64,000 bases of DNA, taken from assembly GCA_903893815.1 (NCBI GenBank), contig CAITNS010000030.1, forward strand, positions 62,001-126,000, written 5' to 3'. The notes below the pieces were generated by a model. It searched no databases, had not been told where the DNA came from, and worked only from the letters and a program-made list of their open reading frames with translations. Shown in pieces: positions 1 to 64,000 of the stretch. This stretch comes from an uncultured Bacteroidota bacterium (GTDB lineage: Bacteria; Bacteroidota; Bacteroidia; B-17B0; Aurantibacillaceae). How positions within the stretch are numbered: the stretch's first letter is position 1; each line of letters opens with the position of its first letter. The position numbers and the translations under genes are program-made.

Positions 1-182
1 TTACTTATGTAGATAATGTATACGCTCCACAAAAACTAATCATTAAAACGGAAATTGAAGCAAAGTTGATTAACTACACATTTAAAAACATTCATTTTGA
101 AATGGAACTAAAAGACCACAAACTTAATCGATTTACTATTCATTATAAAAATAAAACAGAATCATTCATTAACGTATCATAA
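1..182 (+). CDS. C-terminal end of an unidentified protein (5' truncated by window)
   Basis: An open frame enters from the left edge (first full codon at base 3) and ends at the TAA at 180-182, leaving 59 residues. It is rich in Lys, Ile, Asn and Thr with alternating hydrophobic residues, ending in ...SFINVS, which suggests a beta-rich or mixed C-terminal domain. No motif lets me name it. It lies 9 bp before the exported TPR gene at 192 on the same strand, so it probably belongs to the same transcription unit. Confidence 0.5.
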   Translation, partial: TYVDNVYAPQKLIIKTEIEAKLINYTFKNIHFEMELKDHKLNRFTIHYKNKTESFINVS

Positions 183-191
183 ATAACTCAT

Positions 192-809
192 ATGAAAACT
201 ATCAAAAACATCATTGCAATAGTAGCATTCATTTCAGCGGTAAATGCAAATGCCCAATCCAACAAGCCTTTAACTGCCATCTTTAAGCAATCGTACGAGT
301 ACGAAGCGATGAAAAATTACGAAGGAGCTATAAACACTATCAATTCAATGTATAGTGAAACTTCTTACGAAATTAACCTAAGATTAGGGTGGTTAAACTA
401 CTTATCAGGGAAACAAAAAGAATCTATTAGCTTCTATCAAAAAGCTATTTCTATTATGCCCGCAGCTACAGAGCCTTTGTGGGGTGTGATTAACTCATAC
501 GTCAAATTGGAAAATTGGACTGAGGTTGAAAAAACATATTTGTCTATTTTGAAAATAGATCCGAAAAACACTAAGGCTAATTACAATTTAGGTTTAATTT
601 ATTATTACCGAAAAGATTATAAAGAAGCAAAAAAATATTTTGACGTTGACTTGAATTTATCCCCATTTGGCTATAATAATTTATTGATGAGTGCTTGGAC
701 AAACTACTATTTAGGAAACAAAAATGAGGCGTCTATTTTATTCAATAAAACGTTATTGTATAGCCCCAATGATAAATCTGCGCTCGAAGGATTAAGTTTA
801 ATTAAATAA
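192..809 (+). CDS. Exported tetratricopeptide-repeat (TPR) protein, paralogue A
   Basis: The 205-residue protein has a clear Sec signal peptide (MKTIKNIIAIVAFISAVNANAQ, cleavage expected after NANA). The rest is about four TPR-type helix pairs, with typical segments INLRLGWLNYLSGKQKESISFY, ANYNLGLIYYYRKDYKEAKKYF and a final NKTLLYSPNDKSALEGL. The same module, including the RLGWLxY and LLYSPxxxSA signatures, recurs in the products at 2203-3402 (twice) and 5837-6433. The gene is 6 bp upstream of the TPR/beta-barrel gene at 816, so the two are probably co-transcribed. It is likely a periplasmic scaffold; its partner is not known. Confidence 0.85.
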   Translation: MKTIKNIIAIVAFISAVNANAQSNKPLTAIFKQSYEYEAMKNYEGAINTINSMYSETSYEINLRLGWLNYLSGKQKESISFYQKAISIMPAATEPLWGVINSYVKLENWTEVEKTYLSILKIDPKNTKANYNLGLIYYYRKDYKEAKKYFDVDLNLSPFGYNNLLMSAWTNYYLGNKNEASILFNKTLLYSPNDKSALEGLSLIK

Positions 810-815
810 TATCAG

Positions 816-2132
816 ATGAATTATTTTAAAATATATATTGCTTTACTGTTCTTTTTCATAAGTATGAATCATGCTGTTGGACAAGACTCTTTAAACTCGG
901 CGACTGTAGAACAAAAAAGCTACCAATTATACAAAGATAAAAATTGGTCAGAGCTTATTACATTTGGAAATAAGGCTATCCGTATTGGGTTTGATTACTA
1001 TTATCTGCAATTACGAATTGGCATAGCTTACTTCGAAAGAAAAAATTATTCGTTAGCAGAGGCTTATTTTAGAAATGCCTTAGCCTTTAATACTGAAGAC
1101 GAATTAAGTTTAGAGTACTTATATTACTGCTACTTATATAATGGCAGAAATGAAGATGCTAGGCTATTGAGCAAAACATTTAATCCATCTTTAGCTGATA
1201 AAATAGGAACAAGCCAAAAATCAGCAGTAGATTTTATAATCATTGAAGGTGGTACCAAAATAACCGATAGTTCAACATATTATAATAAAATACAAAATGG
1301 TAAAACAAATTATTTTAACCCTGCCACCTATATTCAAGTAGGATTAAATCATCATGTTAAGAACAGAGTTTCTTTTTTTCATGCAGTCACTTATTTTGGA
1401 CAAGAAACATCCATTAATAAAGTAAAACAATATCAATACTTTCTTAAAGCTTCAATTCCAATAAAAAGAAATTTTTTAATTAGTTCGTCTTTTCATTATG
1501 TAAAAATTAATGTTGCTTCTGAATTTACAACCACAAAGGTCGACACACTGTATCCCCCAGGAGTTCCGCCGGGTTCTCAACCACCACCTGGTGCGCCGCC
1601 ATTTAAAACAGAAACTACAACTACCTCTAATACAACTAATAGTGCAACAGATAATTTTGTTGGTTCGATAAACGTACAAAAAACGCTTAAAAAATTTGTT
1701 TTTGGAATTGGGACAACAGTCTCTAGTTTAAATAAAGTGACACAGTATAATCACAATGGATTTTTAGCTTACTATTTATTGGGAAACAGTAAATTAGTTT
1801 TAGGTTGCTTGGGTTATATTCATACAACTAACAATTACAAAACTACAAACGCCGCCATAAACCCATTTGTATACATACAACCAGTTAATAAACTCTCTTT
1901 AAAATTGAGCTATTATTACAATAGTAAAAACAATGTTGTTGAAGAAAATGGTTACTTAGTAAATAATTCGCCTGACATAACAACGTCAAAATACTCTGCA
2001 TTGATAAATTTAAATATCAGTAAACAAGTTGGATTATATGCCCTTTACCAGTTAGAAAATAAATTTGAAGGCGTTCAGAGTTTTAACTATAGATACAATG
2101 TCATAGTTGCTGGAATAAAAGTTATTCCATAA
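816..2132 (+). CDS. TPR plus outer-membrane beta-barrel protein (YaiO-like architecture)
   Basis: The 438-residue protein has a signal peptide (cleavage near HAVGQ), then about two TPR helix pairs (residues ~30-125, e.g. LQLRIGIAYFERKNYSLAEAYF). After that come many short amphipathic strands typical of an outer-membrane barrel. A Pro-rich loop (PGVPPGSQPPPGAPP) followed by a Thr-rich stretch lies around residues 246-275. N-terminal TPR plus barrel resembles the YaiO/PgaA type of envelope protein; this rests on architecture only. It follows the TPR gene at 192 by 6 bp and ends at a strong bidirectional terminator. Confidence 0.7.
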   Translation: MNYFKIYIALLFFFISMNHAVGQDSLNSATVEQKSYQLYKDKNWSELITFGNKAIRIGFDYYYLQLRIGIAYFERKNYSLAEAYFRNALAFNTEDELSLEYLYYCYLYNGRNEDARLLSKTFNPSLADKIGTSQKSAVDFIIIEGGTKITDSSTYYNKIQNGKTNYFNPATYIQVGLNHHVKNRVSFFHAVTYFGQETSINKVKQYQYFLKASIPIKRNFLISSSFHYVKINVASEFTTTKVDTLYPPGVPPGSQPPPGAPPFKTETTTTSNTTNSATDNFVGSINVQKTLKKFVFGIGTTVSSLNKVTQYNHNGFLAYYLLGNSKLVLGCLGYIHTTNNYKTTNAAINPFVYIQPVNKLSLKLSYYYNSKNNVVEENGYLVNNSPDITTSKYSALINLNISKQVGLYALYQLENKFEGVQSFNYRYNVIVAGIKVIP

Positions 2133-2152
2133 TAGAAATGCATCCTAAACAA

Positions 2153-2179
2153 AAAGGCAGTGAATGTTTCACTGCCTTT
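2153..2179. terminator. Bidirectional rho-independent terminator
   Basis: A perfect 12-bp stem (AAAGGCAGTGAA / TTCACTGCCTTT) with a 3-nt loop lies between the convergent genes ending at 2132 and 2203. The A-run on one side and T-run on the other let it serve both strands. Confidence 0.85.
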
Positions 2180-2202
2180 CATAAATTCATTTACATATAT
2201 AA

Positions 2203-3402
2203 TTAAAAACCTGTTTTCTTTTTAGTTTCAGATTCTGGCTTTGATTTTAAGCCTAATAAAGCAGATTCATTATTTGGCGAAAAACATAATACTTTATTAA
2301 ACAGTTCTTTGGATTCGGTTGTTTTAAGCAATTGTAGTTTTGTCCAACCTAACATTAATAAACCATCCATATCGGAAGGATAAAGAGAAATTACTTTCTC
2401 AAAATGCGTTAAAGCAATTGCATAGTCTTTCTTTCCATACTCTAAAAGACCAAGATTATAGTGAGCATTTGTGTTGTGGGGATCTAATTTTAAAATAGAC
2501 TCATAATAATTTTTTACTTCTGTTTTGTTACCTAAAACGGAAGCTGGATATACAGCCCCAAATTTTGGCTCTACTGCGTTTGGTTTTAATTCATTTGCAA
2601 TTTTATAATACGAAAGAGATTCTATTTGCATTCCTGCTAAATATGATAGCCAACCCAAGCGTAAATTACACTCATAAAATGATTTATCATAAACTTCCTT
2701 TAAAGCAGAAATAGCTCCTTTGTAATCAGACTTTTCTGATAACTCGTAACTTTTTGAAAATGCATTCAATACTTTTTCACTACTTAATCCTGTTTTCTTG
2801 ATAGCAGTTAAGCCATCTTGTGCTGATTTGTCTTTTGGAGAATACAATAACACCACATTAAAATATTTTTCAGCCTCCTCGCTTTTACCTAAATACAAAT
2901 AAGTCCAAGCCAAGTACAAATTATTATCATAATCAAAAGGATATAAACTTACTACCTTCTCAAAAAACGGCAATGCAAGCGCATATTCTTTTTTATAAAA
3001 AAAGACAGCTCCTAAATTTCCATTAATCGTTTTATCATTAGGATCAATTTCCAATATCTTTTTGTCTTGCTCTATCAAAGATGTATAATCGGCTGATAAA
3101 TAAGAAGGGAATCCAAAGCCATAGCGCGGTTCAATAGCGGTTGGTTTAGTATCAATGGCTTTTTTATAATAGTTTAATGCTTTTTGTGTGAAACCCGCTT
3201 TATAATTTAACCAGCCTAATCTAATCACCACCTCGTATGAAGTACTATCATTTAAACTCCTCATAGTTTCAATAGCTGGTAAATATTCCGCTTTTTGTTC
3301 ATGCTCAATACTCTGAGCAAAGGTCGTCACATATTTGTCTGTTTGTGAAATTAACAGTGTGCTAAAAAACATTCCTGATAATACTATTAATGACTTTTTC
3401 AT
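2203..3402 (-). CDS. Exported TPR protein with internal tandem duplication, paralogue B
   Basis: The frame is open to 3528, but the ATG at 3400-3402 begins a signal peptide (MKKSLIVLSGMFFSTLLISQ), so I place the start there (399 residues). The mature protein is two copies of one ~190-residue TPR module. Copy 1 has VIRLGWLNYKAG ... VSLYPFDYDNN ... VVLLYSPKDKSA; copy 2 has NLRLGWLSYLAG ... ISLYPSDMDG ... KVLCFSPNNESA. The paralogues at 192 and 5837 each hold one copy. It lies on the opposite strand to 192-2132, facing the shared terminator, and downstream of the histidine kinase gene. Probably periplasmic; function unknown. Confidence 0.82.
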   Translation of the reverse strand: MKKSLIVLSGMFFSTLLISQTDKYVTTFAQSIEHEQKAEYLPAIETMRSLNDSTSYEVVIRLGWLNYKAGFTQKALNYYKKAIDTKPTAIEPRYGFGFPSYLSADYTSLIEQDKKILEIDPNDKTINGNLGAVFFYKKEYALALPFFEKVVSLYPFDYDNNLYLAWTYLYLGKSEEAEKYFNVVLLYSPKDKSAQDGLTAIKKTGLSSEKVLNAFSKSYELSEKSDYKGAISALKEVYDKSFYECNLRLGWLSYLAGMQIESLSYYKIANELKPNAVEPKFGAVYPASVLGNKTEVKNYYESILKLDPHNTNAHYNLGLLEYGKKDYAIALTHFEKVISLYPSDMDGLLMLGWTKLQLLKTTESKELFNKVLCFSPNNESALLGLKSKPESETKKKTGF

Positions 3403-3599
3403 AAGGTTAAAATTATTTATTTTTAAATTGTCGTATGGTATACCCATTTTGATTATTGAAATTAGTGCATGATACAAACATGGGTATTTCATTAAACTAA
3501 ATTTTAAGTTCACATTAAAACTACTCAATATTCACAAAAATACAAGTAGAATTCGCCTTTACATAAAGCTAATTTACCTCAAATAATAAAATGGTGTAT

Positions 3600-5825
3600 T
3601 TATTTAGCGTCAATTTCTCTCAAAAAAGAACTTAACTCAATAACGGCCTTTTCGCAAGTAATTTTCACTTCTTTAAACAAGCTATTAATGTCATTTGTAT
3701 TTCCTTGGCTAATAGCTAACTTTTCGAGTTTATTGAGTGGCGACAATAATTTTTCAATACCAATAAATCCTACAGATGTTTTCATTTTATGAGCAATGGA
3801 CGAAATCGAAGCGTAATTTTGTTGTTGTATTGCTTTCTCAATCTCATTAATTTCAAGAGGGTTTTGGTCTAAAAACAATTGCACAATATCTTTAATAAAA
3901 GCATTATTACCACGAGATAAAGAATATAAATGTTCAGGATTAATAATCGTGTACTGTTTTGATGCGTTGAAATTATTTTCTGTTGATTTTTCTTCGGTAG
4001 AATTCGATTTTTCTTGGGTGCCAATATATTGATTAACAATATTAAACAATTCGGCTTCTTTAAATGGTTTTGATAAATAGTCGTTCATGCCAAAGCTTAA
4101 ACATTTTTCTTTCTCATTAGGCATCGTATGTGCTGTCATAGCAATGATCGGAACATCATTTTTAAGTTCTTCTCTTATTTTTTTAGAAGCATGATACCCA
4201 TCTAATAATGGCATTTGAATATCCATTAAAATTAAATCGTAATACTTACTTTTTACTTTGCGTATGGCCTCTTCTCCATTTTCAGCTAAATCAACCTGTA
4301 AACCAAAACCTTCTAAATAAGCAACAGCTAACTTTTGATTTAAAACATGATCTTCTGCTAATAAAATATGTAAAGGTTTATGAGAAACGATTTTTAAAGA
4401 CTTGTTCTTATTGTCTGTTGTAATAATGTCTTTTTCATAAGAAATAGGATAACTCATTTTTACTAAAAACTCAGAACCTATTCCTTCCTTACTTTTTAAA
4501 CTAATATCTCCATTTTGGATTTCCAATAGCTGCTTTACAATTGCTAAGCCTAAGCCATTGCCGCCGTATTTACGAGTCGTTTCAGTATTACCTTGATTAA
4601 ACCGCTCGAAAATACCCGCAATTTTATCATCAGGAATACCTATACCAGAATCTTTTACTTTAAATACAAATTGTACGATATCATGCTCAATGCTTTTTAT
4701 TTCACAACTTAATCGCACGTTACCTTGTTGTGTAAATTTAATGGCGTTATTCGTTAAATTAATAAGTATCTGCAATAAACGTGTAGGGTCTCCAAAAACA
4801 TACATCGGCGTTTTTTCATCTATCACCACATTAAACTGGATGTTTTTTTCTTCCGCCTTTGTTGCAAACATCACTCTTAATGAATCCAATAAATCAATCA
4901 TATTAAATGAGATTTTTTCAATATTTAATTTACCGGCTTCTATTTTAGAGAAATCTAAAATATCATTAATTATATTTAATAAGTTGGAGCCACTCGTTTT
5001 CACAGCCATTAAATAATCCGTTTGAGTTTTATTTAAAGTAGTTTTCTCCAATAAATCAGTAAAGCCTAAAATTGAATTCATAGGCGTTCTAATTTCATGA
5101 CTCATATTAGCCATGAATTGTTCCTTCATAATCGCATTCTCATCTGCTAACTTTTTAGCGATGCGTAATTCATCTTCGAGTTTGTTTCTCGTATTAATGT
5201 CTGTGACTAAAATAATAACAGCTGCTAAGGCTGTTAAAATGCCTAAGCAAATTTCTAAATAACTCCAATTTTTAGAGGCGCTCACATATTCTACACTATG
5301 ATCTAATAAGGTTTTCGTATTTTTACTTAAGCTTTCATTAATCTCATCAACCGTATTGGTTATTTCAGTCATGGTATTAATACCAGCTGATTCAGATGCA
5401 TTGTTTTGTCCTAGAACACCAATGGAATTCATATTTCCATTTAACGACTTGGCTTCCATTAATTTTCTGTAGGTGAGTTCTTTCAGTTTATAAAAAGCTT
5501 CTTCTTCTGGTTTACCTAAAAAATATTTCTCCATACTTTTTAAGTACGTTTTAGTTTCACCTTCTTTTAATTTATAGGCTTCCAAAAATTTAGCGTCACC
5601 AGTTACAGTATAGCCACGTTGCTTACTCTCCAGAACAATGATATTGCTTTTAAAAGATTTCATTAATTCAGAGATGCGATAAGCACTATATAACTCAGTA
5701 TTGTTTTTAGACATTCGAGATATATAGTAGTTAGCGCTAAAAGCAATAAATAAAACTAAGCAAATACTTATCAGCGAACTGATAATAATAATCGTTTTGG
5801 TATATGTCTTGGATTTGCTTTTCAC
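3600..5825 (-). CDS. Hybrid sensor histidine kinase: CHASE3-like sensor, HisKA, HATPase, REC, HPt
   Basis: The 741-residue inner-membrane phosphorelay kinase has TM1 at ~10-33 and an extracytoplasmic helical CHASE3-like domain (~35-180, with ESKQRGYTVTGD at 66-77). TM2 is at ~188-208. HisKA has the phosphoacceptor His243 in MSHEIRTPMNS. The HATPase spans ~345-460, with N box LTNNAIKF and G boxes DSGIGIP and GGNGLGLAI. A receiver domain (~485-600) has phospho-acceptor Asp535 in LMDIQMP and Lys587. A C-terminal HPt domain has His679 in AHKMKTS. The full internal relay implies a separate response regulator, which is not encoded nearby. It sits between TPR paralogues B and C; sensing an envelope or TPR-related state is inference only. 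Confidence 0.93.
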   Translation of the reverse strand: MKSKSKTYTKTIIIISSLISICLVLFIAFSANYYISRMSKNNTELYSAYRISELMKSFKSNIIVLESKQRGYTVTGDAKFLEAYKLKEGETKTYLKSMEKYFLGKPEEEAFYKLKELTYRKLMEAKSLNGNMNSIGVLGQNNASESAGINTMTEITNTVDEINESLSKNTKTLLDHSVEYVSASKNWSYLEICLGILTALAAVIILVTDINTRNKLEDELRIAKKLADENAIMKEQFMANMSHEIRTPMNSILGFTDLLEKTTLNKTQTDYLMAVKTSGSNLLNIINDILDFSKIEAGKLNIEKISFNMIDLLDSLRVMFATKAEEKNIQFNVVIDEKTPMYVFGDPTRLLQILINLTNNAIKFTQQGNVRLSCEIKSIEHDIVQFVFKVKDSGIGIPDDKIAGIFERFNQGNTETTRKYGGNGLGLAIVKQLLEIQNGDISLKSKEGIGSEFLVKMSYPISYEKDIITTDNKNKSLKIVSHKPLHILLAEDHVLNQKLAVAYLEGFGLQVDLAENGEEAIRKVKSKYYDLILMDIQMPLLDGYHASKKIREELKNDVPIIAMTAHTMPNEKEKCLSFGMNDYLSKPFKEAELFNIVNQYIGTQEKSNSTEEKSTENNFNASKQYTIINPEHLYSLSRGNNAFIKDIVQLFLDQNPLEINEIEKAIQQQNYASISSIAHKMKTSVGFIGIEKLLSPLNKLEKLAISQGNTNDINSLFKEVKITCEKAVIELSSFLREIDAK

Positions 5826-5836
5826 TCAAAAATAAA

Positions 5837-6433
5837 TTACAATTTTTTAAGCGCTGCTTTTGCTTCTTCAGATTGCGGATTATATTCTAATGCCTTCGTA
5901 ATATATTTTTTAGCATCTACATTTTTTGATTGACCCAATAATATTTTTCCAGACAATAAATTACTATCGTAATCAAAAGGATACAATTTTAAAACTTTCG
6001 AAACATAAGCCTTTGCATTTACATAATCTTTACGAGCATAAAAAATACTAGCAACACGATAATTAGCAATAGAATTATTTGGATCTAGTTTTACCACTTC
6101 TAAATAAGTAGTTAAAACGCTGTTCCAATTAGACGCAGCAGAAAGAGGTAACACCAAACCAAAACGAGCCTCGATAGAGGTGGGTTCAAGAGCAATAGCT
6201 TTTTTATAAAATTGCTCTGCTTTCACATAGTCTTTGCTGAGATAGTACAACCATCCTAATCGTAAATTTATTTGATAAGAATCTATACGTATATCGGTTA
6301 AAGCCGTAATAGCTTTAGCGTATTGTGTTTCATATTCAAAGGAATAACTCTTTGAAAAAGCTAATTCAGAACTTTGTGATTTTAAAATAAATCCACATAA
6401 CACTAAGGATAAGCAAACAATAATCTTTTTCAT
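5837..6433 (-). CDS. Exported TPR protein, paralogue C
   Basis: The 198-residue protein has a signal peptide (MKKIIVCLSLVLCGFILKSQ) and four TPR-like helix pairs with the same landmarks as the products at 192 and 2203: INLRLGWLYYLSKDY, KLDPNNSIANYR, KLYPFDYDSNLLSG. The ending is shorter (...EYNPQSEEAKAALKKL). It is 11 bp upstream of the histidine kinase on the same strand, so it may form an operon with the kinase and the duplicated TPR protein. It could be an accessory subunit of a sensor or envelope complex; no direct functional evidence. Confidence 0.82.
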   Translation of the reverse strand: MKKIIVCLSLVLCGFILKSQSSELAFSKSYSFEYETQYAKAITALTDIRIDSYQINLRLGWLYYLSKDYVKAEQFYKKAIALEPTSIEARFGLVLPLSAASNWNSVLTTYLEVVKLDPNNSIANYRVASIFYARKDYVNAKAYVSKVLKLYPFDYDSNLLSGKILLGQSKNVDAKKYITKALEYNPQSEEAKAALKKL

Positions 6434-6537
6434 AACAATTTGTTTATGACTACCTCAACGGTTAATACTGCTTAAAGTTACGGATTTGAATGCTAAACTG
6501 TATTATCTTAGGTAAAATATCCTATTGTATCGGTGAA

Positions 6538-7314
6538 CTACTTTTTAATAGCTAGTTCAATTGAGTTTGTCAACTCCACAAACTCAGCAACCGATAATTG
6601 TTCGGCTCTCTTGTCTAAATAAATAGATTCAACAACTGAATTTCCGCTGAGTACTTTCACTGAATTACGAACTGTTTTGCGACGTTGATTAAAAGAAGCT
6701 TTCACTACTTTAAAAAATAAATCTTCATCGCAATTTAATTTACCCGTTGTATTTCTGGTTAATCTAATCACCCCAGACTTTACTTTAGGTGGCGGATTAA
6801 AAACGTGCTCGCTTACCGTAAATAAATATTCTATTTTATAAAACGCTTGCAACAACACACTTAAAATGCCATAGGCCTTAGAGCCTGGCTTTTCAGCAAT
6901 ACGAACGGCTACTTCTTTTTGAAACATCCCAACCAATGCGGTAATATCATCACGGTGTTCCAATACCTTAAACATAATTTGAGTAGAAATATTATAAGGA
7001 AAATTTCCTACTACTTTAAATTTGCCTTTTGCGGCAAAAGGATGCAAGTCTGCTTCTAAAAAATCTTGGAACTGAACTTTATGTTGATGTTGTGGATATT
7101 TTTGTTTTAAAAACTCAATGGATTCAGTGTCAATATCAAAAGCAGTAAAATTATCTTTCTCAATTAAATATTGGGTTAATACACCTGTTCCCGGACCAAT
7201 TTCTACAATAGCTAACTCATCCTGTGGTAGGGCATTAACTATTTTTTGCGCAATATTTAAATCTATTAAAAAATGCTGTCCTAAATGTTTCTTTGCTTTT
7301 ACGGGTGAAGCCAT
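6538..7314 (-). CDS. rsmA: Ribosomal RNA small subunit methyltransferase A (16S rRNA dimethyladenosine transferase)
   Basis: The 258-residue protein has the whole RsmA/KsgA pattern: N-terminal KKHLGQHFLID, SAM-binding motif I VEIGPGTGVLTQYL, catalytic motif IV NFPYNIS, and the C-terminal helical domain with SFNQRRKTVRNS. It dimethylates the two adjacent adenines of the 3'-terminal helix of 16S rRNA during 30S maturation. Length is normal. DUF4286 and a large TPR gene lie nearby on the same strand, a familiar Bacteroidota neighbourhood, with one barrel gene in between on the other strand. Confidence 0.97.
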   Translation of the reverse strand: MASPVKAKKHLGQHFLIDLNIAQKIVNALPQDELAIVEIGPGTGVLTQYLIEKDNFTAFDIDTESIEFLKQKYPQHQHKVQFQDFLEADLHPFAAKGKFKVVGNFPYNISTQIMFKVLEHRDDITALVGMFQKEVAVRIAEKPGSKAYGILSVLLQAFYKIEYLFTVSEHVFNPPPKVKSGVIRLTRNTTGKLNCDEDLFFKVVKASFNQRRKTVRNSVKVLSGNSVVESIYLDKRAEQLSVAEFVELTNSIELAIKK

Positions 7315-7451
7315 GGCTTAAAAGTAAGTAAAAGATTTAACTAATTACATCTTAGAAACTGTGTAATATTAGTAATAAAATAGCTTCCATATTTTTTGAG
7401 AATACTTCGTGATTTACTAAATTTACGAAAACCACTATTTGATTTAAACCA

Positions 7452-8174
7452 ATGCGCTTACTTATTTTTATTATTGTATTTTCATATACCTGTCTTTTTG
7501 CAGGTACCCCAGACAGTTTAAAAACCAAAAAATGGGCTATAGGAATTTCCTGCTCTCCAGATTATTGTAACAGAGTTCCTTATATAAAAGACGGTGAAGT
7601 TCCAACGACAAATACAATAGTAAAAGGGAAAATTGGTTTCACAACTGGAGTAAATTTATTATATCGATTAATGGATAAAATTGGCATTGAATTTGGCCTA
7701 TTATACTCTACTAAAGGGCAAAAAACTAACACCGCCTCTGTTTCATGGCAAACAGCTGGATCTAGCAATAGCTCAAGCACATATGTTACCGTACCGGAAA
7801 AAACAACAACTTACGCCTATAAATATCTAGAAATTCCTTTGAAAGTGAATGTTTCTCTGATTAATAAAAGGTTTAAAGTATTTCCAAGCATTGGATGCTC
7901 CGCTAATATTTTTATGGGGAAAAGCACTCGTACATCTCTTAAATATGATGAAGGATGGGAAAATGAGACTTCAACGGCATACGATTCAAAAAATATTCCA
8001 AGCTCTGAATTTGCTTTATTGCTTGGTATTGGTTTAAGTTACGATATCAATAAAAAAATATTTGTAAAACTAGAGCCAAGCTACAGAACATTTGTTAGAC
8101 CAATAGTTGATGGGCCTGTAAGTGGGACGCTTTATTCGATAGGAGCAAATGCTGGTGTTTATTTTAATTTCTAA
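7452..8174 (+). CDS. Outer-membrane beta-barrel protein (PorT/OmpA-barrel type)
   Basis: The 240-residue protein has an N-terminal signal peptide (MRLLIFIIVFSYTCLFAG). The mature part alternates hydrophobic and polar residues in about eight strands, for example TTGVNLLYRLMDKIGIEFGL and YLEIPLKVNVSL, and ends in a strand terminating in aromatic FNF (GANAGVYFNF), the usual signal for barrel insertion. The SCSPDYCNR segment near the N-terminus has two Cys. I infer a small outer-membrane barrel of unknown role. Its stop overlaps the stop of the convergent DUF4286 gene. Confidence 0.75.
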   Translation: MRLLIFIIVFSYTCLFAGTPDSLKTKKWAIGISCSPDYCNRVPYIKDGEVPTTNTIVKGKIGFTTGVNLLYRLMDKIGIEFGLLYSTKGQKTNTASVSWQTAGSSNSSSTYVTVPEKTTTYAYKYLEIPLKVNVSLINKRFKVFPSIGCSANIFMGKSTRTSLKYDEGWENETSTAYDSKNIPSSEFALLLGIGLSYDINKKIFVKLEPSYRTFVRPIVDGPVSGTLYSIGANAGVYFNF

Positions 8175-8470
8175 ACTACTTCAAGCAACGTTCTAAAAGC
8201 GGCGTATTTGCCTTCGTAGCGTTTACTATGTTCTGCTTGCAAACGTGGCGCATGATTTTTTTGATAAGCCTCTATTTCTTCCATGGTATTAAAGGTATAT
8301 TGAACAGAATATGTTGCACCTTCATCATCCACATTTAAAACTTTGCAAATTTTATTTTCAGTAAAATGGCCAGTATTTAAAACATCAGGCACATGAATGG
8401 TTTTCATCCAGTTTAACCAATCTTCGGCTAATGATTTTTCGATACTTACAGTTACGTTGTATATATACAT
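8171..8470 (-). CDS. DUF4286 family protein
   Basis: The 99-residue cytoplasmic protein begins MYIYNVTVSIEKSLAEDWLNWM and continues with HVPDVLNTGHFTENKICKVL, the conserved start of the DUF4286 family (ferredoxin-like alpha/beta fold, function unknown). The gene overlaps the convergent barrel gene by 4 bp. The family commonly accompanies rsmA and a TPR gene in Bacteroidota, as here. No catalytic residues are evident. Confidence 0.88.
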   Translation of the reverse strand: MYIYNVTVSIEKSLAEDWLNWMKTIHVPDVLNTGHFTENKICKVLNVDDEGATYSVQYTFNTMEEIEAYQKNHAPRLQAEHSKRYEGKYAAFRTLLEVV

Positions 8471-8486
8471 AGTACAAATTTATGAT

Positions 8487-8548
8487 TTTAGAATGTAGAA
8501 GTACGAATTTTATATGTACTAATTCGTCATTCGTAAATCTACATTCTT
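8487..8548. repeat. Palindromic intergenic repeat, family 1 (also found inside ileS)
   Basis: Nested inverted arms are visible. The outer pair is AGAATGTAGA (8490-8499) with TCTACATTCT (8538-8547); the inner pair is ACGAATT (8503-8509) with AATTCGT (8521-8527). The right arm runs into the stop codon of the TPR gene ending at 8547. Two blocks (8490-8509 and 8521-8539) closely match 29164-29183 and 29208-29226 inside ileS, at 19/20 and 16/19 identical bases. Confidence 0.75.
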
Positions 8549-10370
8549 AATTTACAATATCTCCTCTTAAATCTCTGTAGCGTTTACGAGCATCCACTAC
8601 ATAAATACTTCCAGGATATTTAGTTAATACATCTTGATATAATTGTTTTGCTTTTTCTTTATCGTTTAAATAACGCTCATACAATTCTGCCTCTTTAAAT
8701 AATGCGTCATCCCCGTATAATTCTGTTGGATAAAATTCTAAAATATTTTCGTACATCTTCGCAACTTCGGCATAACGGTTTGTGCGTTTATAGATTTCCG
8801 CTTTTTTATAATAAATATCATCGCCTAAGGTATGTTCGCTAAATATGCTGTTAATACTATCTAAACGAGCTAAGGCTTTATCGTATTGATGTTGCAATAC
8901 TAACAACTCGGCTGATGCGAATAAACTTAAAGGCGCATCATTTGTATCAACACCAATAGCATCTGTAATCACTAATGATAAATCAAGAGCGTCGTTAGCA
9001 ATGGTTTTTGTGGTAGCGCCCTTCAATACATCACATTGTGTTTTAGCCCATTTAAAATCAGACGCATAATAGCTCAATTTTGCATTTCTAAATTTTGCAC
9101 CTTGTCCAACGACTTCATATTTAAAATCTTTTTCTACTTGTGAATACAATAAAGAAGCGTCCCAAATATTACCAACCAATAAATTCATATCACCTAAATC
9201 TAATTTGATTTCGGCAACGCTATTTTTGTCAAATGTATATTGTGCAATGAGTTCTTCTAAAGATTGAATCGCATCTTGTGGCTTATCTAAATAATAGGCT
9301 TTTAGCAAAGCAGATTTTTTAATGAGAGGCAAGGTTAAATTACTAATCCCGTAGCTTTTTATGGCTGCTTCAATATTTGAATTAAGCAAAATTACATCCG
9401 CGTTATTTGGATTTGTTTGATTGGTTAATTGTAAATAATTAGCATTTAATCTTTCAATATCAGCAATATCGTAATATGGATTATCTTTTCCTTTACTCAT
9501 CACGTATTGATAACATTTTTCGGCCACCGCATAATTTTCGTTACTGATACATAATTTGGCTAATTCCATTAAACGAGTACCGTCTGTTTTTTGACGTTTG
9601 TCTAAAGCCTTATTTTGAACAAAAGATCCTTCAAAATCTTTTTGTTGATTTAATAGAAAAATTAAAAATTCAGAAAAAATAGTTCTATCCGGATTTTGCT
9701 GGATACGTCGTTGCAATTCTTGTTTTAATATTGGATTATTCAATCCACCATTTTTTTCATCGTAACCTAAAGACTGTTGTAAATTAGCTTGCGCTGTATA
9801 TAATTCACTTTCTCTAAACTCAATCGCATCTAAATACTCATTTACCATGGCTTTCAAATCGCCCTTCTTTTTATATACCTCCGCTATCTCATAAAAATAA
9901 GGATAACTAGCTGCGGTTTGTTTACGCCCCTTTTTATATACTTCAATAGCGTAATCATACAACTCTTCATCTTCAAAAGCATGAGCTAATGCAAAAATTA
10001 ACTTCTGTTCAGGAATGACTTCCTTTACCGCTTTATTATACTGATCTTTTTCTTTATCAGGGTTTCCCATCAACCTATAAACTGTTCCTAACTTTACATA
10101 TAAGTGAGTGTTGCCATCGCTGTGCTTAATTTGCCGCTTAGTAATTTTTTCAGCTGTTTTATAATCTTTGGTCTCTATTAAACATTTAAAGTAATAAGTA
10201 AAATAAGCATCTGGCTGCTTATCGTACAATTTCTCGAAATACGCAGCAGCCTTATCAAATTGCTTTTGCTCATAATATTGCATCGCTAATTTATCATCCA
10301 CGTTTTTTTGAGCTCTTACCTGAGTAAATGCGATGGTTAAAAAAATGAATATGAAAATTAATCGATTCAA
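8547..10370 (-). CDS. Large exported TPR protein
   Basis: The 607-residue protein has a signal peptide (MNRLIFIFIFLTIAFTQVRAQ) followed by TPR/helical repeats along its whole length. Examples are AMQYYEQKQFDKAAAYFEKLY near the start and KAEIYKRTNRYAEVAKMYENILEFY and YEDVLTKYP-like units near the end, where it resembles BamD/YbgF-type TPRs. It is probably periplasmic or outer-membrane-associated and may be an assembly scaffold. Upstream by 10 bp is a small lipoprotein gene, and downstream are DUF4286 and rsmA, so it likely belongs to that conserved cluster. Confidence 0.85.
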   Translation of the reverse strand: MNRLIFIFIFLTIAFTQVRAQKNVDDKLAMQYYEQKQFDKAAAYFEKLYDKQPDAYFTYYFKCLIETKDYKTAEKITKRQIKHSDGNTHLYVKLGTVYRLMGNPDKEKDQYNKAVKEVIPEQKLIFALAHAFEDEELYDYAIEVYKKGRKQTAASYPYFYEIAEVYKKKGDLKAMVNEYLDAIEFRESELYTAQANLQQSLGYDEKNGGLNNPILKQELQRRIQQNPDRTIFSEFLIFLLNQQKDFEGSFVQNKALDKRQKTDGTRLMELAKLCISNENYAVAEKCYQYVMSKGKDNPYYDIADIERLNANYLQLTNQTNPNNADVILLNSNIEAAIKSYGISNLTLPLIKKSALLKAYYLDKPQDAIQSLEELIAQYTFDKNSVAEIKLDLGDMNLLVGNIWDASLLYSQVEKDFKYEVVGQGAKFRNAKLSYYASDFKWAKTQCDVLKGATTKTIANDALDLSLVITDAIGVDTNDAPLSLFASAELLVLQHQYDKALARLDSINSIFSEHTLGDDIYYKKAEIYKRTNRYAEVAKMYENILEFYPTELYGDDALFKEAELYERYLNDKEKAKQLYQDVLTKYPGSIYVVDARKRYRDLRGDIVN

Positions 10371-10380
10371 ATGATGGCTA

Positions 10381-10959
10381 TTATTTTGTTGGAGGTGATA
10401 GTAATTGAGGCAACACTCCTGAATTTAGTTCCTTTACCAAACTTTGGCAAACAGGTAACGATTGATTATAAACTTCTAAATGTTTTCGGATAGTTTCTGT
10501 ATTGACTTTTAATTCTTCAATAATTAACTCCGCTTGCTTTTTTTCTTGATTAATAAATTCAATAGCTTCTTCCTCATTCACACTTCCATTTTTTAAGTCG
10601 TGCGATAAAGTTTGTAATTGTTTGATAGAGGTATTAGCTGTAGCTAACCAATTTGATCGCAAAGTCAGATAGTCATTTAAGCCTTGCTTAACCGATTGAA
10701 GGTTTTGCAAATTTTCGGCAACTGATTTTGTGACGGTATCTTTTAAATGAGTCTCGATAAATTGCGAATAAGTGTATTGTTTTGAATAAGCATTCATGCA
10801 GGTGGCGCTATCTACTGTTTTAAAATTATCGACAGATTGTTGTAACACAACTTTTAAACTATCTAATTCCTTTACATATTTATCATAAGTATGCGTGTTT
10901 TTACATGAGAAGAAACTCATGCAAGTAATAGCCATTATAACAGAAAGTAAAGATTTCAT
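10381..10959 (-). CDS. Small coiled-coil lipoprotein
   Basis: The open frame begins at a TTG (10963-10965), but the ATG two codons later (10957-10959) directly starts the signal peptide MKSLLSVIMAITCMSFFSC, so I use it (192 residues). The lipobox SFFSC predicts lipidation of Cys19. The rest is helical and rich in Gln, Glu and Lys (e.g. VAENLQNLQSVKQGL, EEAIEFINQEKKQAELI), suggesting a coiled coil in the periplasm. It sits 10 bp upstream of the large TPR gene, hence probably one operon. Function unknown. Confidence 0.75.
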   Translation of the reverse strand: MKSLLSVIMAITCMSFFSCKNTHTYDKYVKELDSLKVVLQQSVDNFKTVDSATCMNAYSKQYTYSQFIETHLKDTVTKSVAENLQNLQSVKQGLNDYLTLRSNWLATANTSIKQLQTLSHDLKNGSVNEEEAIEFINQEKKQAELIIEELKVNTETIRKHLEVYNQSLPVCQSLVKELNSGVLPQLLSPPTK

Positions 10960-11237
10960 GATCAATCAAATTTAAGTTTTATTGTCCAAATACAATACTC
11001 TTCTTTTATAATAAATCTTAAATTTTAGCGAGAGCTTATGGTTTAATGCCTGAATATTTTTATGAAACTAAAAGCCGCTATAATTAAGCTAGTCTTTAAG
11101 TATTTGATTTAACTCAGTCTTTATGATTTATAAATATAATTAAAAAGACTTATTGGGCAAATGCCCCCTCCATCCTATCCCAAAACCGCTAAAACAAAAA
11201 GCGAACTAAGCTTGAGATTATCAATTATATTTACACC

Positions 11238-12482
11238 ATGGTATTAACCCTTTTAAAAGAAAGTATTGTGTTTGCTTGGGGCGCTTTAGTTGCTAATAAA
11301 CTAAGGACGTTTTTGAGCTTATTAGGCATTACCATTGGTATTTTTGCCATCATTACCGTATTTACCATTGTAGATAGTTTAGAACGTAATATTCGTGGAA
11401 GCGTTCAAAGCCTTGGAGATAATGTGGTTTTTGTGATGAAATGGCCTTGGACTTTTGGCCCCGATTACCCTTGGTGGAAATATATGAATCGTCCTGTTCC
11501 TGAATATAGCGAATTAGCAGAAGTGCAGCGTAAAGCAAAAAGCATTGATGCTATTGGTTTTAGAATAGGAACTCGTAAAGTTTTAAAACATAATAATAAT
11601 ACCATCGAAAATGCTCTAGTGTCTGGTTGGTCATATGGCTACGGACAAGTAAAATCCTTTGAAATTGTGGATGGCCGTTATTTTAGAGAAGATGAAGCCG
11701 AAGGTGGATATAATGTAGTCATGCTGGGACATACCTTAGCAGAAGGTTTGTTCCCTAATAACGAATATCCAATTGGTAAAACCATTAAAGTGGCTGGTAG
11801 AAACTGTAAAGTCATCGGTTTATTTAAAAAAGAAGGCGAAAGTATGCTAGGTAATAGTATGGATAACCAAGCTGTTGTTCCATACAATTTTGCGAGGTTA
11901 TTTATGGATGTGAAATCTGAAAATAGTGATCCTTTTATTGCTGCCAAAGCAAAACCAGGTGTAACTAATGCCCAATTAAAAGATGAACTTACCGGAATTA
12001 TGCGCAGCATTAGAGGTTTAAAGCCCTTAGCGGATGATGATTTTGCTTTGAATGAAACTAATTTACTAAGTAAAAACTTTGATGGCTTATTTGATATTGT
12101 TGGAATTGCAGGCGCTATCATTGGAGGATTCTCTATCCTTGTAGGCGGTTTTGGAATTGCTAACATTATGTTTGTATCGGTGAGGGAAAGAACAAATATC
12201 ATCGGCATTCAAAAATCTTTAGGTGCAAAAAACTATTTTATTTTAGCGCAATTTTTATTTGAAGCGGTGTTTTTATCTTTAATGGGAGGTATCATAGGAC
12301 TCTTACTCATTTATGGACTCACCCTAGCCGCCGGCGGAGTGATAGATATGGAAATTACCTTAACCCGTTCAAATATTATTTTAGGTTTAACGATTTCGGT
12401 GTTAATTGGCATCATTAGCGGCTTTATTCCAGCTTATGGCGCCTCTCAATTAGACCCAGTAGAAGCAATTAGAACAAATTAA
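11238..12482 (+). CDS. MacB/FtsX-type ABC transporter permease
   Basis: The 414-residue protein has the MacB layout. TM1 follows the typical start (ALVANKLRTFLSLLGITIGIF). A large periplasmic MacB_PCD domain (~55-280) follows, then three C-terminal TM helices including GAIIGGFSILVGGFGIANIM and the signature SVRERTNIIGIQKSLGAK. The end SQLDPVEAIR is also characteristic. Such permeases act with a cytoplasmic ATPase in mechanotransmission or export of lipoproteins, peptides or antibiotics. No ATPase gene is adjacent. Its 3' end lies in one copy of a 12-bp direct repeat. Confidence 0.92.
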   Translation: MVLTLLKESIVFAWGALVANKLRTFLSLLGITIGIFAIITVFTIVDSLERNIRGSVQSLGDNVVFVMKWPWTFGPDYPWWKYMNRPVPEYSELAEVQRKAKSIDAIGFRIGTRKVLKHNNNTIENALVSGWSYGYGQVKSFEIVDGRYFREDEAEGGYNVVMLGHTLAEGLFPNNEYPIGKTIKVAGRNCKVIGLFKKEGESMLGNSMDNQAVVPYNFARLFMDVKSENSDPFIAAKAKPGVTNAQLKDELTGIMRSIRGLKPLADDDFALNETNLLSKNFDGLFDIVGIAGAIIGGFSILVGGFGIANIMFVSVRERTNIIGIQKSLGAKNYFILAQFLFEAVFLSLMGGIIGLLLIYGLTLAAGGVIDMEITLTRSNIILGLTISVLIGIISGFIPAYGASQLDPVEAIRTN

Positions 12483-12532
12483 AAGTAATCATAACGCGGG
12501 CGTCTGAGCCTACCGAAGACAGAACAAATTAA
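12471..12532. repeat. 12-bp direct repeats flanking a 38-bp palindrome-bearing insert
   Basis: AGAACAAATTAA occurs exactly at 12471-12482 (covering the permease stop codon) and again at 12521-12532 (touching the next ATG). The 38 bases between hold GTCTGAGCCTACCGAAGAC, an imperfect palindrome resembling short repeats I know from Bacteroidota intergenic regions. The arrangement looks like a target duplication around a small insertion. Confidence 0.6.
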
Positions 12533-12879
12533 TGGCACAAGTAACTCGCCCAAAAGATATTCGTATTGTTACCATTATAGCTCTTATATTGGTTTTATTA
12601 GCGTTTCCTATGCTTTTTACCCCTTCTATAAAACGCATGGGCGATTTTATTCCTATGATTTTAGGCATTATTATTACGATGCAGTTTGTATCATTAATTG
12701 GCATTTGGCATATGAAACAATGGGGTGTTCAACTCTTTATTATTATGTTTTGTATAAGGGTGATTACATTTATGTTTCTAGATTTATACGAATTCCGTTT
12801 CTTCTTCAATATTTTTTACTCAATCACGTTTATCGTTTTCTTTTTGATTCATTATCGCAAGATGGATACTAATTTGTAG
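12532..12879 (+). CDS. Small four-helix integral membrane protein
   Basis: The 115-residue protein has four predicted membrane helices: VTIIALILVLLAFPMLF, FIPMILGIIITMQFVSLIG, VQLFIIMFCIRVITFMFL and FFFNIFYSITFIVFFLI. The loops are short and basic. I do not recognise a family signature. It starts 49 bp after the permease gene and may be transcribed with it, but the separating repeat makes any functional link uncertain. Confidence 0.65.
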   Translation: MAQVTRPKDIRIVTIIALILVLLAFPMLFTPSIKRMGDFIPMILGIIITMQFVSLIGIWHMKQWGVQLFIIMFCIRVITFMFLDLYEFRFFFNIFYSITFIVFFLIHYRKMDTNL

Positions 12880-13198
12880 TTTACAAATTGGGATTTTTTA
12901 TTTTAATAGCAACGCGGATATAACGGATTAGGCAGATTTACGCCGATTAGAAATAAAAAAATCCGTTACCCTATTTTATAAAACGTTATCTACGTTCCAT
13001 TTTTATACAAATCTCTAAAAATAAGTCCTTTTCAAGTTATACTATTCATCGATTCATCGTAGTTAAAAGTTAATTTGTCTGAAAATGCTATTTAACCGTC
13101 AAATTGTTTTGCTTTTATCGAAAATTTAATTATATCTTTATAATAGAATTACACGAAACCACTCACTCAATAGAATATACATTTTAATCACTAAAAGC
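12880..13198. repeat. Gene-free stretch with a palindromic repeat (12911-12968) and the recQ promoter
   Basis: The 319-bp gap contains degenerate tandem words (CGCGGATATAACGGATTAGGC, GCAGATTTACGCCGATTAG). Arms TAACGGATT (12921-12929) and AATCCGTTA (12960-12968) are perfect inverted copies. It resembles the CGCGGAT/CAGATTTACGC intergenic repeats I know from Bacteroidota. The right part carries a promoter-like pair before recQ; I see no gene. Confidence 0.55.
13108..13140 (+). promoter_or_regulatory. Probable Bacteroidota sigma promoter of recQ
   Basis: TTTG at 13108-13111 is followed after 21 nt by TATCTTTA (13133-13140), one base from the TAnnTTTG -7 consensus known for the Bacteroidetes primary sigma factor. 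It lies about 60 bp before the recQ ATG. Confidence 0.45.
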
Positions 13199-15406
13199 AT
13201 GATTTCAGAAGTTGAACCCCATAATTTAGCCGAACCACTTAAGGCCTTTTTTGGTTTTGGAGGCTTTAAAGGAACCCAGGAAGCCATTATCAATAATATT
13301 CTTAATAAACAGGATACTTTTGTGATTATGCCTACTGGGGGCGGAAAATCGCTTTGCTATCAATTACCTGCTATTATGAGCGAAGGAACGGCTATTATTG
13401 TTTCTCCTTTAATCGCCTTGATGAAAAATCAGGTAGATGCTATCCGTGGTTTTAGCAACGAAACAGGAATTGCTCACTTTTTAAACTCTTCTTTAAATAA
13501 ATCGGAAATAGCAACCGTAAAAAAAGACGTTTTATCAGGTAAAACCAAACTATTATATGTAGCTCCCGAAACTTTAAATAAAGAAGATAATATCGAGTTC
13601 TTCTCAGAATTCCCTATTTCTTTCTTTGCAATCGACGAAGCTCACTGTATTTCGGAATGGGGTCACGATTTTCGTCCAGAATACCGCCGCTTACGCCCTA
13701 TTATTGATAAATTGGGTTCTGTGCCCGTAATGGCCTTAACTGCCACAGCTACTCCTAAAGTTCAACACGATATTCAAAAGAACTTAGGTATGTTAGAGGC
13801 TAAGTTATTCAAATCATCCTTTAACCGCGAAAACTTATATTATGAAGTGCGCGCTAAAAAAGATGTGATTAAAGAAATTATTAAATACGCTAAGCAAAAT
13901 GTTGGTAAATCAGGTATCATTTATTGCTTAAGTCGTAAAAAAGTGGAGGAAGTTGCTCAAGCCCTTGTTGTAAATGGTGTAAAAGCAGCTCCTTACCATG
14001 CTGGATTAGACGCTAAAGAGCGCGCTAAAACGCAAGATGGCTTTTTGATGGAAGATATTGATGTGATTGTTGCAACTATTGCCTTTGGTATGGGAATCGA
14101 TAAACCAGATGTTCGTTTTGTAATTCACCACGATATTCCAAAATCATTAGAAGGATATTACCAAGAAACTGGTCGCGCAGGACGTGATGGTGGCGAAGGA
14201 AATTGCCTAACGTTTTATAGTTACGATGACATCATGAAACTAGAAAAGTTCATGAAAGATAAACCAGTAAACGAACAAGAAATTGGAAAACAAATGTTAT
14301 CCGAAACTGCTTCGTTTGCAGAGACTTCTTCATGTCGTCGTAAATTTATTTTACATTATTTTGGTGAAGAATTTAATGATGCCAAATGTAATGAGATGTG
14401 CGATAACTGCCGCCATCCAAAACAAAAATTTGAAGCGCAAGACGATTTAATTTTAGTAATTAAAGCTGTTAAAGAAAGTAAAGAGAAGCATAAGGTTAAA
14501 GACATCATTAATTTATTAATGGGTAACTTAACTGCTACTGGCAAATCATACAAACACAACGAACTAAAAACTTGGGGCGAAGGAGTGGAGCATGATAAGG
14601 ATGATAAGTACTGGAATGCCGTGATGCGTCAAGCTATTGTCAATGGTTTTTTTGCAAAAGACATTGAAAATTATGGCTTAGTAAAAATTACCGATAAAGG
14701 AAAAGCTTATTTAAAAAATCCATTCAGCATTAAATTCACAAGAGATAACGACTTTAGTAATGCTGAAAGCGATAACGATGATGACATTGTTGGAGGAAAA
14801 GGTGCTAACAGTACTGACGAAGTATTGTATGCCATGCTAAAAGACTTAACTAAAAAAATTGCGAAACAAAATAATTTACCTCCTTACGTTATCTTCCAAG
14901 AAATTTCATTAGAAGAAATGTCTATCAACTATCCTATTACAATGGAAGAGATGACAAAAATTTCGGGAGTTGGTGCTGGTAAAGCGGCAAAATATGGTAA
15001 ACCGTATTTAGAGTTAATTAAAAAACATGTTGAGGAAAACGAGATTGAACGCCCTAGCGATATGGTTATTAAATCTGTGGTTAATAAATCTGGATTAAAA
15101 GTATTTATCATTCAAAACATTGACAGAAAAGTTAGCTTAGAAGATATGGCTAAAAACAAAAATCTGAAAATGAATGATTTATTGACAGAGATTGAAACTA
15201 TTGTTACTTCTGGAACTAAAGTAAATATTAACTATTACATTGATCAAGCAATTGACGAAGATAAAAAAGACGATATCTACGAATGTTTACGAGAGGCTGA
15301 AACAGATGACATCAATGCTATTTTAAAAGAATTAGGTGAAGATGAATATAGCGAAGAAGAAGTGAGATTAATGCGTATAAAATTCATTAGTGAATTTGGA
15401 AATTAG
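13199..15406 (+). CDS. recQ: ATP-dependent DNA helicase RecQ
   Basis: The 735-residue protein has an SF2 helicase core with Walker A MPTGGGKSLCYQ (Lys50), the DEAH box in AIDEAHCISEWGHDFRPEY (146-149), LTATAT, and motif VI ETGRAGRDG. The RQC zinc-binding region has Cys in SSCRRKFILHYFG and CNEMCDNC. An HRDC domain (~575-625, PPYVIFQE ... ISGVGAGKAAKYG) follows, then a ~110-residue C-terminal extension with HTH-like helices. It unwinds DNA in recombinational repair and fork restart. The length, longer than E. coli RecQ, fits Bacteroidota homologues. Confidence 0.96.
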   Translation: MISEVEPHNLAEPLKAFFGFGGFKGTQEAIINNILNKQDTFVIMPTGGGKSLCYQLPAIMSEGTAIIVSPLIALMKNQVDAIRGFSNETGIAHFLNSSLNKSEIATVKKDVLSGKTKLLYVAPETLNKEDNIEFFSEFPISFFAIDEAHCISEWGHDFRPEYRRLRPIIDKLGSVPVMALTATATPKVQHDIQKNLGMLEAKLFKSSFNRENLYYEVRAKKDVIKEIIKYAKQNVGKSGIIYCLSRKKVEEVAQALVVNGVKAAPYHAGLDAKERAKTQDGFLMEDIDVIVATIAFGMGIDKPDVRFVIHHDIPKSLEGYYQETGRAGRDGGEGNCLTFYSYDDIMKLEKFMKDKPVNEQEIGKQMLSETASFAETSSCRRKFILHYFGEEFNDAKCNEMCDNCRHPKQKFEAQDDLILVIKAVKESKEKHKVKDIINLLMGNLTATGKSYKHNELKTWGEGVEHDKDDKYWNAVMRQAIVNGFFAKDIENYGLVKITDKGKAYLKNPFSIKFTRDNDFSNAESDNDDDIVGGKGANSTDEVLYAMLKDLTKKIAKQNNLPPYVIFQEISLEEMSINYPITMEEMTKISGVGAGKAAKYGKPYLELIKKHVEENEIERPSDMVIKSVVNKSGLKVFIIQNIDRKVSLEDMAKNKNLKMNDLLTEIETIVTSGTKVNINYYIDQAIDEDKKDDIYECLREAETDDINAILKELGEDEYSEEEVRLMRIKFISEFGN

Positions 15407-15427
15407 TATTTTTAAAGTTGAAAAGAA

Positions 15428-15455
15428 AATGGTCGCTCAAAACTGAGTGACTATT
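15428..15455. terminator. Bidirectional terminator between recQ and the UbiA-like gene
   Basis: A 12-bp stem (AATGGTCGCTCA / TGAGTGACTATT) closes with an AAAC loop; the two mismatches become G-U pairs in RNA. T-rich sequence follows on the plus strand. It lies between convergent stops at 15406 and 15459. Confidence 0.6.
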
Positions 15456-15458
15456 TGT

Positions 15459-16292
15459 TTAAAAAATAAAAAACAAAACCATTTGCATAATCATTAATCC
15501 ATCTACCCACAAATAATAGTAGAAGGAATGTCGTTTGTCGCTTGTAAATAAAATAGTGCCAATAACCAATAGCCTTAATAGTAAAGATGCTATGATAGAA
15601 TTGGTATCGTGCTTAAAATTGTAAAAGCAAGTAAAAGCAATAATTACTGAGCATACGCAAATTAATTTTGTGATGGTAATACCAAATTTATTAGCGTATG
15701 TGTTTACGCCCGTCATATAATCCTGCTCTAAATCTTTTATATCAAACAACAAACATAGTACGGAGATAAAACAAAATTGCGATACTAAATACCAAACGCT
15801 ATGTGGCGTTAGTAAATCGTTTTCAATTAATGGCACTAAACAACAACTAATCGTCCATACGGATGATATTAAAAAGGGTTTGATATAACCGTGTTTTCTA
15901 AAATTAAAAGGGGGTAAATAATATAAGGTTGACAAGACTTCTGCAACCACCATAATACCAATGGATGTCCAACTTAAATTGTTGCATAAAAACAGGACAA
16001 TCAACAAACAGCCAGATATGCTATACAGCATGATTTTTTTATGTTTCAACAACCATTGTGAACGCTCAGTGTGAGCGTTGCTTGGGTTAATCATATAACC
16101 GCGTTGCACATTGTACTGCAAATAGGTGGATAATAAAATAAATACTAAGTACGAATTATTAGCAAAGTTTACAGGAATAGGAAACAACTGATAGGTAAAA
16201 AACACTTGAGCCAAAGAGCAAAACGCCACAAAAACATTAGCATACACCAATGTTTTTATAAAAGGCAAGTCTATGAAAGATTTAGTTTTCAA
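15459..16292 (-). CDS. UbiA-like polytopic membrane protein with altered first Asp motif
   Basis: The 277-residue protein has about eight membrane helices and overall UbiA prenyltransferase topology. The second acidic motif is present (LLFDIKDLEQD around residues 180-192). Where UbiA enzymes carry NDxxDxxxD in the first cytosolic loop, this protein reads YNVQRGYMINPSNAHTERS, lacking the Asp residues. It may be a divergent prenyltransferase-fold protein without the usual diphosphate/Mg site, so substrate and activity are unknown. Its start overlaps the end of tatD by 11 bp, so the two are probably translated together. Confidence 0.65.
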   Translation of the reverse strand: MKTKSFIDLPFIKTLVYANVFVAFCSLAQVFFTYQLFPIPVNFANNSYLVFILLSTYLQYNVQRGYMINPSNAHTERSQWLLKHKKIMLYSISGCLLIVLFLCNNLSWTSIGIMVVAEVLSTLYYLPPFNFRKHGYIKPFLISSVWTISCCLVPLIENDLLTPHSVWYLVSQFCFISVLCLLFDIKDLEQDYMTGVNTYANKFGITITKLICVCSVIIAFTCFYNFKHDTNSIIASLLLRLLVIGTILFTSDKRHSFYYYLWVDGLMIMQMVLFFIF

Positions 16293-17046
16293 ATATCTCT
16301 AAAGCGTTTTGTGAAGTTATTTCTGCAACTTCTTCGATACTAACGTTTTTAATTTCCGCTATTTTTTGAGCAATTAAAGGAATATAAGCACTTTCATTGC
16401 GTTTGCCACGATAAGGCATTGGCGCTAAATATGGCGCATCCGTTTCTAAAACTAAATCCGTGAGTTTTAATTGTTGTACTACTTTATCTAATCCCGAATT
16501 TTTAAAAGTAACTACGCCACCAATCCCTAATTTAAAATTGCCAAGTGATAAAATTTTTTCAGCCTGAATAAAATCGCCGCTAAAACAATGAAAAATACCT
16601 TTCGGTAATTTATCGAACGATTTTAAAATTGAGAAAATTTCATCAAAAGCATTTCGACAATGAATCACTACCGTATAATTATATTCTAATGCCCAAAATA
16701 TTTGTTCTCTAAAAGCGAGTTCTTGTTCTTTGATAAAGGTTTTATCCCAATATAAATCAATCCCAATTTCTCCGATAGCAGCAAATCTTCTTAAATCGAG
16801 CCATTTTTTTACAATCTCTAATTCTTCTCTGTAGTTTTCTTTTACTGAACAAGGATGCAAACCCATCATCGGCAAACATTGCTCCGGAAAATGCACTTCT
16901 AACTGCAACATTCTTTCAATACTGCTACTATCCACATTGGGCATATAAAATTTAGTAACCGATTTGGAAATGGCCTCGTTGATTTTTTCAATGCGGTCGG
17001 CATTAAATTCTTCCGAATAAAGATGGGTATGGGTATCTATAAACAT
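16282..17046 (-). CDS. tatD: TatD family metal-dependent hydrolase / DNase
   Basis: The 254-residue TIM-barrel amidohydrolase-type protein has metal-ligand motifs in order: IDTHTHLYSEEF at the N-terminus (His6, His8), GEIGIDLYWD, VVIHCRNAFDE, IFHCFSGD and the Asp in LVLETDAPYLAP. The family acts as 3'-5' exonuclease/DNase in DNA repair or RNA quality control. Length is normal. It overlaps the downstream UbiA-like gene by 11 bp and is divergent from the lipocalin-like gene at 17088. Confidence 0.94.
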   Translation of the reverse strand: MFIDTHTHLYSEEFNADRIEKINEAISKSVTKFYMPNVDSSSIERMLQLEVHFPEQCLPMMGLHPCSVKENYREELEIVKKWLDLRRFAAIGEIGIDLYWDKTFIKEQELAFREQIFWALEYNYTVVIHCRNAFDEIFSILKSFDKLPKGIFHCFSGDFIQAEKILSLGNFKLGIGGVVTFKNSGLDKVVQQLKLTDLVLETDAPYLAPMPYRGKRNESAYIPLIAQKIAEIKNVSIEEVAEITSQNALEIFEN

Positions 17047-17060
17047 TTAAAAAAATTGGT

Positions 17061-17081
17061 TACTTTTGTGTTACAAAGTTA
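17061..17081. promoter_or_regulatory. Back-to-back -7 elements for the divergent tatD and 17088 genes
   Basis: In the 41-bp divergent gap, TACTTTTG (17061-17068, plus) and CAAAGTTA (17074-17081, i.e. TAACTTTG on minus) both match TAnnTTTG. No convincing -33 TTTG is seen for either, and they lie very close to the starts. Confidence 0.35.
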
Positions 17082-17087
17082 ATCAAC

Positions 17088-17546
17088 ATGAAGAAATTAT
17101 TAGCATTTATTTTTTTAGCCTCAGTTCTATTTTTTAGTGAATGTAAAAAATATCCCGAAGGTCCTTCAATAAGTTTTAGAAGTAAAAAAGAACGTATAGC
17201 CAATACTTGGAAAATTGACGCTTTACTTATTAATGGTGTGGATTCTGCGGCATATTATAATAATATATTAAAAGATTATACGCTTACGCTGTCTAAAAGT
17301 GGTTCCTATACTATTAGCTATTATGTAGTAGTTCCTCCTTTTGGCAATATTACAAATCTCGAGTCAGGAAGTTGGACTTTAACATCTGATAAAAAAACGA
17401 TTACTATAAATCCATCCTCTATTTCTGTTGGAAGTGTTCCGTCGCCTAGCTCTTGGCAGATATTAAAACTATACGAAAAAGATTTTAGAGTACGAGCATT
17501 TGACGGTAATGGTAAAAAAACAGAGTACCATTTTATTCCAAAATAA
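17088..17546 (+). CDS. Exported lipocalin-like protein, possible lipoprotein
   Basis: The 152-residue protein has an N-terminal hydrophobic signal (MKKLLAFIFLASVLFFSEC). The Cys follows Glu, an atypical lipobox, so lipidation is uncertain. The body has the pattern of Bacteroidota lipocalin-like domains: KKERIANTWKIDALLINGVD, then short beta strands with YTLTLSKSGSYTI, GSWTLTSDKKTITI and a final TEYHFIPK. It is separated by 2 bp from the GT9 gene, so probably co-transcribed. Role unknown; a ligand-binding or envelope function is inference. Confidence 0.7.
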   Translation: MKKLLAFIFLASVLFFSECKKYPEGPSISFRSKKERIANTWKIDALLINGVDSAAYYNNILKDYTLTLSKSGSYTISYYVVVPPFGNITNLESGSWTLTSDKKTITINPSSISVGSVPSPSSWQILKLYEKDFRVRAFDGNGKKTEYHFIPK

Positions 17547-17548
17547 AA

Positions 17549-18511
17549 TTGAAAGTTTTAGTTATACGTTTTAGCTCTATTGGCGACATTGTTTTAACAA
17601 CGCCAATATTACGCTGCATTAAACAACAACTAAAAGACGTTGAACTTCATTTTATTACTAAACAGCAATTTATTTCGGTTATCGAAAACAATCCTTACGT
17701 TGATAAATTTCACACCATTAATCAATCGTTAGCTGAAATTATTCCTCAATTAAAAAAAGAGAACTACGATTATATTATTGATTTACATCACAATGCTCGC
17801 ACCTTAAAATTAAAATTAGCGTTAGGCAAAAAATCTTTTTCGTTTAATAAATTAAATTGGCAAAAATTTTTAATTGTTAATTTCAAAAAAAACAAACTTC
17901 CTCAAAAACATATTGTCGATCGCTATTTTGAAGCTGCGGCTAAAATAGGCGTTAAAAACGATGGCAGAGGTTTAGACTATTTTATAAACGATAAGGATGA
18001 AATAGACATTGTATCGTCGTTACCTGCACTATTTCATAACGACTATCATGCATTAGTGGTAGGTGGCTCTTACTTTACCAAACAAATTCCGCTCAATAAA
18101 TTAAAAGAAATTTGCGCCATTAGTTCGCTTCCTTTAATATTATTGGGAGGTAAAGACGATGCTAAAATTGCTGAACAAGTTTATCAATTGCACAAAAACA
18201 AAGTTTTGAATTTATGTGGTAAACTAAATTTGAATCAATCGGCTTCTATTATTCAACAAGCAAATAACGTCATAACTTCGGATACTGGCTTAATGCACAT
18301 TGCAGCCGCTTATAAAAAAGACATCATCTCCTTATGGGGAAACACCATCCCTGAATTTGGTATGGGACCTTATTTGGCTGGCAAAAATTCTCAGGTATTG
18401 GAAGTAACAAATTTATCGTGCCGACCTTGCTCTAAATTAGGATACAAAAAATGTCCGAAAGGTCATTTTAAATGTATGAACGAAATTCAGCTTAAAAACG
18501 CTCAGTTTTAG
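17549..18511 (+). CDS. Glycosyltransferase family 9 (heptosyltransferase-like)
   Basis: The 320-residue protein starts at a TTG 2 bp after the previous stop. The first residues MKVLVIRFSSIGDIVLTTPI are the classic family-9 beginning, which supports that start. Other hallmarks are DYIIDLHHNARTLKL, the C-terminal sugar-nucleotide region TSDTGLMHIAAAYKKDIISLWG, and a Cys-rich tail (CRPCSKLGYKKCPKGHFKC). Family 9 enzymes transfer heptose or related sugars in LPS core synthesis at the inner-membrane face. Its 3' end overlaps the convergent acyltransferase by 20 bp. Confidence 0.9.
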   Translation: MKVLVIRFSSIGDIVLTTPILRCIKQQLKDVELHFITKQQFISVIENNPYVDKFHTINQSLAEIIPQLKKENYDYIIDLHHNARTLKLKLALGKKSFSFNKLNWQKFLIVNFKKNKLPQKHIVDRYFEAAAKIGVKNDGRGLDYFINDKDEIDIVSSLPALFHNDYHALVVGGSYFTKQIPLNKLKEICAISSLPLILLGGKDDAKIAEQVYQLHKNKVLNLCGKLNLNQSASIIQQANNVITSDTGLMHIAAAYKKDIISLWGNTIPEFGMGPYLAGKNSQVLEVTNLSCRPCSKLGYKKCPKGHFKCMNEIQLKNAQF

Positions 18512-19679
18512 AATAAAAAATACCCAATACTTTTTCAGATAGTTTAATTCCCGCCTTATCAATCCATTTATAATATCCGATAGATAGTATTACTATAACT
18601 GGCAAACTGCATAAAAATGCTAGTATCACGGATGAATTGTATTCGTAGGATATAAAAAATAACTTGAAGAGAAAACACGATAAAGAACACAAAACAATAA
18701 AATGTAAGAGATAAAAGGAAAACGAAATTTTACCTATATAATTTAAAAATCTGCCAGATAAAGCTAATTGTACTTTTTGAGAATTCACAATCACAAACAT
18801 GATTATAAAAGAACCGATAACGTGATAAAATACTTCGTTATTTAGCCAAGGAAAATATAATACGCCATAAATAGTATTTTTAATATTGATGCAACTTGGG
18901 TAAGAACTTAAATAAAATCCAATCATAAAAAGTAACCACAAAAGCCATGAAGAAACATTCAGTGATTTTAACTCTAGTTGTTTTTGCACTACATATTTAT
19001 TTAATATGACACCTAATATAAACGCTGCGTAATAATCATTTCTTGTTACAAATAAAATAAAAACTAATACTCCATACAAACTCATTTTATATTTAATGGG
19101 ATGTGTGATTAATAAGAAAGCAAATATTAATAAAGAACCCAATAACTCATAAGTCATAGTCCATAAAACAGGATTATAGGTATTGTCTTTTAAAAAGAAT
19201 ACATCCACAAACATGTTTTTGAGCATCGGCGTAATGTTTTCAGAAATATTAAAGGAGCCCGCCAACCACTCTTTTGATTTAGTGATATCGCCTAAATGAA
19301 GACGATTCATAAAGCCTAAATGCACAAAAGTATAGGCTAACAAAATAGAGACGGAAACAGGAACTAATAATCTGAAATAACGTTTAATACCATACTGAAT
19401 TAAAATTTGAGGATTGTTATTTTGATGGTAGTTATTACTTAACACATAACCACTCAAAATAAAAAAGATACATACGGCAAAACCTCCGTTATAAAAAATG
19501 TTGAGCGGTATTTGCGCCATCACTTCTTCAAAATAAGATGTCTCATTATGAATTTGAGTTTCATTTGCCGAACTCATGGCGGGATAAAATGCAAGAATAT
19601 AATGATGCAATACCACTATAATAGCCGCCAAACCTCTAATTCCCTCGAGATATCTGAGTTTATGCTTTTCGGCTAACAT
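18492..19679 (-). CDS. Acyltransferase 3 family membrane protein (OafA-like)
   Basis: The 395-residue protein has about ten membrane helices and the family start LRYLEGIRGLAAIIVVLHHY, in which the conserved His lies in VLHHY. The conserved Arg-rich segment is GIKRYFRLLVPV. The family O-acylates exported glycans such as LPS O-antigen or exopolysaccharide. There is no SGNH extension. It sits near the GT9 gene and a hotdog thioesterase, consistent with envelope glycan decoration, although the genes are on opposite strands. Confidence 0.88.
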   Translation of the reverse strand: MLAEKHKLRYLEGIRGLAAIIVVLHHYILAFYPAMSSANETQIHNETSYFEEVMAQIPLNIFYNGGFAVCIFFILSGYVLSNNYHQNNNPQILIQYGIKRYFRLLVPVSVSILLAYTFVHLGFMNRLHLGDITKSKEWLAGSFNISENITPMLKNMFVDVFFLKDNTYNPVLWTMTYELLGSLLIFAFLLITHPIKYKMSLYGVLVFILFVTRNDYYAAFILGVILNKYVVQKQLELKSLNVSSWLLWLLFMIGFYLSSYPSCINIKNTIYGVLYFPWLNNEVFYHVIGSFIIMFVIVNSQKVQLALSGRFLNYIGKISFSFYLLHFIVLCSLSCFLFKLFFISYEYNSSVILAFLCSLPVIVILSIGYYKWIDKAGIKLSEKVLGIFYSKTERF

Positions 19680-19697
19680 TTAAAGCTATAAAATAAA

Positions 19698-20213
19698 TTA
19701 ATCTTGAGTAAATAATGCTTTTAATTCTGTAGCATCATCTGGCTTCATTCTGCCTCCCAAAATTAATGATAACTGACGGCGACGTAAAGCCCCTTCATAT
19801 CTCTTTTTTTCCTCTTCGGTTTCAGGAATTAACGGAGGAACTGGTAATGGCGCGCCATTTTGATCAATGGCTACAAAAGTAAAAATGGCTTCGTTACATT
19901 TTGTCTTGTGCATAGTAATTTTATCTTCTACAAATACATCAATATGAACTTCCATGCTGCTAGTAAAAGCACGAGACACTTTTGCTTCAAGCGTTACTAC
20001 AGAGTTTTGTTTAATTGGGTTGTCAAACGACACATGATTAATAGAAGCTGTAACAACCACTCTGTTAGAATGTCTTCCGGCGGCAATAGCAGATGTAATA
20101 TCCATCCATTGTAATAACTTACCACCAAATAAATTTCCTATATGATTTGTATCGTTGGGCAGTACAACTTCTGTATTGATTGTTAACGATTCTTTTGCAG
20201 TTTTTCCCTTCAT
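19698..20213 (-). CDS. Acyl-CoA thioesterase, hotdog fold (YciA/BACH type)
   Basis: The 171-residue single hotdog domain shows the acyl-CoA hydrolase pattern: catalytic Asn/Asp region PNDTNHIGNLFGGKLLQWMD, then AAGRHSNRVVVTASINHVSF and the long hydrophobic helix. The C-terminal tail has an ERR-like basic segment (KKRYEGALRRRQLSL). It hydrolyses acyl-CoA thioesters in the cytosol. It lies 18 bp upstream of the acyltransferase gene on the same strand, so co-transcription is likely. It is divergent from hemJ. Confidence 0.9.
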   Translation of the reverse strand: MKGKTAKESLTINTEVVLPNDTNHIGNLFGGKLLQWMDITSAIAAGRHSNRVVVTASINHVSFDNPIKQNSVVTLEAKVSRAFTSSMEVHIDVFVEDKITMHKTKCNEAIFTFVAIDQNGAPLPVPPLIPETEEEKKRYEGALRRRQLSLILGGRMKPDDATELKALFTQD

Positions 20214-20242
20214 CAGTTTTTATATTATGACCATAAAAGTAC

Positions 20243-20250
20243 TACCTTTG
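20243..20250 (+). promoter_or_regulatory. -7 promoter element of hemJ
   Basis: TACCTTTG matches the TAnnTTTG consensus 17 bp before the hemJ ATG. No clear TTTG lies 19-23 bp upstream. Confidence 0.4.
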
Positions 20251-20266
20251 TTCTAAATAAAATAAT

Positions 20267-20842
20267 ATGGATTTTAAGTATATATTGGCACTTCATGTGA
20301 TTTTTGTAGTTTGTTGGTTTGCAGGATTGTTTTATATGGTAAGACTGTTCATATATACCAAAGAAGCTAACGAAAAGGAAGAGCCAGCGCGCGAAATTTT
20401 AACTACTCAGTTAGCCTTAATGCAGAAAAAATTATGGTTCATTATTACATGGCCTTCTGCCATAGGTACATTTATTTTTGGTGGATGGCTACTTTTATTG
20501 AACTTAAGCTATTACATATCTCAACCTTGGATGCTACTTAAGCTGATTTTTGTGGGTCTATTAGCCTTATATCACTTACAATGTCATGTTTACTATAAGC
20601 AACAAAAAGTTGGCATCTTTAAAACATCATCTTTCAAATTAAGGTTATTTAATGAATTAGCCACTATTTTTTTGGTAGCAATTGTGTTTTTAGTGATTGT
20701 AAAATCAACAGGCGGATTAGTATGGGGAATGTTAGGCTTATTTATTTTTGCAGCCTTACTCATGGGTGGAGTATTTATATATAAGAAACAACGCAAGGCG
20801 ATAGAAGAAACCAAAAAAAGTAATACGCCACCTACATTGTAG
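20267..20842 (+). CDS. hemJ: Protoporphyrinogen IX oxidase HemJ (UPF0093/CopD-like)
   Basis: The 191-residue inner-membrane protein shows the HemJ pattern: LALHVIFVVCWFAGLFYMVRLFIY (conserved His10 and Arg), KKLWFIITWPSAIGTFIFGGWLL, LYHLQCHVYYKQQ and LRLFNELATIFLVAIVFLVIVK. HemJ oxidises protoporphyrinogen IX to protoporphyrin IX in haem synthesis in bacteria lacking HemG/HemY. An extra fifth helix and basic tail follow the core. The end overlaps the convergent FAD-dehydrogenase gene by 11 bp. Confidence 0.88.
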   Translation: MDFKYILALHVIFVVCWFAGLFYMVRLFIYTKEANEKEEPAREILTTQLALMQKKLWFIITWPSAIGTFIFGGWLLLLNLSYYISQPWMLLKLIFVGLLALYHLQCHVYYKQQKVGIFKTSSFKLRLFNELATIFLVAIVFLVIVKSTGGLVWGMLGLFIFAALLMGGVFIYKKQRKAIEETKKSNTPPTL

Positions 20843-22436
20843 AGTAAATTGCATTCACGCAATTAACACCATCCATAGCCGCACTTACAATGCCACCCGC
20901 ATAGCCAGCGCCTTCAGCACAAGGGTATAAATTTTTGATTTGTACATGTTGCAAGTTGAATTTATCTCTTGGTATACGAACAGGGGTAGAAGTGCGAGAT
21001 TCAACACCGACAATAATGGCTTCGTTACTTAAATAACCACGCATTTTATTATTAAATGCTTTAAAGCCTTGTTGTAAAGTCGTACCTATCATTTTACCCA
21101 ACACATCATTCATTTGAACCGATTGCGTTCCTGGTTGATAAGAACAATCGATTAATTTAGAACTCACTTTATTATTAACAAAGTCTTGCAAATTTTGCGC
21201 TGGAGCAGTTTGTGTTTTTCCTCCCATTTGCCAGGCTTTATGCTCTATTTCTTTTTGCAATTGCAATCCAGCTAAAGCACCGCGTTTTTTATAGGGTTCA
21301 AAGTCAATTAATTCTAAGCCAACAACAATACCACTATTAGCATAAGGATTGTTTCGTTTTGATGGACTCCAACCATTAGTAACGACTTCATCTTGGGCTG
21401 TAGCACAGGGCGCAATAATTCCTCCTGGACACATACAAAACGAATAAACTCCATGCCCTTGAACCTGATGCACTAAACTATAAGATGATGCTGGTAAATA
21501 TGAACGCTTAGAAACGACTTCGTCGTGCGAGTGACAACTGTATTGAATTTGATCAATAAACTCTTGTGGATGTTCAACACGAACTCCTAACGCAAAAGGT
21601 TTTGCCTCAATGGCAATTTTCTTTTTATCCAACAACTCATAAATATCTCTTGCCGAATGTCCAGTTGCTAAAATTAAATGGGTACAACGATGTTCAATAC
21701 TGGTCTTATTTTCTGTCACACCAAGAGGAGTCGAAGTGTCAATAATTACCGATGAAATTTGATCGCCACTATAATTAATATCAACTAGTTTAGAATGAAA
21801 ATGAATTTCCCCACCATGCTTTATAATAGTTTCACGCATATTAGAAATAATATTTGGCAATTTATTAGTCCCTATATGCGGATGCGCATCCACTAAAATA
21901 ACATCATCAGCGCCGTGAAATACAAAGGTTTTTAAAATATGTTCAATATCTCCGCGCTTACTTGAACGCGTGTATAATTTACCGTCGCTGTAAGTTCCTG
22001 CTCCTCCTTCTCCAAAACAATAATTACTTTCGGGATTAACGATATGCTCTTTATTAATCGCCGCTAAATCTCTTCTGCGTGCTTGCACATCTTTTCCTCT
22101 TTCAAATAAAATAGGTTTAATCCCAATTTCTAAACAGCGCAAAGCTGCATACAAACCTGCTGGTCCGGCGCCAATAATAGTAATTGATTTCTGAGCACTT
22201 GAAACATCGGTATAGTTGATTCCCAAGTCATCATCGGCTACAGGTTCGTTAATCCAAACAGCCAATTTTAAATTAACCTTAATGTTTCTCGAACGTGCAT
22301 CAATACTGCGACGTAAGGGTTTAATAAAAAATGTGTCGGTTGAATTTAAAGATAGCTGCTCAGCAACTTCTTGTTTTAATAATTGCTCATCGTAAGCAAT
22401 GTGGGCCGCAACGGCTAAGTTCAATTCTTTTTTCAT
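20832..22436 (-). CDS. FAD-dependent dehydrogenase of the COG2509 type
   Basis: The 534-residue protein has an N-terminal ~80-residue domain (IKPLRRSIDARSRNIKVNLKL) typical of this uncharacterised family. The Rossmann dinucleotide site GAGPAG is at 89-94, followed by NYCFGEGGAGTYSDGKLYTRS, HPHIGTNKLP, LATGHSARD, and the Cys-containing YSFCMCPGGIIAPCA. The C-terminal FAD closure is NLYPCAEGAGYAGGIVSAAMDG. The substrate is unknown; the conserved CMCPGG segment suggests redox chemistry. Convergent overlap with hemJ is 11 bp. Confidence 0.88.
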   Translation of the reverse strand: MKKELNLAVAAHIAYDEQLLKQEVAEQLSLNSTDTFFIKPLRRSIDARSRNIKVNLKLAVWINEPVADDDLGINYTDVSSAQKSITIIGAGPAGLYAALRCLEIGIKPILFERGKDVQARRRDLAAINKEHIVNPESNYCFGEGGAGTYSDGKLYTRSSKRGDIEHILKTFVFHGADDVILVDAHPHIGTNKLPNIISNMRETIIKHGGEIHFHSKLVDINYSGDQISSVIIDTSTPLGVTENKTSIEHRCTHLILATGHSARDIYELLDKKKIAIEAKPFALGVRVEHPQEFIDQIQYSCHSHDEVVSKRSYLPASSYSLVHQVQGHGVYSFCMCPGGIIAPCATAQDEVVTNGWSPSKRNNPYANSGIVVGLELIDFEPYKKRGALAGLQLQKEIEHKAWQMGGKTQTAPAQNLQDFVNNKVSSKLIDCSYQPGTQSVQMNDVLGKMIGTTLQQGFKAFNNKMRGYLSNEAIIVGVESRTSTPVRIPRDKFNLQHVQIKNLYPCAEGAGYAGGIVSAAMDGVNCVNAIYSTM

Positions 22437-22473
22437 AGTGTGGAAGATTTTTATTCTTCAGTTTACAAAATTA

Positions 22474-23226
22474 CTACCCTTCAAATGTGATAGAAAAAAT
22501 AACCATTTTGGAGTTTATTTTTTCGAGACTATTTGTGAAAATATTGTTAAGTGGTTGTTTGAGATTTTTAGTGCCTTGTAAAACCTTTAGTTCTAAGCCT
22601 AATTTAAAATATTGCAAATAAAAATCAACTCCTGCGCCACCGCTGTAAAAAAAATCATCTCGTTTTAACTGCACAGCATCATCTAATTGATTTGCGCCAC
22701 CAGAAGAAACTGGTTTCTTTTTAGAAACTAAATCCATCGAGTATCCTCCACCTAAAATAACATAAGCACCAAAATTATCTAAACGCTTAGATTGTAATTT
22801 AAGCTCCAGAGGGAAAATTAAAAAAGTAGATTCTACGCTTTTTTTATACTCTTTCGTACTATCTCTTTTGGCATTTTCTAATTTATACTCTAAACTACGA
22901 GACGCAAAACTAATGTTTGGTGTAAAGCGCAAACGAATGTATTGATGTAATCTAAAATCAGTAATAATACCTAAAGCAAAGCCTGGATCCGACTTAGTGT
23001 ATATAGTTTTCATGCCATAAGTTACCCCACCAATAACGGTATCAGGAAGTTCGGAATTTTTAATAGTGTGAATTCTAAAATCCGTTTTATTATAAGCTAA
23101 GGCAAAACCAAAGTGCATCTTATTTCTGTAAAACTTTGACAAGTTCACGCCACTCTCTTCTTTATGTTGAGAGTAGCTCTGAAGATAAATCAGGGTAAAT
23201 GCAAGTATGTATAAAAGTTGTTTCAA
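22474..23226 (-). CDS. porT: PorT/SprT-like outer-membrane protein of the type IX secretion system
   Basis: The 250-residue protein has a signal peptide (MKQLLYILAFTLIYLQSYSQ) and an eight-strand barrel pattern. FGFALAYNKTDFRIHTIKN, LRFTPNISFASRSLEYK and the terminal strand KMVIFSITFEG match what I know of PorT/SprT. PorT is needed for T9SS assembly and gliding in Bacteroidota. At least four T9SS-sorted proteins in the window make the call plausible. A generic PorT-fold barrel remains possible, because the family is broad. Confidence 0.72.
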   Translation of the reverse strand: MKQLLYILAFTLIYLQSYSQHKEESGVNLSKFYRNKMHFGFALAYNKTDFRIHTIKNSELPDTVIGGVTYGMKTIYTKSDPGFALGIITDFRLHQYIRLRFTPNISFASRSLEYKLENAKRDSTKEYKKSVESTFLIFPLELKLQSKRLDNFGAYVILGGGYSMDLVSKKKPVSSGGANQLDDAVQLKRDDFFYSGGAGVDFYLQYFKLGLELKVLQGTKNLKQPLNNIFTNSLEKINSKMVIFSITFEG

Positions 23227-23262
23227 TCTGCAATAAAACGTTATTATTTAGCTTTTATTATA

Positions 23263-23937
23263 CTAAGAATTAGACGATGATTCTTTAACTGTTTGCTCGT
23301 CAACTGGAAAAGCTTTTTCTTCAATTGTTGGTTTTGACTTAAAAAAGAAATTTTGAAATACGAGTATAATTCCCACACCAAATGAAATCGCCATATCGGC
23401 AAAATTAAAAATCGCATTAAAAAACTCGAAGTGTTCTCCGCCCCAAATAGGAAACCATGTTGGGAAATTTCCTTCAAATATGGGAAAGTAAAACATATCT
23501 ACAACATGGCCTTGTAAAAACCCTGCATAGCCTCCACCCTCAGGCATAAAAGCTGCTATTTCATATTCAGAACTAGGTCCAAATAAAACTCCGTAAAAAG
23601 CTGAGTCTAAAATATTACCTAAAGCTCCTGCTAAAATAAGAGATACACAAACAATAAATCCTTTATGCTCTTTATCATTAACGATTTTTTTAATATAAAA
23701 TGCTCCTGCAAAAACAGCAATTATTCTAAATAAACTCAAAGCCAATTTCCCGTAATCTCCTCCAAACTCTAATCCCCATGCCATTCCTGGATTTTCTGTA
23801 AAAGTTATTCTAAACCAATCAAAAAAACGATGTGCTTCCCCAATAGGGTAATTAGCCTTGATGTATAGTTTGATCCATTGGTCAATTAATAAGACTGAAA
23901 AAACAGTAATTATTGGAAGTCTGTATTTTTTAAGCAT
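23263..23937 (-). CDS. lspA: Lipoprotein signal peptidase (signal peptidase II)
   Basis: The 224-residue inner-membrane aspartyl protease has four TM helices. Catalytic Asp111 lies in GNILDSAFYG and Asp181 in FNFADMAIS, with the conserved IDQWIKLYIK in helix 1 and ENPGMAWGL. It cleaves prolipoproteins before the lipidated Cys. It is longer than E. coli LspA because of the periplasmic insertion (~118-170) seen in Bacteroidota homologues. The ileS - DksA-like - lspA order is typical, here interrupted by a lipoprotein gene. Confidence 0.95.
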   Translation of the reverse strand: MLKKYRLPIITVFSVLLIDQWIKLYIKANYPIGEAHRFFDWFRITFTENPGMAWGLEFGGDYGKLALSLFRIIAVFAGAFYIKKIVNDKEHKGFIVCVSLILAGALGNILDSAFYGVLFGPSSEYEIAAFMPEGGGYAGFLQGHVVDMFYFPIFEGNFPTWFPIWGGEHFEFFNAIFNFADMAISFGVGIILVFQNFFFKSKPTIEEKAFPVDEQTVKESSSNS

Positions 23938-23952
23938 AGAGCCTATAAAAGC

Positions 23953-23983
23953 AAAAAGGTTATCTTACAAAGATAATCTTTTT
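23953..23983 (-). terminator. Rho-independent terminator of the 24004 lipoprotein gene
   Basis: Arms AAAAAGGTTATCTT / AAGATAATCTTTTT (one G-U pair) enclose a 3-nt loop between the lipoprotein gene and lspA. On the minus strand it ends in a T-run, so lspA probably depends on read-through or its own promoter. Confidence 0.65.
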
Positions 23984-24003
23984 ACTCATTTAAGGTACGA
24001 ATA

Positions 24004-24990
24004 TTACGGCAATGTATTTAAATTAGTTTGTATTTGAGCAATACTAGTTTGAGTTAAAATGGGCATGTTTACAATCATATTTGCGGTCAAAGTTATTGAT
24101 TGAGTGCCATAAAAATAATTTGTACCATCGTAAGTAATGGCAACAATGGTATAAGCTGAGCCCACTGGTAATGAATTTAAATAAGAAACAAATGTTTGAG
24201 AAATATTTGAATAATCATTTGAATTAATTCTAGCTAAAACGTTAGTACCATTCATTGATATATAAATAGCCGTGTTTGAATTATCACTAAATCCTGTTGT
24301 ATTTACAGTGCAAGTAGTTTTAATTCCAGCAAAATTGTAAAAATAATCGCAATTTGCCCACTGTACCGAATCGCAAGTAAAATTGTAATAAAAACCACCA
24401 GTTGAATCCTGACCAACCATTGAGCCTGTTGCTACAGCTGGAGTATTCCAATTTAAATTTGTTTGTGATAAATCGGAGGGCCCTTTTGCATAAAACTCTT
24501 GCATTTGAAAACTAGGGCTAGCACCCGCGGGAACTTGAAACACAACACTACTTGCTGGATTTATTTTTAAAGCTTGGCCTCCTTGGGTTGCATTAAAATA
24601 TACTTCGCCGCCAGATACTAGTAATTGTCCGTTTGATACTGGAATAGCATTATTTAATATCATGTCTTTTTTTGACAACACATCTTTAACCTCAATATTT
24701 ATATTGCCAGCTACAGCTAAACCAGCTTGTGTTAAAAATGAATTAGGGGAAATAATAATTTTTGTGCCATTTGCACAGGTGTGCGTATTGTAATTTGAAC
24801 TGTTTACAACGTAAGTTTCTGAAGGTGTTTTAAGATTAGTAAATAATGCTTTTAGGTTTGCAGTATTTAAAGTTGGAGCAGTTGGCGATGGAGTTTGTTC
24901 CTCTGGTGTTACTGTATCTTTTTTACACGACGTTAAAGTAAGTGTTATACCTACTAAAACTAGCGCCACTGTTTTAGTTAATTTTTTCAT
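24004..24990 (-). CDS. Exported lipoprotein of unknown function
   Basis: The 328-residue protein has a strong lipobox (TLTLTSCKKD, Cys22), then a Thr/Pro linker and beta-rich domains. GTKIIISPNSFLTQAGLAVAGNINIEVKDVLSKKDMI resembles Bacteroidota domains that describe inert surface lipoproteins. Two Cys in the CDSVQWANCDYFYNF segment may pair. I cannot assign a named family. It sits between lspA and the DksA-like gene with its own terminator, so it may be an insertion into that conserved cluster. Confidence 0.75.
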   Translation of the reverse strand: MKKLTKTVALVLVGITLTLTSCKKDTVTPEEQTPSPTAPTLNTANLKALFTNLKTPSETYVVNSSNYNTHTCANGTKIIISPNSFLTQAGLAVAGNINIEVKDVLSKKDMILNNAIPVSNGQLLVSGGEVYFNATQGGQALKINPASSVVFQVPAGASPSFQMQEFYAKGPSDLSQTNLNWNTPAVATGSMVGQDSTGGFYYNFTCDSVQWANCDYFYNFAGIKTTCTVNTTGFSDNSNTAIYISMNGTNVLARINSNDYSNISQTFVSYLNSLPVGSAYTIVAITYDGTNYFYGTQSITLTANMIVNMPILTQTSIAQIQTNLNTLP

Positions 24991-25160
24991 AATTGTTATT
25001 TATTTAAGTTTTTTATAAAATTATGTGTATTTAACTTAACATGGACTTCATTATTAAAAAATAATACAAACTCAAAGTATATATCAAATCAATATATTAC
25101 ATATTTTAAGACAAATAATGAACTAATTTATTACACATTCAAATTAAATAAAAGACATAA

Positions 25161-25184
25161 AAAAAGGGCTAAAAAGCCCTTTTT
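25161..25184 (-). terminator. Rho-independent terminator after the H1/DksA-like gene
   Basis: AAAAAGGGCT (25161-25170) and AGCCCTTTTT (25175-25184) form a perfect 10-bp stem with an AAAA loop 24 bp beyond the gene's stop. It marks the end of the ileS - DksA-like operon. Confidence 0.85.
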
Positions 25185-25207
25185 AAATAATATAAAATAT
25201 AAGAGAA

Positions 25208-26413
25208 TTAACTCGATTGATTTAATTTAGCATCAATTCCTAGGGTTGCGTGAGGAACCGAGCGTAAACGCTCTTTAGGGATTAACTTCCCAGTTACACG
25301 ACAAATACCATAAGTTTTATTTTCAATACGCATTAAAGCATTTTTTAAGTTCACGATGTATTTTTCTTGACGAACTGCTAATTGTGCTGTTTCTTCTTTG
25401 GATAATACATCAGATCCATCTTCTAATAATTTAAATGAAGGTGACGTATCATCAGTTCCATGATTATCAGCATTAGATAAAGTTTGTTTCAACAAATCAT
25501 AATCCGCTTGTGCTTCTTTTAATTTATCAATAATTAAATCTTTAAACTCTCCTAATTCTTTATCAGAATAACGACTTCTATCATCCTTCGTATTTAAAAA
25601 CGGTTTTGGTTGGGCAGCTTGAGGCTTTTTAATTAATGGTTTTGTAATATCAATATGCAAAGGTCTGTTTCTGATATAAGATTCTGAACCTGATGAACGG
25701 CCTTCGTTTTTCTTTCTACGACCACGACCGCGCTTTTCGGGAATTTCATCATCATCATCATCATCTAATGGAATACCACCACCTTCTAAATCTAATACTG
25801 GTGCTTCGTCTAAATCAACTACAACATCATCATCATCTGGTTTTTCGTAATCATCTTTTACATCTACATCAGAATCATCTTCCTCTTCTGGTTCAATATC
25901 ATCTTCCTCATGTTCGTCGCCTTTTTTACCTATTTTAGAAGGATTTGCAGCTTTCTTAGAAGGTTTTGCGCCTTTCTTTGCTACTGCATCAATTGGCTTT
26001 CCAACAACTTTTGCTTTAGCTATTTCTTTAACTGCTTTAGTTGGTTTTGCAGGTGCTGCAATTTTTTTAGAAGGCTTAGCAGCAACTTTAGCTGCTGGCT
26101 TTACTACTTTTTTCTCAACTTTTTTAGGTGCAGGTTTACTTGCTTTTGGAGCTGGTTTTGCAACTTTTACTACTTTTTTTGCGGGAACTTTAGTCACTTT
26201 TTTTGGGGCGGGTTTTGGTGCTGGTTTTTTAGCAACAGCTTTTTTAGCTATTGGTTTTTTGGCAACTAATTTTTTAGCTACTGGTTTTGGAGCAGGCTTA
26301 CTTGCTTTTTTTGCAGGTTTAGCCACAGCTTTTTTTGGAGCTGGTTTCGCAGCCGCCTTTTTAGGCGCTGGGTTGCTTACTTTTTTAACAGGCTTTACAA
26401 TTTTCTTTGCCAT
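25208..26413 (-). CDS. Histone H1-like tail fused to an acidic linker and a DksA/TraR-like domain
   Basis: The 401-residue protein has three parts. Residues ~1-165 are almost only Lys, Ala, Pro and Val in repeats such as KPAPKKAVAKPAKK, like histone H1 C-terminal tails. Residues ~166-240 are very acidic (EEDDIEPEEEDDSDVDV and PLDDDDDDEIPEKRGRGRRKK). Residues ~275-401 form a DksA/TraR-like coiled-coil domain (RYSDKELGEFKDLIIDKLKEA ... YGICRVTGKLIPKERL). Only one Cys remains of the C4 zinc finger, as is common in Bacteroidota members. It is 15 bp downstream of ileS. It likely binds DNA and RNA polymerase; this is inferred. Confidence 0.82.
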   Translation of the reverse strand: MAKKIVKPVKKVSNPAPKKAAAKPAPKKAVAKPAKKASKPAPKPVAKKLVAKKPIAKKAVAKKPAPKPAPKKVTKVPAKKVVKVAKPAPKASKPAPKKVEKKVVKPAAKVAAKPSKKIAAPAKPTKAVKEIAKAKVVGKPIDAVAKKGAKPSKKAANPSKIGKKGDEHEEDDIEPEEEDDSDVDVKDDYEKPDDDDVVVDLDEAPVLDLEGGGIPLDDDDDDEIPEKRGRGRRKKNEGRSSGSESYIRNRPLHIDITKPLIKKPQAAQPKPFLNTKDDRSRYSDKELGEFKDLIIDKLKEAQADYDLLKQTLSNADNHGTDDTSPSFKLLEDGSDVLSKEETAQLAVRQEKYIVNLKNALMRIENKTYGICRVTGKLIPKERLRSVPHATLGIDAKLNQSS

Positions 26414-26428
26414 ATTCTTAACTTAAAA

Positions 26429-29400
26429 TTAATTTAACTTTTCAATAGAAATAAGGGTAGATACCAATTCGTCAACTTCAACAGAATTTGCGGTGGCGGC
26501 GGACAAATTTTTTACCACTTGTAAATCTCCTGTCAGAGTTTCGGCGCAAATATAGTTCAAATTATTTTGAATGGCATTATCAAGTGCATCATTTTGTTGA
26601 ATTTTAACCAAAATCTTGTCTGTTAGGTCTAAACCACTGTCTTTACGCAAGTTTTGGATACGATTCACCAATTCTCTGGCTAAACCTTCCTCTTTTAAAG
26701 AATCTGATAAAGTCACATCCAACGCAACAGTTATTTGTCCGCTATTAGCTACTTTCCATCCTGGAATATCTACTGGAATAATTTCAACATCTTCTAATTC
26801 CAACAAAATCTCTTCACCTTCTAAATTCATCTTAAACTGACCAGTTTTTTCAATTCCAGCAATAATTAAGTCGCCATTATCATTTGCATAAGCCTGAACG
26901 GTTTTCATGTGTTTACCACATTTTTTACCTAAAGTTTTAAAATTCAACTTCAAATTCTTCACAATATGTGCTTCTTCTTCTGTCACAAATTCTAACTCTT
27001 TCACATTAACTTCTGCCAAAATGATCTCTTTAACAGCTTGAATATGCTGTCTGAATTCATTATCTAAAATTGGAATACGAATTTTTTGCAATGGCTGACG
27101 AACCCTTAAATTTTCTTTCTTACGAATAGATAAAATCATCGAAGAAATTTTTTGCGCCATTTCCATTCGTTTTTCTAAACTAATATCAATAATGCTTAAA
27201 TTAACTTTTGGATAATTCGTTAAATGCACAGAGTTAACGTCACCTGAAACGTCGTTTAAATTTTGATATAACCAATCTGCAAAGAATGGTGCTATTGGAC
27301 TCATCAATTGCGACAAGGTATTTAAACATTCGAATAATGTTTCGTAAGCTGCTTTTTTATCGTCACTCATATCGCCTTTCCAAAAACGACGACGAGATAA
27401 ACGAATGTACCAGTTACTTAAATGTTCATCTACAAATTCCTCAATATAACGAGCTGCTTTATGAGGTTCAAATGTTTCGTATTGTTCTGTGACATCTTTT
27501 ACTAATGAATTTAATTTTGATAAAATCCATCTATCAAGCTCCGAACGATTACTAACGTTTATCGTATTGTTTAAATCAACCACGAAGTTATCGACGTTTG
27601 CATATAAAGCAAAGAATCCATAGGTATTATAAAGCGTTCCAAATAATTTACGTTGCACTTCTCCAATTCCTTCAACATCAAATTTTAAATTATCCCATGG
27701 AGCAGCATTTGCTATCATGTACCAACGAGTGGCGTCAGCACCATATTTTTCAATAGTTTCGAACGGATCAACGGCGTTACCTAAACGCTTACTCATTTTG
27801 TTTCCGTTTTTATCTAATACTAATCCGTTAGATACTACATTTTTGTATGCTACTGAATCGAAATTCATCGTTGCAATAGCATGTAAAGTAAAGAACCAAC
27901 CACGAGTTTGATCAACGCCTTCGGCAATAAAATCAGCTGGGTAATATTTTTTATCGTCAATTAATTCTTTGTTCTCAAATGGATAATGTACTTGCGCATA
28001 AGGCATAGCACCCGAATCGAACCACACATCAATTAAATCCGGCTCGCGGAATAATTTTTTTCCGTTCTTTTCTAATACGATATTATCAGCATAAGGTTTG
28101 TGTAAATCAAAGGTGTCGTAATTTTCTGCCGTAAAGTTTCCTGGAACAAATTTACCTAATGGATTTTCTGTCATGAATCCTTTAGCGATTGAATTATCAA
28201 TTTGATTTTTTAATTCTTCGGCACTTCCAATTACAATTTGCTCAGAGCTATCTTCGCTTGTCCAGATAGGAATTGGAATACCCCAAAAGCGAGAACGAGA
28301 TAAATTCCAATCATTTAAGTTTTCTAACCAATTACCAAAACGGCCAGTACCAGTAGCTTCTGGCTTCCAGTTAATGGTTTTGTTTAATTCAATCATACGG
28401 TCTTTAGCTGCCGTTGATTTAATAAACCATGAGTCTAATGGGTAATATAAAACGGGTTTGTCAGTTCTCCAACAGTGAGGATAACTATGTTCGTAGGTCT
28501 CTTTCTTAAATAATTTTCCTTCTTCTTGTAATTTTAAAACAATACGTTCATCAACACTCAAATAAGCTTTTAATTCTTTGATCTTTCCTGTTGCTTCTAA
28601 AATTTGTTTTTGTTTTTCAAACTCAACTTGTTTTTCAGCATCTGTATGATACGCTTCTTTTACGTATTCTTCGCCATACAAAAATGTATCGTCTTTTATT
28701 TCAGGCAAAAAACGACCGCGTTTATCAACTAAAGTTAATGAACCTATTCCGTTTTGTTTAGCTACTCTAAAGTCATCTGCACCAAAGCTTGGCGCAATAT
28801 GCACAATACCAGTACCATCAGTTGTCGTTACGAAATCACCAACAATTACTTTAAAGGCATCTCCATCTGTTGGTTGAGTGAATGGTAATAATTGTTCGTA
28901 GGAGATTCCTTCTAAATCTGAACCTTTGCAATGATTCACAATTTTAAAAGGAATATTTTTGTCGCCAACTTTATAATCTTCAAATTTTAAATCCTTATGT
29001 TTTTCTGAAAAATATTTGTTGACTAAATCTTTTGCTAATACAACTGTTTGAGGAGCTCCGCTAAATGGATTAAAACTTTCAACAAATACATAATCAATAT
29101 CTTTTCCAACCGCTAATGCAGTATTTGAAGGCAAAGTCCAAGGTGTAGTTGTCCAAGCTAAAAAGAATGTAGAATTACGAATTACGATTTCCGAATTCGG
29201 TATTCTAAATTCGTCGCTCGTCAATCGGAATTGAACTGTCGCTGTCCTATCCTTTACATCTCTATAACAACCAGGTTGATTTAACTCGTGAGAAGATAAA
29301 CCCGTACCTGCTGCCGGCGAGTATGGCTGAATAGTAAAACCTTTGTATAATAAATTTTTGTTATTTAAATTTTGCAATAACCACCAAACGCTTTCAATAT

Positions 29401-29881
29401 ACTTATTATCATATGTAATGTAAGGGTCTTTCATATCAACCCAATAGCCCATCTTGGCTGTTACATCTTCCCACTTGTCGGTATATTTCATTACTTCCTT
29501 ACGACAAGCTTTGTTGTAATCTTCAACCGAAATAAATTTTTTACTGTTAGGATTTCCAATATCTTCTTTTGTAATTCCTAATGATTTTTCTACTCCAAGT
29601 TCAATAGGCAAACCGTGAGTATCCCAACCTGCTTTACGTTTAACTTGAAAACCTTGCAAAGTTTTGTAACGACAAAAAATATCTTTAATCGTACGTGCCA
29701 TGACATGGTGAATGCCTGGCATACCATTAGCACTTGGCGGTCCTTCGTAAAACACCCAAGGTGTTTTGCCTTCGCGTATAGAGATAGATTTTCCAAAAGT
29801 GTCTTTTTCTTTCCAATAATCTAAAATGTCTTTACTTATTTGTGATAAGTTGAGTTGGTTGTATGTAGGGTACTTTTTCAT
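26429..29881 (-). CDS. ileS: Isoleucyl-tRNA synthetase, with an in-frame repeat-derived insertion
   Basis: The 1150-residue class I aminoacyl-tRNA synthetase has a HIGH-type site in PPSANGMPGIHH, then RKAGWDTHGLPIEL, the editing domain start LAWTTTPWTLPSNTALAVG, the KMSKR loop NKMSKRLGN, and the C-terminal anticodon-binding and zinc-like region. It charges tRNA-Ile. Residues ~221-238 (TSDEFRIPNSEIVIRNST) are encoded by DNA matching a palindromic intergenic repeat at 8487-8548, placed in a loop just before the editing domain motif. It is otherwise full length and in frame. It heads the operon with the DksA-like gene. Confidence 0.96.
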   Translation of the reverse strand: MKKYPTYNQLNLSQISKDILDYWKEKDTFGKSISIREGKTPWVFYEGPPSANGMPGIHHVMARTIKDIFCRYKTLQGFQVKRKAGWDTHGLPIELGVEKSLGITKEDIGNPNSKKFISVEDYNKACRKEVMKYTDKWEDVTAKMGYWVDMKDPYITYDNKYIESVWWLLQNLNNKNLLYKGFTIQPYSPAAGTGLSSHELNQPGCYRDVKDRTATVQFRLTSDEFRIPNSEIVIRNSTFFLAWTTTPWTLPSNTALAVGKDIDYVFVESFNPFSGAPQTVVLAKDLVNKYFSEKHKDLKFEDYKVGDKNIPFKIVNHCKGSDLEGISYEQLLPFTQPTDGDAFKVIVGDFVTTTDGTGIVHIAPSFGADDFRVAKQNGIGSLTLVDKRGRFLPEIKDDTFLYGEEYVKEAYHTDAEKQVEFEKQKQILEATGKIKELKAYLSVDERIVLKLQEEGKLFKKETYEHSYPHCWRTDKPVLYYPLDSWFIKSTAAKDRMIELNKTINWKPEATGTGRFGNWLENLNDWNLSRSRFWGIPIPIWTSEDSSEQIVIGSAEELKNQIDNSIAKGFMTENPLGKFVPGNFTAENYDTFDLHKPYADNIVLEKNGKKLFREPDLIDVWFDSGAMPYAQVHYPFENKELIDDKKYYPADFIAEGVDQTRGWFFTLHAIATMNFDSVAYKNVVSNGLVLDKNGNKMSKRLGNAVDPFETIEKYGADATRWYMIANAAPWDNLKFDVEGIGEVQRKLFGTLYNTYGFFALYANVDNFVVDLNNTINVSNRSELDRWILSKLNSLVKDVTEQYETFEPHKAARYIEEFVDEHLSNWYIRLSRRRFWKGDMSDDKKAAYETLFECLNTLSQLMSPIAPFFADWLYQNLNDVSGDVNSVHLTNYPKVNLSIIDISLEKRMEMAQKISSMILSIRKKENLRVRQPLQKIRIPILDNEFRQHIQAVKEIILAEVNVKELEFVTEEEAHIVKNLKLNFKTLGKKCGKHMKTVQAYANDNGDLIIAGIEKTGQFKMNLEGEEILLELEDVEIIPVDIPGWKVANSGQITVALDVTLSDSLKEEGLARELVNRIQNLRKDSGLDLTDKILVKIQQNDALDNAIQNNLNYICAETLTGDLQVVKNLSAATANSVEVDELVSTLISIEKLN
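29164..29226. repeat. Palindromic repeat family 1 embedded in the ileS coding sequence
   Basis: Blocks 29164-29183 (AGAATGTAGAATTACGAATT) and 29208-29226 match 8490-8509 and 8521-8539 at 19/20 and 16/19 bases. The middle contains the perfect palindrome CCGAATTCGG (29191-29200). The stretch is translated in frame as about 18 residues of ileS. Confidence 0.7.
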
Positions 29882-29893
29882 TGTTAGTTTTAG

Positions 29894-30042
29894 TTTAACC
29901 GCAAAGAGCGCAATGGTTTAGCAAAGGGCGCAAAGGGTTGTTGCTTAATAAATTAAGGGTAGCGAAGGTACAAAAAAATGGTTTAACAACAAAAGATAGA
30001 ATTACTCTGCGAAATTGCGCCTACTTCGTTTCTCTGTGGTTA
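29894..30042. repeat. Intergenic repeat with CGCAAAG-type words, between the globin gene and ileS
   Basis: The left half reads AACCGCAAAGAGCGCAATGG and GCAAAGGGCGCAAAGGG. The right half reads as its imperfect reverse complement (TGCGAAATTGCGCC, TTTCTCTGTGGTTA). The outer arms TTTAACCGCAAAGA and TCTCTGTGGTTA pair imperfectly. The right arm includes the stop codon of the globin gene. The words resemble intergenic repeats I know from Bacteroidota. Confidence 0.5.
29963..29993 (-). promoter_or_regulatory. Candidate ileS promoter inside the repeat region
   Basis: On the minus strand TTTG (29990-29993) and TACCTTCG (29963-29970) are separated by 19 nt; the second element is one base from TAnnTTTG. 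It would start transcription about 75 bp upstream of the ileS ATG. Confidence 0.35.
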
Positions 30043-30399
30043 GATTTTACCCATTTGTTTCATTTTGCTTTCAAATGAAAAAGCAATGGTTTTTGCACGA
30101 AAAATGGCTTTTTGAGCATTTTCTCCTTCGAATAACGCATTTACTGATTTTTCAAAGGCATTTAACCAGATTTCAAAATGTTCTGCTTTTAAGGGTAAAT
30201 TAACGTGTTTATCAAATACATTGGTTGTATAACCTTCTTTATCCAACAATACAAATTCCCAAAAAGCAATCATATGAGGCATATGTTTTTCGAAATCCAC
30301 ATACTCAAAAATGGGTTTTACCTCTTCATTTAAAAGTAAATTGGAGTAAAAAGTCTTTACTAAAAGTTCTACGTCGGCTGAGTTGGAGATGTCTTGCAT
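30040..30399 (-). CDS. Group III truncated haemoglobin
   Basis: The 119-residue protein has the trHb group III pattern: ELLVKTFYSNLLLNEEVKPIF, MIAFWEFVLL, and HVNLPLKAEHFEIWLNAF, in which His74 is the probable haem-proximal ligand. Its length is typical of 2-on-2 globins. The biological ligand (O2, NO or a redox partner) cannot be told from sequence. It lies 3 bp downstream of the methyltransferase gene, so the two are probably translated from one mRNA that is divergent from the ammonia-lyase operon. Confidence 0.88.
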   Translation of the reverse strand: MQDISNSADVELLVKTFYSNLLLNEEVKPIFEYVDFEKHMPHMIAFWEFVLLDKEGYTTNVFDKHVNLPLKAEHFEIWLNAFEKSVNALFEGENAQKAIFRAKTIAFSFESKMKQMGKI

Positions 30400-30402
30400 C
30401 TA

Positions 30403-31470
30403 CTATTTTTTCTTACAAACCTGAATGGTGTGGCTAATACCTACATTATCAATTTGCTCAACAACTTTAAATCCTGCTTTATCAATTAAACGATTAAACA
30501 CCACGCTATCGTACATTTGGCTGTTTCCGTTGGCAATATTGGTAAAATATAAAGAGGTCATTTGTAAACTAAAAGCACCTGGTCTAAATTTTTGACGGTC
30601 CCAAAAAGTTTCCATGATATAAATGTTGCCGTCATCTGAAATAGCCTCATGACAACGTTTTAAGATGCTCACAATTTCCTCTTCGCTAAAACAATCTAAA
30701 AACTGGCTCATCCAAATGGCATCTGCACCTTTTGGAAAGCGCTGCGCATCATCTAAAATATTAATAGGGAAATAATTAACTCTTCCTGCAAATGGAGTTT
30801 TTGCTACATTATCCTTTGCCATCGCTAATTGTGCTGGTAAATCCAAAATAGTTACCTTCACATCAGGGTTGTAATTCATGCATTTTAATGTGAACTTTCC
30901 GGTATTTCCACCAATATCTATAATATGTTTTGGCGCACGTTTAAATAAATTGGTTAGAGCTTGGTCAAATGATCCGTCCGAATAATAATGATCAAATGCA
31001 AACCAGCTATCTTGCACAGGTTTTGGTAAGTGTGCTAATCCTTCATAAACAGTTGGCCAATCTCCCAACACTTTTAATCCTGTTGGTTTGCCTTGCTTAA
31101 TGCTTTCAGTTAGTGAAAACATCCCTTCGTAACAAACGTCATTAGTAAAATCCATGTTAACGTTAGTCATACGGTCATTTAAGATAAATAATCCTGTTTT
31201 AGTAATGATGTACTTATCGTCGTTTTTAACAACTAAACCTATCCCTAAACCAGCTTCCAGCAAAACTCTTACGCCGTATTCCGATAATTTAAGTTTTATA
31301 TAAATTTCTTCTAAAGTTAATCCAATGGTACTAGATTCTTCTACCGCTGCCAAAATTCCCAAATCTCTTAGGGATTTAGTTGCTTGAAAAACTATAGGGG
31401 CAAATGCGATAAATTGAGCAGCTGTAATGGCTTCAAACGCTGATTTGTCGTCTTTGGTAAAAAAATTCAT
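30403..31470 (-). CDS. SAM-dependent methyltransferase (class I, O-methyltransferase-like)
   Basis: The 355-residue protein has an N-terminal winged-helix-like dimerisation domain (LGILAAVEES ... GLTLEEIYIKLKLSEYGVRVLLEAGLG). The Rossmann methyltransferase part has motif I HIIDIGGNTGKFTLK and DLPAQL, then WMSQFLDCFSEEEIVSILKRC. This layout is like hydroxyindole/phenolic O-methyltransferases. It starts back to back with the tyrosine ammonia-lyase-like gene, so methylation of an aryl group from that pathway is plausible but unproven. Confidence 0.83.
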   Translation of the reverse strand: MNFFTKDDKSAFEAITAAQFIAFAPIVFQATKSLRDLGILAAVEESSTIGLTLEEIYIKLKLSEYGVRVLLEAGLGIGLVVKNDDKYIITKTGLFILNDRMTNVNMDFTNDVCYEGMFSLTESIKQGKPTGLKVLGDWPTVYEGLAHLPKPVQDSWFAFDHYYSDGSFDQALTNLFKRAPKHIIDIGGNTGKFTLKCMNYNPDVKVTILDLPAQLAMAKDNVAKTPFAGRVNYFPINILDDAQRFPKGADAIWMSQFLDCFSEEEIVSILKRCHEAISDDGNIYIMETFWDRQKFRPGAFSLQMTSLYFTNIANGNSQMYDSVVFNRLIDKAGFKVVEQIDNVGISHTIQVCKKK

Positions 31471-31623
31471 GGTGTTAAACTAAAAATTAATTCTATTGTA
31501 TGTAAAAGACTGCCAAAATAATGAAAAGATTATACATTTTTTCGATTTTCTTGATAAAAAACTAAATACCCAACAACACGGATACTAAAATTGTTTGTAA
31601 TATTGTAAATTGCACTCACAATT

Positions 31624-33162
31624 ATGGTAAAGATAGGAGATAAGAAAATATCGGCTAATGATTTCTACAAGGTTTTAATTAGCAATTTAGAACTTAAGTT
31701 GGATGAAGAAGCTTTGAGAAAAGTATATCGTAGTCATTATTTTTTAAAAGAGTTTACTCGCGAAAAATTAATATATGGTATTAATACTGGATTTGGGCCA
31801 ATGGCTCAGTACCGCATTAATCACGACGATCAAATGAAATTGCAATACAATTTAATTCGTAGCCATTGTTCTGGCTCAGGAAACCCCATTCCTGAAATTG
31901 ATTGTAAAGCAGTAATGTTAGCACGTTTAAACACCTTAATGCAGGGCTTTGCAGGCATTCATCCTGATGCTTTAATATTAATTAAAGATTTAATTAATAA
32001 AAATATCTCTCCGGTTATTTACGAACATGGCGGCTTAGGTGCTAGTGGTGATTTAGTTCAATTGGCGCATTTAGCATTAACATTAATTGGAGAAGGTGAA
32101 GTGTATTATAACGGTGTGATTACTAGTACTGCCGAAGTTTTCAAGAAAGAAAATATTACGCCGATGGAAATTCACATTCGCGAAGGCTTAGCACTAATGA
32201 ATGGGACTTCTGCCATGAGCGGTATTGGTATGTTAAACGTGATTTACGCTGAAAACTTAATGAACTGGAGTTTGTTAGCCTCCGCAACCATTATGGAATT
32301 AGTGCAAAGTTTTGATGATCATTACTCTACTCCATTAAACGAAGTAAAACATCATTACGGACAAAACCGCGTGGCTAATGCTTTGCAAGCCACTTTAAAA
32401 GATAGCAAATTAGTAAAGAGCCGCGAAGAACATCATTACAACCAAAAAGTGGAAGTAGATGTTTTAGTAGAGAAAATGCAAGAATATTATTCTATTCGTT
32501 GTGTACCGCAAATTTTAGGGCCAATTGTAGATACTGTAAACTATGCCAAAGAAGTGTTGATTAACGAAATCAATTCAGCTAATGATAATCCAATTATTGA
32601 TTGGGAACGCAAAAACGTTTACCATGGAGGGAATTTCCATGGCGATTATGTGGCTCTAGAAATGGATAAATTAAAAATATCTATTACTAAATTATCGATG
32701 CTTGCCGAAAGACAATTGAATTTTTTATTGAATAATAAATTAAATAATATTTTACCTCCTTTTGTTAATCACGGAACATTAGGATTAAACTTAGGCATGC
32801 AAGGCGTTCAATTTACAGCAACATCCACTACAGCCGAAAATCAAATGTTGTCAAATCCTATGTATGTTCATAGTATTCCTAGTAACAATGATAATCAGGA
32901 TATTGTAAGTATGGGTGCCAACGCTTCGTTAATCTGCAAAAAAGTAATCATGAATAGTTACGAAGTATTAGCTATTGAATGGATGACAATTTTACAAGCA
33001 ATTGATTATTTAAAAATGCAAGATAAATTATCGTCAAAATCAAAAGATGCTTACGAAAAATTGCGTAAAATTTTTCCTTGTTTTGTTGAGGATACTACTA
33101 AGTATAAAGACATAAAAGCAGTAAGAGATTATATATTTTATAACCATATAGAGATTTTATAA
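31624..33162 (+). CDS. Aromatic amino acid ammonia-lyase (tyrosine/histidine lyase family)
   Basis: The 512-residue protein has the MIO triad Ala140-Ser141-Gly142 in EHGGLGASGDLVQLAHL, the Tyr loop YGINTGFGPM (51-60), the selectivity segment NLIRSHCSGSGNP (His81), and NSANDNPIIDWERKNVYHGGNFHGDY. It closely follows the Flavobacterium johnsoniae tyrosine ammonia-lyase as I recall it (YGxNTGFGPMAQYRI, GVQFTATSTTAE, MYVHSIPxNNDNQDIVSMG). The likely product is p-coumaric acid as the aryl starter of a flexirubin-type polyene. Substrate by motif only; histidine remains possible. The fabG-like gene follows by 0 bp. Confidence 0.9.
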   Translation: MVKIGDKKISANDFYKVLISNLELKLDEEALRKVYRSHYFLKEFTREKLIYGINTGFGPMAQYRINHDDQMKLQYNLIRSHCSGSGNPIPEIDCKAVMLARLNTLMQGFAGIHPDALILIKDLINKNISPVIYEHGGLGASGDLVQLAHLALTLIGEGEVYYNGVITSTAEVFKKENITPMEIHIREGLALMNGTSAMSGIGMLNVIYAENLMNWSLLASATIMELVQSFDDHYSTPLNEVKHHYGQNRVANALQATLKDSKLVKSREEHHYNQKVEVDVLVEKMQEYYSIRCVPQILGPIVDTVNYAKEVLINEINSANDNPIIDWERKNVYHGGNFHGDYVALEMDKLKISITKLSMLAERQLNFLLNNKLNNILPPFVNHGTLGLNLGMQGVQFTATSTTAENQMLSNPMYVHSIPSNNDNQDIVSMGANASLICKKVIMNSYEVLAIEWMTILQAIDYLKMQDKLSSKSKDAYEKLRKIFPCFVEDTTKYKDIKAVRDYIFYNHIEIL

Positions 33163-33891
33163 ATGGAATACGCACTAGTAACAGGCGGCAGCCGCGGAAT
33201 TGGGAAAGCAATTTGTTTGCGTTTAGCAGACATGGGCTACAACATTATTTTGAATTATACATCAAACGATGTTGAGGCAAATAAAACAAAAGACCTTTTA
33301 ACTGTAAAAGGTGTTGATGTTGTACTAATGAAATTTGATGTAAGTAGTACTGAAGAATCTGATGCTCATATTGAAACTTGGATTAACTCCAATAAAGATA
33401 AAGCAATTACTGTATTGGTAAATAACGCTGGTATTCGCAAGGATAATATAATGGTTTTTATTCAGCCAGAAGATTGGAAACGCGTGATTGATATTACAGT
33501 TGATGGTTTTTATAATGTTACCCGTCACGTTGTAAAAAGTATGCTAACTAAACGCAAAGGACGCGTTGTAAATATTGTTTCTTTATCAGGTTTAAAAGGC
33601 TTGCCAGGACAAACCAGTTACTCTGCTGCTAAGGGAGCTGTTATTGCAGCCACTAAAGCATTAGCGCAAGAAGTTGGTAAACGTGGCATTACAGTTAACG
33701 CTGTAGCACCTGGTTTTATTAAAACAGATATGACTGAAGACATTAAAGAAGAGGATTATAAATTTATGATTCCGATGAATCGTTTTGGAGATTCAGAAGA
33801 AGTAGCTGGTGTGGTTGCATTTTTAGTAGGTAAAGATTCTACATATGTAACAGGTCAAGTAATTTCAGTTAACGGAGGATTATACAGTTAA
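33163..33891 (+). CDS. 3-oxoacyl-ACP reductase (FabG-like SDR)
   Basis: The 242-residue short-chain dehydrogenase has the cofactor site TGGSRGIGKA, NNAG (87-90), catalytic Ser140, Tyr153 and Lys157 (VNIVSLSGLKGLPGQTSYSAAKGA), and the end YVTGQVISVNGGLYS. It reduces beta-ketoacyl-ACP with NADPH. It starts immediately after the ammonia-lyase stop and is followed by ketosynthase and ACP, so it is more likely a dedicated polyene-pathway reductase than the housekeeping FabG. Confidence 0.92.
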   Translation: MEYALVTGGSRGIGKAICLRLADMGYNIILNYTSNDVEANKTKDLLTVKGVDVVLMKFDVSSTEESDAHIETWINSNKDKAITVLVNNAGIRKDNIMVFIQPEDWKRVIDITVDGFYNVTRHVVKSMLTKRKGRVVNIVSLSGLKGLPGQTSYSAAKGAVIAATKALAQEVGKRGITVNAVAPGFIKTDMTEDIKEEDYKFMIPMNRFGDSEEVAGVVAFLVGKDSTYVTGQVISVNGGLYS

Positions 33892-33897
33892 GATAAA

Positions 33898-35118
33898 ATG
33901 AACAGAGTAGTAATAACAGGTATAGGAGCTTGGTCGTGTTTAGGAAAAAACGTAGACGAAGTAAGAGATTCATTATTTGCAGGAAAATCAGGAATTGGTT
34001 TTGAGCAAGTACGAAAAGATATGGGCTATCGCTCTGCTTTAACGGGCATGTTAGAAACTCCTGTTTTAAAAGGATTATTAGACAGAAGAGCTCGTATAAG
34101 TATGGGGCAACCAGCTGAATTTGCCTATATGGCAACTTCTGAAGCTTTGAAAATGGCTAACATGGATCCTGAATGGATTGAAAAACAAGAGGTAGGTATT
34201 ATTTATGGTAACGATAGCGTTGCTCAATCTACGATGGAAGCCATTGATACTGTTAGATTAAAAAAAGATACAATGTTAGTTGGTTCTGGAGCAACATTCC
34301 AATCTATGAACTCAACAGTTACCATGAACCTTTCTACCATTTATAAATTAAAAGGCATCAATTTCACCTTAGCTGCAGCTTGTGCAAGTGGCTCTCACTC
34401 CATTGGAATGGGTTATTTACTAATTCGTACTGGCTTACAACACCAAGTAATTTGTGGGGGTGCACAAGAAGTTAATGCATACACATTTGGAAGCTTTGAT
34501 GGATTAAGTGCATTCTCGATACGAGAAAACGAACCAACCAAAGCATCCCGTCCTTTTGATAGAGACAGAGATGGTTTAATTCCAAGTGGTGGTGCAGCAA
34601 CTGTGATTTTAGAAAGTTTAGAATCGGCTCAAAAACGTGGAGCAAAAATATTAGCAGAAGTTATTGGATATGGGTTTTCTAGTAATGGTGATCATATCAG
34701 TAATTCGAGTGTTGATGGGCAAACTCGCTCATTAGAGATGAGCTTGAGAGATGCTAAATTAACTCCAAAAGACATTGATTATATTAATGCTCATGCTACC
34801 TCAACTCCAGGTGGCGACAGAGTTGAAGCAAAAGCAATTGACCAAGTGTTTGGAGATGCTAAAACACCAGTAAGCTCTACTAAATCAATGACAGGGCATG
34901 AATGCTGGATGGCTGGCGCAAGCGAAATAGTGTATACAACCTTGATGATGCAAAACGATTTTATTGCTCCAAATATCAATTTCGAAAATCCAGACGAGGA
35001 TACACAAAAAATAAACATTATTGCTCAAACCAAGCAAACACAGTTAAACACAATTTTATCCAACTCGTTTGGTTTTGGCGGCACAAATTCTACTTTGATA
35101 ATTAAAAAATTTGCCTAA
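33898..35118 (+). CDS. Beta-ketoacyl-ACP synthase (KAS I/II type) of the aryl-polyene locus
   Basis: The 406-residue thiolase-fold enzyme has nucleophile Cys162 in LAAACASGSHSIG, active-site His299 in NAHATSTPGGD, Lys329 and His334 in SSTKSMTGHECWMAG, and the glycine-rich end SNSFGFGGTNSTLII. It condenses acyl-ACP with malonyl-ACP. The ECWMAG form after the second His differs from housekeeping FabF (GHTLGAAG) and resembles ketosynthases of flexirubin-type loci. It lies between the ketoreductase and ACP genes in one operon. Confidence 0.92.
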   Translation: MNRVVITGIGAWSCLGKNVDEVRDSLFAGKSGIGFEQVRKDMGYRSALTGMLETPVLKGLLDRRARISMGQPAEFAYMATSEALKMANMDPEWIEKQEVGIIYGNDSVAQSTMEAIDTVRLKKDTMLVGSGATFQSMNSTVTMNLSTIYKLKGINFTLAAACASGSHSIGMGYLLIRTGLQHQVICGGAQEVNAYTFGSFDGLSAFSIRENEPTKASRPFDRDRDGLIPSGGAATVILESLESAQKRGAKILAEVIGYGFSSNGDHISNSSVDGQTRSLEMSLRDAKLTPKDIDYINAHATSTPGGDRVEAKAIDQVFGDAKTPVSSTKSMTGHECWMAGASEIVYTTLMMQNDFIAPNINFENPDEDTQKINIIAQTKQTQLNTILSNSFGFGGTNSTLIIKKFA

Positions 35119-35162
35119 ATTTGTAAATTATTACATATAAAATTCAGAAAGCTATAGTAAGT

Positions 35163-35420
35163 ATGACACAGGAAGAGATTATAAAAACAGTAAATGGGTT
35201 TTTAGTTGAAGAATTTGAAGTAGATGAGGCCAAAATTACCCCAGATGCAAATTTACGTGATACGTTAGAGTTGGATAGTTTAGATTATGTTGATTTAGTA
35301 GTTGTAATTGAAAGTCATTTTGGATTTAAAGTTGTTGGCGAAGATTTCTTGACAATTCATACATTCCAAGATTTTTATACTTATTGCTTTAATAAAGTTC
35401 AGGAAAAAGCAGTTGCTTAA
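35163..35420 (+). CDS. Acyl carrier protein
   Basis: The 85-residue acidic protein has the phosphopantetheine site Ser39 in LELDSLDYVDLVV, in an ACP helix pattern (IIKTVNGFLVEEFEVDEAKI ... EDFLTIHTFQDFYTY). It carries the growing acyl or aryl-acyl chain as a thioester. It is a second-type ACP rather than the fatty acid AcpP, judging by its place beside the ketosynthase. A terminator follows. Confidence 0.92.
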   Translation: MTQEEIIKTVNGFLVEEFEVDEAKITPDANLRDTLELDSLDYVDLVVVIESHFGFKVVGEDFLTIHTFQDFYTYCFNKVQEKAVA

Positions 35421-35449
35421 TCCTTTTTTTATTTTTTTCAAAAAAAACT

Positions 35450-35480
35450 AAAAACAAAACACTGGCTGTTTTGTTTTTTT
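35450..35480 (+). terminator. Rho-independent terminator after the ACP gene
   Basis: AAAAACAAAACA (35450-35461) and TGTTTTGTTTTT (35467-35478) form a 12-bp AT-rich stem with loop CTGGC, followed by T residues. It separates the ACP operon from the acyltransferase gene at 35503; read-through remains possible. Confidence 0.6.
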
Positions 35481-35502
35481 ATTTAATAGATAAGCATGAA
35501 AC

Positions 35503-36402
35503 ATGAGTGATCAAAACAAATGGGATGGGCAATCAAAAGCCCAAGTTTTAGGATTTAAAATTTTTGTCTTTATCCTTAATACTTTTGGATTGAATCCAGC
35601 ATACTTTTTATTACGTTTTGTTTCCTTCTATTATTTTCTGTTTTCAAAACCCAACAAATATATTCGTCAGTATTTTATTCAAGCACATCATTACTCTCCA
35701 TTAAAAGCTCGATTAGCTATTTATAAAAATAACTTCATGCTAGGACAAACTATCATTGATAAAGTTGCCACAATGGCTGGCGCTAAAACACCTTTTAAAA
35801 TGATTCATAAAAATGGGGAAATGCTTGATGAATTAATTGCTATTGGCAAAGGTGGAATTTTAGTGAGCGCCCATATTGGCAATTGGGAAGTTGCAGGTCA
35901 AGGACTCAACAGACTAGGAACCGCCTTTAATATATTAATGTATTCAAACGAAAAACAAGATGTAAAACAATATATGGATGGCGTGATGAAAGAAAAAAAA
36001 ATAAACATCATATCAATCGACGAAGAAACTAAAAGTCATATTATTGAATTACACAAAGCCTTTAGTAATAATGAACTTGTTGTTATGCACGGCGATAGAT
36101 ACAGAGAAGGCGCGAAAACATTAACTGCCAATTTTTTTGGAAAGCCTGCAAAATTTCCAGCGGGGCCGTTTATAATGGCGGCAAAATTTGGCGTGCCTTT
36201 ATGTATTGTGTTTGCTGTTAAAACTGACAAGCATACTTATCAATTTTCTACAGAAAAACCAATCCAAGTAGATAGAGTAAGAGGTGAAGCACAACTAGAA
36301 AAAGTGTGTCAAGATTTATTATTGCAATACGTTGCAAAAGTTGAAGAAACTGCAAAAGCATACCCACATCAGTGGTTTAACTATTACAATTTTTGGCAGT
36401 AA
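35503..36402 (+). CDS. LpxL-like lysophospholipid/acyl-ACP acyltransferase
   Basis: The 299-residue protein has an N-terminal membrane anchor (FKIFVFILNTFGLNPAYFLL) and an HxxxxE active-site motif (VSAHIGNWEVAG, His124/Glu129). The conserved block MHGDRYREGAKTLTANFFGKPAKFPAGPFIMAAKFGVPLCIVF is typical of lipid A-type acyltransferases. Beside a ketosynthase/ACP set, it could transfer the aryl-polyene chain to a glyceride or lipid acceptor, as proposed for aryl-polyene loci. The stop touches the stop of the convergent gene at 36403. Confidence 0.85.
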   Translation: MSDQNKWDGQSKAQVLGFKIFVFILNTFGLNPAYFLLRFVSFYYFLFSKPNKYIRQYFIQAHHYSPLKARLAIYKNNFMLGQTIIDKVATMAGAKTPFKMIHKNGEMLDELIAIGKGGILVSAHIGNWEVAGQGLNRLGTAFNILMYSNEKQDVKQYMDGVMKEKKINIISIDEETKSHIIELHKAFSNNELVVMHGDRYREGAKTLTANFFGKPAKFPAGPFIMAAKFGVPLCIVFAVKTDKHTYQFSTEKPIQVDRVRGEAQLEKVCQDLLLQYVAKVEETAKAYPHQWFNYYNFWQ

Positions 36403-37848
36403 CTAAATTTTTGTTTCAATCCATTGTGCATAGTTAATTAAACCAGCGCCATCTTTTGGATTCTGGAATTTTTTAACAAAAGCTTGGATATTTGTTTTCA
36501 AAGGTCTCCAACGGTTTTCAGATTCATTTAAAAATTTATTAATCAAATCTAATACAGCCAGGTCGATTTTAATAGACTCTTTTTCTTTCACATCCTGTAT
36601 CAACTTATAAAGCTGATTCAACTGTTTATCACACAATTCATAATCCTGAAGTTCTACTCTGTTTATTAATTCGAACACTTGTAACTTAACTATAAATGAT
36701 TTGTCGAAGGACTTAAAATTTTGAGATACATACATCTGGCTAAAAAATTTACTGGCTTGTTTATGTTTTTTTAAATCGAAATTTAAAATGGCTAGATTAT
36801 TTAAGACATAAAAATATTGGTTAGGATTATTTTTAATTTGTTTTTCGTTTTGAGCTTCTTCTAATGTATCAATGGCCTTTAAGGCATTGGTCTTACTATA
36901 ATTATTTACCAATATATTATAGTAATAAAAAATGTACTGATTGTATAAAGCTTTATCAAATTCGAATATTGCTTTATGCAACACATTAGCATATTGTATG
37001 GATTGGGCATGTTTATCTAACATATAAGACGCATTACATAAATACACCAACAACTGTAATTTCACTTCGTGTGTTTGTTTAGTAAATAATTTATCGTTTT
37101 CAAATTCCAATAAACAGGATTTTAAATATGCTTCCAGTGCGGCGTAATCTTTTAGCAACAACATTAAACGGCTTAAATTTTGAAAAATTTTTATTCGTAA
37201 TTGTGCACTATTTTTTACGTAGGAAAGTTTAATTGTGTTTTTTAGCGTGTGATTTAACCAGCTTGTAATTTCTTTTTTAGTTGTTAAGTTTTGTGTGGTT
37301 TTTACCTCGTGAGATAAAACTGCTAAATTATTTTCTAAATCTTGTAGTAATTTTAAACGTTGACTATTTTCATTTCTTTTTTCAATAATACGTGTAGGAC
37401 TTTCTTCTGTATTTTTAATACTCATTCTTACCATTTGCTCATAAATTGCCTCCAATAGAGCATACTCTTCTTTATCAATTGCTCTTCTCTCAGCTAGTTT
37501 TAAATAATGAAGAGCAAGATTCGCTTTTTGTTTGCCATTAAAAATTTTTGCGAGACCAATCAGATGAATTGTATCTGTTTCGGATTTTTTATGATTCAAA
37601 TTAGAAAGAACTATGCCTATATCATCAGCTATCTTATTCTTGAGTCTGTAATATTTAGCATCTGGTTTTGTGCCTTTATAAATAACATTAAAATGATACT
37701 TATCTGATTCATCTCCTTGTTTTTTAATAGAGTCAAATAATTCAATATCCTTGCGGTTTTCGAAGTTATGAGTTCGTTTTGTAAAAAGTTTATAGCTTTT
37801 TAACTCTTCCTTTTCTAAGGATTTAATTAAATCTTGTAAAACATCCAT
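36403..37848 (-). CDS. Long alpha-helical cytoplasmic protein of unknown function
   Basis: The 481-residue protein is almost wholly helical and rich in Lys, Asn, Glu and Leu, without signal peptide or TM helices. TPR-like pairs are suggested, e.g. ALHYLKLAERRAIDKEEYALLEAIYEQM and FYVLNNLAILNFDLKKHKQASKFFSQM. The N-terminal region VLQDLIKSLEKEELKSYKLFTKRTH is basic. I do not recognise the family. It is convergent with the acyltransferase gene with no intervening bases, and divergent from the T9SS gene at 37933. Confidence 0.75.
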   Translation of the reverse strand: MDVLQDLIKSLEKEELKSYKLFTKRTHNFENRKDIELFDSIKKQGDESDKYHFNVIYKGTKPDAKYYRLKNKIADDIGIVLSNLNHKKSETDTIHLIGLAKIFNGKQKANLALHYLKLAERRAIDKEEYALLEAIYEQMVRMSIKNTEESPTRIIEKRNENSQRLKLLQDLENNLAVLSHEVKTTQNLTTKKEITSWLNHTLKNTIKLSYVKNSAQLRIKIFQNLSRLMLLLKDYAALEAYLKSCLLEFENDKLFTKQTHEVKLQLLVYLCNASYMLDKHAQSIQYANVLHKAIFEFDKALYNQYIFYYYNILVNNYSKTNALKAIDTLEEAQNEKQIKNNPNQYFYVLNNLAILNFDLKKHKQASKFFSQMYVSQNFKSFDKSFIVKLQVFELINRVELQDYELCDKQLNQLYKLIQDVKEKESIKIDLAVLDLINKFLNESENRWRPLKTNIQAFVKKFQNPKDGAGLINYAQWIETKI

Positions 37849-37932
37849 GATATGAGTATGTAATAAAATTTAAAAGTAATTAATATTTTCCCGTTTTTTT
37901 AATTAATTTTAGATTAGCAAAAAATCTTTATT

Positions 37933-38622
37933 ATGAAACGTCTTTTAATATTTTTAATTGTTTTAACTGAACTAACAAGTTACGGTCAAGCAAAAATTGA
38001 CATGAGTCCTGTTTTTTCGTTTACGCCTGCAAATGCTACGTCACCAGCAAGTACTGTGAGCTATACAACTCCGGTGAGTTTTACTGCATATATAAAAAAT
38101 ACAGGAAACACATCCTTTAGCGGATCAGTATTGGTAACTGCTATAAGAGATACAACTCAAGGGATTGGGCTTGATTCAACAACAGTGTTTGCAACGCTAC
38201 AGGCTAATGGCTTAGATAGTGTTTCGGTTGTTATGTCATTTACGCCAAGCGCTGGGCCAACAGCATTTAAATCGGGTGGTAATGGCAATACGATTGTTGT
38301 GTGGCCAATTATTATAAGCGGTTCGGGAGTTAACGGAGATAGTGTAAAGCCAGTAATATGGGTTAACAACGCAAATAGTGTTTTTGAATTTGAAAAAAGT
38401 CAATTTAAACTTTATCCAAATCCTGTGATAAATGACTTAACAATTAAAGCTCAAAATAATAATCGTTACAAAAACATCATTATTTATGACCTATTTGCTC
38501 GGAAGGTAAAAGAACTATCGTTTATAGAAACCATCAATGTTTCTGAATTAAATGCAGGTTCTTATTGGATGATTATTAATTCAGAAGATAAATCGTACCG
38601 CATCAATTTTATCAAGGAATAA
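37933..38622 (+). CDS. Short exported protein with T9SS type A sorting domain
   Basis: The 229-residue protein has a signal peptide (MKRLLIFLIVLTELTSYGQ), a beta-rich domain of about 115 residues (PVSFTAYIKNTGNTSFSG is like CARDB-type domains), and the T9SS C-terminal domain beginning FKLYPNPVINDLTIK and ending KSYRINFIKE. T9SS cargo crosses the outer membrane and may be surface-anchored or released. Ligand unknown. It is followed by a terminator. Confidence 0.85.
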   Translation: MKRLLIFLIVLTELTSYGQAKIDMSPVFSFTPANATSPASTVSYTTPVSFTAYIKNTGNTSFSGSVLVTAIRDTTQGIGLDSTTVFATLQANGLDSVSVVMSFTPSAGPTAFKSGGNGNTIVVWPIIISGSGVNGDSVKPVIWVNNANSVFEFEKSQFKLYPNPVINDLTIKAQNNNRYKNIIIYDLFARKVKELSFIETINVSELNAGSYWMIINSEDKSYRINFIKE

Positions 38623-38642
38623 AATACTAAGTCATTTTTGTT

Positions 38643-38675
38643 AAAGAGCGAATCTATTAGGTTCGCTCTTTTTTT
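38643..38675 (+). terminator. Rho-independent terminator after the 37933 gene
   Basis: AAAGAGCGAA (38643-38652) and TTCGCTCTTT (38662-38671) pair perfectly with a 9-nt loop, followed by a T-run. Confidence 0.85.
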
Positions 38676-38792
38676 GTTTTCAATTAAAGAAAAATGTTTC
38701 TGTATATGTAATAAAATAAAAAATTAACTCATTATATACATACAAAAATCAAAATAAATATAATTTGAACATGTAATATTTAATAAAATGAT

Positions 38793-38824
38793 GTTTAGAT
38801 TCAGAAATAGCCTTTGTAAATTTG
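38793..38824 (+). promoter_or_regulatory. Promoter of the 38858 T9SS gene, supporting its downstream start
   Basis: TTTA (38793-38796, one base from TTTG) and TAAATTTG (38817-38824, exact TAnnTTTG) are separated by 20 nt. The -7 element covers the first in-frame ATG (38822), so translation must begin at the next one, 38858. Confidence 0.55.
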
Positions 38825-38857
38825 TATCAGAAAATACTTAACTTTAATATTATAACT

Positions 38858-40309
38858 ATGAAAACAACAATTACCAAAAAACTTTTAGGATTAGCACTCA
38901 GTGTTTTTTCTATCACAGCATTGGCTCAGTGTCCAACGATTACTAATTTAAATGCAACAACAGGTGCTAACGGAACAGCCACTGTTACTCCTGTAATTAC
39001 AAACTCCGTTTTAATAGGCCCTGCAAGCAACTTATATTGGTCAACTTACCCAAACGCAACTCAAACTTCTAGTCAAGGCACGTTTCAATTTTCAGCAAAT
39101 GGCACTTATTCTGTTTGTTTAAATTACATCGATTCTTTAAACGGTTGCTGGTCGAGTTTATGTACATCTGTTACAATAAACAATATGACAGCACCTAATT
39201 GTAACGCGGCATTTACAGCTTATACAGATAGTAATTGTGTGACTCATTTTGTAAACTCAACTACTGGAACTAATACGACTTACCAATGGTACGATATGAG
39301 CAATGGTTTCAATTTACTTAGCACATTAGCAAACCCAACTAATACATTGCCTAACGGCACTTATTTAATTGGCTTATATAGTTATTCTAATGGTGCATTT
39401 TGTGATTCGGTAACTCAAGTAGTTACAGTAAACTGTGCAGGCGGAAGCACTAATACAGCATGTCAAGCTTCTTTTTATAGTTATACTGATTCTTCATGTG
39501 TGACTCATTTTGTAAACACTTCAACTGGTACAAACTTAACTTCTAGCTGGACCATCAACAATATTTGTTATCCTCCATCTAGCTCAAACTTAAGTTTATC
39601 ATTAGGAACAGGATCTTATCCAGTATTATTACAAACATATTCAAACGGTGTATTATGTGATTCTTCTTATCAAACAGTAAATGTAAATTGCGCGGGTGGT
39701 AGCACAACAACGCCAACAGGTTGCCAAGCTAACGCACAGTTTTATGTATTTGCTGATTCTACAAATACTGGGAATTATTTTGCTTATAACATGTCGTCTG
39801 GATCTGGTAACGTATCTTATATGTGGAACTTTGGTGATGGAAGTACATCAACACAACAATATCCTTTCCATCAATATGCAACTCCAGGCAACTACGTAAT
39901 TTGTTTAACGGTTACTGCAACTTATAGCACAGTACTTGGCGGAACAACTACTTGCTCTGACACATACTGTGATTCATCAAGCGTGCAACGTATGGCAGCA
40001 GGATTTTTAATGAACCAAATTAATGTCATTCCTCAATCAACAACTGGTATTAAACAAGCACACATTTTAACTGGATTAAATGCTTACCCAAATCCAATGG
40101 CTGATGAATTAACGATTGAAGTAGCAACAACTAACGACACTAAATTAACGTATGTATTAGTAGATGCTTTGGGAAGACTAGTTTTAATAGGAAATTTAAA
40201 TAACTCTAAAACAACTATCAACACTAGTGATTTAGAAAACGGCTTTTATAGTTTAAGTATTACAAATGAGAAAGGAAGCTCATTAAAAACTATAAAATTA
40301 GTGAAGTAA
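38858..40309 (+). CDS. T9SS-sorted Cys-rich repeat protein with PKD domain
   Basis: The frame opens at 38822, but that ATG overlaps the promoter; the ATG at 38858 gives a signal peptide ending ALSVFSITALAQ (483 residues). Two tandem ~85-residue repeats have conserved Cys and the shared words YTDSxCVTHFVNxxTGTN, YSNGxxCDSxxQ and VNCAGGST. A PKD domain follows (VSYMWNFGDGSTSTQQYPFHQYATPGNY), then a T9SS domain (LNAYPNPMADELTIE). The Cys pairs probably stabilise repeats on the cell surface. Binding target unknown. Two terminators follow. Confidence 0.88.
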   Translation: MKTTITKKLLGLALSVFSITALAQCPTITNLNATTGANGTATVTPVITNSVLIGPASNLYWSTYPNATQTSSQGTFQFSANGTYSVCLNYIDSLNGCWSSLCTSVTINNMTAPNCNAAFTAYTDSNCVTHFVNSTTGTNTTYQWYDMSNGFNLLSTLANPTNTLPNGTYLIGLYSYSNGAFCDSVTQVVTVNCAGGSTNTACQASFYSYTDSSCVTHFVNTSTGTNLTSSWTINNICYPPSSSNLSLSLGTGSYPVLLQTYSNGVLCDSSYQTVNVNCAGGSTTTPTGCQANAQFYVFADSTNTGNYFAYNMSSGSGNVSYMWNFGDGSTSTQQYPFHQYATPGNYVICLTVTATYSTVLGGTTTCSDTYCDSSSVQRMAAGFLMNQINVIPQSTTGIKQAHILTGLNAYPNPMADELTIEVATTNDTKLTYVLVDALGRLVLIGNLNNSKTTINTSDLENGFYSLSITNEKGSSLKTIKLVK

Positions 40310-40328
40310 AATTTAGTTTAGTAAGTTG

Positions 40329-40360
40329 AAAAACGCCTCGCATTTATGTGGGGCGTTTTT
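40329..40360 (+). terminator. Terminator for the 38858 gene
   Basis: AAAAACGCC (40329-40337) and GGCGTTTTT (40352-40360) form a 9-bp stem followed by T residues. Confidence 0.7.
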
Positions 40361-40379
40361 TGTTTATGATGTGTTATAA

Positions 40380-40413
40380 AAAAATCCCGCTATCAATTAA
40401 TAGCGGGATTTTT
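40380..40413. terminator. Bidirectional terminator before the rng stop
   Basis: AAAAATCCCGCTAT (40380-40393) and ATAGCGGGATTTTT (40400-40413) form a perfect 14-bp stem with loop CAATTA between the convergent genes. It is suited to stop rng transcription from the right and to back up the first terminator. Confidence 0.85.
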
Positions 40414-40429
40414 GTTTTGAGAAAAATAA

Positions 40430-41986
40430 TTAAATCACTATCTCATCTAAATCTTTATTCAAAAAGTGATATTCCATAAACGCATAGCTATCAGATTTAA
40501 TAATCTTAATCCATTGTTTGTTTTCGAAATACCATTTCCATTGCTTGCTTCTTAAAAAACCACCTTGTTTTAAATATCCTTCAATATAAGGATGTACGCA
40601 AAGCGTTATGTCTTTTGCCGATTGTTCTTTAATGATAAAACGTAAAGCATTCTCGATTTGCTCAACAAATAAAATACTTGGCTGTACTTTACCGCTACCA
40701 TTACAGCTTGGGCAAGTTTCTAAAACCTCCACATTAACCTCTGGGCGTAAACGCTGACGTGTAATTTGAATTAAACCAAATTTACTTGGAGGTAAAATAT
40801 TGTGTCGGGCTCTATCCGACTTCATTTCTTCTTTTAATTTGTCAAACAGTAATTTTCTGTTTTCCGCATTATGTAAATCAATAAAGTCAATCACAATAAT
40901 ACCGCCCATATCACGTAAACGTAATTGGCGAGCAACCTCAACAGCTGCTTCTAAATTTACTTCAAGGGCATTTTCCTCTTGCGATTTATCACTCTTAGCG
41001 CGGTTTCCACTATTTACATCAAATACATGTAAAGCTTCGGTATGTTCTACTACTAAATAAGCTCCACTTTTCATGAAAACTGATTTGCCAAACAATGATT
41101 TAATTTGACGATCAATTCCGAAATTATCAAAAATAGGAACCTTGCCCGTATAGTGTTTTAAAATGTCAACTTTATCTGGAGAGATAGTCTTAATGTATGA
41201 CTTTAAATCATCATACACCACTTCGCTATTTACATGAATCGCATTAAACGATGCATTTAAAAAATCTCTTAAAATAGCGTTAGTTCTATCAACTTCTCCT
41301 AATAATTTAAATGGTGGTTCAGCAGTTTGTAATGCTTTAAAACATTCATCCCATTTACTTACTAAATCTGCCACATCACCTTCAATATCAGAAACCGATT
41401 TTCCTTCGGCTACTGTTCTGATGATCACCCCAAAGTTTTTTGGTTTAATGCTTTGCATCAAAGCTTTTAATCTGCTTTTTTCTTCGCTGCTTCTAATTTT
41501 TGAAGACACGGAGATTTTATCAGAAAAAGGAATCAATACAATGTAACGACCTGCAATCGAAATTTCAGTAGTAACCCTTGGGCCTTTTGATGAAATGGGT
41601 TCTTTAGCAACCTGTACTAATATGTATTGACCAGATTTTACGGCGTCGTTAATTTTTCCATCTTTATTGATGTCGCCTTCATTTTTAAAATACATTAAGT
41701 TACTTACATTCTGTTTACCAGAGCGCACAGCATCAACGTATTTCATCAACGAATTGGCTTGAGGGCCCAAATCTAAATAATGCAAAAATGCATCCTTCTC
41801 GTATCCTACATCTACAAAGGCTGCGTTAAGTCCGGTCATTACCTTTTTAACTTTACCTAGGTAGATATCGCCTACCGAAAATTTAATGTTATTTTTTTCT
41901 TTATGCAGTTCTATCAAACGTTTATCGTTTAATAGTCCTATAACAACTTCGTTAGGCGTAGAATTTATTACTAGTTCTACGTTCAC
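40430..41986 (-). CDS. rng: Ribonuclease G/E family endoribonuclease
   Basis: The 518-residue protein is of RNase G size. Its N-terminal S1-type domain includes GDIYLGKVKKVMTGLNAAFVDVGYEKDAFLH. The catalytic DNase I-like core has Asp residues in GGIIVIDFIDLHNAENR, the zinc-link CPSCNGSGKV is present, and the C-terminal part is short. It lacks the RNase E degradosome scaffold. It processes rRNA and decays mRNA. Upstream lie a long hairpin and a possible structured element (42075-42283). Confidence 0.93.
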   Translation of the reverse strand: MNVELVINSTPNEVVIGLLNDKRLIELHKEKNNIKFSVGDIYLGKVKKVMTGLNAAFVDVGYEKDAFLHYLDLGPQANSLMKYVDAVRSGKQNVSNLMYFKNEGDINKDGKINDAVKSGQYILVQVAKEPISSKGPRVTTEISIAGRYIVLIPFSDKISVSSKIRSSEEKSRLKALMQSIKPKNFGVIIRTVAEGKSVSDIEGDVADLVSKWDECFKALQTAEPPFKLLGEVDRTNAILRDFLNASFNAIHVNSEVVYDDLKSYIKTISPDKVDILKHYTGKVPIFDNFGIDRQIKSLFGKSVFMKSGAYLVVEHTEALHVFDVNSGNRAKSDKSQEENALEVNLEAAVEVARQLRLRDMGGIIVIDFIDLHNAENRKLLFDKLKEEMKSDRARHNILPPSKFGLIQITRQRLRPEVNVEVLETCPSCNGSGKVQPSILFVEQIENALRFIIKEQSAKDITLCVHPYIEGYLKQGGFLRSKQWKWYFENKQWIKIIKSDSYAFMEYHFLNKDLDEIVI

Positions 41987-42074
41987 TTTAAATAGTTTTA
42001 ATTTATATATAATAACGTTATTGACTGCACAACAATCCTATTAAAGTTTTAGCAAACAATAACATACACAAATA

Positions 42075-42112
42075 ACACAAACGGCAAGCACATATTGGCT
42101 TTCCGTTTGTGT
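42075..42112 (-). promoter_or_regulatory. Long hairpin in the rng leader region
   Basis: ACACAAACGGCAAGC (42075-42089) and GCTTTCCGTTTGTGT (42098-42112) form a 15-bp stem with one mismatch and an 8-nt loop, 89-126 bp upstream of rng. It has only a weak T-run, so it is more likely a leader structure than a terminator. It could also be the terminator of the 29-residue gene. Confidence 0.4.
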
Positions 42113-42121
42113 GTAATCTGA

Positions 42122-42283
42122 ATACCATTGTCTCATATAAAATAAACTAATCTTCTCTTTCTTTTTCATCAATACTTCTTCAAAAATTTGTTCAATAGTA
42201 TTTACTATGTAACAATTTTTTATCATCGTCTTGCCGAAAAATAAATTCGCATATTCTGCTTATTTTATATGAGCTAATGGTAT
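42122..42283. repeat. MITE-like element with 24-bp terminal inverted repeats
   Basis: The ends 42122-42145 and 42260-42283 are inverted copies identical at 22 of 24 positions (core CTCATATAAAATAA / TTATTTTATATGAG). They enclose 114 bp of AT-rich sequence with no plausible gene. It occupies most of the otherwise empty 41987-42311 gap between rng and the 29-residue protein gene. It may be a small mobile element or a structured RNA. Confidence 0.5.
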
Positions 42284-42311
42284 GACTAGAAAATTTAATT
42301 AGCTAGGCTTA

Positions 42312-42401
42312 TTATTTTTTCTTATGACGGTTCTTTCTCAAACGTTTTTTACGTTTGTGAGTAGCCATCTTATGTCTTTTTCTTTTCTTTCCGCTTGGCA
42401 T
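42312..42401 (-). CDS. 29-residue basic ribosome-type protein (AURKAIP1/COX24 domain, bS22-like)
   Basis: ATG at 42399-42401 to TAA at 42312-42314 encodes 29 residues starting MPSGKKRKRHKMATHKRKKR and ending in a run of basic residues; over half are Lys or Arg. The sequence fits the AURKAIP1/COX24 C-terminal domain peptides of Bacteroidota, related to mitochondrial mS38 and actinobacterial bS22 in the small ribosomal subunit. It lies between the TPR gene (42441) and rng. It is too short for most gene finders, so it is easily missed. Confidence 0.85.
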   Translation of the reverse strand: MPSGKKRKRHKMATHKRKKRLRKNRHKKK

Positions 42402-42440
42402 AATCCTTAGGTTTTAAAAAATTTATATTAGGTTAATTAT

Positions 42441-43274
42441 TTATTTACTTTTTAATTGTTCAATATATTTTAGCACTTCTTGTTTTGCCATCGCATCTTC
42501 TGTAAGACTGGCATATTTTTGAAGCATTTCAATTGTTTTATTTGTTTGACCTTGTTGCTCATAAGCATCTGCTAAATGCAGATACGCTTCTATATATAAA
42601 GGGTCAATTTCTAACACTTTATTAAAACGCTTTATCGCTTTATCCCATTGCTGAGATTTTACCGAGAAAAAAGCAAAAGTCAATTGAAGTTTTACATTGC
42701 TGCTATCCGTTTTTTCAACTTCGCGTAACATACCAATTCCTTTCATCGGATCTTTACCTTCCTCTACAAAACAAGCGGCTAATTGAATTTTAGCATCCAC
42801 GTTTTTAGCATCTTTATCTACTGCTTTTTGATAACAACGCATCGCACTTTGATATAAAGTAGGAATTTCGTTTTCATCTTTTGTAAAACGAACAGAATAA
42901 TAATAACGATCGCCCGCTTTATTATAAGCTAAAGAAGTTTGACTTCTTTCAGCAATTTGTTCTACAAAATAAGCCGCAAAATCTGGTCTTTTTTGTTTAT
43001 CCCAAAATTGCACAACAGGAACAAAAGCCGTATCAACTTTTGAATTTTTAGCTGTATTAACTAAAGCATCATAAGTCGTTTTTTCTTCTGGTTTTAGTGA
43101 TTTAGTAGCCATTGTGATGAATGTTTCAAGGCTAGCAACTTCCAAAGTTTTTGCCATCTCATTCACCTTAGTTTCTAACTTACCTGAATGTGTTTTTGGT
43201 GCAAGAAATAAAAGAACGAATAAAACAACAGCCGTTATTAATAACCCAATCTGTGTTTTACTTATTGTTGTCAT
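42441..43274 (-). CDS. Membrane-anchored TPR protein
   Basis: The 277-residue protein has one N-terminal TM helix (QIGLLITAVVLFVLLFLAP), then a helical domain and about three canonical TPRs (~140-270: LYQSAMRCYQKAVDKDAKNVDAKIQLAA, WDKAIKRFNKVLEIDPLYIEAYLHLADAYEQQGQ). It probably faces the periplasm. The start codon overlaps the HU stop codon by one base, so they are translationally coupled; the HU - TPR - rng order is common in Bacteroidota. Function unknown. Confidence 0.85.
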   Translation of the reverse strand: MTTISKTQIGLLITAVVLFVLLFLAPKTHSGKLETKVNEMAKTLEVASLETFITMATKSLKPEEKTTYDALVNTAKNSKVDTAFVPVVQFWDKQKRPDFAAYFVEQIAERSQTSLAYNKAGDRYYYSVRFTKDENEIPTLYQSAMRCYQKAVDKDAKNVDAKIQLAACFVEEGKDPMKGIGMLREVEKTDSSNVKLQLTFAFFSVKSQQWDKAIKRFNKVLEIDPLYIEAYLHLADAYEQQGQTNKTIEMLQKYASLTEDAMAKQEVLKYIEQLKSK

Positions 43275-43591
43275 TATTCAACTTGTTTGTTATCTAATGG
43301 TTCCGCAACTTTTACATTACGTTTTACTCTTTCGCTAAAAGTTTTAGCTGGTTTAAATGCTGGAATAAAATGTGCTGGAATAATAACTGTTGTGTTTTTT
43401 GAAATATTACGTCCCACTTTTTCAGCACGCTTTTTAACCACAAAAGTACCAAAACCACGCAAATACACGTTTTTTCCTTCAGTCATTGAGGTGCGAATCG
43501 ATTTCATGAATGCTTCCACGGTTGTTTGCACAACTATCTTTTCGATGCCTGTCTTTTCTGAAATTTCGTTTACTATGTCTGCTTTAGTCAT
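43274..43591 (-). CDS. HU/IHF family nucleoid-associated DNA-binding protein
   Basis: The 105-residue protein has the HU fold pattern: MTKADIVNEISEKTGIEK, the dimer helix VVQTTVEAFMKSI, EGKNVYLRGFGTFVVKKR, and a DNA-embracing arm around GRNISKNTTVIIPAHFIPAFKPAK with the intercalating Pro. A short acidic tail follows. It compacts and bends DNA. It overlaps the downstream TPR gene by one base and is divergent from the PASTA gene. Confidence 0.95.
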   Translation of the reverse strand: MTKADIVNEISEKTGIEKIVVQTTVEAFMKSIRTSMTEGKNVYLRGFGTFVVKKRAEKVGRNISKNTTVIIPAHFIPAFKPAKTFSERVKRNVKVAEPLDNKQVE

Positions 43592-43827
43592 TTACAAAAT
43601 ATTTATAATCAACGATTTAAAATTAAAAATCGGGCTGCAAAGATATGCTTTTTATTGTAAATCAAAAATTTAGAACTATTTTTTTGAAAAATTTCTCATG
43701 GGCTTAGGTTTTTTCATAAACTAAGCTAGTTATAAAAAACGATTGTTTTAGCAATATTTAGAGTAAATCCGAGCCATATTGGCGGTATTTTCTCTATTTA
43801 TTAAGTATATTAGCACTCTGTATCATT

Positions 43828-44436
43828 ATGAAGGATTTATTTAACTACCTAAAATCAAAAACATTTTTTAAGCATCTAGCTTTAGCAACGGTTAGTTTGG
43901 TTATTGTTTTATGGGCTTTATTTAAGTTATTAGGGGTTTATACCCACCATGGCGAAACAGCAGAAGTGCCTGATTTTAAAGGAAAAACCATTGCTGAATT
44001 AGATAATTTTGTAAAAGATAAAAACGTAGGTTTTACCATTATTGATAGTGTTTACAGTCCACAAGAAAAGTCAGGTATTGTTATTAAACAAGATCCAGAG
44101 GCAAAATCGATGGTAAAACACAATAGAATTATCTATTTATACGTTACTAGTACGCAAGCGCCACAAATGGCTATGCCAAAATTAGTAGACAGAAGTACGC
44201 GACAAGCCGTGTTTATGATTGAAAGTTATGGCCTTAAAGTGGGTAAAATAACAGAAATTGCAGGCGATTGCAAAGGCTGCGTGCTAAAACAATATTTTAA
44301 TGGTAAAGAAATTATGCCAGGTGATGCCATTAAAAAGGGAAGTAAAATAGATTTATCTGTAGGAAAAAAAGAAGAGGATTACTCGGCAATGGCAACAGAC
44401 TCATCAGCTGTAGCAGATCCTGAAGACGAAGAATAA
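43828..44436 (+). CDS. Membrane-anchored PASTA domain protein
   Basis: The 202-residue protein has one TM helix near residues 16-36 (LALATVSLVIVLWALFKLLG), then two PASTA domains (~45-112 with AEVPDFKGKTIAELDNFVKD; ~113-180 with MPKLVDRSTRQAVFMIESYGLKVG), then an acidic tail. PASTA domains bind peptidoglycan fragments or beta-lactams. Here they are on a bitopic protein without a kinase or PBP domain. It is followed 11 bp later by the T9SS gene and then the RluA gene, a usual Bacteroidota order. Confidence 0.9.
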   Translation: MKDLFNYLKSKTFFKHLALATVSLVIVLWALFKLLGVYTHHGETAEVPDFKGKTIAELDNFVKDKNVGFTIIDSVYSPQEKSGIVIKQDPEAKSMVKHNRIIYLYVTSTQAPQMAMPKLVDRSTRQAVFMIESYGLKVGKITEIAGDCKGCVLKQYFNGKEIMPGDAIKKGSKIDLSVGKKEEDYSAMATDSSAVADPEDEE

Positions 44437-44447
44437 ACTAATAAAGA

Positions 44448-46385
44448 ATGAAATTTTTTAAATATACTTTAATACTACTGGCATCATTAATAAGTCTTGG
44501 AAATTATGCTCAAGAACAATTACGCCCTTTGAGCGGCAATGCCAATTTACCAAAAACAATAACTACTAATTCATCCGTAAAAAAAACGGCAACTACTACT
44601 TCTATCTATTTACCTTTTTTTGATGATTTTTCTTACTCCTATAAATCTCCTTACCCATCTGCCAACAATTGGGTAGATTCAAATGTGTATGTGAATAATG
44701 GCTTTGCAATTGCCCCCATATCATTAGGAGTTGCTACATTTGATGGGTTAAACAAAAAGGGCTATCCTTATAATTTAACCGCTGCAGTTAATGTTTCTGC
44801 ATCAGCCGATACATTAAAATCGAAATCTATTCATTTAGATTCTATTCCTACCGCTAATCCATTAGTTTATAAAAAGTATAGCCCAAGCGATAGTATCGCA
44901 TTAACCTTTTATTATCAAGCGGAAGGTTTTGGAGAAGCTCCTGAACCAAATGATTCACTATGTTTAGATTTTTTTAAACCAAAATTAAATCAATGGATGA
45001 AAGTTTGGGGTAAAGCTGGCTACAACCCAAGCGCTACAGATACTAACTTTTATAGAGTAAAAATTGGAATTGTTGACACCGCTTATTTTCATGATGGCTT
45101 TCAATTTAGATTTAGAAACAAAGGCACAACAAGCGGTAGTTTAGATCATTGGAATATTGATTATGTTCAAGTAAAGGACGACTATTTTTATGCGGATAGT
45201 TTACTAAATGATGCTTCTTTTGTTTACAAACCAAGTTCGTTTTTAAAAAACTATTCCGTCATTCCTTATCGCCAATACAATCAACCTTTAGAATTGGCAA
45301 CAGGTTTTACAAATTACCTGAGAAACAACTTTAACATTGCTAAGTTCTCGGTTTATAATTATACCATAACGCAAGGAACCGGCACGCTTGTTCCAACCGA
45401 TGTGTACGGTACATTTCCAAACCCTGGTTTTTTACCATATAATAATATTAATGGCTATTATTCAGGAGGAGCAAACAGTGCGGCACGTCCAGTTTTTTCG
45501 CCAACAGGAACTCCCTTTCCTTCGCCTCCATTTTCAGACTCTACATATTTTACCATCAAGCACAGTCTTACCACACCTGCAGATGTAAAAAATGATAACG
45601 ACACCGTCGTTCACATTCAACGTTTTTCAAACTACTATGCCTATGATGATGGAAGTGCAGAACAAGGCTACTACTTAAATACATACGGTGCTAAAATAGC
45701 AGTGCGTTATACATTAAATGTAGCTGATACCTTAAAATCGGTTCGTATATATTTTGATCCAATCACTCAAGGTGGGCTTATTTTAAATTCTACTTTCCGA
45801 ATTAATGTGTGGAGCAACAACGGTGGCTCACCTGGAAGTGTGATTTATAAAGATAGTTTAATGTATCCTGAGTATGAATCGGGAAGTTATAATATGATTC
45901 CAACCTATTCATTAACATCTTGTTTGCCTTTGGGTGTTGGTTCTTATTTTATAGGAATTCAACAAACCACCAATCAACCATTAAATATTGGTTTTGATAG
46001 AAACACCAATCATAAAAACTCCTTATATTATAATATTTCTGGAAGTTGGTCTCAATCCTCTATCAATGGATCCTTAATGATTAACCCAGTAATGGGTTGC
46101 GTAGATCCTCCAGTAATAGTAGGTGTTTCAGAGATTACAAAAAACAATCTTGCAAAAATATTCCCTAATCCTGCGCAAGATATGATAACAGTTAGATATC
46201 CTGGAAATCAATTGGAACATAGTGAATTAGAAATTACAACAGCATTAGGACAAACCGTATTTACAAAAAGCATCACAAGCAACGAACAAATCGATATCAG
46301 CAATTTATCCAACGGATTATATTTTATTCACTTAAAAGGCAATAGCCTAAACGTTAGTTCTCAAAAACTAATAATTTCCAGATAA
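44448..46385 (+). CDS. Large T9SS-sorted surface or secreted protein
   Basis: The 645-residue protein has a signal peptide (MKFFKYTLILLASLISLGNYAQ) and beta-sandwich domains. One near the N-terminus (SIYLPFFDDFSYSY ... FRFRNKGTTSGSLDHWNIDYVQV) is like the choice-of-anchor/adhesion domains of Bacteroidota. A second jelly-roll-like domain contains RIYFDPITQGG. The C-terminal T9SS domain starts IFPNPAQDMITVRYPGN and ends SQKLIISR. It lies between the PASTA and RluA genes with 1-11 bp gaps, so they form one operon. Its substrate is unknown. Confidence 0.88.
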   Translation: MKFFKYTLILLASLISLGNYAQEQLRPLSGNANLPKTITTNSSVKKTATTTSIYLPFFDDFSYSYKSPYPSANNWVDSNVYVNNGFAIAPISLGVATFDGLNKKGYPYNLTAAVNVSASADTLKSKSIHLDSIPTANPLVYKKYSPSDSIALTFYYQAEGFGEAPEPNDSLCLDFFKPKLNQWMKVWGKAGYNPSATDTNFYRVKIGIVDTAYFHDGFQFRFRNKGTTSGSLDHWNIDYVQVKDDYFYADSLLNDASFVYKPSSFLKNYSVIPYRQYNQPLELATGFTNYLRNNFNIAKFSVYNYTITQGTGTLVPTDVYGTFPNPGFLPYNNINGYYSGGANSAARPVFSPTGTPFPSPPFSDSTYFTIKHSLTTPADVKNDNDTVVHIQRFSNYYAYDDGSAEQGYYLNTYGAKIAVRYTLNVADTLKSVRIYFDPITQGGLILNSTFRINVWSNNGGSPGSVIYKDSLMYPEYESGSYNMIPTYSLTSCLPLGVGSYFIGIQQTTNQPLNIGFDRNTNHKNSLYYNISGSWSQSSINGSLMINPVMGCVDPPVIVGVSEITKNNLAKIFPNPAQDMITVRYPGNQLEHSELEITTALGQTVFTKSITSNEQIDISNLSNGLYFIHLKGNSLNVSSQKLIISR

Positions 46386-46386
46386 C

Positions 46387-47451
46387 ATGATAGATGATTT
46401 AGAAGAAGTTGACTCAAGCGGAGAAGAAAAAGAACTTTACGAACATCACAATATAAAGGTAGAAAAAGGCCAAGTAATGATGCGAATTGACAAGTTTTTG
46501 ATGATTCGTATTCAAAATGCTACCCGAACAAAATTGCAACAAGCTTGCGATGCAGAATGTATTTTGGTAAATGGTAAGCCCATTAAATCAAGCTACAAAA
46601 TAAAACCTTTGGATGAAATTTCTGTTTTAATGACAACGCCTCCACGCGATGTGGAAGTATTGGCAGAAGATATTCCCATCAACGTCGTTTTTGAAGATGA
46701 TTATATCTGTGTCGTAAATAAAGAGCCAGGCATGGTTGTGCATCCTGCTTTCGGACACTATTCAGGAACACTGGTAAACGCTTTAGCGTATCGTTTTAAA
46801 AACTTACCGACTTCTAAAACGCAATTAACTGAAAATTTATCTATCGATAGGCCAGGCTTAGTGCATCGTATTGATAAAAACACATCAGGAATTATTATTG
46901 TTGCTAAAACTGAATTAGCAATGACGCGTTTAGCAAAAGATTTTTTTGATAGAAATCTCGATAGAAAATATATTGCTATTGTTTGGGGCGATGTGAAAGA
47001 AGATGCGGGAACCATTACTTGTAATGTGGCTCGCGATTTAAAAAACAGAAAAGTAATGGCTTGCTTTCCTGATAGCGATCATGGCAAACATGCGATTACA
47101 CATTATAAAGTATTAGAACGTTTTGGCTATGTAACCGTTGTTGAGTGTAAACTGGAGACGGGCCGCACACATCAAATTCGTATCCACATGAGGCATTTAG
47201 GTCATCCATTATTTAATGATAATGAATATGGTGGCGATAGAATTTTAAAAGGTTTATCAAGTAATAAATACAAACAATTTATTGAAAATTGTTTCGAAAT
47301 TTTACCTCGTCACGCCTTACATGCTAAAACATTGGGCATTACGCATCCTATTACTAAAGAACCTATCTTTTTTAATAGTGAGTTACCAGATGATATGCAG
47401 CAGGTGATTGACAAATGGAGAAAGTATTCTTATAAGTTTGAGGAGGAATAA
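46387..47451 (+). CDS. RluA/RluD-type pseudouridine synthase
   Basis: The 354-residue protein has an N-terminal S4 RNA-binding domain (RIDKFLMIRIQNATRTKLQQA) and a RluA catalytic domain. Catalytic Asp163 lies in VHRIDKNTSGIIIVAKT (HRID instead of the common HRLD), with ETGRTHQIRIHMRHLGHP further on. It isomerises uridine to pseudouridine in 23S rRNA (RluD type if the S4 domain is a guide). One bp separates it from the previous stop. Confidence 0.94.
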   Translation: MIDDLEEVDSSGEEKELYEHHNIKVEKGQVMMRIDKFLMIRIQNATRTKLQQACDAECILVNGKPIKSSYKIKPLDEISVLMTTPPRDVEVLAEDIPINVVFEDDYICVVNKEPGMVVHPAFGHYSGTLVNALAYRFKNLPTSKTQLTENLSIDRPGLVHRIDKNTSGIIIVAKTELAMTRLAKDFFDRNLDRKYIAIVWGDVKEDAGTITCNVARDLKNRKVMACFPDSDHGKHAITHYKVLERFGYVTVVECKLETGRTHQIRIHMRHLGHPLFNDNEYGGDRILKGLSSNKYKQFIENCFEILPRHALHAKTLGITHPITKEPIFFNSELPDDMQQVIDKWRKYSYKFEEE

Positions 47452-47859
47452 TTAATCTTTCACCCACATAAATACTTTACCGTTATCGCGGTAGGTATCG
47501 AAATTTTTACCAAAAGTAATGGCGCAAAAATCAATGAATGGTAAAATGCCAAACACGCCGCCTAAACTAGCAATGTAAGCAACAGGCACATGAGGCTTTG
47601 TTCCTAAATAAATACGGTGTAAGCCAACCATGCCAAATGGAAAAGGAAAAGCCAATACAGCAGATGTAATACGTTTATTTAATTTTTGTTTTTTATGAAA
47701 TAACTGAAAGATTGGATTTGGTTTTTTGTCATCCACTAAAGTGTTTTCGGAATAAATAATAGTTGATGCACTATCTAAATAATAAACCGTTGCTAATTTG
47801 TTTTTAGCAAACAAAGTTGATGTAATCAAATAACAGATAACAAACAACAGCCTATTCAT
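47452..47859 (-). CDS. TM2-domain membrane protein with signal peptide
   Basis: The 135-residue protein has a signal peptide (MNRLLFVICYLITSTLFAK). Its C-terminal half resembles the TM2 domain, two TM helices with a conserved loop: FPFGMVGLHRIYLGTKPH and VFGILPFIDFCAITF. Its start overlaps the SCO1 stop codon by one base. It was read as TM2-like by eye. The role is unknown; the position in the SCO cluster suggests an envelope or respiratory link. Confidence 0.75.
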   Translation of the reverse strand: MNRLLFVICYLITSTLFAKNKLATVYYLDSASTIIYSENTLVDDKKPNPIFQLFHKKQKLNKRITSAVLAFPFPFGMVGLHRIYLGTKPHVPVAYIASLGGVFGILPFIDFCAITFGKNFDTYRDNGKVFMWVKD

Positions 47860-48485
47860 TATTCTTGTTTTAAAAGTGTAATATCCGAAATTAGCTTTAC
47901 AACAGCTACACTATCCGTTCCGTCATACATGCCACGAATGCGTTTTTGAGCATCTATTAAAATAAATAATTCGCTGTGCAAAAAACCTTCTTCACTTCCA
48001 TCTTCTTCTAAAGCATTTACTAAATAGCTATACCGCGCCAAATCATAAATCGCTTTTTTATTGCCCGTTAAAAAATGCCATTTGTTTTTTATAGCTCCAT
48101 AGGTTTGCGCGTAACCATTCAATACCTCAACTGTGTCGTTAGATGGATTAACCGTGTGAGATAAAATTAACACATTGTTATCTTCCTTAAAAGCATTTTG
48201 TACATGCACCAACTGCGAACTCATTTTAGGACAAATACTTTGGCAAGTAGCAAAGAAAAAATCTGCCACATATATTTTGTTGTTGATTGTTTTATCTGAA
48301 ATTATATCGTTATACTGATTTACAAAAGCAAATGGCTGAACCGTATGGTAAATAGTATCCTCAGCTTCTACTCCACCTAATTTTTTTTCACCAATAATTG
48401 GTAATAATAATTTTTTAGTTTCTTGTTTTGGAGTACAACCAAAAAATATAACACCAAGAATTAATATGTTTAAATACGTTTTCAT
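47859..48485 (-). CDS. SCO1/SenC family copper-binding lipoprotein
   Basis: The 208-residue lipoprotein (lipobox VIFFGC, Cys17) has a thioredoxin-fold SCO domain. The copper ligands are Cys81 and Cys85 (FFATCQSICPKM) and His170 (GFLHSELFILID). It delivers copper to the CuA site of cytochrome oxidase or acts as a periplasmic thiol-disulphide protein. The next gene upstream encodes a divergent SCO-like protein without these ligands, 2 bp apart. Confidence 0.92.
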   Translation of the reverse strand: MKTYLNILILGVIFFGCTPKQETKKLLLPIIGEKKLGGVEAEDTIYHTVQPFAFVNQYNDIISDKTINNKIYVADFFFATCQSICPKMSSQLVHVQNAFKEDNNVLILSHTVNPSNDTVEVLNGYAQTYGAIKNKWHFLTGNKKAIYDLARYSYLVNALEEDGSEEGFLHSELFILIDAQKRIRGMYDGTDSVAVVKLISDITLLKQE

Positions 48486-48487
48486 TT

Positions 48488-49156
48488 TTATTTACTTTCA
48501 ATTTTATTAGCGCTAACCATTCCTTCTTTTTCTTCTTTAATTCTTAAATGCTGATATTCTTCGGTTAGTCTTTTAATCTCTGCAATATATCTTCCATCGT
48601 AATAGCCTCTGATGTTGCGGTTTTTATCAACTAGTACAAAAAAACTGTAATCTACATAAATGGGTTTTTCTTTAAAGTAAGAATAATTTAAACTATCAAA
48701 AGACGATGTATTCCAATATAAACTTTTAATGTTTTTATTTCCAACAGATAGTTTTTCCATCTCTCTTAAGCAACTCGTATCGCTCAATCCATCGCAAGGC
48801 GTTACAATGACGAAGGGAATAAATTTAATTTTATCTTTTTTGTACTGAGCATATTCGCTTAGTCCTGCCATTCTGTAATCATCTTTTTTATAACTCTGTT
48901 TAATAAAACATACAGCAAACAATGGATAATTAACGGTATCTAAATTTAATGCTTGTAAGCCAATTTGATTACTTGTAGTTAAGGGTAAATTTTTAAACTC
49001 TGAGCCCACTTTATAAAACACAGTGTCTTTCCCTGATAATTGTTTAGGCCCGTAATGCGGTAATTTTTTAGAATTAATGGTACTGAACTCTAAAAAAAGC
49101 TTGAGAAACGCTGGGAATAAAAGGATAATAAAAAATAGGAGTTTCTTATTCTTCAT
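48488..49156 (-). CDS. Divergent SCO-like protein lacking the CxxxC site
   Basis: The 222-residue protein has an N-terminal TM anchor (LLFFIILLFPAFLKLFLEF). The rest aligns by position with SCO1: the strand before the active site (PLFAVCFIKQSYKKDD) and the end SFFVLVDKNRNIRGYYDGRYIAEIKRL. In place of CxxxC it reads CFIKQS, so the copper-binding Cys pair is missing, and the third ligand region lacks the usual His. It sits immediately upstream of an intact SCO. It may be a partner or a degenerate duplicate. Confidence 0.7.
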   Translation of the reverse strand: MKNKKLLFFIILLFPAFLKLFLEFSTINSKKLPHYGPKQLSGKDTVFYKVGSEFKNLPLTTSNQIGLQALNLDTVNYPLFAVCFIKQSYKKDDYRMAGLSEYAQYKKDKIKFIPFVIVTPCDGLSDTSCLREMEKLSVGNKNIKSLYWNTSSFDSLNYSYFKEKPIYVDYSFFVLVDKNRNIRGYYDGRYIAEIKRLTEEYQHLRIKEEKEGMVSANKIESK

Positions 49157-49167
49157 GATAGTTCGTT

Positions 49168-49593
49168 TTAAAAGTGTCTATTTTTAAGGCTTTCATTTAT
49201 TTTTTCGGCTAATTTTGCTTTAAATAATTTTTTATGAGATGCCCGCATTCCTAATAATGGCAAGTTTTCGGTATCTCCGTCATTATAAACCAATTTCTTT
49301 GACTTTTCATCAAATCCTCTAAAGTCTAAAAAATAAAACTCTCGGTTGTATAGTAACGATTGCTTAATTTCAAATCTATCCTCGTACACAATGGCATAAG
49401 GATTTACAAGGAGAGTTAATGCTTGAAGCGTTAAAATTAAGCCTGGGATTGCGGTTGCAGAGCCCCACGGATTAACATCTAGCAACATTTTTATACTAAA
49501 CCAGTCTAATAAAACACCAGATATAGCAACAGTTGCCACTAATAATATACTACGCTCAAAATACTCTTTTGGTTCTTCGTCTTTGTTTTTCAC
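49168..49593 (-). CDS. Membrane protein with two TM helices and a PH-like tail
   Basis: The 141-residue protein starts with GTG at 49591-49593. Two TM helices (SILLVATVAISGVLLDWF, TAIPGLILTLQALTLLV) are followed by a ~70-residue beta-rich segment (AIVYEDRFEIKQSLLYNREFYFLDFRGFDE) resembling bacterial PH domains. It begins the SCO cluster, 11 bp before the SCO-like gene. The family is not certain. Confidence 0.65.
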   Translation of the reverse strand: MKNKDEEPKEYFERSILLVATVAISGVLLDWFSIKMLLDVNPWGSATAIPGLILTLQALTLLVNPYAIVYEDRFEIKQSLLYNREFYFLDFRGFDEKSKKLVYNDGDTENLPLLGMRASHKKLFKAKLAEKINESLKNRHF

Positions 49594-49656
49594 AGCGCAA
49601 AGTTAAAAATTAAAGTACTTTAACTTTTGTTTATTAAATATATTTTTTATACTTGT

Positions 49657-49706
49657 TGTAACAGAATTATTAATAATTGTAACGTTTTGTAAGTTATTAC
49701 GTTACA
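49657..49706. promoter_or_regulatory. Three TGTAAC boxes upstream of the transglycosylase gene
   Basis: TGTAACA (49657-49663), TGTAACG (49678-49684) and its inverted copy CGTTACA (49700-49706) are spaced by about 21-22 bp, two helical turns, immediately before the gene at 49729. This could be an operator for a dimeric or multimeric regulator. Confidence 0.35.
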
Positions 49707-49728
49707 CTAATAAACTAAAACAAACACG

Positions 49729-51240
49729 ATGCTCAATACATTAAAACATACATTCCACAGAGCGCTATTAGTGTCTGCTTTGGCTACAAGTAGTTTGTTT
49801 GCACAAAACACGCTTACCATAACTGATAATCCGGTGGCTGCTATGTTAGATAGCTTAGCTAATCAAAAAGTTTTAGAAAAAGCACTATTAAAGCCAGTTT
49901 ATCCAAAAACTAACAAGTATAAATATGCTGAAGACAGCGTTCCTCGTTTCGAAGATTTCGTATACGAAAGCCGTTTAGCAAAATTAGATGCTACTTCTCC
50001 GTTTGATTTAGTATATAATCCTCATGTGAAAGGGTTTATTGAGCTTTACGCTGTTCGCAAGCGTGAATTAGTAAGCCGTGTAATGGGTTTATCACAATTA
50101 TATTACCCAATGTTTGAAGAAATCTTCGACAAACACAATATTCCTTTAGAATTAAAGCATTTAGCCGTTATTGAATCAGCTTTAAATCCCTGTGCTCGTT
50201 CAAGATGTGGAGCTACAGGTTTATGGCAGTTTATGTACCCAACTGGAAAAATGTATGGTTTAAATGTGAATTCATACGTTGATGAGCGTTCGGATGTTTA
50301 CAAGGCTACAGAGGCTGCAGCAGAGTATTTAACAAGTTTATATGGCATGTTTCATGATTGGCAAATGGTGTTAGCGGCTTATAATGCTGGACCTGGAACA
50401 ATTAGCAAAGCCATTCGCCGTAGTGGTGGCAAAAAAACATATTGGGAAATTCGTCCTTATTTACCTTTAGAAACTCAATCATACGTTCCCGCCTTTATCG
50501 CCGCTAACTATGTAATGAATTATCCAGCAGAACATAATATTTATGCTTCTACACCCCGTAAAACCTATTTTGAAGTAGATACCGCTGTTGTGAAAGAATC
50601 TATGACTTTTGGACAAATTTCAGCAGCTTTAGATATCTCAGTTGAAGAAATTGCTTATTTCAACCCACAATATCGCAAAAGTGAGGTTCCTGCTGGAGGA
50701 AATAGTTTAACGTTGCCAAAAGCCAAAATTGGAGCCTTCTTATCAAATGAAACTGAAATTTATGCAGCTATCAAATCTCAACAATTAGTAGCTTCAGAAA
50801 GTTCAGTAGCTGTAAAAGAAGTACAGAAAACACATACCGTAAGGAATGGAGAGAAATTAAGCACCATTGCCCGTAAATATGGCGTTACAGTGGCTGATTT
50901 AAGATCTTGGAATTACATTGGCAAAAAAGGAATTAGAACTGGCAAAAAATTAATTGTTTACGTAAAACAAAACACTGCAACACCTGCAGCTCAGCCTAAA
51001 ACGGATGCTCCAAAAGATCCTCAAACCAATGTAGCTGCTAAAGCCAAGGTTGACACAACTGATAAATTGGCCGATAACTCAGCAACTGGTGACATAAAAA
51101 TACACAAGGTGAAAAAAGGAGAAACTTTATACGGCATCTCTAAAAAATACGGCATCAGCGTTGATAAGCTCATTGAAATAAATGGGTTAAAGAAAAACCC
51201 ACAATTACTGATGGGACAAAAAATCAAATTAGTGTCATAA
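49729..51240 (+). CDS. mltD: Lytic transglycosylase with two LysM domains (MltD-like)
   Basis: The 503-residue protein has a signal peptide (cleavage after TSSLFAQ). The transglycosylase SLT/MltD domain has catalytic Glu149 in LAVIESALNP, the conserved GATGLWQFMYPTGKMYG, and AAYNAGPGTISKAIRR. LysM domains (~368-410 and ~458-502) bind peptidoglycan. It cleaves the MurNAc-GlcNAc bond to give 1,6-anhydro ends. No lipobox is seen. A terminator follows at 51246. Confidence 0.93.
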   Translation: MLNTLKHTFHRALLVSALATSSLFAQNTLTITDNPVAAMLDSLANQKVLEKALLKPVYPKTNKYKYAEDSVPRFEDFVYESRLAKLDATSPFDLVYNPHVKGFIELYAVRKRELVSRVMGLSQLYYPMFEEIFDKHNIPLELKHLAVIESALNPCARSRCGATGLWQFMYPTGKMYGLNVNSYVDERSDVYKATEAAAEYLTSLYGMFHDWQMVLAAYNAGPGTISKAIRRSGGKKTYWEIRPYLPLETQSYVPAFIAANYVMNYPAEHNIYASTPRKTYFEVDTAVVKESMTFGQISAALDISVEEIAYFNPQYRKSEVPAGGNSLTLPKAKIGAFLSNETEIYAAIKSQQLVASESSVAVKEVQKTHTVRNGEKLSTIARKYGVTVADLRSWNYIGKKGIRTGKKLIVYVKQNTATPAAQPKTDAPKDPQTNVAAKAKVDTTDKLADNSATGDIKIHKVKKGETLYGISKKYGISVDKLIEINGLKKNPQLLMGQKIKLVS

Positions 51241-51245
51241 AATTG

Positions 51246-51276
51246 AAACCCTCTGATAATCAGAGGGTTTTGTTTT
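51246..51276 (+). terminator. Rho-independent terminator of the transglycosylase gene
   Basis: AAACCCTCTGA (51246-51256) and TCAGAGGGTTT (51260-51270) form a perfect 11-bp stem with a 3-nt loop and T-rich tail. Confidence 0.88.
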
Positions 51277-51341
51277 TATAGGCATTGTAACATTATGCCA
51301 AACTCATGCGTCTTATGTGTAGTTTAATTTAAAAAGGTTTG

Positions 51342-51390
51342 GTTCAAACTATTCGAATTTAAAGCATACAAGAATTTGAATAGTTTGAAC
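51342..51390. repeat. 18-bp-arm inverted repeat just upstream of the ECF sigma gene
   Basis: GTTCAAACTATTCGAATT (51342-51359) and AATTTGAATAGTTTGAAC (51373-51390) are reverse complements except for one base, separated by 13 nt. The right arm ends 13 nt before the TTG start at 51404. It could be a hairpin in the mRNA leader, an operator pair, or the ends of a small element. Confidence 0.7.
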
Positions 51391-51403
51391 TCATAATACA
51401 AAA

Positions 51404-51889
51404 TTGACAGTAACCGAATATAATCAATGCGTGGATAGCTATTCCGATTCCTTATATCGCTTTATTTTAAAGCATATAAAGGATGTAGACGTGGCTAAAG
51501 ACATTGTGCAAGACACTTTCGAAAAAGTGTGGCGTAAAGTAAACGATGTAGAGAGTAGCAATGCTAAATCCTATTTATTTACGGCGGCACATCATACCTT
51601 AGTGGATTATACTCGAAAAGCAAAAAAGCAAAGTGTTTATAATGAAGTTGTTGAAAATACCTTACAACATAACAAACATTATAGCGACTTAAAGGATATT
51701 TTAAATAATGCCTTGGATAAATTACCAGAAATACAAAAAAGTGTAATTTTATTAAGAGATTATGAAGGTTACGATTACAACGAAATAGGAAAGATTACCA
51801 ATTTAAGAGAAAGCCAAGTGAAGGTTTACATATATAGAGCAAGAGCCTTTTTAAAAAATTATATAGGAAAATTAGAAGTTGTTATTTAA
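51404..51889 (+). CDS. ECF RNA polymerase sigma factor
   Basis: The 161-residue sigma-70 ECF protein has region 2 (YSDSLYRFILKHIKDVDVAKDIVQDTFEKVWRKV) and region 4 (LDKLPEIQKSVILLRDYEGYDYNEIGKIT). No ATG exists upstream in frame before a stop, so the TTG at 51404 is the likeliest start. It ends in a TAATG overlap with the anti-sigma gene, the usual ECF arrangement. The inverted repeat directly upstream may control it. The target regulon is not visible. Confidence 0.9.
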   Translation: MTVTEYNQCVDSYSDSLYRFILKHIKDVDVAKDIVQDTFEKVWRKVNDVESSNAKSYLFTAAHHTLVDYTRKAKKQSVYNEVVENTLQHNKHYSDLKDILNNALDKLPEIQKSVILLRDYEGYDYNEIGKITNLRESQVKVYIYRARAFLKNYIGKLEVVI

Positions 51890-52938
51890 TGCACAAAATT
51901 GATATACATAATTTCGAAGCATATTTGTTAGATTATTCGGAAGGAAATTTAACAGGTGAACTTCAAGTGGAGTTAGAATTATTTTTAATTCAACATCCCG
52001 AATTAGAAATTAATTTGGATGAATTATCATTGGTGTCTTTAGAAAATGAAGTCGCATCTTTTTCAAATAAAAACTCATTAAAAAAATCAGAAGCTGATTT
52101 GGTTTCCGAAACACAATTTATTGCATACATAGAAAATCAGCTTCCAGTAAACGAGCGCTTAGAATTAGAAAAAAGTTGTGCTATTAATCCTTCTCTTGCA
52201 AAAGAACTAGCTCTGTATCATAATACAATTGCAAAAGCAGATGCAACCATTGTGTTTGAAAACAAACAATCCTTAAAACGCAAACCGAAAGTTATTTGGT
52301 TTAATTTTTCGGCTAAGCAATATGCAGCGGCGGCTTGTATTGTATTTTTAATTGGCTTATTTATATTGTGGCCAAAAACATCGATTGATTCTGAAACCTC
52401 AACATTAGCAGACAAGACAGATGCTGTAACTAGTCAAACAGTATCTTCAAAAAATAACACAATGGAACCAACACACAATACAAATGACTTAACAAGTCCG
52501 AAAGAATCTAATACTTCTTTTGCTCCACAAGCCTTAGCTCCTATCGTGACTAAAAAAGAAAAAACCTTATTTGCAAATAATAACTCTTCTCAAAAAAACA
52601 ATACATCATCTATAAAAGAAGACACACTTCATCCTACTATCAAAAAATCTCCAATTATTGAAACACCTAAAAACGAAGCCTTGATTGCTTTAAATACAGT
52701 TCCAGTTGCAAAACCTAAAACAGTAGTGCAAGTAATTACAGAAAACGATGACGAAGTAGTTGCGGCAACCCCTGACAAAAAGAAAAAAGGTATTTGGGCA
52801 GCTGCTAGCCGAGCTTTAAAAAATTTGAATCATGCGGGCGTTAAAACTGTAAATGGTGACGAGGAAACATCTAATGATAATGCAGCTTATGCTCTTACAT
52901 TAGGTGGATTAAGTATTACTCATAAATCGGGTTTATAA
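51889..52938 (+). CDS. Membrane anti-sigma factor of the ECF pair
   Basis: The 349-residue protein has two short cytosolic segments, each like the Bacteroidota anti-sigma N-terminal region (NFEAYLLDYSEGNLTGEL and QFIAYIENQLPVNERLELEK). One TM helix follows (~145-160, AAAACIVFLIGLFILWP), then a low-complexity Ser/Thr/Lys periplasmic tail. There is no zinc HxxxCxxC motif. The ATG overlaps the sigma stop. By position it should sequester the sigma factor; the periplasmic tail may sense envelope state. Confidence 0.75.
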   Translation: MHKIDIHNFEAYLLDYSEGNLTGELQVELELFLIQHPELEINLDELSLVSLENEVASFSNKNSLKKSEADLVSETQFIAYIENQLPVNERLELEKSCAINPSLAKELALYHNTIAKADATIVFENKQSLKRKPKVIWFNFSAKQYAAAACIVFLIGLFILWPKTSIDSETSTLADKTDAVTSQTVSSKNNTMEPTHNTNDLTSPKESNTSFAPQALAPIVTKKEKTLFANNNSSQKNNTSSIKEDTLHPTIKKSPIIETPKNEALIALNTVPVAKPKTVVQVITENDDEVVAATPDKKKKGIWAAASRALKNLNHAGVKTVNGDEETSNDNAAYALTLGGLSITHKSGL

Positions 52939-52943
52939 AATTA

Positions 52944-53099
52944 TTTAACCACATAGACATAGAAAAGAGTTAATTAAGAACTCAAAAATTTAGAGTTTAA
53001 TATAGAAAACATGTTTTTTTCACAATAGTTCTATATAATGCGAAGCATCTATCCACCTCTATAACTCTAGCAACAAATTCCTATGTTATGTGGTTTAAA
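52944..53099. repeat. Intergenic repeat with AACCACATAG-type inverted ends
   Basis: The left end TTTAACCACATAGACATAG (52944-52962) and right end CTATGTTATGTGGTTTAAA (53081-53099) are near-exact inverted copies. They bound the whole 168-bp gap between the convergent anti-sigma and yraN genes. AACCACATAG-type words resemble intergenic repeats I know from Bacteroidota; the inside has no gene. Confidence 0.6.
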
Positions 53100-53106
53100 A
53101 ATTAAA

Positions 53107-53469
53107 CTATAACGTAGGATAAAAAGCCCCGACTAAATGTTCTACTTTTAATTCGCTAGGATTTTGGATAATAGACACAATATCGAACCTAGTTTCCCAA
53201 TTTATGTTATTTTCCTTAATGTAAAAGTCGGCTGCTTTAATGAGTTTTTTCTGCTTGCTTTTGGTCACAAAATCCTCTGGATTTCCATAATAAGCATTAG
53301 CTCTTAACTTCACCTCTACAATCACTAAAGTAGCGTTAATACTAGCAATAATGTCAATTTCTAAGTGTTTATACCTCCAATTTCTTGCCAATATGTGATA
53401 CCCATGTTTTAAAAGATGAGCTACTGCAATTTCCTCTCCTTGAGTTCCTTTTTGAGTATTATTTGGCAT
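53107..53469 (-). CDS. yraN: YraN family (UPF0102) endonuclease-like protein
   Basis: The 120-residue protein has the UPF0102 pattern: GEEIAVAHLLKHGYHILARNWRYKHLEIDIIA and LVIVEVKLRAN, a restriction-endonuclease-like fold with the E-x-D and VExK residues. The C-terminal helix KSKQKKLIKAADFYIKEN is conserved. Its biological role is unsettled. It is convergent with the anti-sigma gene across a palindromic repeat. Confidence 0.93.
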   Translation of the reverse strand: MPNNTQKGTQGEEIAVAHLLKHGYHILARNWRYKHLEIDIIASINATLVIVEVKLRANAYYGNPEDFVTKSKQKKLIKAADFYIKENNINWETRFDIVSIIQNPSELKVEHLVGAFYPTL

Positions 53470-53527
53470 AATTTTTATTTATAACTAAATTATATTATTT
53501 TTAGTGTCAAATTTAAAAACAAATTAA

Positions 53528-54166
53528 ATGAATAAAATTAAATTATTAGTAGCAAGTCTTACATTATCAGTAATGGCAGTTGCTCAATCTTTCGAAGGCA
53601 GTATCGAATTTAAGATGGAAACATCAAAAGATACAACTACTAACATTTATTATGTAAAAGGCAAAGATGTAAAATTAGATCAAATTGGTCGTAAATCTGG
53701 TAAAGTAGAAGGTAGCTTCGTATTTAATACAGAAACTAACGAAATTAAATTTGTTAATCCTGTTCGTAAAGTTTGGGGAGAACATAAAAGCGAAACAGCT
53801 CCAATCATTAAAGGAACTTGTGTGTCTTCAAAAGGTGCAAATACAAAAATGGTTCAAGGTCAAAAATGTGCTGAGTATATTGTAAAAAACACAGAAGAGA
53901 ATACAGTAATTACTTATTGGATTGTTTCTGGTAAATATGATTTCTTTGCTCCATTAGTAAAAGCTTGGAACAGAAAAGACAGACAAAGTATTTACTTTAA
54001 CCAAATTAAAGATTTACCTAAAGGATCAATGCCTTTGCTATCTGAAGAAAAATCTTTAGATGGTTTATTAATAAGCAAATTAGCAGTTTCTAAAATCAAC
54101 AAATCATCTATTGATGCTTCTATATTAACTATCCCATCTGAATACAAGAAGTTTGAACAAAAATAA
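53528..54166 (+). CDS. Exported DUF4412-type protein
   Basis: The 212-residue protein has a signal peptide (MNKIKLLVASLTLSVMAVAQ). The beta-rich domain resembles DUF4412: SFEGSIEFKMETSKDTTTNIYYVKGKDVKLDQ, VFNTETNEIKFVNP, and TYWIVSGKYDFFAPLVKAW. DUF4412 proteins are exported and of unknown function. It is followed by a strong terminator, so it is monocistronic. Confidence 0.82.
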   Translation: MNKIKLLVASLTLSVMAVAQSFEGSIEFKMETSKDTTTNIYYVKGKDVKLDQIGRKSGKVEGSFVFNTETNEIKFVNPVRKVWGEHKSETAPIIKGTCVSSKGANTKMVQGQKCAEYIVKNTEENTVITYWIVSGKYDFFAPLVKAWNRKDRQSIYFNQIKDLPKGSMPLLSEEKSLDGLLISKLAVSKINKSSIDASILTIPSEYKKFEQK

Positions 54167-54183
54167 TTTGTTTCAATAATTTT

Positions 54184-54223
54184 AAAAAGCCGTTATCACT
54201 CCATGGCGTGATAACGGCTTTTT
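54184..54223 (+). terminator. Strong rho-independent terminator after the DUF4412 gene
   Basis: AAAAAGCCGTTATCAC (54184-54199) and GTGATAACGGCTTTTT (54208-54223) form a 16-bp perfect stem with an 8-nt loop and T-run. Confidence 0.9.
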
Positions 54224-54299
54224 TTGTTTTAACCAAACTTAACAAATTATTGTGGTTACTATAGTTATGCTTTTGGCATCAATAATAAAATCCACAACC

Positions 54300-55229
54300 A
54301 TGAAAAATACAACATCAACTTACTTAAAATTAACAGGTTTTTTTTTAAGTACAACACTTATTTTATTTTCTTGCGGACCCTCAGCAGAAGAAAAATACTA
54401 TTCAGAAAATTCTTCTAAAGCCTTTGCCGATTCGGTTTCAAGCACTATTCAAAAAATAAATAAATCGCCCATGCAAGCCGACAGCACTAGAGCTTTTGTG
54501 CGCTCGGCGGATTTATCATTCAAAGTAAACGACGTTAAGTTAGCCACTTTTGATATTGAACGAATTGTATCAGAACATAACGGTTATGTTACTTCTTCTG
54601 TTTTAGAAAGTACTGTAAATTACAAAAACTCGGTAAGAACTACTAAAGACAGTATGTTGGATGTTATTAATTACACCGTACACAATGATATTGTGATTCG
54701 TATTCCAAACAAAGACTTAGATAAAACCTTAACAGATATATCCAACCTAATTGATTTTTTAGATTATAGAAAAATAAAAGCTGATGATGTTACCAAGCAA
54801 TTTCAATCTGCGAAATTATCAGAGACTAGATTTTTGGATCATAAAAAACGGCTAGAAAAAGCTATTGACAACAAAGGCAAAAAATTAGAGCAAATGGTAG
54901 CTGCCGAAAACGAATTAACTGTAAAACAAGAATCTGCTGACTACTCAAGATTAAACACAATGGAATTAGCTTATGATGTTTCTTATAGCACTGTTACCAT
55001 AGCAATCTATCAAAAAGAAACCACTAAAACAGAAGCTTACGCTTATACATTTCCATCTGAGCCCTACAAGCCTAGTTTTGGAACTAAATTTATAGAGTCA
55101 GTGAGTGATGGTGCTGGCATTTTTGCAGAAATCTTTCTGTTTTTTGTGAAATTATGGCCAATAGCACTGTTAATAGTAGGAATTACAGCATTCATTAAAC
55201 TGTTACTGAAACAAAAATGGTTTGCATAA
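54300..55229 (+). CDS. DUF4349 lipoprotein with C-terminal membrane helix
   Basis: An earlier ATG (54252) lacks a signal; the ATG at 54300 starts MKNTTSTYLKLTGFFLSTTLILFSC, a lipobox, giving 309 residues. DUF4349 hallmarks are FVRSADLSFKVNDVKLATFDIERIVSEHNGYVTSS, the central coiled coil, ELAYDVSYSTVTIAIYQ, and a C-terminal TM helix (LWPIALLIVGITAFIKLL) with basic end. The protein is thus lipidated at the N-terminus and membrane-anchored at the C-terminus. Function unknown. Confidence 0.85.
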   Translation: MKNTTSTYLKLTGFFLSTTLILFSCGPSAEEKYYSENSSKAFADSVSSTIQKINKSPMQADSTRAFVRSADLSFKVNDVKLATFDIERIVSEHNGYVTSSVLESTVNYKNSVRTTKDSMLDVINYTVHNDIVIRIPNKDLDKTLTDISNLIDFLDYRKIKADDVTKQFQSAKLSETRFLDHKKRLEKAIDNKGKKLEQMVAAENELTVKQESADYSRLNTMELAYDVSYSTVTIAIYQKETTKTEAYAYTFPSEPYKPSFGTKFIESVSDGAGIFAEIFLFFVKLWPIALLIVGITAFIKLLLKQKWFA

Positions 55230-55270
55230 ATTGTGTTTTGTCAGTTTGAGTAATTCTGCTATTCGCATAA

Positions 55271-55303
55271 TGTATCGAGAACACACCCAAACTTCTCGAT
55301 ACA
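55271..55303. repeat. Short inverted repeat with TCTCGATAC arms
   Basis: TGTATCGAGAA (55271-55281) and TTCTCGATACA (55293-55303) are perfect 11-bp inverted copies. The adjacent TTTCTCGAAGTGACAA is a related word. It lies between the DUF4349 and dehydratase genes and resembles short Bacteroidota intergenic repeats. Confidence 0.5.
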
Positions 55304-55357
55304 CCCTTCCTGAAAAAGCAAGTGTTTCTCGAAGTGACAAACACCATGTTTTTATTA

Positions 55358-55387
55358 TTGCCTAAATCATTAATAAATGTATTTTTG
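55358..55387 (+). promoter_or_regulatory. Promoter of the dehydratase - ABC exporter operon
   Basis: TTG (55358-55360) is followed after 19 nt by TATTTTTG (55380-55387), an exact TAnnTTTG, 57 bp upstream of the ATG at 55444. Confidence 0.55.
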
Positions 55388-55443
55388 TAGCCTATTAAAC
55401 AAAGGCTTGGCCTGACTGTTTATCTCAAAGAGAATACAAAAAC

Positions 55444-55887
55444 ATGATTACTGTTAATACACCTATCGTTAATTCAGATAGCATTTTAAATTACATTCCT
55501 CAACGTCAACCAATGGTGTTGATTAGTAGAATTTATAAATGCGATGAAGCTTCTGTGATTACAGGCTTTGATATTGTAGATGAACATATCTTAACACAAA
55601 ACGGTGCTTTAACTGAATCTGGTATTGTAGAAAACATGGCGCAAACAGCTGCAAGCATGGCTGGTTACGAAACGGTTGTTAATAAAACGCAACCACGCGT
55701 TGGCTTTATTGCAAATATCAAAAACCTAGTGATTCATCATTTACCAAAATCAGGTAACGAAATTTTAACAGAAGTTTCTACTAAAACGCAAGTGATGAAC
55801 GTTTCTATTATTGAGGCTAAATCATATTGTAATAATGAGTTAGTAGCTACTTGCGAAATGAAAATATTTTTACAAGAAAACGTATAG
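55444..55887 (+). CDS. Hotdog 3-hydroxyacyl-ACP dehydratase-like protein (ApeI/ApeP/FabZ type)
   Basis: The 147-residue single hotdog protein starts SILNYIPQRQPMVLISRIYKCDE, like the start of FabZ-type dehydratases. ALTESGIVENMAQTAASMAGYE is the central helix. The catalytic His of FabZ is less obvious, and the family fits ApeI/ApeP-like dehydratases of aryl-polyene and flexirubin loci. ABC transporter genes follow by 0 bp, a combination I associate with flexirubin loci. It may supply the dehydration step missing from the 31.6-36.4 kb locus. Confidence 0.72.
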   Translation: MITVNTPIVNSDSILNYIPQRQPMVLISRIYKCDEASVITGFDIVDEHILTQNGALTESGIVENMAQTAASMAGYETVVNKTQPRVGFIANIKNLVIHHLPKSGNEILTEVSTKTQVMNVSIIEAKSYCNNELVATCEMKIFLQENV

Positions 55888-56637
55888 ATGAGCATTTTGG
55901 TAGACATACAACATGTATCTAAAAAATACAAAGATGCGCCAAGAGCTGCAGTTAATGATTTAACCTTCTCTATAGATAAAGGAAATGTATTTGGTTTATT
56001 AGGCCCTAACGGTGCTGGCAAAACAACCTTTATAAGTATGTTATGTGGTTTATTCCCAACAAGTAGTGGAGAGATTTACATTAACGGAAAAACACACAAA
56101 ACACATAGTAAAGAATGTAAGCAAGTGATTGGTGTTGTCCCTCAAGAAATTGCCTTATATCCAAAATTAACGGCTTGGGAAAACTTAATGTTCCTAGGTC
56201 ATATGTATGGACTGAGTGGTACATCTTTAAAAGAAAACGTAAAGGATAATTTACGTATACTTGGTTTAGAAGAAAACATGCATCAAAAAATTGTTTCCTA
56301 CTCGGGTGGTATGAAACGCCGAGTTAATTTAATTGCTGGTTTATTACATAACCCTCAACTATTGATTTTAGATGAGCCAACCGTTGGCGTAGATGTTCAA
56401 TCGAAACAAGCCATTATTGAACATTTAAAAAAATTGAATAGAGAAAATGGTATGACGATTTTATATACATCGCACCATTTAGAAGAAGCAGAAGATTTTT
56501 GTAGTCATATTGCTATTATTGATGATGGTAAATTAATAACACAAGGCGCTACTAAACAATTAATAGCCGATAATAATTGTAAAAGCATAGAAGAGGTTTA
56601 TTTAAAAATTACTGGTGTAAAGTTTAGAGATAAATAA
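55888..56637 (+). CDS. ABC transporter ATP-binding protein
   Basis: The 249-residue ATPase has Walker A GLLGPNGAGKTTF, the Q loop VVPQEIALYPKLTAWEN, signature YSGGMKRRVN, Walker B LLILDEPTVGVD, and the H-loop region YTSHHLEEAE. It belongs to the ABC-2/drug-exporter subgroup and works with the permease that starts on its stop codon. It powers export of a lipid, glycan or polyene. It is in one operon with the dehydratase. Confidence 0.96.
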   Translation: MSILVDIQHVSKKYKDAPRAAVNDLTFSIDKGNVFGLLGPNGAGKTTFISMLCGLFPTSSGEIYINGKTHKTHSKECKQVIGVVPQEIALYPKLTAWENLMFLGHMYGLSGTSLKENVKDNLRILGLEENMHQKIVSYSGGMKRRVNLIAGLLHNPQLLILDEPTVGVDVQSKQAIIEHLKKLNRENGMTILYTSHHLEEAEDFCSHIAIIDDGKLITQGATKQLIADNNCKSIEEVYLKITGVKFRDK

Positions 56638-57911
56638 TGAAATTATTATACAGCATATATAAAGAATACAAAGTCTTAACTCGTGATAGATCTGGATTGG
56701 CTATTACCTTTATAATGCCTACGGTATTAATTTTAATTATTACTTTAATTCAGGATACAACTTTTCGTTCGGTAAACGAAGCTTCGGTTCCATTACTAAT
56801 TGTTGATAGAGATCACGATTCATTATCTAATGTTTTAGAAATATCTTTGATTAAATCTAAATTTTTTGTGATCACAAAAAAACAGTTGAGTGACGAAGAA
56901 ACAAAAAAAGAAATTGCGACTGGACATTTTTTTATTGGCATTATTATTCCAGAAAATACAAGTAAAAAATTACGAGAAAAATCATCAGCTCGTATTTCAA
57001 AATTATTAGGAAGCTTTAGTGGCGATACATCCGCTGTTGCAGAACCTTTAGACACTAGCAAATTAAAGGTTCAATTATACTTTGACCCTATCACCAAAAA
57101 ATCATTTAAAACAACTATTAGTAATTCTATTGAGCGCATTATCTCTCAAATAGAAATGCAAAGTATGGTAAGTTCTTTAAATGAAAAGATGAAAGAGAGT
57201 TTCCCTTTAGCTACTCCTTCAAAATTAGAATTAACTCCTATTGTAAGTTTAACAGAAGAATACGCTTCTTATAATAACTCTACTATTATCCCTAACTCTG
57301 TTCAACATAATGTGCCTGCATGGACATTATTTGCCATGTTCTTCATCTGTATTCCATTAGCTGGTAATATTATTAGAGAGCGAGATGATGGTAGCGCCTT
57401 CAGATTATTGACGATGCCAGGCTCTTACATGATTGTGATTTTAGGAAAGATGTTAACCTATGTGATTGTGAGTTTAATTCAATTTGCTTTGATGTTATGC
57501 GTGGGTGTATTTATTTTACCATTATTGGGTTTACAGGAATTAAATATCGGAAATAATTTGCCTATGTTATTTTTAGTGGCATTTTCATCGGGTTTAGCCG
57601 CTACCGGTTTTGGATTATTAGTGGGAACCATTGCTACCTCTCATGACCAAGCTTCTCTATTTGGTGCTGTGTTTGTAATTATACTTGCCGCTATTGGCGG
57701 TATTTGGGTGCCAACGTTTGTGATGCCAGAAGTTATGAAAAAAATTGCTGTGATTTCTCCACTTAACTGGGGACTAGAAGCCTTTTACGGGATCTTTTTA
57801 CGAAACTTTGGTTTTAAAGAAATCTTTCCCGAAGTAGCTAAGCTATTACTTTTCTTTGCAGCGTCCCTTGGTGGTTCATTTTTATATCAGAAATATAAGA
57901 GGTTGAAATAG
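56637..57911 (+). CDS. ABC-2 type transporter permease
   Basis: The 424-residue protein has an N-terminal TM helix (SGLAITFIMPTVLILIITLIQ), a large non-cytoplasmic domain (~60-210), then five or six C-terminal TM helices with the ABC-2 pattern IPLAGNIIRERDDGSAFRLLTMPGS and IAVISPLNWGLEAFYGIFLR. Its ATG overlaps the ATPase stop by one base. It is probably an exporter for a hydrophobic product; the link to an aryl polyene is inference. Confidence 0.93.
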   Translation: MKLLYSIYKEYKVLTRDRSGLAITFIMPTVLILIITLIQDTTFRSVNEASVPLLIVDRDHDSLSNVLEISLIKSKFFVITKKQLSDEETKKEIATGHFFIGIIIPENTSKKLREKSSARISKLLGSFSGDTSAVAEPLDTSKLKVQLYFDPITKKSFKTTISNSIERIISQIEMQSMVSSLNEKMKESFPLATPSKLELTPIVSLTEEYASYNNSTIIPNSVQHNVPAWTLFAMFFICIPLAGNIIRERDDGSAFRLLTMPGSYMIVILGKMLTYVIVSLIQFALMLCVGVFILPLLGLQELNIGNNLPMLFLVAFSSGLAATGFGLLVGTIATSHDQASLFGAVFVIILAAIGGIWVPTFVMPEVMKKIAVISPLNWGLEAFYGIFLRNFGFKEIFPEVAKLLLFFAASLGGSFLYQKYKRLK

Positions 57912-57961
57912 TACTTTATAAAATAATATACTAATAGATATGCTTGCAGTTTTTTCTCCAA

Positions 57962-58345
57962 TTAGTAAGGAACTACTATATCTCCTACGTTTGTAACAAC
58001 ATTACTAACAGCCTTCGCATTTTGTAAAACAAAAATTGTTCCTTTGTCAGGAGTTATAATTTGCAAATAATACCTGTTTCTTTTTGAAGCTTTAGATTTT
58101 AACGTAAATGTTCCATCTGCTGCAGATGTTGTGGATGCTAATTCTACACTACCGTCAGCAGAGCTTTTAGAAATATATACGTTGTCAGCCTTTAAATGTA
58201 TTTCAAATTGTGCTGGAAGTTGATTATTATAGTGAATAAGTCGGCCAGTAAATTGGACTTTTTCAAAAAGTTTTTTTTGACTACAAAAGTTTAAAGTAAT
58301 TACACAAATAAAAAGTAGTGCAACTATTTTTATTTTTATCCTCAT
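57962..58345 (-). CDS. Small lipoprotein with carboxypeptidase-regulatory-like fold
   Basis: The 127-residue protein has a lipobox (VITLNFC, Cys21). Its beta-sandwich domain resembles CarboxypepD_reg: VQFTGRLIHYNNQLPAQFEIHL, TSAADGTFTLKSKASKRNRYYLQI and a final GDIVVPY. The family name is a weak reading. It is convergent with the ABC exporter. Confidence 0.6.
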   Translation of the reverse strand: MRIKIKIVALLFICVITLNFCSQKKLFEKVQFTGRLIHYNNQLPAQFEIHLKADNVYISKSSADGSVELASTTSAADGTFTLKSKASKRNRYYLQIITPDKGTIFVLQNAKAVSNVVTNVGDIVVPY

Positions 58346-58497
58346 GGTTTTGTTTTTTTAAAATTATCAATGGTTTATAAAACGTTTAATAAAAGTATCA
58401 AAATCAATTAAGTCATACAAGTTAAATTTAGAACAACTTTTCCTGCCTAACATAATTTATCGTTCAATATAGTTCATTGAATTAAATTAAACTGAAT

Positions 58498-58851
58498 TTA
58501 TTCAACCACCTTAACTCTATACTTCCGATAAAGTATTTCGCCACTTGCAACTTTGCATTTCATACTTAAAAAAATAAAGGAATTTACTTTTGCTTGGCTC
58601 AAGAAAGATAATTTTATTCCATCCAAATTACTCCCCTTAAAATGCTTTGTGCCGTGTTTGCCACCTACGTTTACTGTAATTTCCATAGAAACCCATGTGA
58701 TGTTTTTTGGAAAGTCTGGAATAATTTGATTGAGAGATTTTAGTGTTGCAATTTTATCTTTTTTAACTGTATACACTTTGTTGGCTGCATTTTGAGAAAT
58801 ACCAATAGATACAAGCAAAAAAAATTGTATACAAAATAGATAATATCTCAT
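58498..58851 (-). CDS. Small exported beta-rich protein of unknown function
   Basis: The 117-residue protein has a signal peptide (MRYYLFCIQFFLLVSIGISQ). The short mature part ends SFIFLSMKCKVASGEILYRKYRVKVVE, with alternating pattern and one Cys. A distant similarity in style to GldM-type C-terminal domains is possible but I cannot support it. It follows the M20 gene by 9 bp on the same strand, so they may be co-transcribed. Confidence 0.55.
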   Translation of the reverse strand: MRYYLFCIQFFLLVSIGISQNAANKVYTVKKDKIATLKSLNQIIPDFPKNITWVSMEITVNVGGKHGTKHFKGSNLDGIKLSFLSQAKVNSFIFLSMKCKVASGEILYRKYRVKVVE

Positions 58852-58860
58852 TAGTAAATT

Positions 58861-60072
58861 TTAATTTTCTTTTATAACCATCCAAGCCATTAAGCCGGTT
58901 GAAATTTCTAGCGCGTTTTCATCAATATCAAACGTAGAGGTGTGAACACCTGATGTAATTCCTTTTGCTTTATTGCCAGTTCCTAAACGGTAAAAACAAC
59001 TTGGCACCTGCTGTGTAATGTATGCAAAATCTTCAGCAGTCATTCGTAAAGGTAAATCTTCTACATTATCTTTTCCTAAATACTCAATTGCTGCTTGTTT
59101 GCAATGTTTGGTGACCTCAGCATCATTAATTAAAAAAGGATAACCATCCATAATATTAATGTCTGCTTTAGTATTGTATTTAGTTGCCACAGAATTTATA
59201 ATTTCCGTGATTTTTAATTTCACTTCCTTTCTCCACGATTCATCCATGGTTCGAAAAGTCCCAGCTACATAAACAGATTCAGGAATAACGTTCGTAGCGC
59301 CTTTGCCTTCAATTTTTCCAAAAGCAATTACCGTTGGAATATTATTTTGTGTGTTTCTTCCCACACCTTCTGCATCAATTATAAAAGGAAATTGTTTTTC
59401 TATTTCGGTAATAATATGCGCTGCCACTACTAAAGGATTATTGTAATCTCCTGCCATGGCTGCGTGTCCGCCTTTACCCGTAATAGTAATATGCAGTTCG
59501 TCGGTGCTAGCCATGTACATCCCTTCTCTAAAACCTACCTTTCCAACTTCCATACTTGGAAACACATGTTGCGCCATAGCTACATCCACTTTCGGATTTT
59601 GCAACACGCCCTCTTTAATCATTAAAGATGAACCACCAGGTAAAACTTCTTCGCCTGGCTGAAACATAATTTTTACAGTTCCTTCAAATTCATTTTTTAA
59701 TTGATTTAAAATAATGGCAGTTCCTAAAACAGACGCTGTGTGCGCATCGTGTCCGCAAGCATGCATGATACCTGCGTTTTGAGATTTATACGCTACATTG
59801 TTTTTTTCTTCAATTGGCAAAGCGTCTAAATCAGCTCTTAATAATATTGTTTTTTTAGTTGGATTTTTTCCTTCGATGATAGCAACGATACCTGTTTTGA
59901 CAATGCCTTTAGTATATGTAATATTGTATTTATCTAAAATAGAACACACATAATTTGAAGTTTCATGTTCTTCAAAAGATAATTCAGGATGTTGATGTAT
60001 ATGTCTTCTAAAGGAAATCACTTCATCAAAATACTGATGCGCTAATTGTTTTATGTTATCAATCATCGACAT
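58861..60072 (-). CDS. M20 family amidohydrolase / aminoacylase-type metallopeptidase
   Basis: The 403-residue protein has the M20D amidohydrolase pattern: FRRHIHQHPELSFEE, LLRADLDALPIEE, MHACGHDAHTASVLG, the metal-site QPGEEVLPGGSS, AQHVFPSM, and the C-terminal TAEDFAYITQQVPSCFYRLG. It hydrolyses N-acyl amino acids or related amides with a two-metal centre. No signal peptide, so cytosolic. Met1 and Met3 are both usable starts. Substrate unknown. Confidence 0.93.
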   Translation of the reverse strand: MSMIDNIKQLAHQYFDEVISFRRHIHQHPELSFEEHETSNYVCSILDKYNITYTKGIVKTGIVAIIEGKNPTKKTILLRADLDALPIEEKNNVAYKSQNAGIMHACGHDAHTASVLGTAIILNQLKNEFEGTVKIMFQPGEEVLPGGSSLMIKEGVLQNPKVDVAMAQHVFPSMEVGKVGFREGMYMASTDELHITITGKGGHAAMAGDYNNPLVVAAHIITEIEKQFPFIIDAEGVGRNTQNNIPTVIAFGKIEGKGATNVIPESVYVAGTFRTMDESWRKEVKLKITEIINSVATKYNTKADINIMDGYPFLINDAEVTKHCKQAAIEYLGKDNVEDLPLRMTAEDFAYITQQVPSCFYRLGTGNKAKGITSGVHTSTFDIDENALEISTGLMAWMVIKEN

Positions 60073-60083
60073 GAAAATACTAT

Positions 60084-60443
60084 TTATTCTATTTTACCTT
60101 TAGCTTGAATCACACTTAATCTATCTAAAATTTTATCATAGATTAGTTTTAGTTTCTTTGGATGTCTTGTGTAATAAGCCATCGACGAATCAAATACTGC
60201 TTTATCAATACGGTTATCACTTATAGGATTAAACACGTAAACTGAATCAAATTTTTCGCCAGGAACATTTTTCACATTAATGCCAGAGGCACCTTCTGCT
60301 AAATAAGCGTCGGTTAATACTTTTACTAACCGGTCTTCGCTAAGCACAGTTTCTGGAACAACTTCGTTTTCTTCGGATGTAGGTTTACATGAAGAAAAAA
60401 ACAAAACTGAAACGATAAATAGTTTAATTAAGTTTGTATGCAT
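60084..60443 (-). CDS. DUF4296 lipoprotein
   Basis: The frame is open to 60551, but the ATG at 60441-60443 starts MHTNLIKLFIVSVLFFSSC with lipobox FFSSC, giving 119 residues. The DUF4296 domain is seen in EDRLVKVLTDAYLAEGA and SSMAYYTRHPKKLKLIYDKILDRL. The start lies inside the end of the MerR gene (20-bp overlap), suggesting coupling. DUF4296 has no known role. Confidence 0.85.
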   Translation of the reverse strand: MHTNLIKLFIVSVLFFSSCKPTSEENEVVPETVLSEDRLVKVLTDAYLAEGASGINVKNVPGEKFDSVYVFNPISDNRIDKAVFDSSMAYYTRHPKKLKLIYDKILDRLSVIQAKGKIE

Positions 60444-61344
60444 TAAATGCAAAGTTAACACTATGCAGCACATTTTTAAATTGTTCGTGAGATTCGAACA
60501 AAATAACGTTTTTTGGTAGCTCAATTGGATCATTTGGATCAAAAAATGCACGTCCAGAAACCATAATTTGACTATTTGGGAAGGAGTTTGACAAATTATT
60601 AAGGTAATCCTGAACCGAAATACCCTCCATACGATTCGTAAATACAGTTACAATCACATCCGCCGGAGCTACATTAGTAACTGTTAGTAAATCATTAAAT
60701 GGAACAGATTGTCCTAAATACAAGCATCTATGGCCTTTTGATTTCACTAAAAAATTACAATACAAAAGACCTAATTCGTGCATTTCGTTTGATGGGAGAT
60801 ATAACAAAAAGGTTTTTGGATTTGCTAATGGTTCAGGAAATAAGCCATCAATTCCAACAATCACTTTTTGACGGACTAAATGAGTAATAAAATGTTCTTG
60901 AGCAGGATTAACCATGCCTACTTGCCACATATTACCTATTTGGCGCATAAAAGGAAACACCACTTTTTCAATAGTACTCTCAAAACCAAAGTGAATAATG
61001 CAATTTGAAATGATTTTCTCGAACTTAGCTTCGTTCATTTCCATCATACACAACACCAAATTATCAATTTGATCGCTCTCTTTGTTAAAATTATTTAAGA
61101 TAGATTGCGCTTGCTTAATAATTTCCTCATCCGGTAATTTGGCAATTTTAGAAATTTTAAAGCCATTACTGTTTAACAAAGAAATATTCAAAATACGACG
61201 TAAATCATCGGAAGTATAATACCTGATATTGGTGTCAGTACGTTCTGGCTTTAAGATACCAAAACGCTGCTCCCAGATACGTAAAGTATGGGCCTTTATT
61301 CCAGAAAGTCTTTCTAAATCTTTTATTGCGTATTGAGTTGACAT
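60424..61344 (-). CDS. MerR family regulator with CarH-like B12-binding domain
   Basis: The 306-residue protein has an N-terminal MerR HTH (YAIKDLERLSGIKAHTLRIWEQRFGILKPERT), a helical B12-binding domain, and a Rossmann-like C-terminal domain. The CarH light-sensing motif Wx9EH is complete: Trp140 and Glu150-His151. A possible axial-ligand segment ExHELG contains His189. CarH-type proteins use adenosylcobalamin to sense light and repress carotenoid genes. No such target gene is in the window. The gene overlaps the DUF4296 gene by 20 bp. Confidence 0.85.
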   Translation of the reverse strand: MSTQYAIKDLERLSGIKAHTLRIWEQRFGILKPERTDTNIRYYTSDDLRRILNISLLNSNGFKISKIAKLPDEEIIKQAQSILNNFNKESDQIDNLVLCMMEMNEAKFEKIISNCIIHFGFESTIEKVVFPFMRQIGNMWQVGMVNPAQEHFITHLVRQKVIVGIDGLFPEPLANPKTFLLYLPSNEMHELGLLYCNFLVKSKGHRCLYLGQSVPFNDLLTVTNVAPADVIVTVFTNRMEGISVQDYLNNLSNSFPNSQIMVSGRAFFDPNDPIELPKNVILFESHEQFKNVLHSVNFAFNAYKLN

Positions 61345-61364
61345 CTTTGAGTTTTAGAGAATAA

Positions 61365-61372
61365 CAAAGGTA
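61365..61372 (-). promoter_or_regulatory. -7 element of the MerR/B12 gene
   Basis: CAAAGGTA reads TACCTTTG on the minus strand, matching TAnnTTTG, 20 bp before the start at 61344. No clear -33 element is present. Confidence 0.4.
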
Positions 61373-61545
61373 AATCAATTTTGTTTAACGTTTCTGATAA
61401 AAATCAGGATTTAATCTCAATCTGAATAATTACCCCGCCCAACCTTATCTGTCAACAAAAAACAATTGAAAACCGCTTAAATTTTTAGACTTGTTTTCTC
61501 AAAAAATTATTACTCAATAAAAATTATAAAGTTATTTGCAATGAT

Positions 61546-63342
61546 CTATTCTTTTACCACTTTAAAAGTTCGAGTAGTTTTATCTCCAACATTAAGTAAA
61601 TAAATACCTCCCGATAAATTTCCTAATTCAATTAATGTGTTTTCTGAATTTATTTTGCCTGTTAAAACTAATTTCCCTTTATTATCATAAATAGTATAAA
61701 CAGAACCTATTAATGAAACATCGGCTTTTATATTAATTTCAGTTGTTACTGGGTTTGGATAAAAGTTTGCAAAATAATCTCCTATTGAATTTTCTGTAAT
61801 TCCAACCGAACTTATTTTTTTGATTCTCATATTAATCATTAAATCAGTTGTTTCGTTTCCTCTATATGCACCTGTTACACCATTTACATATTCCACATTT
61901 TGATTTGAACGAGGAGTTGTTGTGTTCGTTCCTAAGCTAATATCAGGGCCGTCCATCAACCACATAACATAAACACCTCCTGAGTTAATAGTTAATGGTA
62001 CTGCTAAAGTAGTAGTGTTCCAAGATGAAGTTACTACAGAGCCTGGCAATATACCAATAGAATCTAATACTGCTCCAGGTTGATTGTTTGGTCCACTATC
62101 GTCTTTCACAACCATCGAATAACCAACTCCACTAACGTTAGTACTTATATATGCTAACACATCTGTAATTTGGCAAGGGTAAAATGGAGGCGTGTAATGT
62201 ACGCCAACTCCACCTATTCCGCCCGACCAACTATGAGCTACTCCATTAGCTAAACCATTATCAAAAGATAAAAGAATTGAAGCGGCTGTTGTATCAACCA
62301 CAACTACTTCCTGAACTTTTTGATTATTACTTGGTGTAGCATCTCCTCCTAATTGAGTATCATTAATAAATCTAAAAATTCCTGCATTAATAGGATTAAA
62401 AGAATTTGTCATATTTATTGTTTGAGATTGGCCTGCTGCAAGAGAGTTGCTTGGAACTGTATTTTGCACTTGTATAACATTAGAGGCATTTACAACTCTG
62501 CCAAATACATTAAATGGATTTAATGGTTGATTACCCGTGTTTTTAATGGTTACAGACAATGGAAATGCTTGCCCAGATTTGCTAATATGTACCCCAGCTG
62601 TTTCTGAATTAGAGTTAGAAATTGTACTTGCATCTGATACAGCAAACGCTGTAATAGCAGGATAATAGAACTTTACAGCTAATCCTGGCGTAGGATAAGT
62701 ATTTAAAGAATGTTGAAGCCCTACTAAGCCTGAATTATTTTCGATACCAATAGAGGCATTAATAGTTGGCGTACTAGCGCTTTGAGCAAAATATTGATAT
62801 GTAATTGAACTATCAACCGCACTTAAAATAACTTGAAAGGTATTTAAACCTGAACCAGCAAGAATTGCTGCGTCATAGAAGGGGACATCTTTCCATGTCA
62901 CAACTAAGGTATCGTTTGCGGCATTTGTCCATCTCCATGCTTTTGCTGAATTCGAGGGGTCGAAAAGCAAATCAGAGGCAAATGCTGCTAAAAAGTTTTG
63001 CGGGTTGGCTGTGCCCGGAATAGCAGTAAAAAGTGCAGATAACTGGCCGTTTGTAAACCCTAAGTATCCATTTGATCCTACCCAAAATTGAGTAACATCA
63101 TACCAATAATAATGAAAAGGGAACCCAATTGCAAAAGAACCAGTATTGTTGTCATCGGCTAAGCCATTAATTTGTTGAGCTGATGCCATTGTATCTATGA
63201 CAATCCAATTATAAGTTGGTCCTTGTGCATCTAAATTATTTCTCCAAACGTATCCGTATGCATCTGGGCCACCAGTTGTTTGAGCAATTAAATTAACTGT
63301 GCCTAAAACAAAAAGGCATAAAATCATGTAAATTTTTTTCAT
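61546..63342 (-). CDS. T9SS-sorted exported protein with repeated beta domains
   Basis: The 598-residue protein has a signal peptide (MKKIYMILCLFVLGTVNLIAQ). A nidogen-like start (GYVWRNNLDAQGPTYNW, FHYYWYDVTQFWVGSNGYLGFTNGQ) is followed by a CARDB-like part (VTIKNTGNQPLNPFNVFG) and a jelly-roll-like domain. The T9SS domain begins NFYPNPVTTEINIKADV and ends TRTFKVVKE. It is likely surface-exposed or secreted via the T9SS; ligand unknown. It has about 200 bp of free sequence on each side. Confidence 0.85.
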   Translation of the reverse strand: MKKIYMILCLFVLGTVNLIAQTTGGPDAYGYVWRNNLDAQGPTYNWIVIDTMASAQQINGLADDNNTGSFAIGFPFHYYWYDVTQFWVGSNGYLGFTNGQLSALFTAIPGTANPQNFLAAFASDLLFDPSNSAKAWRWTNAANDTLVVTWKDVPFYDAAILAGSGLNTFQVILSAVDSSITYQYFAQSASTPTINASIGIENNSGLVGLQHSLNTYPTPGLAVKFYYPAITAFAVSDASTISNSNSETAGVHISKSGQAFPLSVTIKNTGNQPLNPFNVFGRVVNASNVIQVQNTVPSNSLAAGQSQTINMTNSFNPINAGIFRFINDTQLGGDATPSNNQKVQEVVVVDTTAASILLSFDNGLANGVAHSWSGGIGGVGVHYTPPFYPCQITDVLAYISTNVSGVGYSMVVKDDSGPNNQPGAVLDSIGILPGSVVTSSWNTTTLAVPLTINSGGVYVMWLMDGPDISLGTNTTTPRSNQNVEYVNGVTGAYRGNETTDLMINMRIKKISSVGITENSIGDYFANFYPNPVTTEINIKADVSLIGSVYTIYDNKGKLVLTGKINSENTLIELGNLSGGIYLLNVGDKTTRTFKVVKE

Positions 63343-63539
63343 AATAATAATTTTTAAAATATTTATTAAAGATAATAATATATCTGTAATTCGATAATTA
63401 TTTCCAGAGACACTTTTTGAAACACGTTCCTTTCATTAATTAGGATTCACTGAAAGTATTGAGATGTTAGTGAATTCAAACTTTTTAGAGCCTATAATTT
63501 TATTTTAATGCATAGCGATTTGAAATAAAGGATAAAAAC

Positions 63540-63839
63540 TTGTGCATCATATTATTGCAAATTTATCATACGTTGGTAATAGTGCAGAGGTTTTTGGCGA
63601 AAGAGCAACGTAAACTAGCCAAAATTTTTGAAGATATTTTTATACAAGAAGCTGTGGCAAAAAAGTTTAACGCCGAAACGTTAAGAAAATTAACGGGCGA
63701 TGACCAAATTGATTTTGAAAGATTTAGAAAATACTGCTACTACTTAAGTAACGATTTTATAATAGATCATGATGGGTACGATTTATATTACCGTATTATG
63801 GATTGCTATTATCGCTGGAAAGAAGAGGGTAGGAAGTAA
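63540..63839 (+). CDS. Small hypothetical protein with uncertain start
   Basis: The open frame (up to 99 residues from a TTG at 63540) is helical: EQRKLAKIFEDIFIQEAVAKKF ... DFERFRKYCYYLSNDFIIDHDGYDLYYRIMDCYYRW, ending in a charged tail. No in-frame ATG precedes the Cys-rich part; TTG at 63573 or GTG at 63582 are alternatives. I do not recognise the family. It ends 28 bp before a terminator. Confidence 0.5.
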   Translation: MCIILLQIYHTLVIVQRFLAKEQRKLAKIFEDIFIQEAVAKKFNAETLRKLTGDDQIDFERFRKYCYYLSNDFIIDHDGYDLYYRIMDCYYRWKEEGRK

Positions 63840-63866
63840 GCTATAAATTTGATAATGACACAAAAT

Positions 63867-63902
63867 AAAAACGGGAGTTTATTAAAATTAACTCCCGTTT
63901 TT
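63867..63902. terminator. Bidirectional terminator near the right edge
   Basis: AAAAACGGGAGTT (63867-63879) and AACTCCCGTTTTT (63890-63902) form a perfect 13-bp stem between the hypothetical gene ending at 63839 and the minus-strand frame ending at 63929. Confidence 0.85.
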
Positions 63903-63928
63903 TTGGTTTCTGGTCTCCAGTTTATTTT

Positions 63929-64000
63929 TTATTTTACCTCAAATGTTAATTTGAAGTACAATTTCTGCTAATCTTTATACTCAGTATATACAGCAGTTCC
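63929..64000 (-). CDS. C-terminal end of an outer-membrane-like protein with an in-frame TAG
   Basis: On the minus strand the frame from 64000 reads GTAVYTEYKD, then TAG (63968-63970), then QKLYFKLTFEVK and TAA (63929-63931). The part after TAG looks like the last beta strand of an outer-membrane barrel. Either the gene truly ends at the TAG, or a Leu codon (TTG to TAG) was lost to a nonsense change. Too little of the gene is present to decide. Confidence 0.4.

Follow-up and report, generated by a model that had tools for sequence, protein, structure and literature searches.

What is a palindrome-like array of short units doing within the gene of an essential tRNA synthetase, and how did it come to be there? 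The question is raised by ileS of an uncultured member of the Bacteroidota, read here in a stretch of 64,000 nucleotides (the window). A preliminary description of the window had taken a segment of this gene for a palindromic intergenic repeat inserted in frame, in the manner of the RPE-type elements known from Rickettsia. Our analyses confirmed that the array-like tract in ileS is real, and this first observation is upheld; the interpretation built on it was, as a whole, partly supported. Features of the window are collected in Table 1.

Table 1. Positions of the ileS tract and associated features within the window
Feature	Position	Strand	Remarks
Intergenic family member, near-palindrome	8487..8548	.	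about 62 nt; final 2 nt overlap open frame 8547-10370
ileS, isoleucyl-tRNA synthetase	26429-29881	minus	1150 aa, intact frame
In-frame heptad array, ileS residues 219-238	29164..29230	minus	R2 profile, lag 7; no counterpart in 19 other genus genomes
CCGAATTCGG, perfect 10-nt palindrome near array centre	29191..29200	.	read from sequence

The ileS tract, its period, and its turn

The ileS product matched solved isoleucine-tRNA ligases (best E of 7.6e-244), and the reading frame was open through the whole tract. About 63 nt long, the tract comprises about nine degenerate 7-bp units that together form a rough palindrome: the units are unlike one another, the two halves are inverted, and no run of perfect same-direction copies is present. 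The sequence of residues 221-238 is TSDEFRIPNSEIVIRNST, and the perfect palindrome previously noted inside the segment was indeed seen there (Table 1).

Base identity within the tract was 0.67 at lag 7, 0.59 at lag 14, and at most 0.38 at the other lags from 2 to 15. Eight further elements, six in the genome that carries the window (G000) and one each in the congeners G019 and G003, also peaked at lags 7 and 14, and the ileS tract ranked first for lag 7 among the windows of an 864-kb sample that included 140 kb selected for its blast hits. When synonymous codons were shuffled within the gene, with the amino acids fixed, the best lag-7 identity of the turn averaged 0.50 over the shuffles against 0.74 in the real gene, a value that 0/200 of them reached. 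The real value was likewise reached by 0/200 shuffles each in G008, G014, and G001 and by 3/200 in G010, while the period of the G011 turn was not beyond synonymous shuffles (26/200 reached it). Because synonymous shuffling abolishes the period, its cause lies in the DNA and not in the protein for most of the genes tested. There was no clear lag-7 excess in coding DNA overall (7 windows versus 1-7 at other lags), and no period of 7 was seen when averaged over intergenic DNA.

The tract had been proposed to sit in a tolerant loop of the enzyme, and this placement was borne out. In a predicted model of truncated IleS (mean pLDDT 69.5, with the catalytic part poor), it is flanked by strands 214-220 and 237-244, short strands pair at 225-226 and 233-234, and the local pLDDT is 82-88, so that it occupies a predicted beta-hairpin turn of the editing domain. 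The same turn was the largest internal indel site of an 18-genome alignment, and a solved isoleucine-tRNA ligase (8c8w) has 12 residues fewer there in the alignment. Folded as DNA, the turn was the most hairpin-prone neighbourhood of its gene (0/263 others were as low); the tract alone folded only modestly beyond shuffles (z -1.65, 11/200).

The same turn across genomes

An IleS match was found in 41/41 genomes searched, with 30 loci returned, and the turn could be read in all 20 genomes of the genus, G000 included. The segment was absent from 19/19 of the others, bearing out the expectation that some 18 residues would be missing in relatives. The five closest congeners (G019, G003, G011, G004, and G015), with 89-95% nucleotide identity to the G000 gene outside the loop, share a compact, KVKDSKFKVNGDLYI-type turn that is 7 codons shorter. 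The closest relative is G019, at 94.8% identity outside the loop, and trees built without the loop placed G000 as its sister with a support of 0.98 in the protein tree and likewise in the tree of codon positions 1+2; the order of the remaining compact-turn species had weak support. These comparisons show the G000 tract to be derived relative to its close congeners. The tract has little in common with the compact turn of G019 despite flanks that are 94.8% identical, and the change is no clean insertion: the ancestral turn was rewritten and came out a net 21 nt longer. Of the in-frame insert first proposed, then, the derived state and the frame stand, whereas the ancestral turn was rewritten and blastn found no near-identical donor in the assembly. 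Change of loop length in 21-nt steps holds for G000 and not for the other congeners.

The period recurs at this position in other genomes. Among 109 of 110 ileS genes (one with N was left out), the turn was the unique lag-7 maximum of its gene in 15 and the lag-14 maximum in 9, and for the 18 genes tested from the genus the figures were 7 and 8; nine control lags gave 0-2 genes each, with about 0.84 expected by chance. Most of the eight lag-7 cases outside the genus were marginal. A second enzyme gene behaved similarly: a hairpin turn of asnB was the unique lag-7 maximum in 6 of the 12 loci read, and also at lag 14, with 0-1 at six control lags (the turn was readable in 12/19 loci for the lag survey and in 11/19 for comparison of units). 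The asnB turn of G000 (G000:C18:43019-43075; L279) is written in the heptads GAATTTC GAATTAC GAATTCA; among congeners, G001 has ATTCAAC repeats, and G003, G015, G016, and G004 have a short plain turn.

Hairpin energy across the 110 ileS genes showed no general shift (Fisher p 0.75 for all and 0.08 for the 18 genus genes), and the loop was the most stable neighbourhood in 4/110 (L038, L044, L105, and L119). Perfect inverted repeats in the ileS loop with arms of 7, 8, and 9 nt numbered 22, 5, and 3, versus codon-shuffle means of 10.7, 5.3, and 1.0: an excess at 7 nt, perhaps one at 9 nt, and none at 8 nt.

What occupies the turn differs among genomes. That of G008 is a 63-nt near-palindrome (self match 88%, fold z -4.08), for which the rest of the G008 genome offered no match better than E 0.08. 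That of G016 carries a CCCCCTTTGAAGGGGG sequence without a 7-nt period, which has matches in G000, G003, G008, and G019 and elsewhere in G016; in G001 and G010 the best hits reached only E 0.31 and 0.95, respectively. Outside the genus, the turn of an uncultured Flavobacteriaceae (L105) holds a G+C-rich palindrome that matches 13 more places in that genome, and that of Flavobacterium ichthyis (L119) holds a palindrome with two further genome matches. Several kinds of repeats therefore share the same ileS turn (G016, L105, and L119), and the presence of other palindromic repeats there makes the site a recurrent one. The shared feature is a degenerate 7-nt period, not one fixed element, and other congeners show it with other units. 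The idea of a single palindromic repeat element thus survives in part: the tract is repeat-related and has intergenic relatives, but its period is degenerate, its units vary, and other repeats lie in the same turn.

Intergenic relatives and other repeats

The preliminary description had rested on two blocks of likeness between the ileS segment and an intergenic element of the window (Table 1), which folds as DNA with a z of -4.65 and has a lag-7 identity of 0.54. Whole-genome blastn showed likeness in both arms, with a direct match of 19/20 (E 0.045) and an inverted match of 25/28 (E 9.9e-4). In 864 kb of G000 sequence, the ileS tract was the top non-self match of the element (Smith-Waterman 52, runner-up 49), compared with top scores of 41.5-49 for six control elements (one reversed, five shuffled). 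An intergenic blast match as good as that of the ileS pair was found for 2/250 random coding windows, one of them a true 147-bit repeat. Taken alone, the pair is only modestly above chance, and pairwise likeness was rejected as proof: at E <= 0.01, reversed intergenic sequence gave 162 coding matches versus 234 from the real sequence, and 2/250 decoys equalled ileS. Clusters of words of the ATTACGA type were also tried and rejected, since the ileS tract (26 bases covered) scored no better than clusters arising by chance, of which each of five 724-kb Markov controls contained 2-7. No near-identical donor for the tract was found in the assembly by blastn, the best copy in G000 being 28 nt at 89% and the longest 61 nt at 72%.

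At the site of the intergenic element, both flanks were readable in 11 genomes; the gap between them is 75 nt in G000, 9 nt in G003, and 12 nt in G004, and the latter two are empty sites for this copy. No match for the site was found in G019. The counterparts of the gap (8471-8546) in G008 and G016 (L198 and L201) hold, as judged by eye, a different palindrome-like sequence, CTTCGAGTA ... CACTCGAAC. Rfam at gathering thresholds returned no known structured RNA anywhere in the window.

Profile searches reached further than pairs. A first profile, R1, was built from seven members, ileS and asnB included, with a mean column identity of 48%. With 150 candidates scored per genome, it found 15 places in G000 at E <= 1e-3, 8 of them outside the training set. 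Two of the 15 are in frame in enzyme genes (ileS and asnB, both training members) and the remaining 13 lie between genes or at their edges, one of them (C41:26013) inside a 79-aa open frame taken as spurious. At E <= 1 and on both strands, again among 150 candidates scored per genome, matches numbered at least 52 in G000, 31 in G019, 16 in G003, 22 in G004, and 1 in G005. A second profile, R2, was built without ileS and asnB, though its members were partly picked via an ileS query. In 744 kb it recovered the ileS tract on both strands (29167-29230 minus, E 2.3e-8; 29164-29222 plus, E 2.8e-8) as well as asnB (E 2.6e-5). Over 18 ileS loci of the genus, it also found the turn of G010 (E 2.2e-6 and 4.7e-5) and had no match at E <= 1 in the other 16. 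Because R2 members came partly from an ileS query, the same member-picking was repeated for decoys: ileS scored 32.3 bits versus at most 16.3 in 150 decoys, in a sample that included stretches picked for ileS hits. In a 724-kb sample without those stretches, which left one close member, ileS was not separated, and 2, 21, and 10 of 250 decoys reached it with 1, 3, and 5 members, respectively. Firmer backing for the ileS tract than the pairwise match gives comes from the family profile, the 7-nt period, and the contrast with close congeners.

Other repeats were seen in G000. An FAD-dependent oxidoreductase gene (G000:C43:15750-17012; L259) carries at about codons 257-282 an in-frame dispersed element, HPELVSGSHEMLKQVQHDV, that is also present in G015 and G011; the turn was readable in 13/20 loci, 10 of which lack the element and have a short turn instead. 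Directly upstream of the ileS start, at 29898-30048 of the window, lies an inverted repeat of the GCAAAG/CTTTGC type (TTAACCGCAAAG ... TCTCTGTGGTTA), similar pieces of which occur at C43:246126-246222 and at the 5' end of the ORF C40:112515-113348. At G000:C41:59851-60888, a signal-peptide-like N-terminus, FLILNSAFLIS, is encoded by ATTCTTAATTCTTAATTCTGCATTCTTAATT, a lag-7 window, and at G000:C43:198183-198914 the C-terminus of what we take to be a HisA-like protein is encoded by a weak family match (R1 E 0.06). Intergenic lag-7 windows on C43, C53, C40, and the window itself have other units (ATAACTT, AACTCAT, and TAAGATT types), and two 9-mers, CCCGATAGC and AGCTATCGG, show an intergenic enrichment of about 20-fold (each 12 intergenic versus 1 coding). 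Varied units and enriched 9-mers point to what may be several dispersed families in this genome.

Origin of the tract and comparison with known systems

We think it probable that slippage or template switching, a process that we infer, brings heptad arrays into hairpin turns able to accommodate them, and that in-frame outcomes survive. The ileS tract would belong to a family of heptad arrays that lie mostly between genes, in G000 and in congeners. After the split from the sister species, such an array would have taken the place of the ancestral beta-hairpin turn of IleS, adding exactly 7 codons and keeping the frame. Replication errors that keep to a 7-nt register, through slippage combined with hairpin template switching, may both generate these arrays and copy them; selection would retain in-frame outcomes in turns that tolerate them. 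This account builds on what the analyses showed: a derived state, a profile relation, a 7-nt period dependent on synonymous choices, a location in a turn of the model, and recurrence in the turn of congeners and in AsnB. More tentatively, and with a good deal of doubt, we suggest that a replication process in a 7-nt register keeps making and remodelling degenerate palindromic heptad arrays in this genus, such that hairpin turns of enzymes such as IleS and AsnB would owe part of their sequence to the replication machinery instead of point mutation.

A transposase might instead have copied and pasted a discrete mobile palindromic element (a MITE, a REPIN, or an RPE-like element) that landed in frame by chance and was then trimmed. 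In favor of this reading are the empty sites of the intergenic copy in G003 and G004, the clear in-frame dispersed element of the G000 oxidoreductase gene that relatives lack, and the dispersed palindromes in the ileS turn of G016 and the L105 Flavobacteriaceae genome. We nevertheless hold this origin unlikely for the ileS tract, which took the place of host codons rather than adding to them and has no copy in G000 near full-length similarity; the lack of a close donor speaks against plain transposition. Co-occurrence with a Y1/RAYT transposase is a feature of REP/REPIN systems, and the Y1 transposase domain PF01797 was found in 3/6 genomes (4 matches in G000, 3 in G003, and 4 in G008) and not in G004, G019, or G016, although G004 and G019 (the latter 76% complete) both have family matches.

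Growth in place, in which slippage and snap-back synthesis extend the old turn, would require no donor, the likeness to intergenic arrays being convergence on the same units. The compact turns of G019, G003, G011, and G004 are already partly periodic, with lag-7 identities of 0.45-0.53, and the turn of G008 has no good match elsewhere in its genome. By eye, the left arm in G008 and G001 is still like the compact-turn codons, so for these two growth in place looks likelier. For the G000 tract, in contrast, we consider it quite improbable: the tract is little like the compact turn of G019 despite nearly identical flanks, and it matches the intergenic family by the R2 profile. Least probable is an ordinary hypervariable surface loop in an A+T-rich gene with a chance likeness to repeats, for although the turn varies among the IleS proteins read and the pairwise likeness to the intergenic element is modest, control lags gave 0-2 genes against 15/109 at lag 7, no synonymous shuffle reached the turn of G000, the tract came first for lag 7 in 864 kb, and none of 263 other neighbourhoods of the gene was as hairpin-prone.

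The tract resembles several known systems in part. Like heptanucleotide simple sequence repeats, the arrays have a 7-nt unit and period, and the STRR heptads of cyanobacteria are a further likeness; unlike those heptanucleotide repeats, which are direct and lie mostly between genes, they have degenerate units and inverted halves and sit in frame in enzyme turns. For heptanucleotide repeats, slippage of the polymerase in a 7-nt register has been proposed (Mrazek et al. 2007, as told in PMC4679880), and TAACTGA arrays are described from five Bacteroidetes (PMC4679880). Template switching has been invoked to explain inverted repeats in protein-coding sequence (PMC8604942), and coding inverted repeats occur in mitochondria of Nematomorpha (PMC6649704); these cases come from yeast and animal mitochondria, and the portions of the two accounts used here mention no 7-nt period.

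REPs are described as palindromes of 20-40 bp, tagged by GTAG or CGTC and mostly intergenic, with some in ORFs such as uvrA and polymerase genes, and CGTC repeats have been reported from Bacteroidetes among other phyla (PMC3733652). The arrays resemble them as short palindromic repeats that are mostly intergenic and in some cases within ORFs, and the letters CGTC occur, by eye, within the heptads of several family members; the tract differs in its length of about 63 nt and its heptad period. RPEs, in turn, are palindrome-like and lie in frame inside genes for functional proteins as well as between genes (PMC10969869, PMC3733652), and they are given as about 150 bp long, with a conserved peptide and ten families (PMC10969869). 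The ileS tract is likewise a palindrome-like array in frame in the ORF of a functional protein, with relatives between genes, and to this extent the proposed RPE-type likeness holds. Its length and that of the intergenic element (about 63 and 62 nt, against about 150 bp) and the conserved peptide families do not agree; the arrays are degenerate (mean column identity 48%), have a 7-nt period and no full-length close copy, and reside in a Bacteroidota host. The likeness to RPEs, judged from published descriptions of them, is one of behavior.

A search of titles and abstract openings, covering few subscription journals, returned no report of palindromes built from heptads, either in IleS or in frame in proteins of Bacteroidota. 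With close species that have a compact turn, the entry of repeats into proteins can be studied in a natural series, and any genome can be scanned for the signature, a 7-nt period that depends on synonymous choices. Palindromic elements within genes of Rickettsia and REPs in ORFs of other bacteria are known (PMC10969869, PMC3733652); what differs here is a heptad-built class in an essential synthetase of the Bacteroidota, with a period of 7 shared by that turn in several congeners and by a further enzyme.
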